Shown here: positions 1-36,799 of the stretch, in pieces | How the letters are laid out: each line of letters opens with the position of its first letter | How positions within the stretch are numbered: position 1 is the first letter of the stretch | NCBI GenBank assembly: GCA_021777835.1 | Contig: JAJYDC010000024.1 | Location: 1 to 36,799, forward strand | Direction: 5' to 3' | From: Bacteroidota bacterium | Lineage (GTDB): Bacteria; Bacteroidota; Ignavibacteria; Ignavibacteriales; Ignavibacteriaceae | Length of the DNA: 36,799 bases | Program-made: the position numbers and the translations under genes | Notes under the pieces: model-generated | Databases searched by the model: none | What the model saw: only the letters and a program-made list of their open reading frames with translations | What the model was told of the DNA's origin: nothing

Positions 1-1
1 T

Positions 2-31
2 CCTATCGCAGAACATTTTTCAATTTTATAG
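2..31 (+). CDS. kdpA: K+-transporting ATPase subunit A, last codons only (partial)
   Basis: The frame that opens at base 2 reads PIAEHFSIL and stops at TAG (29-31), 11 bases before kdpB. KdpA proteins commonly end in a Gly-Pro-(Ile/Val)-x-Glu-His motif, so this looks like the tail of KdpA, the potassium-selective channel subunit. The rest lies before the window. The call rests on nine residues plus the position directly upstream of kdpB in the usual kdpABC order. Confidence 0.7.
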   Translation, partial: PIAEHFSIL

Positions 32-42
32 GTTATACCAAA

Positions 43-2085
43 ATGAAAAGAAAACGTAATATCAAATTATTCGAACCTTCGCTTGTAAAGCAGGCTATTG
101 TACAGTCATTTATAAAACTTAATCCTTCATACATGATTAAGAATCCGGTTATGTTTACCGTAGAGATTGGTACGGCAATCATGGTTGCTGTAACAATTAT
201 AGGAGTTAATAAACCCTCTAATGGCGGCACTGGCTTTGTCTATAACCTGACTATAACTGTTTTATTATTCCTTACTATCTTATTCGCAAACTTTGCTGAA
301 GCTATTGCCGAAGAAAGAGGAAAAGCTCAGGCAGAATCACTTCGCAAAACACGTGAAGAAACTCCGGCTAAGAAATTTCAGGAAGACGGCTCTATTGAAA
401 TTGTTAGTTCTTCCTCTCTAAGGAAAGGGGACAAATACATTGCCGAAGCAGGTGATTTGATCCCCGCTGATGGTGAAATTATTGACGGACTCGCTTCTAT
501 TGACGAATCTGCTATAACGGGCGAATCAGCCCCCGTTATTAGAGAAGCTGGAACTGATAAATCAGGAGTTGTAGGAGGCACCAAGGTTTTATCTGATAAA
601 ATTACTGTCGAAGTGTCTGCAGACCCCGGCGAAACTTTCTTAGATAAAATGATAGCTCTTGTTGAAGGCGCAAATCGTCAAAAGACTCCAAACGAAATTG
701 CACTTTCTATATTACTTGCAGGCTTTACCCTCGTCTTTCTTTTGGTTGTTGTTACCCTTGAACCGTTTGGAAAATATGCTGGGACGTCAATTAGTATTGC
801 CTTCTTAATTTCCTTATTTGTGTGCCTAATTCCTACTACAATCGGAGGATTACTCTCTGCTATCGGAATTGCAGGAATGGATAGAGCATTAAGAGCTAAT
901 GTAATTGCTAAGTCAGGTAAAGCTGTAGAAACTGCAGGTGATATTGATGTTGTTCTGCTTGATAAAACAGGTACTATTACTATCGGAAATCGTAAAGCTA
1001 CTAATTTTTTCCCGGTCAACGGTTATAGTAATGAAGAATTTATTAGGGGCACGGTTTTAAGTTCCCTTGCAGATCATACTCCGGAAGGAAAATCAATAAT
1101 TGAACTCGCAGAAAAAATTCTTCCTTCAATTTTCCCGGTGAATATTGAAAATGCAGAGTTTATAAACTTTTCCGCTGAAACTAGAATGAGTGGTGTTAAC
1201 CTGCCGGACGGAACTGAAATAAGAAAAGGTGCCTGGGACTCAATTCGGAAATGGACAAGCAATGGCGACAGCGTTGCCGATGAGATAAATTCAAGAGTGC
1301 TTGAAATTGCCGGCAGCGGCGGGACTCCTCTGGCTGTTGGTATAAATAAAAAAGCTATCGGTGTCGTTCAACTTGAGGATATTATTAAACCCGGTATCCA
1401 GGAAAGATTCAAAAGACTGCATAAAATGGGAGTCAAAACAGTTATGGTTACAGGCGATAACCCCGTGACTGCAAAGTTTATAGCTATGCAGGCTGGTGTG
1501 GATGATTTCATTGCTGAAGCTAAGCCTGTAGATAAAATGAACTATATAATTAGAGAGCAGAAAGAGGGGAAGCTTGTCGCTATGATGGGCGATGGTACAA
1601 ACGATGCTCCTGCATTGGCTCAGGCTGATGTTGGTGTTGCTATGAATTCCGGTACTCAGGCTGCTAAAGAAGCCGCTAATATGGTTGACCTTGATAATGA
1701 TCCGACTAAACTTCTTGAAGTAATTGAAATCGGTAAGCAGCTATTAATTACTCGCGGCAACGTTACTACCTTCTCTATTGTTAATGATGTGGCAAAATAT
1801 TTTGCTATAGTGCCCGCTTTGTTCATGGTTACTATCCCTGGCTTAAATGCCTTAAATATTATGAAATTAGCTAACCCTGAATCTGCTATTTTATCTGCAG
1901 TGATTTTTAACGCCCTTATTATACTTGCCTTAATTCCAATAGCCCTAAGAGGCGTGAAATATAGACCTATCGGCGCTACAGGCATATTAATTAGAAATCT
2001 ATGGATTTACGGCATGGGCGGACTGATTATTCCGTTTATCGGCATAAAAGCAATTGACATGATTGTTAGCCTTTTTTTCAAATAA
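43..2085 (+). CDS. kdpB: Potassium-transporting P-type ATPase subunit B
   Basis: This is the catalytic subunit of the high-affinity KdpFABC K+ pump in the inner membrane. It hydrolyses ATP and is phosphorylated during the cycle. The 680 residues match the usual length. Visible motifs are the actuator loop TGES (159-162), the phosphorylation motif DKTGTIT with Asp307, the ATP-binding region with KGAW in the middle of the protein, MVTGDNP, and the hinge GDGTNDAPA around Asp517 and Asp521. Membrane segments occur near 35-90, 215-280 and 580-680. It follows the kdpA tail by 11 bases and precedes kdpC by 23 bases, so the three are probably one operon. Identification is secure. Confidence 0.98.
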   Translation: MKRKRNIKLFEPSLVKQAIVQSFIKLNPSYMIKNPVMFTVEIGTAIMVAVTIIGVNKPSNGGTGFVYNLTITVLLFLTILFANFAEAIAEERGKAQAESLRKTREETPAKKFQEDGSIEIVSSSSLRKGDKYIAEAGDLIPADGEIIDGLASIDESAITGESAPVIREAGTDKSGVVGGTKVLSDKITVEVSADPGETFLDKMIALVEGANRQKTPNEIALSILLAGFTLVFLLVVVTLEPFGKYAGTSISIAFLISLFVCLIPTTIGGLLSAIGIAGMDRALRANVIAKSGKAVETAGDIDVVLLDKTGTITIGNRKATNFFPVNGYSNEEFIRGTVLSSLADHTPEGKSIIELAEKILPSIFPVNIENAEFINFSAETRMSGVNLPDGTEIRKGAWDSIRKWTSNGDSVADEINSRVLEIAGSGGTPLAVGINKKAIGVVQLEDIIKPGIQERFKRLHKMGVKTVMVTGDNPVTAKFIAMQAGVDDFIAEAKPVDKMNYIIREQKEGKLVAMMGDGTNDAPALAQADVGVAMNSGTQAAKEAANMVDLDNDPTKLLEVIEIGKQLLITRGNVTTFSIVNDVAKYFAIVPALFMVTIPGLNALNIMKLANPESAILSAVIFNALIILALIPIALRGVKYRPIGATGILIRNLWIYGMGGLIIPFIGIKAIDMIVSLFFK

Positions 2086-2108
2086 TGAAAAGACTTTACA
2101 ATTAAAAA

Positions 2109-2687
2109 ATGAAAGATTATATAATGAAATCATTAAGAACAAATTTAGTTTTACTCTTTTCAACAATAATATTCTTTGGCGTTATTTATCCGCTAGTTAT
2201 CTGGTCAATTGGTCTGCTGCTTCCTCAACAGGCAAATGGTCTTCCAATTATTGAAAATGCTAATGTAATTGGATACAGAAATATTGGGCAGAGTTTTACC
2301 GAAGCAAAATATTTTTGGGGAAGACCTTCAGCTTGTAATTATAACCCTATAAATGCAGTACCTTCGAATTTAGGACCTACTAACCCTGTACTCATAAATA
2401 CAGTCGAGGATCGCATAAATAAGTTTATATCTGAAAATCCGGGCATAACCAGGTCGGAAATCCCCTCCGATATTGTTACATCTTCAGCAAGCGGAATAGA
2501 TCCCGATATTTCTCCGCAAGCAGCTTTGATCCAAATTCCAAGAATTGCTAAAGCAAGAAATATTGAGCCGGCTTTAATAAAAAAACTAGTAGATGAAATG
2601 ATTAAAGAACCTATTCTAGGCCCTGCACATGTAAACGTTTTAGAACTGAATTTGTCATTAGATAAGCTTGCTGAATTAAATAAATGA
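2109..2687 (+). CDS. kdpC: Potassium-transporting ATPase subunit C
   Basis: KdpC is the single-span, mostly periplasmic subunit that stabilises the KdpAB pump. The 192 residues show one N-terminal membrane helix (about 10-35) and the family signatures IGQSFTEAKYFWGRPSA and, later, SGIDPDISPQAAL. The C-terminal part carries LGPAHVNVLELN, typical of the family tail. The start is uncertain: a second ATG at 2124 (MKSLRTN) lies exactly where homologous KdpC proteins begin and has a GAAAG stretch upstream, so the true protein may be five residues shorter. It is probably translated from the kdpAB transcript. About 150 bases without a gene follow before the porin. Confidence 0.97.
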   Translation: MKDYIMKSLRTNLVLLFSTIIFFGVIYPLVIWSIGLLLPQQANGLPIIENANVIGYRNIGQSFTEAKYFWGRPSACNYNPINAVPSNLGPTNPVLINTVEDRINKFISENPGITRSEIPSDIVTSSASGIDPDISPQAALIQIPRIAKARNIEPALIKKLVDEMIKEPILGPAHVNVLELNLSLDKLAELNK

Positions 2688-2785
2688 AAACTTTTGTTAA
2701 TAAGAGTAATGCAATAGAGATAATTAGGAAAAATTAAATGGGTTTTGTAAAAACTCATTGTGGAAAAGATTATGAAAAAATGATG

Positions 2786-2817
2786 TTAGTTCATCCTATA
2801 TTGAAAAAGTATGTTTA
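2786..2817 (+). promoter_or_regulatory. Possible promoter before the porin
   Basis: TTAG (2786-2789), a 20-base gap and TATGTTTA (2810-2817) resemble the Bacteroidota-type TTTG-N20-TAnnTTTG promoter with one mismatch in each box. The porin ATG follows 18 bases later. The same 20-base spacing recurs at better sites in this window. As a stand-alone match it is weak. Confidence 0.3.
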
Positions 2818-2835
2818 ACTATAATATAATTAACA

Positions 2836-3945
2836 ATGAGACCTATAAATTATATTAATTCTATTTTGCGCTTGCTGCTACTATCTTTCCTCTTATTTAT
2901 TGGATTACTAGGTAATAATTTTGCACAAAATGCGGACACAACAAAATCAAATAATCAGATATCGATTACAGGCATGGTAGATGTTTATTTTAGTAAAAAT
3001 TTTAACAACCCTGCTAGCCATATAAATGATTATCGAAATTTTGATGTTACTGAAAATCAATTTGATATCAATCTTGCTAAAGTGACGTTCCAAAAAACTG
3101 CTAACCCTGTAGGTTTCAGGGTTGACCTTGGATTCGGTCATGCAATGGATTTAATTAATAGCGACGCTAACCTTGTATATGAAAAATCTCTCCGTAATGT
3201 TGAGCAAGCTTATTTATCTGTCATCCTCCCAGTTGGTAGCGGTTTAACAATCAACGCAGGTAAAATGTCTACTCATATGGGCGGTGAAGTAATAGAGACC
3301 TCTGGCAATATAAACTATAGCAGATCAATCCTTTTTGCCTATGCTATTCCTTATTCCCATGTAGGAATGAGTGCGGGTTATGCTTTTAGCAGTCAGTTTA
3401 CTGCATCTATTTATATCTATAACGGATGGAATAATGTTGTAGATAACAATAAAGATAAAACAATCGGCGCCGAAATATTATGGTCGCCTTTATCAACATT
3501 TACCCTTATTGAAAATTTCATCGGTGGACCGGAAGAACCCAACACGACAAATAAAAGAAATGTCTTTGATACAATACTAAATTACCAGGCTGCTGATGAT
3601 TTATTTGTTACTCTAGATGCAGATTATGGACAAGAGGCATTAAACCCTTACGGTTATGCAATATGGAAGGGAGCTGCACTTACTGGAAAATATACAATTA
3701 CTGAAGTCTCAGCGATTGCTTTGAGGGGAGAATATTATAGTGATCAGTCCGGATTTACTACCGGAACTGCGCAGGCTCTGAGGGAAATTACTGTCACTTA
3801 TGTATATAAATTTGCTAATAGTCTGCTTACGCGACTCGAATTCAGAAGAGACTGGTCAAATCAAAATACTTTTGAAGATGAAACAGGAACATTTAGCAAG
3901 AATAATCAAAATACTATATTGATTGGTTCGATTTATACATTTTAA
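2836..3945 (+). CDS. Outer-membrane beta-barrel porin (OmpL-like/bbp2 type)
   Basis: The 369-residue protein begins with a signal peptide (about 1-31, ending near NNFAQ). It continues with VDVYFSKNFNNP, then NQFDINLAKVTFQK and GFRVDLGFGHAMD, the pattern of putative beta-barrel porins of the OmpL/bbp2 group. The rest is alternating aromatic-rich beta strands, and the chain ends in the aromatic residue Phe (IYTF), as outer-membrane barrels usually do. It sits between kdpC and the kdpD-like gene, which suggests a role in letting K+ or counter-ions reach the Kdp pump. That role is inferred from position only. Confidence 0.85.
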   Translation: MRPINYINSILRLLLLSFLLFIGLLGNNFAQNADTTKSNNQISITGMVDVYFSKNFNNPASHINDYRNFDVTENQFDINLAKVTFQKTANPVGFRVDLGFGHAMDLINSDANLVYEKSLRNVEQAYLSVILPVGSGLTINAGKMSTHMGGEVIETSGNINYSRSILFAYAIPYSHVGMSAGYAFSSQFTASIYIYNGWNNVVDNNKDKTIGAEILWSPLSTFTLIENFIGGPEEPNTTNKRNVFDTILNYQAADDLFVTLDADYGQEALNPYGYAIWKGAALTGKYTITEVSAIALRGEYYSDQSGFTTGTAQALREITVTYVYKFANSLLTRLEFRRDWSNQNTFEDETGTFSKNNQNTILIGSIYTF

Positions 3946-3992
3946 TATTTCCATTTTTATAGAGTTATCCATTTATTTCTTTCTATGAATTT

Positions 3993-4324
3993 ATGACTGT
4001 TGTAAAATCTATTTTAATCTTTATTCTTGCCGGATTCTGTGAGATCGGCGGAGGCTATCTTGTTTGGCTTTGGCTAAGAGAAGGAAAGAACTTTTGGTAC
4101 GGCATTATAGGATGAAAATAATACTTGCTCTTTATGGAGTAGTTGCGACTCTTCAAAGTAATAGTTTTGCAAGAGTTTATGCAACTTATGGCGGAATTTT
4201 TATTGTAATGTCCCTATTGTGGGCGTATAAAGTAGACCGCTATATTCCGGACAAGTTTGATATAATAGGTGCATTAATTGCATTACTTGGAGTTGGGATA
4301 ATTTATTATATGCCAAGAAATTGA
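3993..4324 (+). pseudogene. UPF0060/YnfA-family small membrane protein, split by a frameshift
   Basis: The first part starts at ATG 3993 ([10 protein letters not shown], then [20 protein letters not shown]) and stops at TGA 4113. The rest of the family pattern ([44 protein letters not shown]) continues in another frame to 4324. Joining the two by a -1 shift near 4110-4114 (adding one base) would give about 110 residues, the normal length for this four-helix family. So either a base was lost in the genome or the read is wrong here. An annotation starting at 4064 would be an artefact: its first residues (about 4064-4111) are read out of frame with the family. The function of the family is unknown; it resembles small multidrug-resistance exporters. 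Confidence 0.8.
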
Positions 4325-4408
4325 AAAGAAATTCAAAACATAATTCTTTTTGTTTTGACTTTTCTTAATTTAACACAGTGAATATCTAAAAAACGAATAT
4401 TATTTACA

Positions 4409-5557
4409 ATGGAATCTGAAATTTCCTTACCGTCTTCTGTCGGAAAATTTCTTGAGCTGATTAAAGACTCCCAAAGAGGAAGACTTAAGGTATATTTGGG
4501 TCTTGCTGCTGGTGTGGGAAAAACTTTTCGTATGCTGATGGAAGGTCATGAATTAGCAAAGAATCAGATTGATGTTTATGTAGGTTTTGTAGAAACTCAT
4601 GGTAGAAAAGATACTGAAAAATTACTCGAAGGGCTTCCCGCAATAAAGAGAAGAAAGATTTTTTATAAAGGGAAACAGCTTGAGGAAATGGATATTGATA
4701 CTATTCTGCTAAGCAAACCGAAAGTTGTCCTAGTCGATGAATTAGCTCATACAAATGTCCCTGGGTCAAAAAATGAAAAACGCTGGCAGGATGTAATTGA
4801 AATTATAAATAGCGGAATTAGCGTAATTACTACAGTAAATATTCAACACCTTGAAAGTATCAACCGGGAAGTTGAAAAGATTACCGGCGTTGTTATTACT
4901 GAAAGAGTTCCCGATAAGATTATCCAAATGGCTGATGAAGTAGTAAATGTTGATCTTACTATCGATGAATTAATTGACCGGCTTAACGATGGCAAAATAT
5001 ACGACAAAGCTAAGGTCTCAACTGCTCTTAAAAACTTCTTTAGAGAAGATAAACTTCTGCAGTTAAGAGATCTGGCTCTCAAAGAAGTCTCCCGGCAGGT
5101 TGAAAGAAAGATCGCCCGTGAAATTCCTTCTATGCAAAGAGAAAAGGTAAATGCGCTTATAACATGCATTAGCTCTAACGGAAAATCTGCTTCGAAGTTA
5201 ATTAGAAGGTCTTCAAGGCTTGCTTCTTTTTATAATTCAAAATGGTTTGTCATTTATGTACAAACCGATAAAGAAGCTACAGATAAGATTGATACTAAAG
5301 ATCAAAGGCTTTTGATTAATAATTTTAAGCTTGCGACCGAACTTGGCGCAGAGGTTGTCAAATTATCGGCTAATGATAGAGCGAAAGCAATTAAGGACTT
5401 TGCACGGGATAAGGAAGCCGGCTTAATTGTCTTAGGTACCCCTTCGGTCTCTTTGAAAAAAAAATTATTATTCGGAAATATATTCAAGGACTTAACAAAA
5501 CAAGTAGAAAATTTAAACTTAGATATTCTAATTATTTCAAACAATGAAAAAGATTAA
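4409..5557 (+). CDS. kdpD: KdpD-like sensor: KdpD N-terminal domain plus universal-stress domain, no kinase
   Basis: In classical KdpD these domains are the cytosolic N-terminal part that senses potassium and ATP. Here the 382 residues contain only the KdpD domain, with Walker-like GLAAGVGKT (31-39), VETHGRKD (61-68), VDELAHTN (109-116) and NIQHLES, followed by a universal-stress-protein-like alpha/beta domain (about 245-378, with SRLASFYNS and GLIVLGTPS). The four membrane helices and histidine kinase core of E. coli KdpD are absent. The stop codon overlaps the next gene, a full histidine kinase, by 14 bases, so the two are translationally coupled and probably work together. Confidence 0.92.
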   Translation: MESEISLPSSVGKFLELIKDSQRGRLKVYLGLAAGVGKTFRMLMEGHELAKNQIDVYVGFVETHGRKDTEKLLEGLPAIKRRKIFYKGKQLEEMDIDTILLSKPKVVLVDELAHTNVPGSKNEKRWQDVIEIINSGISVITTVNIQHLESINREVEKITGVVITERVPDKIIQMADEVVNVDLTIDELIDRLNDGKIYDKAKVSTALKNFFREDKLLQLRDLALKEVSRQVERKIAREIPSMQREKVNALITCISSNGKSASKLIRRSSRLASFYNSKWFVIYVQTDKEATDKIDTKDQRLLINNFKLATELGAEVVKLSANDRAKAIKDFARDKEAGLIVLGTPSVSLKKKLLFGNIFKDLTKQVENLNLDILIISNNEKD

Positions 5558-7412
5558 AACAAAAATATTAGCAGGAGTACTATTCCTGTTTATAGTGATT
5601 CTAGTACTAAGCGTGCTTGGTATCTTTTTTATAAATAGAATTTCTCGGAGCTCAAAAGGCGCCATTAAAGATAATTATCGCTCGGTTCAATACACCACGA
5701 TGATGACCAAATGCCTTGATACAATGTATAAAATAAAGTTAGAGGAAGTAATATCATCTTCTAAATTTAGTAGTAAGACTGAATTTGACACTGCAAATTT
5801 TATTGCTAGTAATTTAGAATTTAAAAGCAATCTTAGTAAAGAAGCCCATAATATAACAGAAATTGGTGAAGAAGAATTAGTAAATGAATTAGAACGCAAT
5901 TATAATAGATTTTTGCGTGCGATAGGAATATTGGGCCCCGGTTTTACCGCTCTTTCAAAAAGTAATATCAATGAAATTAGTTCCCTCTATGATATAACGC
6001 GCGAAAATATTCTGGAAATATATAGGCTGAATATGAACGCCATTCTTCTCCGCAGCAGCAGAGCAGAAAACACTGCCGGTCAGGTTACTGTCTATATGGC
6101 GATAGTTGCAGCATTCAGCATATTATCAACGTTATTCTTTATATTCAAATTCCCGAGTAAAATTGTTAGTCCTATATCAGAACTTACAGCAAAGATTAAT
6201 GAAATTTCAAACAGAAATTATGAACAGAAATTGGATGTTATCTCAAATGATGAAATGGGAGAGCTAGCCAGAGCTTTCAATGTTATGGTGCAGCGGTTAA
6301 AAGAATATGAATATACAAATCTTGATCAGCTTTTGTTTGAAAAGAAAAGAATGGATGCGATTGTAAAAAATCTTCAGGACGGCGTTATGATTCTTGACGA
6401 AAATAAGAATGTAATACTTGCCAATAATTCTTTAATAAGTCTTACCGGATTGAAAGAAGAAAATGTCCTTAATCGCTATGCTCCGGATATTGCCGCTAGA
6501 AATGATTTAGTAAGAACTATGATCTCAAATCTTATGGCTGAGGAGAGAGGGGAACAATCGGAAGAAATTAAGCCGATTAAAATAATCCTTAACGGCAAAG
6601 AAAATTATTATTCAATTGAGCATATTACTCTTGAGCTTACATCAAGCGGAAGTAATAAGAATAAATTAGCCGGCTATATTATTATGTTGAAAAATGTAAC
6701 TCTTTATCAGGAGAGAGATACAGCTAAAACAAATTTAATCGCTACCGTGTCTCACGAATTGAAAACACCACTATCTTCAATTAACTTGAGCCTGAAACTT
6801 CTCGGTGATGATAGAATCGGTGAAATAAATGAAGAACAAAAAGGATTAATTAATTCTATAAGGCAGCAAAGTACCCGCCTGTCTAAAGTAGTTAACGAAC
6901 TGCTTGATTTTTCACAAGCAGAAACAGGAAATATAAAATTAAAAATAACTGAAATAAGACCGGAAGATATTATTGAACTCGCTGTCGTTGCATTAATGAT
7001 GTTTATATCTGAGAAAAACATTCGCCTCGAAACCTCTATAAGTGAAAACATATCAGCTATAAATGCAGACCTCGAAAAGACTGTCTGGGTACTTGTAAAT
7101 ATTATTAATAATGCAATCAGATATTCCCCCGAAGGCGGAGAAATTACGGTCAACGCTGAAAACGAAAATGGATTTGTCAAATTCACTGTTAAAGACGAAG
7201 GCGCCGGCATATCGCCGGAAGATTGCCAAAAAGTATTTGATAAATTCGTACAAGTTGGAAATAGAAACTCTAAAGGCTCAGGTCTAGGACTCGCGATTTC
7301 CAAAGAATTTGTAGTCGCCCAAGGAGGAAAAATTTGGGTAGAAAGTAAAATAGGAGAGGGAAGTCAGTTCTTCTTCACTCTTCCTATCTCAAGCAAAAAA
7401 AATGGACGCTGA
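5544..7412 (+). CDS. Membrane histidine kinase with HAMP and PAS domains, partner of the KdpD-like protein
   Basis: This 622-residue two-component sensor has a membrane helix at about 8-30, an extracytoplasmic helical region (31-180), a second helix (182-203), a HAMP linker (about 205-255, with DEMGELARAFN), a PAS domain (about 268-385), and a HisKA domain with phospho-acceptor His404 in VSHELKTPLSS. The ATPase domain shows the N box (IINNAIRYSPEGG), DEGAGIS, a VFDKFVQ F box and GSGLGLAISKE. The start ATG lies inside the end of the KdpD-like gene. It probably replaces the kinase half missing from that protein. No response regulator (KdpE or other) is encoded in this window; it may lie before kdpA. 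Confidence 0.93.
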   Translation: MKKIKTKILAGVLFLFIVILVLSVLGIFFINRISRSSKGAIKDNYRSVQYTTMMTKCLDTMYKIKLEEVISSSKFSSKTEFDTANFIASNLEFKSNLSKEAHNITEIGEEELVNELERNYNRFLRAIGILGPGFTALSKSNINEISSLYDITRENILEIYRLNMNAILLRSSRAENTAGQVTVYMAIVAAFSILSTLFFIFKFPSKIVSPISELTAKINEISNRNYEQKLDVISNDEMGELARAFNVMVQRLKEYEYTNLDQLLFEKKRMDAIVKNLQDGVMILDENKNVILANNSLISLTGLKEENVLNRYAPDIAARNDLVRTMISNLMAEERGEQSEEIKPIKIILNGKENYYSIEHITLELTSSGSNKNKLAGYIIMLKNVTLYQERDTAKTNLIATVSHELKTPLSSINLSLKLLGDDRIGEINEEQKGLINSIRQQSTRLSKVVNELLDFSQAETGNIKLKITEIRPEDIIELAVVALMMFISEKNIRLETSISENISAINADLEKTVWVLVNIINNAIRYSPEGGEITVNAENENGFVKFTVKDEGAGISPEDCQKVFDKFVQVGNRNSKGSGLGLAISKEFVVAQGGKIWVESKIGEGSQFFFTLPISSKKNGR

Positions 7413-7736
7413 TTAAAGTTCAATAAACTCTAATAAATTCCAATAGTAAGCCCCGACATGATGACTAATTCTGTTTAATACTTATAGGTCCACGAAGTGA
7501 AATCATCTGTTAGTTAGTTAAACGTACCCAAAGAGTGACATCAGGAGCTAAAAAGGAGAGTATTACTATGTCTTTGCCACTCAATTCCCCCTAAAATATG
7601 ATAACCATAAGCTCTAAAATAATCATTAATATAAATTTCATATCACAATTCTTGCAAAAATTAGTTACATTATCTATATTTGCAAGCCAATTTCGAGCTA
7701 TAAGCCTAAGTATTTGCACATAATTTGAATTATTTT
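7413..7736. other. Gene-free stretch before the tRNA pair
   Basis: About 320 AT-rich bases carry no convincing coding region. The only recognisable element is the candidate promoter at 7652-7682. No repeat or hairpin stands out. Confidence 0.6.
7652..7682 (+). promoter_or_regulatory. Candidate promoter for tRNA-Leu/tRNA-Val
   Basis: TTG (7652-7654), a 20-base gap and TATATTTG (7675-7682) match the Bacteroidota-type promoter: the -7 element is complete and the -33 element reads CTTG instead of TTTG. Transcription would begin about 45-50 bases before tRNA-Leu. Confidence 0.45.
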
Positions 7737-7822
7737 GCCGGGGTGGCGGAATTGGTAGACGCACAGGACTTAAAATCCTGTGGGAATTTATTCCCGTGCC
7801 GGTTCGAGTCCGGCCCTCGGTA
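7737..7822 (+). tRNA. tRNA-Leu (anticodon TAA)
   Basis: An 86-base class II tRNA with acceptor GCCGGGG/CCTCGGT (two G-U pairs), anticodon loop CTTAAAA giving anticodon TAA, a long variable arm (GGGAA/TTCCC) and T arm GCCGG-TTCGAGT-CCGGC. The discriminator is A7822; a full CCA end is not encoded. tRNA-Val follows 23 bases later. Confidence 0.97.
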
Positions 7823-7845
7823 CATAAAATAGAAATTTCATTTAA

Positions 7846-7919
7846 GGGCTCTTAGCTCAGTTGGTTAGAGCGTCTGCTTGACGTGCAGAAGGTCAAAGGT
7901 TCGAATCCTTTAGAGCCCA
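7846..7919 (+). tRNA. tRNA-Val (anticodon GAC)
   Basis: A 74-base tRNA with acceptor GGGCTCT/AGAGCCC, anticodon stem TCTGC/GCAGA and loop TTGACGT giving anticodon GAC, which reads GTC/GTT valine codons. The discriminator is A7919 and CCA is not encoded. A hairpin terminator begins seven bases after the end. Confidence 0.96.
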
Positions 7920-7925
7920 CTGATG

Positions 7926-7949
7926 TCGGAGTATACTCCGATTTTTTTT
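7926..7949 (+). terminator. Intrinsic terminator of the tRNA pair, just before thrS
   Basis: TCGGAG-TATA-CTCCGA (7926-7941) forms a six-base-pair hairpin followed by eight T residues (7942-7949). It ends 12 bases before the thrS start. thrS therefore needs read-through or antitermination from the tRNA promoter, or a very short promoter of its own. Confidence 0.88.
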
Positions 7950-7961
7950 ATAAAGAAGATT

Positions 7962-9902
7962 ATGAATGACAAAATATTAATAACGTTTCCCGACGGAATT
8001 AGCAAAGAATTTGACAAAGGCATTTCTGCATTCAAAATTGCCGAATCAATTTCTTCTGGCTTGGCTGAGGCTGCTTTAGCCGCTGAGGTAAATGGTATTG
8101 TTAAAGACTTGGATTCTCCAATCAATTCAAATTCAATGATTAATTTCCTTAAGTTTGATGATGATAAGGGAAAAGAAGTTTATTGGCATTCTACTTCGCA
8201 CCTAATGGCTCACGCTATTCAAGAAATATATCCAGAAGCAAAATTTGGAGTCGGACCCGCCATTGATAATGGATTTTATTACGATATAGATATCAATTCA
8301 GCTCTTACCGAGGAAAGCTTAAAAGTCATTGAAAATAAAATGACTGAACTTTCAAAAAAGAATAATTCATTCGTTCGTCAAGATCTATCAAAAGATTCAG
8401 CTGTTAAGTTCTTTGAGAATAAAGGCGATAATTACAAAGTTGAAATATTATCTGGAATTGATGAAAATTCTGAGCAAGTTAGCATTTATAAGGAAGGAGA
8501 TTTTACTGACCTTTGCCGCGGTCCACATCTTCCTTCTACTGGTAAAATAAAATTTATAAAGCTCCTGAATATTTCAGGCTCTTACTGGCGCGGAGATGAG
8601 CATAATAAACAGCTTCAAAGAATCTATGGCATTTCTTTTCCAAAAAAGAAGATGCTTGAAGAATATCTGCAGAAATTAGAAGAAGCAAAAAAACGCGACC
8701 ATAGGAAACTTGGTAAAGAACTTGAACTTTTCTTTATTACTCAAAGCGTGGGAAGTGGTCTACCAATATGGCTTCCGAAGGGAACCATACTTCGAGAGAC
8801 TCTCGAAAATTATCTTCGTGAAGAACAAAGAAAGCGTGGCTATGAACCCGTCATTACTCCTCATATAGGTAATATAAATCTATATAAAACCAGCGGGCAT
8901 TATCCATATTATAAGGAAAGTCAGTTTCCTCCGATTAAATTAGAAGGAGATAAAGAAGAATATCTTCTAAAACCTATGAACTGCCCTCATCATTTTCAGA
9001 TTTATCTATCAAAGCCCCGCAGTTATAGAGATTTGCCTATACGTTATGCTGAATTTGGAACTGTCTATCGATACGAACAATCTGGCGAACTAAACGGATT
9101 AACCAGAGTAAGATCTTTTTCTGTCGATGATTCACATATGTTCGTTAGGGAAGATCAATTAAAAGATGAAGTATGCAAAGTAATTGAACTAATCCAGGTT
9201 GTGTTCGGCCAAATGGGCTTCAAGGAGTTTACCACTCAGTTATCATTTAGAGACGATAATGCTGAAAAATATGGCGGTGATATTAAGATGTGGGAACGCG
9301 CCCAAAGAGAAATAAAAGAAGCTGCCGACTTAATGAATCTTACTTACCACGTCGCCGAAGGAGAAGCAGCTTTCTACGGACCTAAAATTGACTTTATGGT
9401 CAAAGATGCCCTCGGAAGAAAATGGCAGCTAGGTACTGTCCAAATCGATTATATTATGCCGGAAAGATTTAATCTTGAATATACAGGCAGCGATGGACTG
9501 AAGCACAGACCGGTAGTAATTCACCGGGCTCCTTTTGGCTCACTAGAAAGATTCATAGGCGTCCTTATTGAGCATTATGCTGGTGAATTTCCTTTATGGC
9601 TGGCACCAGTGCAAGTTGCAGTTATTCCTGTATCGCAAAACTTTGCTGAGTATGGCAATACCATATTTAACAAATTAAAAGAAGCAGGAATTCGCACAGA
9701 ACTTGACGAACGTAATGAAAAGATCGGCTATAAGATCAGAGATTGGGAAACCAAAAAATTGAAATATATGATAATTGTTGGCGAAAAAGAACAATCTGCC
9801 GGAAATATTTCTGTAAGAAAACATAAGGTAGGGGACACAGGATCGTTGTCTTTATCCGAATTTATTGATAATATTCAATCTGAAATAAAAAACAAGATTT
9901 AA
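7962..9902 (+). CDS. thrS: Threonine--tRNA ligase
   Basis: This enzyme charges tRNA-Thr with threonine in the cytosol. The start is taken as ATG 7962 (MNDKILITFPDG), giving 646 residues. The in-frame ATG at 7923 would translate straight through the terminator hairpin and its T-run and adds no family sequence. Domains are TGS (1-60), the editing/SAD region with STSHLMAHAIQ, and the class II catalytic core with zinc ligands (Cys in PMNCPHH, His in DDSHMF, His in VVIHRAPFGS). Motif 2 is GTVYRYEQSGEL, motif 3 is GSLERFIGVLIEH, and an anticodon-binding domain follows from about 545. infC follows after 23 bases, as in many bacteria. Confidence 0.98.
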   Translation: MNDKILITFPDGISKEFDKGISAFKIAESISSGLAEAALAAEVNGIVKDLDSPINSNSMINFLKFDDDKGKEVYWHSTSHLMAHAIQEIYPEAKFGVGPAIDNGFYYDIDINSALTEESLKVIENKMTELSKKNNSFVRQDLSKDSAVKFFENKGDNYKVEILSGIDENSEQVSIYKEGDFTDLCRGPHLPSTGKIKFIKLLNISGSYWRGDEHNKQLQRIYGISFPKKKMLEEYLQKLEEAKKRDHRKLGKELELFFITQSVGSGLPIWLPKGTILRETLENYLREEQRKRGYEPVITPHIGNINLYKTSGHYPYYKESQFPPIKLEGDKEEYLLKPMNCPHHFQIYLSKPRSYRDLPIRYAEFGTVYRYEQSGELNGLTRVRSFSVDDSHMFVREDQLKDEVCKVIELIQVVFGQMGFKEFTTQLSFRDDNAEKYGGDIKMWERAQREIKEAADLMNLTYHVAEGEAAFYGPKIDFMVKDALGRKWQLGTVQIDYIMPERFNLEYTGSDGLKHRPVVIHRAPFGSLERFIGVLIEHYAGEFPLWLAPVQVAVIPVSQNFAEYGNTIFNKLKEAGIRTELDERNEKIGYKIRDWETKKLKYMIIVGEKEQSAGNISVRKHKVGDTGSLSLSEFIDNIQSEIKNKI

Positions 9903-9925
9903 ATAACAGTTATAAGAGGTTAAAT

Positions 9926-10462
9926 ATCGCTCAAGCAGATAGTGTCAGAGTAAATGAAGAAATAAAAGCTCCCAAAGTAAGAGTAATTGATTTAGATGGA
10001 ACACAGCTAGGTATCTTTACTGTAAGAGATGCATTAAGGCTAGCAACCGAAAGAGCTCAAGATTTAGTCGAAATAGCTCCGCAGGCAAAACCACCTGTCT
10101 GTAAAATTATTGATTTTGGGAAGTTCAAATATGAACAGCAAAAAAGAGAAAGAATACAAAAGAAAAATCAAGTAGTATCTTTACTTAAAGAAATTAGACT
10201 TCATCCGAATACAGACGTTCATGATTTCGAATTTAAGGCTAAGCACGCTGTCAATTTTATCGAAGAAGGAGACAAAGTAAAGGTCTCTGTCATGTTCAAG
10301 GGAAGGGAAATGGCCTATACTGAACAGGGCGAAGATCTATTGAAAAGATTTATAATAAAGCTTGAAGATATTGCAAAGGTTGAATCTCCGATTAAGATGG
10401 AGGGAAGAAATATGAATATGATTCTTGTCCCTTCGAAACAGAAAAGTAAAAAGAATAATTAA
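9926..10462 (+). CDS. infC: Translation initiation factor IF-3, with a rare ATC start
   Basis: IF-3 keeps ribosomal subunits apart and checks start-codon choice on the 30S subunit. The frame opens in the thrS tail and has no ATG, GTG or TTG near the N terminus. ATC at 9926 has AGAGG (9915-9919) six bases upstream and gives 178 residues, a normal length. The first residues are (M)AQADSVRVNEEIKAPKV. The family signatures EIAPQAKPPVCKIIDFGKF and VSVMFKGREMAYTEQGE are present. In E. coli, infC starts at AUU, and IF-3 represses its own synthesis by rejecting that codon; ATC here probably works the same way. Genes rpmI and rplT follow. Confidence 0.93.
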   Translation: MAQADSVRVNEEIKAPKVRVIDLDGTQLGIFTVRDALRLATERAQDLVEIAPQAKPPVCKIIDFGKFKYEQQKRERIQKKNQVVSLLKEIRLHPNTDVHDFEFKAKHAVNFIEEGDKVKVSVMFKGREMAYTEQGEDLLKRFIIKLEDIAKVESPIKMEGRNMNMILVPSKQKSKKNN

Positions 10463-10477
10463 TAATTAGGAAACTTT

Positions 10478-10669
10478 ATGCCAAAAATGAAGAGTAACAG
10501 CGGTGCAAGAAAAACATTCAGAGAAACTGCATCGGGAAAATTCAAAAGAAAAAGCGCTTTTAAGAGCCATATTCTAACATCTAAAAGCACAAAGAGAAAA
10601 AGAAAGTTAAGACACTCTACGCTTGTATCGGAGTCCGAATCAAAGCGCGTTAGAATCATGATCCAATAA
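10478..10669 (+). CDS. rpmI: Large ribosomal subunit protein bL35
   Basis: A 63-residue basic protein beginning [20 protein letters not shown] and containing [20 protein letters not shown], the standard bL35 pattern. It binds 23S rRNA in the 50S subunit. It lies 15 bases after infC with TAGGA upstream of the ATG, and rplT follows after 21 bases. The order infC-rpmI-rplT is widely conserved, and bL20 often represses this operon translationally. Confidence 0.97.
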
Positions 10670-10690
10670 TTTTAATTTAAAGGAAGTAAA

Positions 10691-11038
10691 ATGCCACGTT
10701 CAAAAAATAAAGTAGCTGCGCATCATAAAAGGAAGAAAGTATTAAAGCTTGCTAAAGGTTATTGGGGAGCCAGAAGCAAAGTATATACTGTAGCTAAAAA
10801 TCACGTTGAAAAGGGTTTAGTTCATGCTTACCGCGATAGGAAGCTAAAGAAAAGAACCTTCAGACAATTATGGATCGTTAGAATAAATGCTGCTGCCAGA
10901 ATTAACGGAACTAACTATTCGAAATTGATACACGGACTGGAAACCAAAGGCGTAGGAATCAACAGGAAGATCCTTGCTAGCCTTGCCGTTGAAAATCCAT
11001 CGACCTTTGCTGAAGTAGTAAAATTTTCGCTTAATTAA
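10691..11038 (+). CDS. rplT: Large ribosomal subunit protein bL20
   Basis: A 115-residue basic protein with [34 protein letters not shown] and [16 protein letters not shown], all hallmarks of bL20, which is needed early in 50S assembly. An AAAGGAAG stretch precedes the ATG. The operon appears to end after this gene, because a palindrome and a strong terminator follow directly. Confidence 0.98.
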
Positions 11039-11046
11039 ACATTGCC

Positions 11047-11062
11047 TGCCTACCGGTAGGCA
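11047..11062. repeat. Perfect 16-base palindrome TGCCTACCGGTAGGCA
   Basis: Bases 11047-11062 read the same on both strands and lie between the rplT stop and the terminator. A closely similar palindrome is, from memory, a dispersed intergenic repeat in FCB-group and candidate-phyla genomes, where spurious translations contain LPVGRQ. The antisense frame here indeed reads CLPVGRQ. Only one copy is seen in this window. Confidence 0.6.
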
Positions 11063-11063
11063 C

Positions 11064-11105
11064 ACCCTCTTGAGATATTACTTTTCAAGAGGGTATTTAT
11101 TTTAA
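11064..11105 (+). terminator. Intrinsic terminator after rplT
   Basis: ACCCTCTTGA (11064-11073) and TCAAGAGGGT (11085-11094) form a perfect ten-pair hairpin with an 11-base loop. ATTTATTTT follows. It closes the thrS/infC-rpmI-rplT unit ahead of pheS. Confidence 0.85.
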
Positions 11106-11123
11106 ATTAACCAATATAGAATT

Positions 11124-12137
11124 ATGCTTTCCGAAAGAATACAGATTATAAGTTCTGAATTTGGCATCGATATTTCTAAGGTTAAAGACCTAAAAGATCT
11201 TGAAAATCTAAGGTTAAAATACTTAAGCAGGAACGGAATAATTCCCTTATTATTTGAAGATCTTAAATCCGCTAGTAAGGAAGAAAAACCATTATTAGGT
11301 AAATCTCTCAACGAGCTTAGAAATTACGCCACTAACCAGTTCGACTCACTCAAAGAAAATTTAGAAATTTCTTCATCTGCTAAAGAAGATAAAATTGATC
11401 TTACTTTGCCGGGGATAATAAAGACTTTAGGAAGTAAGCACCTCTTAACTCAAACCCTTGACGAAATTAAATCAATCTTCAAAGGACTTGGCTTCTCAAT
11501 TCTTGAAGGACCAGAATTAGAATCTGATTATAATAATTTCGAAGCCCTTAACTTTCCGGGTGATCATCCTGCTCGGGATATGCAGGACACTTTTTTCATA
11601 AATAAAGAATTTCTTCTAAGGACACATACATCTCCTGTGCAAATTAGAGTTATGAGCTCTCAAAAGCCGCCCGTAAGAGCCATTATGCCCGGTAGAGTTT
11701 ATAGGAATGAAGCAGTGAGTTCTAGAAGTTACTGCATGTTTCATCAAGTAGAAGGATTATATGTCGATACTGATGTTACATTTGCTGAACTAAAAGGTAC
11801 ACTGGTCTCTTTTGCACAGCAATTTTATGGTGAAGGATTAAACTATCGTTTCCGACCAAGCTATTTCCCCTTTACTGAACCAAGTGCTGAGATGGATATA
11901 ACGTGCTATCTATGCCATGGTAAAGGCTGTAAAGTCTGCAAGCAGACAGGATGGCTAGAAATATTGGGATGCGGGATGGTGGATCCTAATGTATTTGGAT
12001 ATGTCAACTACGATTCTGAGAAATATACTGGTTATGCTTTCGGAATGGGAATTGAACGTACTGCTATGCTTAAATATGGAATTACCGACATAAGGGTATT
12101 CTTTGAAAATGATATTAGATTCTTAAAACAGTTTTAA
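11124..12137 (+). CDS. pheS: Phenylalanine--tRNA ligase alpha subunit
   Basis: This is the catalytic subunit of the alpha2-beta2 enzyme that charges tRNA-Phe. The 337 residues comprise an N-terminal coiled-coil arm (1-85) and the class II core with HPARDMQDTFF, LRTHTSPVQIR, motif 2 (GRVYRNEAVSSRSYCMFHQ), SYFPFTEPSAEMD and motif 3 (AFGMGIERTAMLKYGI). A four-cysteine insert, Cys261-x2-Cys264-x4-Cys269-x2-Cys272, may bind zinc. pheT follows after 15 bases, so the two subunits are made together. Confidence 0.98.
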   Translation: MLSERIQIISSEFGIDISKVKDLKDLENLRLKYLSRNGIIPLLFEDLKSASKEEKPLLGKSLNELRNYATNQFDSLKENLEISSSAKEDKIDLTLPGIIKTLGSKHLLTQTLDEIKSIFKGLGFSILEGPELESDYNNFEALNFPGDHPARDMQDTFFINKEFLLRTHTSPVQIRVMSSQKPPVRAIMPGRVYRNEAVSSRSYCMFHQVEGLYVDTDVTFAELKGTLVSFAQQFYGEGLNYRFRPSYFPFTEPSAEMDITCYLCHGKGCKVCKQTGWLEILGCGMVDPNVFGYVNYDSEKYTGYAFGMGIERTAMLKYGITDIRVFFENDIRFLKQF

Positions 12138-12152
12138 CTCGGAGAATATAAA

Positions 12153-14561
12153 TTGAAAATTTCTATAAACTGGTTAAAAGAATATGTAAATCTTCAAAAC
12201 GTTACATCTGAAGAAATTATCTCGAAGCTTAACATGTGCGGTTTAGAAGTTGAAGATGAAGTCAATCAAAATGAAATCTATAAAGACTTCATTGTCGCAT
12301 ATGTTAAAGAGAAAAAGAAACATCCAAATGCAGATAAACTTTCCTTATGCAAAGTTGACACAGGTAAAGAAGAATTAGAGGTAATTTGCGGCGCTCCTAA
12401 TGTGGATGCGGGACAGAAAGTCGTCTTTGCTCCTGTAGGTACACTAATTCCAAAAGGGAACTTCAGAATAACAAAAGCTAAAATACGAGGGATTGAATCC
12501 TCCGGTATGATCTGCGCGGAAGACGAGCTTGAATTAGGAGACGACCATAGTGGTATAATGATTCTCGACGATTCGTTAGCTCAAGGTACGCCTATTACAA
12601 AGGCATTAAAATTGGACGACGTATTATTAGAAATTGCTATTACGCCAAACCGTCCGGATGCGCTATCACATATTGGAGTTGCAAGAGATCTGGCAGCTTT
12701 ATTTAATGTAGAATTGGAAATCCCACGAATAATACTGAATGAGTCTTCAACAAATATTGATACACTTGCATCTGTAGAAATTGATGATCTAATAAATTGC
12801 CCCAGATATTCTGCAAAAGTTTTGACCGGAGTAAACGTGAAAGAATCTCCGGAGTGGTTGAAAAAGAGACTTACCAACCTTGGACTTCGACCAATTAACA
12901 ATATTGTTGATGTGACCAATTATATAATGTATGAAACCGGTCAACCGCTTCATGCATTTGATCTAGATAAACTTAAAAGTAAAAAAATTATTGTTAAGAG
13001 TACTAAATCTGAAACATCATTTATTACTCTCGATTCTAAAGAAAGAAAACTGCAACCAGGAACCTTAATGATTTGTGACGATCAGGAACCTGTTGCAATT
13101 GCCGGAATCATGGGCGGCGAGAATTCTGAGATTAGCAATTCTACAAAAAATATCTTAATTGAAAGTGCATACTTCAATACTTCAAGTATTAGAAAAACCT
13201 CAAAAACATTAGGACTAAGTACAGACGCCTCATATAGATTTGAGCGGGGGATTGATCCGGAAGGAACACTTAATTCGGCAGAAAGGGCAGCACATTTAAT
13301 TTCTGAGCTAAGCGGGGGCGAGGTTGCAAAAGGCTTCATAGACGTATATCCGAATAAAATTGAAAGGAAACTTGCTGATCTTAGATTTTCAAGATTAGAG
13401 AAAATATTAGGATATATTATTGAAGGAGAAGCAGTGTATGCTATACTTTCAAAACTTGGATTTGAAATCAAATACCAAAGTGATGAAAAACTTACCTGTG
13501 CAATTCCTACGTTTCGCCCGGATATTGAGCGTGAAATTGACTTAATAGAAGAAATAGCTAGAATTAACGGATACGAAAACATTCCCACAGTAAACAAAAT
13601 AAATATTTTACTAGGTGAAAAGAAAGACGAATCAAAATTTACGGATGAGCTAAGAAACATTGCTACCTCGCTAGGATTTTTCGAGATGATAAATAACCCT
13701 CTTCAAAGTGAGAAAACTGCATCCTTAATAGGCAACAAAATATCCGTTCTTAATCCTCAAAGTGCGGACATGGCTTATTTGCGTACTTCCCTAATTCCAG
13801 GTGCACTATCGGTTGTATCGAAGAATATAAATGTAGGTGAAAAGGACATGTCTCTCTTTGAAATAGGAAATGTATTTAGCAAGAGAGGAACGGAAGTTGA
13901 CATTAAAAGTTTTACCGATTTTTATGAACAGCAGAAACTATTATTGTTAATAACAGGTAGATCTTCAAATAAAGGGTGGAATTCTAGTGAAAAATTTTAT
14001 AACTTTTATGATATTAAAAGTTTTGTGGAGAGTTTTTTAGCTAAGATTTCGCTTGACAATGTTTTAGAGGATTCATATTATCACGGTGACGATAGATTTT
14101 TTGATTTGTATTTTACCAAAAATTACTTAAAAAGTGTAATTGGTAAAGGCGGAAGACTAAAAAAAGAGATACTAAAGCATTTTGATATCGATTATTCAGT
14201 TTTTTGTTTTGAATTTGATATTGACGTTCTTAAGAAAATCCCGCTAAAATCAAAAAGATATTTAGAGCCGTTAAAATATCCTAAGGTTACAAGAGATTTT
14301 GCATTTGTGTTCGATAGTTCCGTAAATTATGAAGAAGTATTGACATTTATTAGAAAGAGTGGTTCAAAATTGCTCAAATCAGTTTCATTATTTGACCTTT
14401 TTGAAAACGAATCTATAGGAGCAAATAGGAAAAGTATGGCATTTACTCTTGAGTTTTTCTCAGTTGAACGGACATTAAATGAAGACGAGGTCGAAAAAGA
14501 ATTTTTAGGCTTAATTAATTCTATCACAAAGAAATTCGATGCGAAATTACGAGGTAACTAG
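12153..14561 (+). CDS. pheT: Phenylalanine--tRNA ligase beta subunit
   Basis: The 802-residue structural and editing subunit starts at TTG 12153, eight bases after GGAG (12141-12144). MKISINWLKEYVNL is the normal N terminus. Domains in order are: tRNA-binding OB fold (about 40-150, with HPNADKLSLCKVD and GAPNV), the B3/B4 editing region (about 200-390, with RPINNIVDVTNYIM and GQPLHAFD), B5 (about 400-475, with PTFRPDIEREIDLIEEIARI), the catalytic-like core, and a C-terminal FDX-ACB domain (about 705-800, with YPKVTRDFAFV). Length is normal. The next small gene begins one base after the stop. Confidence 0.98.
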   Translation: MKISINWLKEYVNLQNVTSEEIISKLNMCGLEVEDEVNQNEIYKDFIVAYVKEKKKHPNADKLSLCKVDTGKEELEVICGAPNVDAGQKVVFAPVGTLIPKGNFRITKAKIRGIESSGMICAEDELELGDDHSGIMILDDSLAQGTPITKALKLDDVLLEIAITPNRPDALSHIGVARDLAALFNVELEIPRIILNESSTNIDTLASVEIDDLINCPRYSAKVLTGVNVKESPEWLKKRLTNLGLRPINNIVDVTNYIMYETGQPLHAFDLDKLKSKKIIVKSTKSETSFITLDSKERKLQPGTLMICDDQEPVAIAGIMGGENSEISNSTKNILIESAYFNTSSIRKTSKTLGLSTDASYRFERGIDPEGTLNSAERAAHLISELSGGEVAKGFIDVYPNKIERKLADLRFSRLEKILGYIIEGEAVYAILSKLGFEIKYQSDEKLTCAIPTFRPDIEREIDLIEEIARINGYENIPTVNKINILLGEKKDESKFTDELRNIATSLGFFEMINNPLQSEKTASLIGNKISVLNPQSADMAYLRTSLIPGALSVVSKNINVGEKDMSLFEIGNVFSKRGTEVDIKSFTDFYEQQKLLLLITGRSSNKGWNSSEKFYNFYDIKSFVESFLAKISLDNVLEDSYYHGDDRFFDLYFTKNYLKSVIGKGGRLKKEILKHFDIDYSVFCFEFDIDVLKKIPLKSKRYLEPLKYPKVTRDFAFVFDSSVNYEEVLTFIRKSGSKLLKSVSLFDLFENESIGANRKSMAFTLEFFSVERTLNEDEVEKEFLGLINSITKKFDAKLRGN

Positions 14562-14562
14562 C

Positions 14563-14874
14563 ATGGCAGAATTAACAAAATATGAATTATTGATAAATGA
14601 CCTTGGATCGCTAGAAAGCCAGGCTTCAATTCTCATTAGTAAGTTTAAGGATACTTTTGCGCGAAATATTGAATTGGAAAATTTTCTAGCTGAAGCAAAA
14701 AAAGAGAATATTATGTTGCTTCAAGAAATTACTAAATTAGAGGGCGAATTTCAGAAAAAGAAAGAGAATGGCGAGACAGATTTATTTAATTCATTAACAT
14801 TAAAGGAGCGAGACAGCTTAAAAGTTAGATTACAAAACTTGATTTCAAAAATCGATTATCATCTTAGTTCTTAA
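14563..14874 (+). CDS. Small coiled-coil protein between pheT and zapA
   Basis: A 103-residue hydrophilic protein with long heptad-like stretches of Leu/Ile, Glu and Lys (for example ENFLAEAKKENIMLLQEITK), so mostly coiled coil. The start is taken as ATG 14563, eight bases after GAGG (14551-14554). An in-frame ATG at 14539 lies inside pheT and has no such site. No enzyme motif is present. Position directly before zapA suggests a ZapB- or ZapA-partner-like cell-division role, but that is inferred from context only. Confidence 0.75.
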   Translation: MAELTKYELLINDLGSLESQASILISKFKDTFARNIELENFLAEAKKENIMLLQEITKLEGEFQKKKENGETDLFNSLTLKERDSLKVRLQNLISKIDYHLSS

Positions 14875-14905
14875 AAATATTGTAAGTATGATGGAAAAGA
14901 CATAA

Positions 14906-15202
14906 ATGACAGATAAAAAGAAGCTTAAAATAAAAATATTTGATAAAGAATATTCTTTGTTGGTTGAGAATGAAGAAATAGCCAAAGAATTGGCTATATA
15001 TGTTAATAGAGTGATGGAAGAGACAAAAGATGAACTTCCGGATCAACCGGCACAAACAATTGCAATAATAGCATGCTTAAATATTGCTTACGATTTATTT
15101 TTAGAAAAAAATAAAAACCGCGAGTTTTTAATTCAGGCATCGGATAAAGTAAAGAAGATTAAGCTTCTTCTAAATGAACCAAATATGTCTGAACCATCCT
15201 AA
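14906..15202 (+). CDS. zapA: Cell division protein ZapA
   Basis: ZapA binds FtsZ and bundles its filaments in the Z ring. The 98 residues show the short beta-rich head (KLKIKIFDKEYSLLVENEEI), then AKELAIYVNRVMEETK and AIIACLNIAYDLF, and a C-terminal coiled coil, as is standard for the family. It follows the small coiled-coil gene by 31 bases. The 3' neighbour is the candidate 6S RNA; in E. coli the 6S RNA gene also lies next to zapA. Confidence 0.93.
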   Translation: MTDKKKLKIKIFDKEYSLLVENEEIAKELAIYVNRVMEETKDELPDQPAQTIAIIACLNIAYDLFLEKNKNREFLIQASDKVKKIKLLLNEPNMSEPS

Positions 15203-15206
15203 ATTA

Positions 15207-15412
15207 AAGCCGCCCTGTTAGTCTTTTTAAATAGAAAAACTAACTTTTAAACATTAGGGAGTTTGACTTTCGGCGTCTATTACAGGCCTTAATAAACGGT
15301 TTACCGTTTATTTGCGAAAGCAACAGAGGAAGTAAAAAGCGTTCGGGCAAGTTCCCACATTGTGATGTAATTAAGGTTTTTCTGTGTTATTCTGCACTAA
15401 CAGCGGCGGTTT
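15207..15412 (+). ncRNA. ssrS: Candidate 6S RNA
   Basis: The roughly 205 bases between zapA and rny fold as a long, interrupted rod. A closing stem pairs 15207-15221 with 15397-15412 (CTGTTAG/CTAACAG and CCGCC/GGCGG with one bulged C). A second stem pairs AGAAAAAC (15233-15240) with GTTTTTCT (15376-15383). Then comes an open central region with a small hairpin (15357-15368), a stem CTTTCG/CGAAAG (15267-15272, 15315-15320), and an apical hairpin AATAAACGG-TTTA-CCGTTTATT (15291-15312). This layout fits 6S RNA, which binds RNA polymerase like an open promoter. A leader element of rny is the main alternative. Confidence 0.6.
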
Positions 15413-15441
15413 ATATTATAAATCCCTACTATGGAGGAAAA

Positions 15442-17010
15442 ATGAATATAGATATATTGCTTTTAATTCCGATGGCGGTAGTCCTTGTAGTATTATTCTT
15501 TTATTTGGGTTGGATGTTTAATTCTCGAATCGGCAAAAAAAGCATAGTAGCCGCTGACGAAAAATCAAAACAAATAATTAGCGAAGCGCAAAAAGAAGCA
15601 AATAATATTAAACGAGAAAAATTGCTTGAAGTTAAAGATGAATGGTACAAGAAGAAAGTTGAATTTGACACTGAAGTAAATCAAAAAAGACAAAAACATG
15701 GAAACTTGGAAAAACAACTTAGTATCCGTGAAGAAAACATAGAGAAAAAATTTGACTTAGTAATTAAAAAAGAGAAAGAGAACAAACAAAGCGAAAAAGA
15801 ATTAAATGATCTAAAAAAGAGCATTGAAGCAAGATTAGCAGAGGTTGAAAAGCTTGAGTCAGAACAAAATCTACGCCTTGAAAGAATCTCCGGTCTTTCT
15901 TCAGAAGAAGCAAAAGGCATGCTCATTGAAAATATGACCAACCAAGCGAAAAGCGATGTAGTACATGTAATTAAAAAAATCCATGACCAAGCCAAGTCTG
16001 ACGCAAAAAAGGAAGCTCAAAAAATTATAGTCCAAGCAATTCAGAGAACGGCTGCTGACCATGCAATAGAGACAACCGTATCTGTCGTTCAAATACAAAA
16101 TGATGAGCTAAAAGGCAGAATTATCGGAAAAGAAGGAAGAAATATCCGCGCATTTGAAGCTGCTACTGGTGTAGACGTAATTGTAGATGATACTCCTGAA
16201 GCTGTCATACTTTCTTCGTTTGACCAGTTCAGAAGAGAAGTTGCAAGGGTTTCACTTGAAAAATTAATAGCCGACGGAAGAATTCACCCTGCAAGAATTG
16301 AAGAGGTGGTGCAAAAGGTAAAACAAGAACTTGAAGAAGAAATGATTCGCGACGGAGAAAACACTATCCTCCAGCTTGGTCTACATAACATGCACCCCGA
16401 ATTAATAAAGCATATAGGAAGAATGAGATATCGTTCAAGCTACGGGCAAAATTTGCTGCAGCATAGTGTCGAGGTGGCATATTTGACCGGAATAATGGCG
16501 GCAGAGGTTGGGCTTGATGTAACCCTGGCCAAGAGAGCAGGATTGCTTCATGATATTGGAAAAACCGTAGATAAAAGCATTGAAGGCCCGCATGCGTTAC
16601 TTGGTTATGAGTTAACTAAAAAATATAAAGAACATCCAATTGTTGTTAATGCAGTTGGTTCGCATCATGAAGACATAGAAATGGAACACCCAATTGCACC
16701 TCTTGTACAAGCAGCTGATGCAATAAGCGGAGCTCGCCCGGGCGCTAGAAGAGAACCGCTCGAAGGTTATGTCAAACGACTTGAGAATTTGGAAGCACTG
16801 GCAAAGTCTTTTGAAGGTGTAGCAAAGACTTACGCAATTCAGGCAGGACGGGAAGTAAGAGTTGTAGTAGAGCATGATAAGATCGATGATCTTGTTGCTG
16901 AGAAATTAGCACATGATATTGCTGCAAAAATTGAAACAGATATGGAATATCCTGGACAAATAAAAGTTACAGTTATTCGCGAAGTAAGAAAAATTGGTTA
17001 TGCGAGATAA
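15442..17010 (+). CDS. rny: Ribonuclease Y
   Basis: A membrane-anchored endoribonuclease that starts mRNA decay. The 522 residues have one N-terminal membrane helix (about 4-24), a long Lys/Glu-rich coiled coil (about 40-190), a KH RNA-binding domain (IIGKEGRNIRAFEAATGVD) and an HD phosphohydrolase domain with HSVEVAYL, LLHDIGK and SHHED as metal ligands. It ends in the typical QIKVTVIREVRKIGYAR. GGAGG lies six bases before the ATG. Length and order are normal. Confidence 0.98.
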   Translation: MNIDILLLIPMAVVLVVLFFYLGWMFNSRIGKKSIVAADEKSKQIISEAQKEANNIKREKLLEVKDEWYKKKVEFDTEVNQKRQKHGNLEKQLSIREENIEKKFDLVIKKEKENKQSEKELNDLKKSIEARLAEVEKLESEQNLRLERISGLSSEEAKGMLIENMTNQAKSDVVHVIKKIHDQAKSDAKKEAQKIIVQAIQRTAADHAIETTVSVVQIQNDELKGRIIGKEGRNIRAFEAATGVDVIVDDTPEAVILSSFDQFRREVARVSLEKLIADGRIHPARIEEVVQKVKQELEEEMIRDGENTILQLGLHNMHPELIKHIGRMRYRSSYGQNLLQHSVEVAYLTGIMAAEVGLDVTLAKRAGLLHDIGKTVDKSIEGPHALLGYELTKKYKEHPIVVNAVGSHHEDIEMEHPIAPLVQAADAISGARPGARREPLEGYVKRLENLEALAKSFEGVAKTYAIQAGREVRVVVEHDKIDDLVAEKLAHDIAAKIETDMEYPGQIKVTVIREVRKIGYAR

Positions 17011-17057
17011 GATTTATCTGCAAAAATTTTCATTAACGCATTGAAATAATATTATTA

Positions 17058-17675
17058 ATGATTCAAAAGAAATTAAAAGTAGGAATTACCGGGAGCATAG
17101 GTTCCGGTAAATCAACTTTTTCAAAGATTATAGCAGATACAGGGTTTAGAGTTATAAATGTTGACGATATTTCTAAAGAATTGTTGGTCTCTGACAAGTT
17201 AATTAAAGAAAAAATTATTGAGTTATTTGGAAAAGAATCATATATCGGCAACGAAGTAAACAAAAAATATCTAGCAGAGAAAGTATTCTCCAATTCAGAG
17301 CAAGTTGCGAAGATCAATTCAATTGTACATCCCGCTGTTATTAAGAAAACTGAGTCGTTGATTCTACGAAATTTAGAAGATGTAAATATTGCTTTTGCCG
17401 AAGCAGCACTTATTTATGAAGCAGGTATGGAAAACATTTTCGATTATGTTATTCTTGTTACAACTAATGAGAAACTAAGATTGGACAGGAAAGTACGTTT
17501 TGATAATTATACAGAAGAGCAATTTTTAAAAAGAAACGAAAATCAAATACCTGACGATGAAAAAAAGAAACGTGCAGATTTTGTAATTGAAAATAGCGGA
17601 TCATTAGAGGAATTGAAATCCAAATGCGGATTTGTCTTAAAAATATTACAGGGACTTATATTGACTAATGAATAA
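17058..17675 (+). CDS. coaE: Dephospho-CoA kinase
   Basis: CoaE catalyses the last step of coenzyme A synthesis, phosphorylating dephospho-CoA with ATP. The 205 residues carry the P-loop GSIGSGKST (12-20), the NVDDISKELL substrate region, IVHPAVIKK and the lid segment RLDRKVRFDNYTEEQFLKR. Its last eight bases overlap the start of pheA, implying coupled translation. Confidence 0.95.
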   Translation: MIQKKLKVGITGSIGSGKSTFSKIIADTGFRVINVDDISKELLVSDKLIKEKIIELFGKESYIGNEVNKKYLAEKVFSNSEQVAKINSIVHPAVIKKTESLILRNLEDVNIAFAEAALIYEAGMENIFDYVILVTTNEKLRLDRKVRFDNYTEEQFLKRNENQIPDDEKKKRADFVIENSGSLEELKSKCGFVLKILQGLILTNE

Positions 17676-18501
17676 AGTTGCTTTCCAAGGTGAAGCCGGC
17701 GCATTCAGCGAAATTGCGGCAAGAAAAATGTTCGGGGAAAAAATTAATGTTTCTCCGTCTTTTTCTTTCGAAGATGTCTTCCTTAAAGTAAAAAACGGCA
17801 GCGTTAATTTCGGAATAATCCCAATTGAGAATTCTTTATATGGAAGTGTTTTTGAAACTTATGACCTTCTACTTAAGTATTCATTAAATATTGTAGGGGA
17901 ATTAAACTTACAAATTAACCATAATTTAATTGCTAAGAATAATTATAAACTATCGGAAATAAAAAAAGTTTACTCACATCCTCAGGCATTAGGGCAATGT
18001 TCCGAATTTCTAAAGAAGATGAAGAATGCAGAAATAATACCTGCATATGATACCGCCGGTTCGGCATTAATGCTGCTAAACAATACGTCGGAACCAACCG
18101 CGGCAATTGCAAGTAAGAATGCCTCAAGAATTTATAATCTTAAAATCTTGAAGTCAGATATACAAAATAATAAGGAAAATTATACAAGATTTTATGCAAT
18201 TAGCAAAAATAAAAGCAAGAAATTATTTAAACATCCGAAATCATCAATTTGTTTTGAACTTAAAAACATACCCGGTGCTTTATTTAAGGCTTTAAGTATC
18301 TTCGCTCTGAAAGAAATTAATCTATTGAAAATCGAATCAAGGCCTATCCCACACAAACCTTTCCAATATATATTTTACATAGATTTCTCAGGTTCTTTGT
18401 TAGATAATAAGGTAAAACAGGCGGTGAAGCACCTTTCTGAATTTTCTCTGAGCATAAAAATACTCGGGACCTACGAAACTGGAAAAATATTTATCAGTTG
18501 A
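17668..18501 (+). CDS. pheA: Prephenate dehydratase, monofunctional
   Basis: It converts prephenate to phenylpyruvate in phenylalanine synthesis. The 277 residues start directly with the dehydratase domain (VAFQGEAGAFSE, FGIIPIENSLYGSV, YSHPQALGQC, NYTRFYAIS) and end in an ACT domain (about 190-270, with ELKNIPGALFKALSIFA and ESRPIPHKPFQY) that should bind phenylalanine for feedback control. There is no N-terminal chorismate mutase, unlike E. coli PheA. A mutase domain is found instead fused to MltG at 20499. The start overlaps the coaE end. Confidence 0.95.
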   Translation: MNKVAFQGEAGAFSEIAARKMFGEKINVSPSFSFEDVFLKVKNGSVNFGIIPIENSLYGSVFETYDLLLKYSLNIVGELNLQINHNLIAKNNYKLSEIKKVYSHPQALGQCSEFLKKMKNAEIIPAYDTAGSALMLLNNTSEPTAAIASKNASRIYNLKILKSDIQNNKENYTRFYAISKNKSKKLFKHPKSSICFELKNIPGALFKALSIFALKEINLLKIESRPIPHKPFQYIFYIDFSGSLLDNKVKQAVKHLSEFSLSIKILGTYETGKIFIS

Positions 18502-18512
18502 GCCATACTTTG

Positions 18513-18544
18513 TTTGATTTATAATATTGTCAAAAGTAAATTTG
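18513..18544 (+). promoter_or_regulatory. Bacteroidota-type promoter of the proline dehydrogenase gene
   Basis: TTTG (18513-18516), exactly 20 bases, then TAAATTTG (18537-18544) is a complete match to TTTG-N20-TAnnTTTG. Transcription would start near 18551, leaving a leader of about 18 bases with AAGGAG (18557-18562) before GTG 18569. Confidence 0.75.
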
Positions 18545-18568
18545 TATTGACTATTGAAGGAGTATATT

Positions 18569-19468
18569 GTGTCGTTCTTTAACAAAATTATTGTAGCGAT
18601 TGTCCGGCTGATGCCAAAAGCAGTGGTCGGCGTCTTTTCTCGCAAATATATTGCAGGCGAAACTCTTGAAGAAGCAGTTCAACTTGTTAAAAGTCTGAAT
18701 TCAAGAGGCATTTATGCAACTATGGATGTCCTTGGTGAATCAATTAAAACAAACAAGGAAGCAGTTGAAGCAAAAGAAAAATGTTTTGAAGTTCTTGATA
18801 CTATAAATAAAAATAACTTAAAAGCCAATCTCTCTTTAAAGCCGACTCAGATGGGCTTAAATCTTGACGAAAACTTTGCATATGAGCAAATAGAACAAAT
18901 TGTTCAAAAAGCGAAAGGTATAAATAATTTTATCAGACTTGATATGGAAGATTCTCCTTATACTGATAAAACTTTTAATCTTTTAAAAAGGCTGCGAAAA
19001 CAATATGATAATGTTGGTGTTGTAGTACAGGCAAAACTTAAACGCACTTATGAAGATGTTAATGAGTTGAATAAAATTGGAATCAATTATAGACTATGCA
19101 AAGGTATTTATATCGAATCACCTAATATCTCGTATCGCGATAGACAAAAGATCCGTGATCATTATGTGCAAATATTGGAAGCAATTTTTAAGAATGGAAA
19201 TTATGTCGGAATTGCAACGCATGATGAATATTTAATTAATAAAGCGTATGAATTGATTAAGACATTGAATGTTCCCAAGGATAAATTTGAATTTCAAATG
19301 CTTCTAGGCGTTAGAGAAGATTTGCGTGACAAAATTAACGCAGATGGCTATAAAATCAGGATATACGTTCCTTTCGGAAAAGATTGGTATGCTTATTCAG
19401 TAAGACGTTTGCAGGAAAATCCGCAAATTGCAGGATATATATTTAGAAATATTTTTTCGTTTAAGTAA
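18569..19468 (+). CDS. Proline dehydrogenase family protein
   Basis: A FAD-dependent TIM-barrel enzyme oxidising proline to pyrroline-5-carboxylate. The start is set to GTG 18569 (MSFFNKIIVAIVRLMPK), six bases after AAGGAG, giving 299 residues. A TTG at 18554 lies practically at the predicted transcription start and before the ribosome site, so it is unlikely. Family features include LKPTQMGLNLDENFA, FIRLDMEDSPYTD, VVVQAKLKRTYEDV, YRLCKGIYIE, GIATHDEYL, EFQMLLGVRED, IYVPFGKDWYAYS and, near the end, RRLQENPQ. No P5C dehydrogenase domain is fused. tsaD starts within the stop codon (TAATG). Confidence 0.88.
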   Translation: MSFFNKIIVAIVRLMPKAVVGVFSRKYIAGETLEEAVQLVKSLNSRGIYATMDVLGESIKTNKEAVEAKEKCFEVLDTINKNNLKANLSLKPTQMGLNLDENFAYEQIEQIVQKAKGINNFIRLDMEDSPYTDKTFNLLKRLRKQYDNVGVVVQAKLKRTYEDVNELNKIGINYRLCKGIYIESPNISYRDRQKIRDHYVQILEAIFKNGNYVGIATHDEYLINKAYELIKTLNVPKDKFEFQMLLGVREDLRDKINADGYKIRIYVPFGKDWYAYSVRRLQENPQIAGYIFRNIFSFK

Positions 19469-20478
19469 TGAATGTATTAGGAATTGAAAGCTCATGTGAC
19501 GAAACTTCGGTTGCGATAATTTCGGATGATAAATTAACTTCAAATTTAATTTCATCACAGGACTTTCATTCTAAGTATGGTGGTGTTGTACCTGAACTCT
19601 CAAGCCGCGCTCATCTTCAGATAATTATCCCACTAGTAAAGGATGCTCTTACAAAATCAAATTTAGAGCTTAGCGACATCGACTTGATTTGTGCTACTGC
19701 CGGACCTGGATTAATTGGAGCATTATTAGTTGGGTTAACCTTTGCAAAAGGCTTAGCATTTTCTCTGAATAAAACATTTCTTGCTGTTAACCATATAGAA
19801 GGTCATATTTTCTCAGGCTTTTTAATGGAAGAAAAGCCTGAGTTTCCTTTTCTGGCGCTTGTTGTGTCAGGCGGGCATACGCTTTTGCTCTTGGTTAATG
19901 ATTTCATGGATATCAAAAAACTAGGATCTACAGTTGATGATGCTGCAGGTGAGGCATTTGATAAGGTCTCTAAAATGCTTGGACTTGGATATCCTGGCGG
20001 ACCTAAAATACAGAGCCACGCGCAGAATGGGAACGCCGATAAAATAAATTTTCCCATTGCGGATTTGAAAAATTCTTTTAACTTTTCATTTAGCGGATTA
20101 AAGACATCTGTACTTAGACATATCCAAAAAAACTATCAAGGAACGAATATTCCTTTAAGTGATGTTAATGATATTGCGGCTTCTTTTCAAATGGCTGTAG
20201 TAAAAGCCTTAATTAGGAATGCAGAAAAAGCTTTGAGTGAATATGATGTGAATTCTATTTGCCTTGCAGGAGGTGTTGCAGCAAATAAAGCGTTAAGAAA
20301 TGCAGTTATTACGCTCGGCGAAAAGTTCAATAAAAAAGTTATTATTCCAGCAATGGAATATTGCGGAGATAATGCAGCTATGATAGCTTATCGAGGACAA
20401 AAATTATTTGAAAATGACGTAACGTCAACTTTGAATGTAAGCCCTTTCCCCGGATTAAGTGCTGACATATTTTCATAA
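19468..20478 (+). CDS. tsaD: tRNA N6-adenosine threonylcarbamoyltransferase
   Basis: TsaD transfers the threonylcarbamoyl group to A37 of tRNAs reading ANN codons, together with TsaB and TsaE, which are not in this window. The 336 residues show GIESSCDETSVAI, YGGVVPELSSRAH, the metal-binding HIEGH (His109, His113), VSGGHTLL, DDAAGEAFDKV, LGLGYPGGP, LAGGVAANKALR and CGDNAAMIA. Length is normal. It overlaps the proline dehydrogenase stop by one base, so it is translationally coupled to it. Confidence 0.97.
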   Translation: MNVLGIESSCDETSVAIISDDKLTSNLISSQDFHSKYGGVVPELSSRAHLQIIIPLVKDALTKSNLELSDIDLICATAGPGLIGALLVGLTFAKGLAFSLNKTFLAVNHIEGHIFSGFLMEEKPEFPFLALVVSGGHTLLLLVNDFMDIKKLGSTVDDAAGEAFDKVSKMLGLGYPGGPKIQSHAQNGNADKINFPIADLKNSFNFSFSGLKTSVLRHIQKNYQGTNIPLSDVNDIAASFQMAVVKALIRNAEKALSEYDVNSICLAGGVAANKALRNAVITLGEKFNKKVIIPAMEYCGDNAAMIAYRGQKLFENDVTSTLNVSPFPGLSADIFS

Positions 20479-20498
20479 CTTCTATTCAAAGAATTATC

Positions 20499-21896
20499 AT
20501 GATGGAAAACATTATAAGTAAAATTAAAAACGAGCTTGAAAGTCTTAGTATAGAAGAAAGGAAAGAGATTCTTTTAAAACTCAGAGATAATGTTGACGAT
20601 ATCGATAAAGAGCTTGTACACTTAATTAGTAAAAGAACTTTGCATTCTGTTTTAATTGGGCGAGTTAAGCGCTCAATGAACCTTGCTACATACAATCCGC
20701 AGCGTGAAAAAGAAATTAGTGAACGTATTTCCTCTTTCGTAGAAGAACCTCTTAGCAAGGAGGCATTACTAAGAATTTATGAAAGAATATTGGATGAATC
20801 GCGTGCAATACAGCATGAAGAATTAAATAAAGGAAATATTTTTAACATTTCAGCTAAAAAGATGAAATTAAGTTTTAACAAATTACTATCGCGTAAAGAA
20901 TTATTTATAGTCGCTTTCTTCTTTTTTTTTATCTTATCCATTTTACTCTATAATTTCTTTACCCCCAACTACTATAAAGGCAATTCTCCGGTAGAATTCG
21001 TGGTTCGTAAAGGTGAGACATTAAAGGAAATCTCAGATCAACTTTATTCAAATAAAATAATAGACGGCAAAGTTAAATTTAGAATTGCAGCATTTTTACT
21101 TGGTGCTGAAAGGAGAATTAGACCGGCAAGATATTTTATTCCAAATGGACTTAGCTATGTGGGACTTATCAACTATTTTATGAGCGATAAAGCGGATTTC
21201 CTAAAAACGTTTTTAATTCTTAAAGGTTCGGACATTTCATCAATCGCAAGTAGACTTCAAAGCGAAACCTTAATTGATTCAGCCGCTGTGGTTCATCTTA
21301 GTAAGAATAAAAAATTCTTGGATTCTTTAGGTTTACATGCAAATTCTCTTTTAGGCTATATGCTTCCTGAAAAATATGATATTTATGAAAGAAGTTCCCC
21401 GGAAGAAGCGTTATCCATTATTTACAAAGGATTCCAAAGTTTTTTATCTGATTCGCTTAAGCTAAGAGCAAAAAAACTTGGTTATTCTATTCCGCAAATT
21501 ATCACACTTGCTTCGATCGTTGAAGGCGAGACTAATAAAAAATCTGAAATGCCTCTTATTGCAAGTGTTTACTTAAACCGATTAAAAGCCGGAATGAAAC
21601 TTCAAGCAGATCCAACGGTTGAATTCTTACAGCCTGGTAGATGGAAGCGATTAAGTTATAATGATCTTAAAATAGATTCTCCATATAATACATATGAGCA
21701 TAAAGGTCTTCCGCCCGGACCAATAAATAATCCTGGCAAAAGTGCAATTTTAGCTGTTCTTAGCCCGGCTCATACAAAGTACCTATTCTTTGTAGCTAAT
21801 GGTAAAGGGGGTCATAGTTTTTCAACTAATTATCAGGATCATCTGCAAAATGTTGAACATTATAAATCATGGTTAAACCAATCATCGAAAAATTAA
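20499..21896 (+). CDS. mltG: Chorismate mutase (AroQ type) fused to endolytic transglycosylase MltG
   Basis: One uninterrupted 465-residue frame joins two unrelated enzymes. Residues about 20-110 match AroQ chorismate mutase. Aligned to the E. coli P-protein mutase, the active-site positions are Arg29, Arg46, Lys57, Asn66 (Asp in E. coli), Arg69, Glu70, Ser101 and Gln105, so activity is plausible. After a basic linker comes one membrane helix (about 134-152), then a LysM-like segment (FVVRKGETLKEISDQL) and the MltG/YceG domain, with catalytic Glu342 in LASIVEGE and the conserved LQADPTVEF, SPYNTYEHKGLPPGPI and YLFFVANGKGGHSFS. The mutase should face the cytoplasm and the transglycosylase, which cuts nascent glycan strands, the periplasm. 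The next gene overlaps by 28 bases. Confidence 0.93.
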   Translation: MMENIISKIKNELESLSIEERKEILLKLRDNVDDIDKELVHLISKRTLHSVLIGRVKRSMNLATYNPQREKEISERISSFVEEPLSKEALLRIYERILDESRAIQHEELNKGNIFNISAKKMKLSFNKLLSRKELFIVAFFFFFILSILLYNFFTPNYYKGNSPVEFVVRKGETLKEISDQLYSNKIIDGKVKFRIAAFLLGAERRIRPARYFIPNGLSYVGLINYFMSDKADFLKTFLILKGSDISSIASRLQSETLIDSAAVVHLSKNKKFLDSLGLHANSLLGYMLPEKYDIYERSSPEEALSIIYKGFQSFLSDSLKLRAKKLGYSIPQIITLASIVEGETNKKSEMPLIASVYLNRLKAGMKLQADPTVEFLQPGRWKRLSYNDLKIDSPYNTYEHKGLPPGPINNPGKSAILAVLSPAHTKYLFFVANGKGGHSFSTNYQDHLQNVEHYKSWLNQSSKN

Positions 21897-23563
21897 AATA
21901 TCTTGCATTAGTCTGTTTTCTCTTAATTGAATGGCAATGCGCAAATCAACTTCCCCCTGGTGGCGGCAGTATTGATTTAGTCCCTCCAAAAATTGAAACA
22001 ACATATCCTTCTAATGGAACTACCAATTTTGTTGGGGATTATGTTCAATTTGATTTCTCCAAATATGTTCAAAAAAGGACTTTACAAGATGCTATCTTTA
22101 TTTCACCTGCAATTGAAGGCGATTTGAATTATGACTGGAGCGGTACTTCTGTAAGAATTTATTTCCCGGCTAAGCTAAAGATAAATACAACTTATGTAAT
22201 AAGTGTCGGTACTGATTTGGTAGATTATAATAATGGCAATCACATGGCTCAAGCTTATACATTAACCTTTTCTACCGGAAGCAAAATTGATAAGGGAGAA
22301 ATTGAAGGGAAAGTATACTCGGATAACCCTCAAGGGGTTCTAATGTATACATATTTAGTAGGCGATAGTGCTATTAATCCGATGATTAGAAAACCGGATT
22401 ATGTATCTCAAGCAGGAGTTGATGGCTCATTTAAATTGTTAGGCTTAGCACCCGGGGTTTATAGAGTTTTTGCTGTAGTTGATAAGAGCCATACTCTTTT
22501 ATATCAACCTGATCAAGATAAAATCGGGATTCCTTTCAGCGATGTTCACCTTTCAGAATCGGACACTCTGGCTGTTGGTGTAAATTTCTTTTTAACCAAC
22601 CTTGATACTGTAAAACCGCGTCTTCAAAATGCCGTAATGACGGACGCAAACCATATCTTGGTTGATTTTACAAGGGACATTGATACATCAATAATTCATT
22701 CGCATAATTTCTTTATTTATGACTCAACGTTAAATAAAAAATTTATTCCGGTATATGCTTATCAAGGCAATAAAAAGCCGAATGAAATTGTATTAGTTAC
22801 TAATTATACTCCAAAACTAAAAGATGAATATTTCTTAATTGCGAAAACAATAGAAGATAAACTTGGGAATATTTATAGAAATGATTTTTCATCTCTTACT
22901 GTTAGCAATAAACCGGATACCACACAACCCGGAATATATCGGACTGATCCTCCGGTTAACTCAAGCCAAGCAGACGTTGAAAACCAAAAAATATCTTTTT
23001 ATATAAATGACGCTATTGATAGTAGTACCGCAAAAACAGGGATCACATTTACTGATACTTCTCATGTTAATATTCCATTCGTAATACATTTTTATGATGA
23101 TGCTTCGTTTTACATTTCCCCCTTGAAAAAGCTGCAAACAAGTACTGAGTATTTGATAAAAATTAATTTAGATAAATTAAAAAATATAATAGGGAAGTCA
23201 TATGACTCGGTATATACATATAAATTTTTTACAATTAATGGATTAGATTTTACGGGAGCTACAGGCAAGATTCTTAACGCTAATGATGTAATTAATCCCG
23301 TACTTGTTTTGCAAGGAATTGATAAAGATAAATTATCCTACTACAGAAAGCCCGCAATGGATATGAAATTTAATTTTAATAGAATACAACCCGGTAAGTA
23401 TTTATTGTGGTGTTATGAAGATGCAGACAGCAATAGCACCTATACTTATGGTAAAGTTCTGCCATTTAAGCCTTCTGAAAAATTCTCTTTCTATCCGGAT
23501 ACTTTAAACTTGAGGCCGCGATGGACCGTGACTGGTGTAAATTTCATGTATAAAGAAAAATAA
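21869..23563 (+). CDS. Ig-like domain lipoprotein of the FCB type
   Basis: A 564-residue exported protein. The N terminus (KLKYLALVCFLLIEWQ) is a signal peptide followed by Cys24, and ANQLPPGGGSIDLVPP is the proline/glycine stretch typical of Bacteroidota lipoproteins of this family. A bacterial Ig-like domain follows (about 40-135, with PPKIETTYPSNGTTNF and YVISVGTDLVD). A carboxypeptidase-regulatory-like fold (EGKVYSDNP, FKLLGLAPGVYRVFAV) and further Ig-like repeats come next. The lipobox (EWQC) is loose. The start codon lies inside the MltG gene, so the pair is co-translated. Specific function is unknown; an envelope role is inferred. Confidence 0.82.
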   Translation: MVKPIIEKLKYLALVCFLLIEWQCANQLPPGGGSIDLVPPKIETTYPSNGTTNFVGDYVQFDFSKYVQKRTLQDAIFISPAIEGDLNYDWSGTSVRIYFPAKLKINTTYVISVGTDLVDYNNGNHMAQAYTLTFSTGSKIDKGEIEGKVYSDNPQGVLMYTYLVGDSAINPMIRKPDYVSQAGVDGSFKLLGLAPGVYRVFAVVDKSHTLLYQPDQDKIGIPFSDVHLSESDTLAVGVNFFLTNLDTVKPRLQNAVMTDANHILVDFTRDIDTSIIHSHNFFIYDSTLNKKFIPVYAYQGNKKPNEIVLVTNYTPKLKDEYFLIAKTIEDKLGNIYRNDFSSLTVSNKPDTTQPGIYRTDPPVNSSQADVENQKISFYINDAIDSSTAKTGITFTDTSHVNIPFVIHFYDDASFYISPLKKLQTSTEYLIKINLDKLKNIIGKSYDSVYTYKFFTINGLDFTGATGKILNANDVINPVLVLQGIDKDKLSYYRKPAMDMKFNFNRIQPGKYLLWCYEDADSNSTYTYGKVLPFKPSEKFSFYPDTLNLRPRWTVTGVNFMYKEK

Positions 23564-23651
23564 TTATTAGTAAAAAATATCAAGCAAAAAAAATCTTGGT
23601 ATATTGCTAATAAATCTAATCTTACTTTGATATTCCTTAAGGTGAATTTTC

Positions 23652-24971
23652 TTGGAAGATTTCTTTGAACTCAAAAAAAATAATTCGGATTTAAGAACAG
23701 AAATACTCGCCGGAATAACAACGTTCTTGGCAGCAATGTATATTATTGTTGTCAATCCTACGATTCTCTGTAAGACAGGCATGCCGTTTAATGGAGTATT
23801 AACTGCTACAATTATCGTTTCTGCTTTTAGCACTATTATGATGGGCATATATGCTAAGAATCCAATTCTAGTTGCTCCTGGTATGGGATTAAACGCATTC
23901 TTCACTTATTCGGTTGTCCTAAATATGGGAGTCAGATGGGAAACTGCTCTCGGCTCGGTATTTTGGGCAGGCATAGTCTTTCTAATTCTTTCAGTATTTA
24001 ACGTTAGAACTTATATTATAAAAGCTATACCTCAACAAATAAGATATGCAATTTCTGTGGGGATAGGACTATTCATTGCTTTAATAGGATTTCTTAATGC
24101 AAAATTTATTGTTTCAGATCCTGCTACCTTTTTAAGATTAGGTAAATTTGATGTAATTACTATTACTTTTCTTGCCGGATTTTTGATTACAGCTTTACTA
24201 ATCGTAAGAAAAGTAAAAGGGGCACTGATTATTGGAATAATTGCGACCACTGTTTTAGCTATTCCCATTGGGAGGTTATATGGTAGTGTCGCTGGTGCTA
24301 ATTATGGAATTCCGACTCTTGTAACATGGAAAGGATTATTTGCTGATCCTGACTTTAGCTTAATTATGAAAATGGACTTGCTGGGATCATTAAAATTATC
24401 TATATGGCCCATTACTTTTGCAATCCTATTTACTGATATGTTCGATAGTCTATCTACTTTTGTAGGAGTTTCAGAAGCTTCAAACCTCGTTGACTTAAAT
24501 GGAGAGCCAAGAAATGTAAAAGCCTCATTAATTGTTGATGCTTTTTCAACTACTATTTCGGGAATTTTCGGCACAAGTGCTGGAACTGCCTATATAGAGT
24601 CTGCTACTGGAATTGAAGAAGGGGGAAGAACCGGACTAACTGCTCTAATTGCAGGATTATTATTTTTGCCATTTATGTTTATTTCACCATTATTATCAAA
24701 CGTTCCTGAAATTGCTACCGCTCCGGCCCTAATAATTGTAGGCGTTTTTATGATGAAACCGGTTTTAAAAATAAATTGGTCAAGTTTTGATGATGCAATT
24801 CCATGCTTCCTCTCTCTATTTTTAATCCCTTTAACATACTCCATTACTCAAGGTATAATCTGGGGCTTCTTGAGCTGGACTATTCTTAAATTTGCAGTAG
24901 GTAAAAAAAATGAAATTACTCCAATGTTAATTGTAATTGATGCTTTTGCAATTTTAGCTTTGATTATTTAA
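23652..24971 (+). CDS. NCS2-family purine permease (AzgA-like)
   Basis: A 439-residue inner-membrane protein with about 12-14 helices that probably imports guanine, hypoxanthine or adenine with protons. It starts at TTG 23652 preceded by AAGGTGA. The N terminus EDFFELKKNNSDLRTEILAG then TFLAAMYIIVVNPTIL matches AzgA-type permeases. Other signatures are APGMGLNAFFTY, GIGLFIALIGF, FTDMFDSLSTFVGVSE, FGTSAGTAYIESATGIEEGG and ITQGIIWGF. No purine riboswitch is evident in the 88 bases upstream. Exact substrate cannot be read from the sequence. Confidence 0.93.
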   Translation: MEDFFELKKNNSDLRTEILAGITTFLAAMYIIVVNPTILCKTGMPFNGVLTATIIVSAFSTIMMGIYAKNPILVAPGMGLNAFFTYSVVLNMGVRWETALGSVFWAGIVFLILSVFNVRTYIIKAIPQQIRYAISVGIGLFIALIGFLNAKFIVSDPATFLRLGKFDVITITFLAGFLITALLIVRKVKGALIIGIIATTVLAIPIGRLYGSVAGANYGIPTLVTWKGLFADPDFSLIMKMDLLGSLKLSIWPITFAILFTDMFDSLSTFVGVSEASNLVDLNGEPRNVKASLIVDAFSTTISGIFGTSAGTAYIESATGIEEGGRTGLTALIAGLLFLPFMFISPLLSNVPEIATAPALIIVGVFMMKPVLKINWSSFDDAIPCFLSLFLIPLTYSITQGIIWGFLSWTILKFAVGKKNEITPMLIVIDAFAILALII

Positions 24972-24993
24972 ATATTCTAATTAGGTAATACCT

Positions 24994-25947
24994 ATGAGAA
25001 ATGTATTTAAAACAGCGTATCTGACAATCTTTGTATTTACCATATTAATGATATGCGCTTCCATAAACAATTCGATAGCAAAAACAAAATTAGGGCATAA
25101 ATATTATTCCAACCAATCAGATATTAGATCAAGTAGCAACAAAATATTAACAGCAAATATTGAACATATGGGATTCAACGTTAAGAATCCTGTTGCGGTT
25201 GCAGAATGGTATATAAAAAATCTTGGAATGAAACTTGTCCGGAAAGGAACAGCCCCTCTTTTTGTCACCTTTATTTCGGATAAGGGAAACCACATGATGA
25301 TGGAATTTTATAATAAAGAGAAATTCCCTAAGCTTGATTTCTCAACAATTAATTATATGTCCTTTCATTTTGCTTTTATGGTTGACAGTATTAATACTGT
25401 GGAGAAAAGACTGCTTAAAAACGGAGCCACCTTAGTTGAAGGAATTTCCCAGACTCCGGCCGGCGACAAAGTATTAATGCTGCGCGATCCATGGGGTATG
25501 CCGCTTCAACTTGTAGAACGCATTGAACCTATGCTGAAATTTACTAATATTCGCCCAGAGCATTTCGCTACAAATACACCCGATGCACAAGCAAAAGCTA
25601 ATTGGTATTCCGAAAATTTAGGAATGAAAATATTCCGGCAAGGAGGAGCTCCTGATTTTGGGTCTTTTGTATCAGACTCTGAAAATGATATGATGCTGGA
25701 GATTTATCAAAAGAAAAATTATCCAATGTTAGATTATAAAGTTATTAGCCCAGTCTCTATTCATTTAGCCTTTAAAGTAAATAATGTTGAGCTTGTAAAG
25801 GAGAAACTAGTTGCCGCAGGCGCTGACCTAGTGGATGATATCGCTAAATCGAAATCTGGTGACAAAGTCCTTGTATTGAGAGACCCATGGGGATTTCCGA
25901 TTCAGTTTATTCAAAGAGTAATTCAGTTGAATGGAAAAACAAAGTAG
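24994..25947 (+). CDS. Exported tandem VOC (glyoxalase-fold) protein
   Basis: The 317 residues begin with a signal peptide (about 5-29) and hold two copies of the vicinal-oxygen-chelate fold (about 52-178 and 185-312). Each copy shows the same landmarks: AEWYIKNLGMKLVRKG versus ANWYSENLGMKIFRQG, NHMMMEFY versus NDMMLEIY, FHFAFMV versus IHLAFKV, and VLMLRDPWGMPLQ versus VLVLRDPWGFPIQ. Possible metal ligands in the first copy are His58, Glu104 and His125. Dioxygenase, glyoxalase and binding functions all use this fold, so the reaction is unknown. Export of such a protein is uncommon. It lies 22 bases after the permease gene. Confidence 0.85.
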   Translation: MRNVFKTAYLTIFVFTILMICASINNSIAKTKLGHKYYSNQSDIRSSSNKILTANIEHMGFNVKNPVAVAEWYIKNLGMKLVRKGTAPLFVTFISDKGNHMMMEFYNKEKFPKLDFSTINYMSFHFAFMVDSINTVEKRLLKNGATLVEGISQTPAGDKVLMLRDPWGMPLQLVERIEPMLKFTNIRPEHFATNTPDAQAKANWYSENLGMKIFRQGGAPDFGSFVSDSENDMMLEIYQKKNYPMLDYKVISPVSIHLAFKVNNVELVKEKLVAAGADLVDDIAKSKSGDKVLVLRDPWGFPIQFIQRVIQLNGKTK

Positions 25948-26071
25948 GTTTTAGATTACCCGATAATCATTAATATTTATTAATGTTATGTTAATTAAAT
26001 ATTAAACCTTTCACCCCTATTATTACCATGTAAAATTTATTTATTATATAATTTCATATAGGAGATCTAAA

Positions 26072-26368
26072 ATGAAAGTTCGTAATTTGTTCGCAGCTCT
26101 TTTAGTAGCTGTATTGTTTGTCTCTTTCACTGCACCTTCTTTTGCTCAGGAAACACCTAAGAAAGAAAAGAAAGAAATGAAAGTTGCTAAGAAAGAACAC
26201 AAAGTAGTTAAAACAGAAAAGAAAGTTGCTAAAAAAGAAGCAAAAGTAGCTAAGAAAGAGAAAAAAGTAGCTAAGAAAGAATCAAAAGTAGCTAAAAAAG
26301 AGAAGAAAGTTGCTCATAAAGAGAAAATGCTTCACAAGAAAATCGAAAAAAAAGAAACAACTAAGTAA
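26072..26368 (+). CDS. Exported lysine-rich heptad-repeat protein
   Basis: A 98-residue protein: signal peptide MKVRNLFAALLVAVLFVSF to about residue 25 (ending SFAQ), then an extremely basic tail made of seven-residue units of the form KVAKKEx (six to seven near-perfect copies, e.g. KVAKKEA, KVAKKEK, KVAKKES, KVAHKEK). About half the mature residues are lysine. The regular period and lack of Pro/Gly predict a long single helix or coiled coil in the periplasm. GGAG lies eight bases before the ATG (26060-26063) and a strong terminator follows, so it is probably its own transcription unit. No known function; binding of anionic polymers such as lipopolysaccharide or DNA is speculation. Confidence 0.8.
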   Translation: MKVRNLFAALLVAVLFVSFTAPSFAQETPKKEKKEMKVAKKEHKVVKTEKKVAKKEAKVAKKEKKVAKKESKVAKKEKKVAHKEKMLHKKIEKKETTK

Positions 26369-26382
26369 TTTAGTTAACCAAC

Positions 26383-26418
26383 AAAAAGGCTTGCAAGGTT
26401 CACTTGCAAGCCTTTTTT
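26383..26418 (+). terminator. Strong intrinsic terminator
   Basis: AAAAAGGCTTGCAAG (26383-26397), loop GTTCA, and CTTGCAAGCC followed by six T residues (26403-26418). The flanking A/T runs also make it usable from the minus strand. Confidence 0.93.
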
Positions 26419-26498
26419 ATTTTAAACAGGTATTGAAATATTTCAGTTATTCATATAAGTTTGAAATATATTTATTCCTTAAAAGTAAGCGATTCTTC

Positions 26499-26571
26499 GG
26501 GGCTATAGCTCAGCTGGGAGAGCGTCTCGTTCGCAACGAGAAGGTCAGCGGTTCGATCCCGCTTAGCTCCA
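26499..26571 (+). tRNA. tRNA-Ala (anticodon CGC)
   Basis: A 73-base tRNA with acceptor GGGGCTA/TAGCTCC (one G-U pair), anticodon stem TCTCG/CGAGA, loop TTCGCAA giving anticodon CGC, and T arm AGCGG-TTCGATC-CCGCT. The discriminator is A26571 and CCA is not encoded. CGC reads only GCG, a minor alanine codon in a low-GC genome, so this is a specialised isoacceptor. Confidence 0.95.
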
Positions 26572-26752
26572 CTTTCGATATATTGCAGCGTAAGAAGGTA
26601 TAGGAAATTCCTTTTACATTGCATGCAGTTCAAGAAATATGATAAATAAGACTGAAAAAGTACAAAACCATTAAAATTTCTAAATATTCATACTTTAAAT
26701 TTTATTTTCAAAATTACTTGACTATTTTTGTGCTGTAGAATATATTTTAACT

Positions 26753-27151
26753 ATGAAAATAACTCTAAATAGTTTAATTCTTTTACTGGTGCTTGCAGTT
26801 ACCGTTTTTGCGGGTGCAATAGTAAATAGTTTTAGTGTTAGCAACCTGGGTGATAACATTCAGATTGAATGGAGCACCGGGCAAGAAAGTAACCTCAAAG
26901 ATTTTATTATTCAACGCAAAACTATCCAATCTCCAAATTACACTGATATTGCCACAATTCAGCCTAAGGGAAACTATTCTGAATATTCTTATATTGATCG
27001 AGCCGCCTATAAAACAAATGATGTTTTTTATCTGTATAGATTGAAAATTGAAGATAATGATGGCTCTACTTCCTATCTTGAACAATCAATCTCGCATAGC
27101 ATATCTGCCGTTAAAAGAACCTGGGGCAGTATAAAAGCAATGTTTCGCTAA
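26753..27151 (+). CDS. Small exported beta-sandwich (fibronectin III-like) protein
   Basis: A 132-residue protein with a signal peptide (about 1-20, ending VFAGA) and one beta-rich domain. It shows DNIQIEWSTGQESNLKDFII, then YSYIDR and FYLYRLKIEDNDGSTSYL. This is the pattern of fibronectin-III-like modules common in secreted FCB proteins, where WSTGQE...N...F.IQR recurs near C-terminal ends. No lipobox or catalytic motif is seen. A candidate -7 element TATTTTTG (26723-26730) lies upstream with only a weak -33 box. Function unknown; a surface or adhesion role is inferred from fold alone. Confidence 0.72.
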   Translation: MKITLNSLILLLVLAVTVFAGAIVNSFSVSNLGDNIQIEWSTGQESNLKDFIIQRKTIQSPNYTDIATIQPKGNYSEYSYIDRAAYKTNDVFYLYRLKIEDNDGSTSYLEQSISHSISAVKRTWGSIKAMFR

Positions 27152-27261
27152 CGTTTGAGCGATAATGAAGATTTGAATTAGGTATTGCTTTTATTTATGC
27201 ACTTCAAAGAAAGTTTCCAATACAGCAAATCTCTTTATAAAATTCTTATTGATTATTCCTA

Positions 27262-28509
27262 ATGCAAAAGAAAAATTTATCTGCAATTGCTTTTTTGATT
27301 TTAACTGCACTGTATATAGCCGGGTGCGCAAGCAGTAGTAGATTCTCTAGCAACGAAGGCAAGTCAACTCTATCGAATCAATTTACTGGTAATTTAATTA
27401 AGGTACTCTTAAACGATACTAGGCGGGAGCTTTCATTTAATCTCCAATCTCCGGTTATCCTTTATGAAAACGAAAAACCAATCGCGTTGATAAAAACAGG
27501 AAACCGGCTAAATTTCTTCTCCGCCGGAAATGGCCTTGAGCTAAAGATCCAAAGTAGAATATTCAATGCCGGATATTTTATTTTGAAACCAGATAATAAA
27601 GAAGAAGGCATAAAGTATGATGGGGTTAGATATGGCGGTGTCATTAAGATTACCGGAGGAGACAATAGTGTTAATGTAATTAACCAAGTGCCTCTTGAGT
27701 TATATTTAAAAGGAGTCATGGCTCGCGAAATGCCCATGGGAAAAGGAGATTCTTATTTCCAGGCGCTTAAAGCATTTGCTATTTGCGCTAGGACTTATGC
27801 TATCTCAAAGTTAGGCAAGGGACATTTGTTTGATATTTATCTGGATACGCGCGATCAGGTATATGGCGGATTAAGCAGTGAAAGACAATTAGGAAACAAA
27901 GCAGTTGACGAAACTCAAAACATGATTCTGACATATGATGGGCGACCGGCAGTAATATTCTATAGCGCCTCGTGCGGAGGTCATACCGCGAACGTTAAAG
28001 AAGTGTTCCCGGGTAACGATGAACCTTACCTTCAAGGCGTTAAGGATGGTGATTTGCCAAATTGTTCAATCGCTCCTCACTTTAATTGGGAAGAAAAATA
28101 TTCCGCTAATAAATTTATAAAGCGTCTAGAAATTGCAGGCTATCTTGAAAGAGGAATATACACATTAAGAAATGTTATTGTCGAGAATAGAAGTCCATCA
28201 GGCAGGGTTGCGGAGCTCTTGGTCAAAGTTATTTCGGATAATGGTCAGGAAAAGAATGTTACTATAAACGGAAACAAAATTCGAACTGTAATTCGTAAAT
28301 CAGATGACAGCAATATTTTGCAAAGCACTATGTTTGATGTTAATTTTGACGGCGAAAATGTTTTAATTAAAGGAAGAGGTAACGGCCATGGAGTAGGCCT
28401 ATGCCAATGGGGCGCAATATATCAATCTACCCAAGGAAAAGACTATAAAGATATATTATCCTTTTATTTCCCCGGTACTGTAATTAAGGAATTTAATGAT
28501 AAAGAGTGA
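27262..28509 (+). CDS. SpoIID/LytB-domain lipoprotein
   Basis: A 415-residue lipoprotein (signal peptide ending in the lipobox IAGC, Cys22) with a SpoIID domain: VPLELYLKGVMAREMP, ALKAFAICARTYAI, TRDQVYGG, FYSASCGGHTANVKEV, and the C-terminal GRGNGHGVGLCQWGAI. SpoIID in Bacillus is a lytic transglycosylase acting on peptidoglycan stripped of stem peptides. In non-sporulating FCB bacteria the domain is probably used for general wall remodelling. The two glutamates usually implicated in catalysis include the one in AREMP. Its final 14 bases overlap maf. Confidence 0.9.
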   Translation: MQKKNLSAIAFLILTALYIAGCASSSRFSSNEGKSTLSNQFTGNLIKVLLNDTRRELSFNLQSPVILYENEKPIALIKTGNRLNFFSAGNGLELKIQSRIFNAGYFILKPDNKEEGIKYDGVRYGGVIKITGGDNSVNVINQVPLELYLKGVMAREMPMGKGDSYFQALKAFAICARTYAISKLGKGHLFDIYLDTRDQVYGGLSSERQLGNKAVDETQNMILTYDGRPAVIFYSASCGGHTANVKEVFPGNDEPYLQGVKDGDLPNCSIAPHFNWEEKYSANKFIKRLEIAGYLERGIYTLRNVIVENRSPSGRVAELLVKVISDNGQEKNVTINGNKIRTVIRKSDDSNILQSTMFDVNFDGENVLIKGRGNGHGVGLCQWGAIYQSTQGKDYKDILSFYFPGTVIKEFNDKE

Positions 28510-29074
28510 ATTGCCAATTTATCTTGCTTCAAAATCGCCGCGTCGCAAAAAGCTACTAAAACAATTAAATATAAAATTCAAAATTGTAAATGCTGAAATT
28601 GAAGAGGTAATATTAAAAGGCGAATTGCCCGTTAGAGCTGTAAAGCGTTTAGCAAGAGAAAAGTTATATGCCGCAAAACGCTCAGTCAAAAGAGGTATTA
28701 TAATTACGGCAGACACAGTAGTCGTTATTGACGGTCTGATCATAGGTAAACCGGTTGATGCTGATGACGCAATCAAAATTCTTAAGAAGTTGAGCGGTCA
28801 AACGCACGTTGTATATACAGGTTTTGCCCTTCATAATACAGAAACTAAAAAAATAATTACAGGATTCGAGCGAACTAACGTTACTTTTCGTAATTTAACA
28901 CCTCAAGAAATTAAGAATTATATATCCACGGGTAGTCCAATGGATAAAGCGGGGGCTTATGGCATTCAAGATGATTTCGGCGCTGTCTTTGTTAAGAAAA
29001 TCAGCGGCGACTATTATAATGTAGTCGGCTTGCCGCTAACAAAGATTTATCAGGCTTTACTTAAGGTTATTTGA
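28496..29074 (+). CDS. maf: Maf-family nucleoside triphosphate pyrophosphatase
   Basis: Maf proteins hydrolyse non-canonical or pyrimidine nucleoside triphosphates (dTTP/UTP in the YhdE branch) and were linked to septum inhibition. The 192 residues contain LASKSPRRKKLLKQL, ITADTVVVIDG, GKPVDADDAIKILKKLSGQTH, DKAGAYGIQD and GDYYNVVGLPL. Length is normal. AAGGA precedes the ATG, and the start lies inside the SpoIID-like gene. Confidence 0.95.
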   Translation: MIKSELPIYLASKSPRRKKLLKQLNIKFKIVNAEIEEVILKGELPVRAVKRLAREKLYAAKRSVKRGIIITADTVVVIDGLIIGKPVDADDAIKILKKLSGQTHVVYTGFALHNTETKKIITGFERTNVTFRNLTPQEIKNYISTGSPMDKAGAYGIQDDFGAVFVKKISGDYYNVVGLPLTKIYQALLKVI

Positions 29075-29075
29075 A

Positions 29076-30035
29076 TTGTTACAGAGAATCAAAAAGAAAA
29101 TTTTATTATCGTTAGGTGCCGCAGGTATCTTATATCTCGGGTTTACGTTTTATGCTAATATTGATAATCTTGTATCAGTGTTCGGAAAGTTTAACTGGTT
29201 TCTAATTCCGCTGCTTTCGTTGTTATCTTTGATAAATTACTTCCTCCGATTCTTGAAATGGGACTATTATCTTTCAATTGTGAAAGTTAAAATTAAAAAA
29301 ATTGACTCCTTCTTTATCTTTATGTCAAATCTAATAATGGCAGTTACACCGGGGAAAATGGGCGAATTACTTAAATCATATTTGGTAAAGGAAATTTCAG
29401 GAACACCCGTTAGCAAAACATTTCCTATTATTTTCGTCGAGCGTATTACAGATTTTATTTCACTAATATTTATTACATTAATTGGTGCTTACTTATATAA
29501 TTTCGGAAGAGAAATAATATTTGGCGTGGGGATATTCTTCATTTTAGTTTGCATAACATTAAGTAACAAAAGTATTGCCCTTCCAATCATTCAACAACTT
29601 GAAAAAATTAAATTCCTAGAGAAGCATCTCAAAAATATTCAGACTGCCTATGAAAGTTCCTATATCCTGCTGCAGCCGTTACCACTACTCTATATGTCTT
29701 TACTTGGAATTCTTTCATGGTCTTTGGAATGTTTGGCATATTACATAATACTGAGTAATTTTCATATGCAAGTAAGTTTCTTGTGGGCAGCCTTTAGCTA
29801 CGGGTTCGCAATTATCGTTGGAGCTATTTCTATGCTCCCTGGTGGCCTTGGAATTACTGAGGGATCCTTAACTTTTATGCTGATAAGAAAAAATATTGCA
29901 CGAGACCTTGCAGTTGCATCGACTTTTATAATTAGAGCTGTTACGCTATGGTTTGCCGTTTTAGTCGGAATCATAAGCGTAACTATTTATCAAAATAGAT
30001 ACGGAAAAATAACCGTAGAAACTGTTCCAAATTAG
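29076..30035 (+). CDS. LPG-synthase-type integral membrane protein (YbhN/UPF0104)
   Basis: A 319-residue protein with about eight membrane helices. It starts at TTG 29076, one base after the maf stop. It has the family landmarks [39 protein letters not shown], the loop [11 protein letters not shown] and a late [12 protein letters not shown]. These are typical of the flippase-like half of lysylphosphatidylglycerol synthases, here without the aminoacyl-transferase domain. Stand-alone members have no agreed function; lipid or polyprenyl-linked substrate handling is likely. Confidence 0.88.
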
Positions 30036-30052
30036 GGAAAGGAAAAAACAAA

Positions 30053-31300
30053 ATGGCGAAGTCTAAAATTGTGGTTCCAAAAAATGGTGAAAGAATCACC
30101 GTACAAAATGGAAAATTAGTGGTTCCGGATAATCCTGTAATAGGATTCATCGAAGGCGATGGCACCGGACCTGATATTTGGCGAGCATCAAAATTAGTAT
30201 TTGATGCGGCTGTTAAAAAAGCTTATAACGGCAAAAAGAAAATTGCCTGGATGGAAATATACGCTGGCGAAAAAGCAGTAAAGGTATATGGAAAAAATCA
30301 ATGGCTGCCCGATGAAACAGTCGAAGCTATTAAAGAATATGTTGTCGCAATTAAAGGACCTCTTACTACGCCAATTGGAGGGGGAATTAGAAGCTTAAAT
30401 GTCGCGCTTCGTCAATTGCTCGATTTATTTGCATGCGTTAGACCTGTTAAATATTATTCCGGAGTCCCAAGCCCAATGAAAACTCCAGAGAAATTAAATA
30501 TAGTATTATTCAGGGAAAATACAGAGGATGTATATTCAGGCATTGAAGTTAAAGCAGGTACTCCCGAATCAAACGATATTATAAAATATCTGAATAAAAA
30601 ACTTGGAAAGAATATCAGAATTCCTTCCGGCGTTGGTATTAAACCTATGAGTGAGTTCGGAAGCGCAAGACTTGTCAGAAAAGCTATTGAATATGCACGC
30701 GACCACAATAAGAAAAGTGTTACTCTGGTCCACAAAGGCAATATCATGAAGTTTACCGAAGGAGCCTTTAAGGATTGGGGATACAAAGTGGCTAAAGAAG
30801 AATTTAAGGACCTAGTTGTTAGTGAAGATGAGCTTTATTCAAAGTTCAAGGGAAAATTACCCGAAGGTAAAATCTTGCTTAAAGATAGAATTGCAGATAG
30901 CATGTTTCAACAACTCCTTCTTCGCCCTGATGAATATGAAGTACTCGCAACTCCTAACTTGAACGGTGATTATCTTAGCGATGCTGCAGCTGCACAGGTC
31001 GGGGGACTCGGAATGGCGCCGGGTGCAAATTTGAGCTATTCAACTGCTATCTTTGAAGCAACTCACGGTACTGCACCTAAATATGCAGGCATGGATAAAG
31101 TTAACCCCGGTTCAGTTATCCTATCCGGCGTTATGATGTTTGAATATTTAGGATGGCAGAAGGCTGCAGATTTAATTGAAAAAGCTTTGAAGAAGACAAT
31201 TAAGTCAAAAGTTGTTACATATGATTTTGCAAGACAAATGAAAGGCGCCAAGGAAGTGAAAACTTCTGAATTTGGCAAAGAGATTGTAAAGAACATGTGA
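30053..31300 (+). CDS. icd: Isocitrate dehydrogenase (NADP+)
   Basis: A citric-acid-cycle enzyme that oxidises isocitrate to 2-oxoglutarate. The 415 residues match the E. coli-type homodimeric form: [12 protein letters not shown], the substrate-binding [13 protein letters not shown] with Ser114 (the regulatory serine, Ser113 in E. coli), [45 protein letters not shown] and [17 protein letters not shown]. The Lys-Tyr pair in that last motif marks NADP rather than NAD use. GGAAAGGA lies before the ATG. A strong hairpin follows the stop. Confidence 0.97.
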
Positions 31301-31316
31301 ATTGACTTATAGTCTA

Positions 31317-31351
31317 ATCCGCCCTTCACCTTGATTTTATGAAGGGCGGAT
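31317..31351 (+). terminator. Hairpin after isocitrate dehydrogenase
   Basis: ATCCGCCCTTCA (31317-31328) and TGAAGGGCGGAT (31340-31351) form a perfect 12-pair stem with an 11-base loop. The following sequence, GTTATATTGTTTC, is only moderately T-rich, so termination may be less efficient or partly Rho-dependent. Confidence 0.75.
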
Positions 31352-31360
31352 GTTATATTG
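31331..31360 (+). promoter_or_regulatory. Possible promoter overlapping the terminator
   Basis: TTG (31331-31333), 20 bases and TATATTG (31354-31360) resemble the TTTG-N20-TAnnTTTG type with mismatches. It would drive the YtxH-like gene. The -33 box lies inside the loop of the hairpin above. Weak call. Confidence 0.28.
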
Positions 31361-31393
31361 TTTCAGTAGAAAAATTATATAAAAGGTGATATT

Positions 31394-31810
31394 ATGTCAA
31401 AAGATAATGGCTCAGGAAAAAACTTCCTAATAGGCTTTGTTGCTGGCGGCGCTATTGGTGCTATCTTTGCTTTACTCTATGCCCCTAAGAGTGGCAAAGA
31501 GCTGCGCGGAGATATTAAATCTAAAACTGATAGCCTTTTAGAAGATGCCGATCGTTACATGGCTGATGCTAAAGACAAAGCTAAAGATTTAATAAATGAC
31601 GGAAAGAAGAAATCAGAGAAATTAATTTCAGATGCAAAAGTAAAATCAGAAGAGTTACTTAAAGATGCCGAGAAAATTTTTAACGACGCAAAAGTAAAAG
31701 CTAATGTTGTTATTAATACCGGTAAAGAAACTATAGAAAAAGAATCTGAAAATCTAAAGACTGCTTTTAGAGCCGGGGTCGATGCTTATAAAAGTACCAA
31801 AAATTCATAG
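31394..31810 (+). CDS. YtxH-domain protein
   Basis: A 138-residue protein with one glycine-rich N-terminal membrane helix (NFLIGFVAGGAIGAIFALLY), the family motif APKSGKELRGDIKSK, and then a charged helical tail with 11-residue-like repeats (KAKDLINDGKK, KVKSEELLKDA, KVKANVVINTG) that resembles LEA-type amphipathic helices. AAGGTGA precedes the ATG. In Bacillus, ytxH lies in a general-stress operon with ytxG; here the next gene is a ytxG-like DUF948 protein, so the pair is conserved. Precise function unknown. Confidence 0.87.
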   Translation: MSKDNGSGKNFLIGFVAGGAIGAIFALLYAPKSGKELRGDIKSKTDSLLEDADRYMADAKDKAKDLINDGKKKSEKLISDAKVKSEELLKDAEKIFNDAKVKANVVINTGKETIEKESENLKTAFRAGVDAYKSTKNS

Positions 31811-31833
31811 TTAATTATCCTGAAAAGAAAGTT

Positions 31834-32220
31834 ATGGAAATAATTTCTGTATTTGAAATAATTTTGCTCTTGTCTGCAAGTGCATTGTGTATAGCTCTTG
31901 TTATTTTCATTAGTCGTGCTACAAATTCGGTTAAGGGAATTCAGGATAGTCTTCTTGACATTTCGAATCAAATTAAACCGTTAATTATATCTACGACTTC
32001 GTTAAGTGAAAAGCTAAATTATATTTCTGAAGAAATCAAAGATCAGGTCTATATCGGTAAAAATATTGTAAGTGAAGTTAAGGATCGCGTTGATACTATT
32101 TTGGACTTAGAAGAAAAAATAAGAGGCGGATTTGAGACATCTATTTTTGAATTTATAAAAGGCCTATCCGCTATATCAAATGGTGTTAACGCTTTTTGGA
32201 ATGCCTACAAAAGAAAATAA
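31834..32220 (+). CDS. DUF948-like (YtxG-type) membrane protein
   Basis: A 128-residue protein with one N-terminal membrane helix (about 6-26, IILLLSASALCIALVIFI) followed by a long coiled coil rich in Ser, Ile and Leu (VKGIQDSLLDISNQIKPLII and on). The layout and the adjacent YtxH-domain gene match the DUF948/YtxG family. No catalytic residues are apparent. It is probably co-transcribed with the YtxH gene and may act with it in the envelope under stress; the role is inferred from the Bacillus pair. Confidence 0.78.
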   Translation: MEIISVFEIILLLSASALCIALVIFISRATNSVKGIQDSLLDISNQIKPLIISTTSLSEKLNYISEEIKDQVYIGKNIVSEVKDRVDTILDLEEKIRGGFETSIFEFIKGLSAISNGVNAFWNAYKRK

Positions 32221-32270
32221 ATAATCAAAAAAACTTTATTGTCTCACCTTGAAGCTTAGGAGGAAATCCC

Positions 32271-34364
32271 TTGAAAGAATATGGTGCTGAATCAATCCGA
32301 AATATTGCATTAATCGGGCACGGAGGAAGTGGCAAAACTACTTTATCCGAAATATTATTATATACTGCAGGTGTCATAAATCGAATCGGAACTATCCAGG
32401 ATGGCACTACTACCTCAGATTATAGTCCCAACGAAATAGAAAAACAAATCTCAATTTCAACTTCCTTAATGAACGTTGAATGGAACAACTCAAAAATAAA
32501 CATTCTAGATACTCCCGGTTACGCTGACTTTCTGGGAGATGTAAAAACTGCAATGCGTGTCTGTGATACCGCTGTTATGGTTTTGAAATCTGCCGAAGGA
32601 GTAGAAGTAGGTTCTGAAACTACAGGAAGGTTTGTAAACGAGTTCGGTCTGCCTTCCGCAATTATAATTAACAAAATTGATAATGAACATTCTACATTTG
32701 CTAAAACCGAATTACAGGCTAAGGATCGGTTATCTTCTGGTGCAATTGTTGTCACTTTCCCGGTTAATGAAGGTATTAACTTTGATACAGTAATTGACGT
32801 TGTATCGATGAAAGCTTATAAATATGGCGAAGCAGGAAGTAAGAAGGTTACTGAATCAGATATCCCTGACGACCTTAAACAAACTGCTGAAAAGTATCGG
32901 ACAGAACTTGTTGAAAAAGTCGCTGAAACTACCGAAGAACTAATGAATAAGTATTTGGAAAATGGGAGCCTTTCTGCCGAAGACTTCAATAATGGTATAA
33001 AGCTTGCTCTTATTAAAAGAAATCTATCTCCCGTATTCTCTATGTCATCTTCAAAAGCTGTAGGAATAAATAATTTTCTTGACTTTGCCTCTAAATATTT
33101 TCCCACTCCTGCGGAACGGTTAGGCGAAGAAGTAAAGCTTAAAGAGAACGGAAATAAATTGCTTCTTAAACCAGATGCAAAAGGCGAAACTGTGCTTTTT
33201 GTATTCAAAACTCTGTCTGAACAACATGTCGGTGAGCTTTCATTGTTCAAAGTATATTCTGGCTATGCCGCTGCTGGAATGGACTTGATAAACCAAACTA
33301 ATTCAAAGTCTGAAAGACTAAGTCAGCTATCAACATTGAATGGACACAACCGGACAGATGCTCAAAAAATATTTGCAGGAGATCTGGGCGCAGTAGTAAA
33401 ATTGAAAGATACTCATACTAATAATACTTTAACTTCTAAGAATCTTTCTGTTATTATTAAACCAATTGAATTTCCTGAAGCCGTTATTAGAAGCGCAATT
33501 GTTCCGAAAGCTAAAGGCGATGAGGATAAAATCGCTACAGGTTTACATACACTCCATGAAGAAGACCCGTCTTTTAGCGTTAAGTTTGACCCTGAGATCT
33601 CTCAGACAATTATATCGGGACAGGGTGAACTTCAGCTTAGTCTTGCTGTAAAACGACTAAAAGAGCGTTACGACGTAGATGTTGATTTGGTTGAACCACG
33701 CGTTCCATTTAGGGAAACTATAAAAGGTCGGGTTGATGACGCTGAATACAAACACAAAAAGCAATCTGGCGGAAGAGGACAATATGGTCATGTCCACTTC
33801 AAAATGGAGCCTTTGCAAAGAGGCAAAGGATTTGAATTCGTAAACGCAATTGTTGGAGGTGTAGTACCTGGCAGATTTATTCCGGCTGTTGAAAAGGGAA
33901 TTGTCGAAACAATGCAAAAGGGCGTTCTTTCCGGAAATCAAGTTGTTGATGTAAGAGTAACTTTGTTTGACGGAACTTTCCATGATGTTGATTCTGATGA
34001 AATGTCATTCAAACTCGCAGCATCTCAATGTTTCAGAAAAGGCTTTCTGGAAGCTAAACCCGTCCTTCTTGAACCTATTTATGAAATAGAAGTCACAGTT
34101 CCTGAAGAATATATGGGAGATGTTATGGGTGATATATCAAGTCGCCGTGGAAAAATATTCGGCATGGATTCGGACGGACATTTCCAAAAAATTAAAGCGC
34201 ATGTACCTTTGGCAGAACTCCATAAATACTCATCAAACTTGCGAAGTTTGACACAGGGAAGAGGCGGTCATAAAATGCACTTCGCATATTATGAAGAGGT
34301 ACCGAAGGAAGTGGAACTTGAAATTGTTGATGAATATAAAAAGTCCAGAGAAGAAGGACATTAA
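32271..34364 (+). CDS. fusA: Elongation factor G-like GTPase (EF-G paralog)
   Basis: A 697-residue five-domain translational GTPase that starts at TTG 32271, seven bases after AGGAGG. The P-loop reads GHGGSGKT (16-23) instead of the AHIDAGKT of main EF-G. Switch II reads DTPGYADF, with Tyr84 where canonical EF-G has the catalytic His. NKID is present. Domains IV-V are intact (KKQSGGRGQYGHVHFKMEPL, then VVPGRFIPAVEKGI, and GDISSRRGKIFGMD). These features match the second EF-G class, such as the EF-G-2 type of Thermus, rather than the str-operon fusA. It probably works in translocation or ribosome rescue; the main fusA should lie elsewhere. A terminator follows. Confidence 0.9.
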   Translation: MKEYGAESIRNIALIGHGGSGKTTLSEILLYTAGVINRIGTIQDGTTTSDYSPNEIEKQISISTSLMNVEWNNSKINILDTPGYADFLGDVKTAMRVCDTAVMVLKSAEGVEVGSETTGRFVNEFGLPSAIIINKIDNEHSTFAKTELQAKDRLSSGAIVVTFPVNEGINFDTVIDVVSMKAYKYGEAGSKKVTESDIPDDLKQTAEKYRTELVEKVAETTEELMNKYLENGSLSAEDFNNGIKLALIKRNLSPVFSMSSSKAVGINNFLDFASKYFPTPAERLGEEVKLKENGNKLLLKPDAKGETVLFVFKTLSEQHVGELSLFKVYSGYAAAGMDLINQTNSKSERLSQLSTLNGHNRTDAQKIFAGDLGAVVKLKDTHTNNTLTSKNLSVIIKPIEFPEAVIRSAIVPKAKGDEDKIATGLHTLHEEDPSFSVKFDPEISQTIISGQGELQLSLAVKRLKERYDVDVDLVEPRVPFRETIKGRVDDAEYKHKKQSGGRGQYGHVHFKMEPLQRGKGFEFVNAIVGGVVPGRFIPAVEKGIVETMQKGVLSGNQVVDVRVTLFDGTFHDVDSDEMSFKLAASQCFRKGFLEAKPVLLEPIYEIEVTVPEEYMGDVMGDISSRRGKIFGMDSDGHFQKIKAHVPLAELHKYSSNLRSLTQGRGGHKMHFAYYEEVPKEVELEIVDEYKKSREEGH

Positions 34365-34370
34365 ACTAGT

Positions 34371-34397
34371 GAGCGGCTTAATAGCCGCTCTTTTATT
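34371..34397 (+). terminator. Intrinsic terminator after the EF-G paralog
   Basis: GAGCGGCT (34371-34378), loop TAAT, AGCCGCTC (34383-34390) and TTTTATT. An eight-pair GC-rich stem with a T-run. It ends 13 bases before the HIT gene start. Confidence 0.92.
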
Positions 34398-34410
34398 ATG
34401 AAGAGGTTCA

Positions 34411-34911
34411 ATGGAAAAGCTTTGGTCACCCTGGCGCTCTCAATATATTGATTCAATTAAAGAAAAAGATTCTAGCAAAGGATGTTTCTTATGCGAAGCA
34501 GCTAAACAAAATGCTTCTGATCTAGATAATCTCATTGTGGATAAGGGGAAGCTTACCTTTACAATTTTGAATCTTTATCCTTATAATAATGGACATTTGA
34601 TGGTTGTCCCGAATCGCCACTTAAGCAACTTTGCGGAATTGACCGCAGATGAAAATAATGAGATTATGCTTAATCTACAGAAAGCGCAAAAAGCGCTAAA
34701 TAATATATTTAAACCAGAAGGATATAACGTTGGAGCCAACTTAGGGAAGGTTAGCGGCGCCGGTATTGATGACCACATCCATTTCCATATTGTACCGCGT
34801 TGGAATGGGGACACAAACTTTATGCCCGTTCTAGGTGAAGTTAAGATCATTTCTCAGGATCTTATTACTACGAAAAATAAATTACTTGAAGCATATTCAA
34901 AATTAGAGTAA
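34411..34911 (+). CDS. HIT-family nucleotide hydrolase/transferase
   Basis: A 166-residue protein of the histidine triad superfamily: KLWSPWRSQYI at the start, a CxxC pair (CFLC, about 25-28), LNLYPYNNGHLMVVPNRH, and the triad HIHFHIVPRWNGD. The N-terminal Trp-Ser-Pro-Trp-Arg motif and the length are typical of the branch annotated as Ap4A phosphorylase-like or Fhit-like. It likely cleaves dinucleoside polyphosphates or nucleotidyl-phosphoramidates. GAGGT lies six bases before the ATG. A terminator separates it from the EF-G gene. Confidence 0.93.
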   Translation: MEKLWSPWRSQYIDSIKEKDSSKGCFLCEAAKQNASDLDNLIVDKGKLTFTILNLYPYNNGHLMVVPNRHLSNFAELTADENNEIMLNLQKAQKALNNIFKPEGYNVGANLGKVSGAGIDDHIHFHIVPRWNGDTNFMPVLGEVKIISQDLITTKNKLLEAYSKLE

Positions 34912-34957
34912 TTTCTTAAGCATAAATGAAAAACATGAATAATTATCTGTTAAATAT

Positions 34958-35704
34958 ATGAAACTACAATTCATCAGAGCAGTTGTGTGCACAGCAATCA
35001 TATTTGCTATTGCTGGTTGTTCTACAACTCGTAAGATTCCGAAATCATCGGTGCCTGAAGTACCCCCAACTGTCGCCCCGGTAGAAAAAACTATTATAAA
35101 TAATGCATTTGTTGAACGGGAACATATTCATAATTCGAAAATACTCTCAATCGATAAAATAAAATTTAATTACATATTACGTAATAAATTGGGAAACGGA
35201 GATCGATATTCTCAACAAAAATTTAATCAAGACGGGTTCTTAATAGAAACAATATTTTATGATAAACAAGGGAAAGTAGAAACAAATTATACTTATCAAT
35301 ACGACTCAGATGGATATCTTTCTGAAACAATACAATATAACAGTTCAGGGAAAGAAGAATATAAATATACATACGAATACAATAAATTTGGTAATAAGAC
35401 AAAAGCTATTAGGTATAATATCGACGGTCAAATGCAGAAATACTATATCTACAAGTACGACGAATATGGCAATCTTATTGACGATCTTTGGTATGATGTA
35501 AACGGTAAATTTGAATATAAAATTGTAAATACGTATAATGAAAATAGGAAGAAAATATTAGCTAAAAGTTATGACGGCGATGGTAATTTATTAGGAAGTA
35601 TTTCCTATCAGTATAATAAAGATAATTTAATTGAAGAAATTAAATACGATAAGGATGGTATGAAAACAGGAATTATCCAATACGTATATAAGAAATTCAA
35701 CTAA
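34958..35704 (+). CDS. YD-repeat lipoprotein
   Basis: A 248-residue lipoprotein: signal peptide with lipobox IAGC (Cys21), a proline-rich linker (about 30-45), and then about six tandem units of 25-26 residues of the form YxYDxxGxLxETxxYxxxGK, starting near residue 85. Such YD-type repeats occur in RHS-like proteins, where they form beta-rich shells, and in short secreted repeat proteins of the FCB group. No toxin domain or other enzymatic tail is present. Probably a periplasmic or surface-anchored binding protein; function unknown. Confidence 0.8.
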   Translation: MKLQFIRAVVCTAIIFAIAGCSTTRKIPKSSVPEVPPTVAPVEKTIINNAFVEREHIHNSKILSIDKIKFNYILRNKLGNGDRYSQQKFNQDGFLIETIFYDKQGKVETNYTYQYDSDGYLSETIQYNSSGKEEYKYTYEYNKFGNKTKAIRYNIDGQMQKYYIYKYDEYGNLIDDLWYDVNGKFEYKIVNTYNENRKKILAKSYDGDGNLLGSISYQYNKDNLIEEIKYDKDGMKTGIIQYVYKKFN

Positions 35705-35727
35705 ATTAAAATAATCATGCAAAGAAT

Positions 35728-35759
35728 TTTGCAAAAAGAGTACAGAAGTATTATTTTTG
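35728..35759 (+). promoter_or_regulatory. Bacteroidota-type promoter of the CAT-anticodon tRNA
   Basis: TTTG (35728-35731), exactly 20 bases, TATTTTTG (35752-35759): a full match to TTTG-N20-TAnnTTTG. Transcription should start near 35766, about seven bases before the tRNA. Confidence 0.75.
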
Positions 35760-35772
35760 CATACAAAAAAAT

Positions 35773-35846
35773 GGGCTCGTAGCTCAGTTGGTTAGAGCAG
35801 CTGACTCATAATCAGCGGGTCGAAGGTTCAAGTCCTCCCGAGCCCA
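35773..35846 (+). tRNA. tRNA with CAT anticodon (elongator Met or Ile2)
   Basis: A 74-base tRNA with acceptor GGGCTCG/CGAGCCC, anticodon stem GCTGA/TCAGC and loop CTCATAA giving anticodon CAT. The paired G1-C72 and the absence of three G-C pairs in the anticodon stem rule out the initiator tRNA. Elongator Met and lysidine-modified Ile2 cannot be separated by eye. The T stem GAAGG/CCTCC has one A-C mismatch. CCA is not encoded. Confidence 0.9.
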
Positions 35847-35850
35847 CATT

Positions 35851-35886
35851 AACCTTCAAAATAGAAGTATTTTGAAGGTTTTTTTA
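35851..35886 (+). terminator. Intrinsic terminator after the CAT-anticodon tRNA
   Basis: AACCTTCAAAATA (35851-35863), loop GAAG, TATTTTGAAGGTT (35868-35880) then a T-run. A perfect 13-pair stem starting four bases after the tRNA. Confidence 0.93.
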
Positions 35887-36375
35887 TATATAAGAGGTTA
35901 ATTGCCACTATTTTGACCTACTAAGAACAAATTTGTATTCTCAATTTCACGAATTCAATTCTTTGAATTTTCCCCTATAAGTCCAGCTGCCCTGAAATCC
36001 CTTAGAACTCGTTAAAATCTATCACTGCAAAAAACTCAAATATCGATTCTAAGAGGATATTTCTATATAAGTAAGGGTAAATGTAGGGTAGGTAATAAAA
36101 TCGAAGCTTAGAAACGAAAAAACAGCCCCAAACCTACGCTATTTCGTATGTAAAAACTGTCGTTGGACATAAAAATGAGTTATTTACTGCAATATAAAAA
36201 TTTAAGGAATTTAATTATGAATTCTATTGTGTTGACAGGAATTTGATTCGTAAAATACTTTTTTCTCTATGGAAGATCTTTAGGAACATTCCTAATCTTA
36301 TCAAGGATAGTACTTTTGAGCAAAGGAAATTTAATCCCTGAATTTGTTCTTTAACGCTGAAAGCATCAGCCCACG
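35887..36375. other. Gene-free stretch between the tRNA and the insertion sequence
   Basis: About 490 AT-rich bases with stops in all frames and no recognised gene, tRNA or strong hairpin. It borders an insertion sequence and may be decayed or regulatory sequence; nothing specific can be supported. Confidence 0.6.
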
Positions 36376-36799
36376 TGTTGGGTCATAATAAAAGGTAACC
36401 GAAAGATTATAAAAAAACATGTTAATAAACAGGCTCATAATAAGGTAAAATTATAAAAATAATTTAATAATAATCGTTTCTTTCTTTGTTTATAAGTGGA
36501 TAACTCAAAAATCTAATACAACCTTAAGATGTGATTGATTTTATTTTTCACTGTTTTCTCGAGGACAAACGGATCAAGAGACATAAAGATTTTTGTGAGC
36601 TTTTTTTTCTGTGTAGACTTGATCTGATCAGAAGCCAACAGTCTCTGATAAGGAGTCATAGGAGAAGAGAACTTTTTTATGATCTTAGAGCCGTCTCTTT
36701 TCTTTTCAATCAGCTTGAATGCAGGAAGGAAGAAGTTCAGATAAAATCTCCATTGACTCAGGTAAAGATCATTAAGCATGCTTACAGTTTCAATATTAT
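36376..36799 (-). mobile_element. End of an insertion sequence (partial, runs out of the window)
   Basis: A transposase tail on the minus strand is followed by about 137 bases containing two similar direct repeats, GGTCATAATAAAAGGTAAC (36381-36399) and GGCTCATAATAAGGTAAAA (36432-36450). These look like terminal and subterminal transposase-binding sites. The outer end is proposed at TGT 36376-36378, because TGT ends are common in this kind of element. The exact boundary is not proven. Confidence 0.5.
36513..36797 (-). CDS. Transposase/integrase-core protein, C-terminal part only
   Basis: The minus-strand frame is open to the window edge and reads 94 residues to its stop. It contains SQWRFYLNFFLPAFKLIEKK, then SPMTPYQRLLASDQI, KKKLTKIFMSLDPFVLEKTV and a short tail. 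The WxxYxNFFxPxxKL and TPYQRLLAS motifs are characteristic of the C-terminal end of DDE (rve-type) transposases found in many insertion sequences. The catalytic domain lies beyond the window. An internal ATG at 36779 is not the true start. Whether the element is intact cannot be judged. Confidence 0.68.
   Translation of the reverse strand, partial: NIETVSMLNDLYLSQWRFYLNFFLPAFKLIEKKRDGSKIIKKFSSPMTPYQRLLASDQIKSTQKKKLTKIFMSLDPFVLEKTVKNKINHILRLY

Follow-up and report, generated by a model that had tools for sequence, protein, structure and literature searches.

A single open reading frame joins an AroQ-type chorismate mutase domain to the transglycosylase MltG in Ignavibacteriaceae

The window analyzed here, a 36,799-nucleotide stretch of contig JAJYDC010000024.1 from a member of the Ignavibacteriaceae (assembly GCA_021777835.1), contains a gene in which an AroQ-type chorismate mutase (CM) domain and the endolytic transglycosylase MltG (YceG) are encoded in one open frame. 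The product is predicted to be a single-pass membrane protein with its N terminus in the cytosol, and its head is the only CM detected in the genome. The fused CM most likely makes the prephenate of the cell while tethered to the inner membrane. We think it probable that the protein performs two independent jobs, having been born of an old gene pair and tolerated by virtue of the cytosolic tail of MltG. The enzyme families are known, and it is their combination across the membrane, as the only detected CM and as one form of an old gene pair, that is undescribed in the searchable literature.

Architecture and active sites of the fusion protein

The gene is open from ATG to stop over 465 codons, without an in-frame stop, and both of its Pfam domains are complete (Table 1). 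The head matches CM_2 (PF01817) at residues 28 to 106 with an E value of 7.1e-18 and 65.1 bits against a cut-off of 27, covering positions 1 to 80 of the 80 in the profile, a significant outcome for the AroQ search proposed in the initial annotation. Residues 167 to 453 match YceG (PF02618; E = 2.9e-76; 257 bits against a cut-off of 32.4), and TIGR00247 scores 214.1 bits for the MltG part against a cut-off of 103.4. The initial annotation had described an AroQ-type CM fused in a single frame to a membrane-anchored MltG, and that description stands. Between the two domains, 19-residue hydropathy windows of up to 2.56 mark a transmembrane segment at about residues 132 to 154, with a net charge of +5 on its N-terminal side (residues 115 to 134) and +1 after it; the MltG domain is expected to be periplasmic. 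N termini similar to the short extension ahead of the CM domain are found on separate AroQ proteins of relatives, such as those of genomes G029 and G025 (numbers prefixed f, g, G, and L are our codes for families, genera, genomes, and loci).

Table 1. Coordinates of the fusion gene, its parts, and its neighbors in the window
Feature	Position	Strand	Remarks
pheA	17668..18501	+	Prephenate dehydratase and ACT, without CM domain; same gene string
Proline dehydrogenase gene	18554..19468	+	Frequent neighbor
tsaD	19468..20478	+	Directly upstream; 20-bp gap to the fusion gene
CM-MltG fusion gene	20499..21896	+	465 aa; single open frame; Pfam CM_2 and YceG; model and fold matches
N-terminal CM extension, residues 1-24	20499..20570	+	Model helix 2-15
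AroQ-type CM domain, residues 28-106	20580..20816	+	Profile, alignment, fold
Linker, residues 107-131	20817..20891	+	K/R-rich before the membrane, variable; contains M122
Transmembrane helix, residues 132-154	20892..20960	+	Hydropathy; model helix 132-154
MltG (YceG) endolytic transglycosylase domain, residues 167-453	20997..21857	+	Pfam, TIGR00247
Codon of E344	21528..21530	+	Equivalent of E. coli MltG catalytic E218, by alignment to 2r1f
Big_5 protein gene	21869..23563	+	Directly downstream; overlaps the fusion gene by 28 bp

An AlphaFold2 model built from a 13-row alignment (mean pLDDT, 82.5) has three AroQ helices (residues 18 to 59, 67 to 78, and 87 to 111) followed by the linker, the membrane helix, and the MltG fold; pLDDT falls below 50 at linker residues 118 to 124, and the MltG stretch from 369 to 408 is of low confidence. 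Model residues 22 to 111 superpose on solved CMs (5j6f, Z 11.0 and rmsd 1.2 Å over 90 residues; 1ecm, Z 10.2) and the MltG part on solved MltG structures (8yoa, Z 19.4 and rmsd 4.9; 2r1f, Z 17.9 and rmsd 5.1), these scores being a second look at Foldseek's own matches. The head has the three-helix AroQ fold, both in the model and in its match to 5j6f.

In the alignment, R29, R46, K57, N66, R69, E70, S101, and Q105 fall on E. coli R11, R28, K39, D48, R51, E52, S84, and Q88, which we take to be the CM active site; seven catalytic positions are identical, and the D48 position is N66. All of these residues had been placed correctly in the initial annotation, which called them kept or conservatively changed. 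The equivalents of R11, R28, K39, R51, E52, and Q88 are invariant in all 22 aligned order-level fusions; 21 of these have S at the S84 equivalent and one has T, and the D48 equivalent is N in 17 of them and S in the other 5. That alignment also has 26 separate CMs linked to mltG, of which the one from G062 is degenerate, and position 84 is A in G025 and F in G059. The 20 class-level linked CMs that were read all keep R, R, K, R, and E. Eighteen of them have S at position 84, the others being one T and one V, and 19 share with yeast CM an E at position 88. The exception at position 88 is the mltG-linked CM of G171 (L183), which combines V at the S84 position with P at the Q88 position and may be inactive.

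The catalytic residue of the MltG part had been given as Glu342, and here a correction is needed: E344 is the residue that aligns with E218 of E. coli MltG (the residue number being the chain index of 2r1f plus 70), and it is shared by all 15 fusions that were aligned. Position 342, in contrast, carries Q or D in 3 rows of the 13-row alignment. The structure 2r1f is that of E. coli MltG, with the molecule name "Predicted aminodeoxychorismate lyase." According to the accessible text of PMC8135044, the E218Q form of E. coli MltG is inactive.

A head that is dead, or a non-CM relative such as an isochorismate-pyruvate lyase, kept for dimerization or as a scaffold, would agree with the fold that it shares with PchB-type isochorismate-pyruvate lyases (Z about 9). 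It would also agree with scores that lie under every NCBIfam CM equivalog cut-off listed (at best 46.8 bits for the whole protein and 50.4 for the head alone, against 69.55 for TIGR01807, CM_P2), so that the head is not filed under a named CM subtype. We consider such a head very improbable, however: the CM catalytic positions are kept, the isochorismate lyase model reaches 15.4 bits (E = 0.015) versus 50.4 bits for the best CM model, and the genome has no other CM although prephenate dehydratase and prephenate dehydrogenase are both present. The cytosolic head is very likely an active and dimeric AroQ-type CM. AroQ enzymes usually dimerize, and in E. coli CM R11 is donated by the other subunit; the invariant R29, its equivalent, suggests an intertwined homodimer.

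The fusion is under purifying selection. In the three genus pairs for which it could be computed, dN/dS is 0.022 to 0.024 for the CM and 0.029 to 0.052 for MltG, these ratios being rough, as most pairs have a high or saturated dS, and CM identity exceeds MltG identity in all nine genus pairs. Linker dN/dS is above that of both domains in the two pairs with all three values; in the pair G000-G004, it is below that of MltG (0.134 against 0.175). The linker varies in length and sequence in the alignments and is partly disordered in the model, which speaks against a tight mechanical coupling of the two activities. An earlier proposal, that chorismate or amino acid binding tunes glycan-strand length, is left unsupported by a linker of this kind.

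Chorismate mutase content of the genomes

The genome (3.64 Mb in 95 contigs, 98.4% complete) has one CM_2 match and one YceG match, both in the fusion gene. The check for another CM that the initial annotation had advised thus gave no second CM_2 match and no AroH-type CM (CM_1) even at E <= 10, in profile searches of a draft genome that a CM of a new type would escape. A CM_2 match is present in 55 of the 59 genomes examined (this one included), and the 18 fused genomes among the 59 have exactly one each, the fused one; eight of the 12 genus members that carry the fusion reach a completeness of 95% or more. The nearby pheA does lack a mutase domain, as had been noted, with prephenate dehydratase (PDT) and ACT as its only domains in profile scans. 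There are three matches to PF00793 (the DAHP synthase family, which we take to cover KDO-8-P synthase as well), and a prephenate dehydrogenase gene adjoins one of them. Five scanned CM proteins of fusion-free relatives are DAHPS-CM, CM-PDT, or CM-PDT-DAHPS fusions.

Because the fused CM is the sole CM_2 protein, no AroH-type enzyme was matched, the PDT is without a CM, and relatives show this pattern of CM proteins, the fused CM most likely feeds phenylalanine and tyrosine synthesis. The head would supply prephenate to the stand-alone PDT encoded by pheA and to the prephenate dehydrogenase encoded elsewhere. Supply of prephenate from the inner face of the membrane, as first proposed from the window, is thereby supported, the fused CM being the only one detected in a nearly complete genome. 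Annotation that looks for a stand-alone CM or for PheA- or TyrA-type fusions would call such a host unable to make phenylalanine or tyrosine.

Other arrangements were seen in the wider set of genomes. Three-part CM-PDT-DAHP synthase frames of 675 and 702 amino acids occur at L006 and L011 (G015 and G056), with domain scans cut by the locus ends. Seventy of 139 genomes in a class sample, many of them near complete, have no CM_2 match, nor do G013 and G014 of family f1, both 99% complete. In families f13, f14, and f20 (G182, G184, G209, G254, G260, and others), CM_2 lies in non-MltG frames of about 446 to 461 amino acids, and MltG is encoded elsewhere.

Spread and history of the aroQ-mltG pair

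The fusion is present in 12 of 13 genus genomes, including the one studied here; in the thirteenth, G011 (89% complete), neither domain is matched. Across the order, at least 22 of 164 genomes carry it in a single frame, all of them verified on their sequences: 12 in genus g1, nine in the family f1 genera g7, g8, g15, g16, g17, g22, and g45, and one in family f3. Presence in close relatives, a check named in the initial annotation, is thus well borne out, and the frameshift or assembly join about which it had cautioned is absent, since the same single-frame fusion recurs through the genus. Contig ends truncate the fused genes of G002 and G003, and the G009 frame (L034) has no internal stop on reading, though the search row counted one TAA; G024 and G093, with a stop between the halves, are counted as separate. 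An artifact of assembly or annotation has next to no chance of explaining the gene: the frame has no stop within it, and recurrence in independent assemblies, in two further families as well as in the order, refutes it.

Of the 69 genomes with CM_2 in the 139-genome class sample, 38 have the CM directly before mltG and on its strand (14 fused and 24 separate), and the other 31 have a CM that is not adjacent to mltG; linkage was counted by hand from coordinates, and the sequence was read to confirm 8 of the 14 fusions. Fusions beyond the order are in families f10 (8 genomes) and f18 (5), and separate pairs are in families f1, f5, f7, f10, f11, and f19. A class search of 323 genomes at E <= 1e-150, a cut-off that was too strict, gave no fusion outside the order, and fusions there were found later. 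In a 395-genome phylum sample searched at E <= 1e-110, which misses looser pairs, matches running from CM into MltG, interrupted by at least one stop between the two, came from 47 genomes beyond the class (families f35, f37, f51, f54, and f62), and the 19 of these loci that were fetched all have a separate aroQ just upstream of mltG. The fusion is one state of an old aroQ-mltG gene pair reaching well beyond the order. An mltG gene without a CM within 1.5 kb upstream is found at 32 of 80 loci.

Several loci show further variations on the pair. In family f37 (L204-L208, L210-L213, L219-L221, and L223), separate aroQ and mltG genes share one frame, parted by a stop and a few codons, in 13 of 13 loci read, from two genera. 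Read-through was considered there and rejected: the stop type varies (TAA, TGA, and TAG) and an ATG lies within a few codons in most of those loci, so that these are ordinary adjacent genes. A short remnant upstream of mltG at L085 (G062) aligns mainly with the CM end (score, 7.7; E = 0.59) and is probably a decayed aroQ. Extra domains on the long MltG frames of f4, f6, and f16 were discounted, as the stretch looks like out-of-gene translation; the N-terminal extension of the f8 MltG frames looks genuine and is no CM.

Within the order, most of 80 loci show the gene order proline dehydrogenase-tsaD-(aroQ)-mltG-Big_5, many of the stretches ending early. In the window, pheA sits between coaE and the proline dehydrogenase gene. 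It is in the string at 15 of 17 fused loci (the window and 14 of the 16 others, the exceptions being G026 and G044), at 4 of 14 separate loci, and at none of 15 loci without a nearby CM; these rows are related by descent, and the counts are not a statistical test. At the class level, tsaD is upstream of aroQ-mltG in 20 of 20 linked loci, and a tsaD-(trpA)-aroQ-mltG string recurs: trpA lies between tsaD and aroQ in five scanned loci (families f10, f18, f19, and f5), and the tsaD-aroQ spacing is too short for it in G167, G171, G186, G193, G211, and G236. The neighboring pheA and trpA point to amino acid synthesis as the likely job of the CM. A pabC-mltG neighborhood presumably exists in E. coli.

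In a 65-row tree of CM plus MltG, 11 changes between the fused and separate states are required (10 to 11 in bootstrap trees), and at least 5 are forced by well-supported branches. Trees of MltG only require 9 changes of the fused label, at least 3 of them forced, in the order (80 rows) and 12, at least 6 of them forced, in a quick tree of the class set (108 rows). A single clade of all fusions is rejected (p-AU = 8.5e-55), as is one clade of the f1 and f3 fusions (p-AU = 1.0e-40). The two genes have merged or split repeatedly, at least five times, and each change may have run in either direction. In 10 of 39 separate loci, mltG has a candidate start that would give the two genes a 4-base overlap at the aroQ stop. 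The inter-domain spacing is alike in fused and separate loci (about 105 to 235 bases in most), for which reason a programmed frameshift at the split junctions was considered; it was rejected, as ordinary candidate starts lie close to the aroQ stop, overlapping it or a few bases after it.

In a comparison of junctions along the string, CM-MltG is fused in 29 of 88 loci versus 0 of 67 for proline dehydrogenase-TsaD, 0 of 68 for TsaD-CM, 0 of 34 for TsaD-MltG, and 0 of 87 for MltG-Big_5, in loci partly chosen for holding the fusion and with a topology that would hinder fusion of MltG to Big_5. If adjacency joined genes as a neutral accident and nothing more, fusions might have been expected at the other junctions as well; the contrast is suggestive only and leaves room for a benefit of fusion.

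Two activities in one membrane protein

Under the reading of two independent jobs, which we favor, the CM head would work in the cytosol, one helix would span the inner membrane, and the periplasmic MltG part would cut new glycan strands, the two activities proceeding independently and presumably without cross-talk. The fusion would have arisen because aroQ and mltG are old end-to-end neighbors and because the N terminus of MltG is in the cytosol. A small change would suffice to join genes that lie end to end, in part with overlapping ends, and an active enzyme could sit on the cytosolic tail of MltG, which would make the fusion harmless. As side effects, the CM would be membrane bound and present 1:1 with MltG, and MltG molecules would be paired if AroQ dimerizes as usual; coexpression at 1:1 or membrane placement may be benefits.

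The repetition of fusion at only one of the five junctions and the linkage of the two genes across families would also fit a regulatory device, in which the AroQ head tunes MltG cutting to the aromatic supply, either through dimerization or through a bound ligand (chorismate, prephenate, or an amino acid). The invariant R11 equivalent would then imply that MltG is paired, and the accessible text of PMC12369325 reports that the cytosolic segment of Enterococcus faecalis MltG is phosphorylated under wall stress and that this bears on ceftriaxone resistance. We regard such a device as unlikely, given the variable and partly disordered linker and the retention of catalytic residues in a head that is not a degenerate sensor. 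A Pfam scan of the fusion protein gave neither ACT nor any other regulatory domain, the two proteins are separate in 24 of the 38 linked class-sample genomes, and mltG genes without a nearby upstream CM are common.

A related proposal, that aromatic synthesis and strand cutting are physically coupled, with an AroQ dimer that senses chorismate or prephenate flux or pairs MltG and so sets strand length, seems to us rather unlikely. If it were true, the conserved and repeatedly fused aroQ-mltG pair would be its genomic trace. The fusion is a candidate for a connection between primary metabolism and the synthesis of the wall. The benefit might instead be one of place, the CM being held near a membrane user of chorismate or prephenate (e.g., in quinone or aromatic biosynthesis) with MltG as a mere anchor. 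The sole CM is anchored in all 18 fused genomes and the fused state is not one clade, as this would have it, but a separate AroQ is the commoner linked state, and we find the anchor proposal quite improbable. The natural fused and separate pairs allow tests of what gene fusion is for.

To our knowledge, known CM fusions join enzymes of one pathway. PheA (CM-PDT), TyrA (CM-PDH), and DAHPS-CM resemble the protein described here in having the same CM fold and active site and a cytosolic CM joined to a second enzyme; their partners are shikimate or aromatic enzymes, whereas MltG is an unrelated periplasmic wall enzyme across the membrane. Exported CM-cyclohexadienyl dehydratase fusions are likewise rare and outside the usual set of CM fusions, according to the accessible part of PMC10520331. 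As described there, they differ from CM-MltG in being of the AroQ-gamma type, exported, joined to a same-pathway partner, and not the housekeeping CM; another CM is present in each of the nine hosts, and the authors found no catalytic gain from tethering.

The MltG (YceG) proteins of E. coli and Bacillus subtilis, as presented in the available text of PMC8135044, share the transmembrane helix, the YceG domain, and the catalytic Glu with the fusion, which differs from them in having a folded enzyme on the cytosolic side. An extra N-terminal cytosolic segment is also described for MltG of E. faecalis and Streptococcus pneumoniae in the accessible portions of PMC12369325 and PMC8135044; that of E. 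faecalis is predicted to be disordered and is given no known function in the former, in contrast to the folded AroQ enzyme here. In the open-license PMC literature, no paper on a link between CM and MltG/YceG was found, in keeping with the initial annotation, which knew of no described link between the two activities. PMC7481392, in its accessible part, names both only by coincidence in a table, and neither YceG nor AroQ appears in the main text of the fusion survey PMC4921024.

Some smaller features of the window are recorded here. M122 (20862-20864), a Met between the head and the transmembrane helix, is kept in 6 of 7 aligned genus members, is absent from the six other fused rows of the 13-row alignment, and lies approximately where separate mltG genes may start; it is a candidate internal start, from which MltG might also be made alone. 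Farther upstream, a KdpD sensor domain and a HAMP-PAS histidine kinase are encoded by two overlapping genes (4409-5557 and 5544-7412). Downstream, a gene at 24994-25947, directly after a permease gene, encodes a protein with two glyoxalase-type domains.
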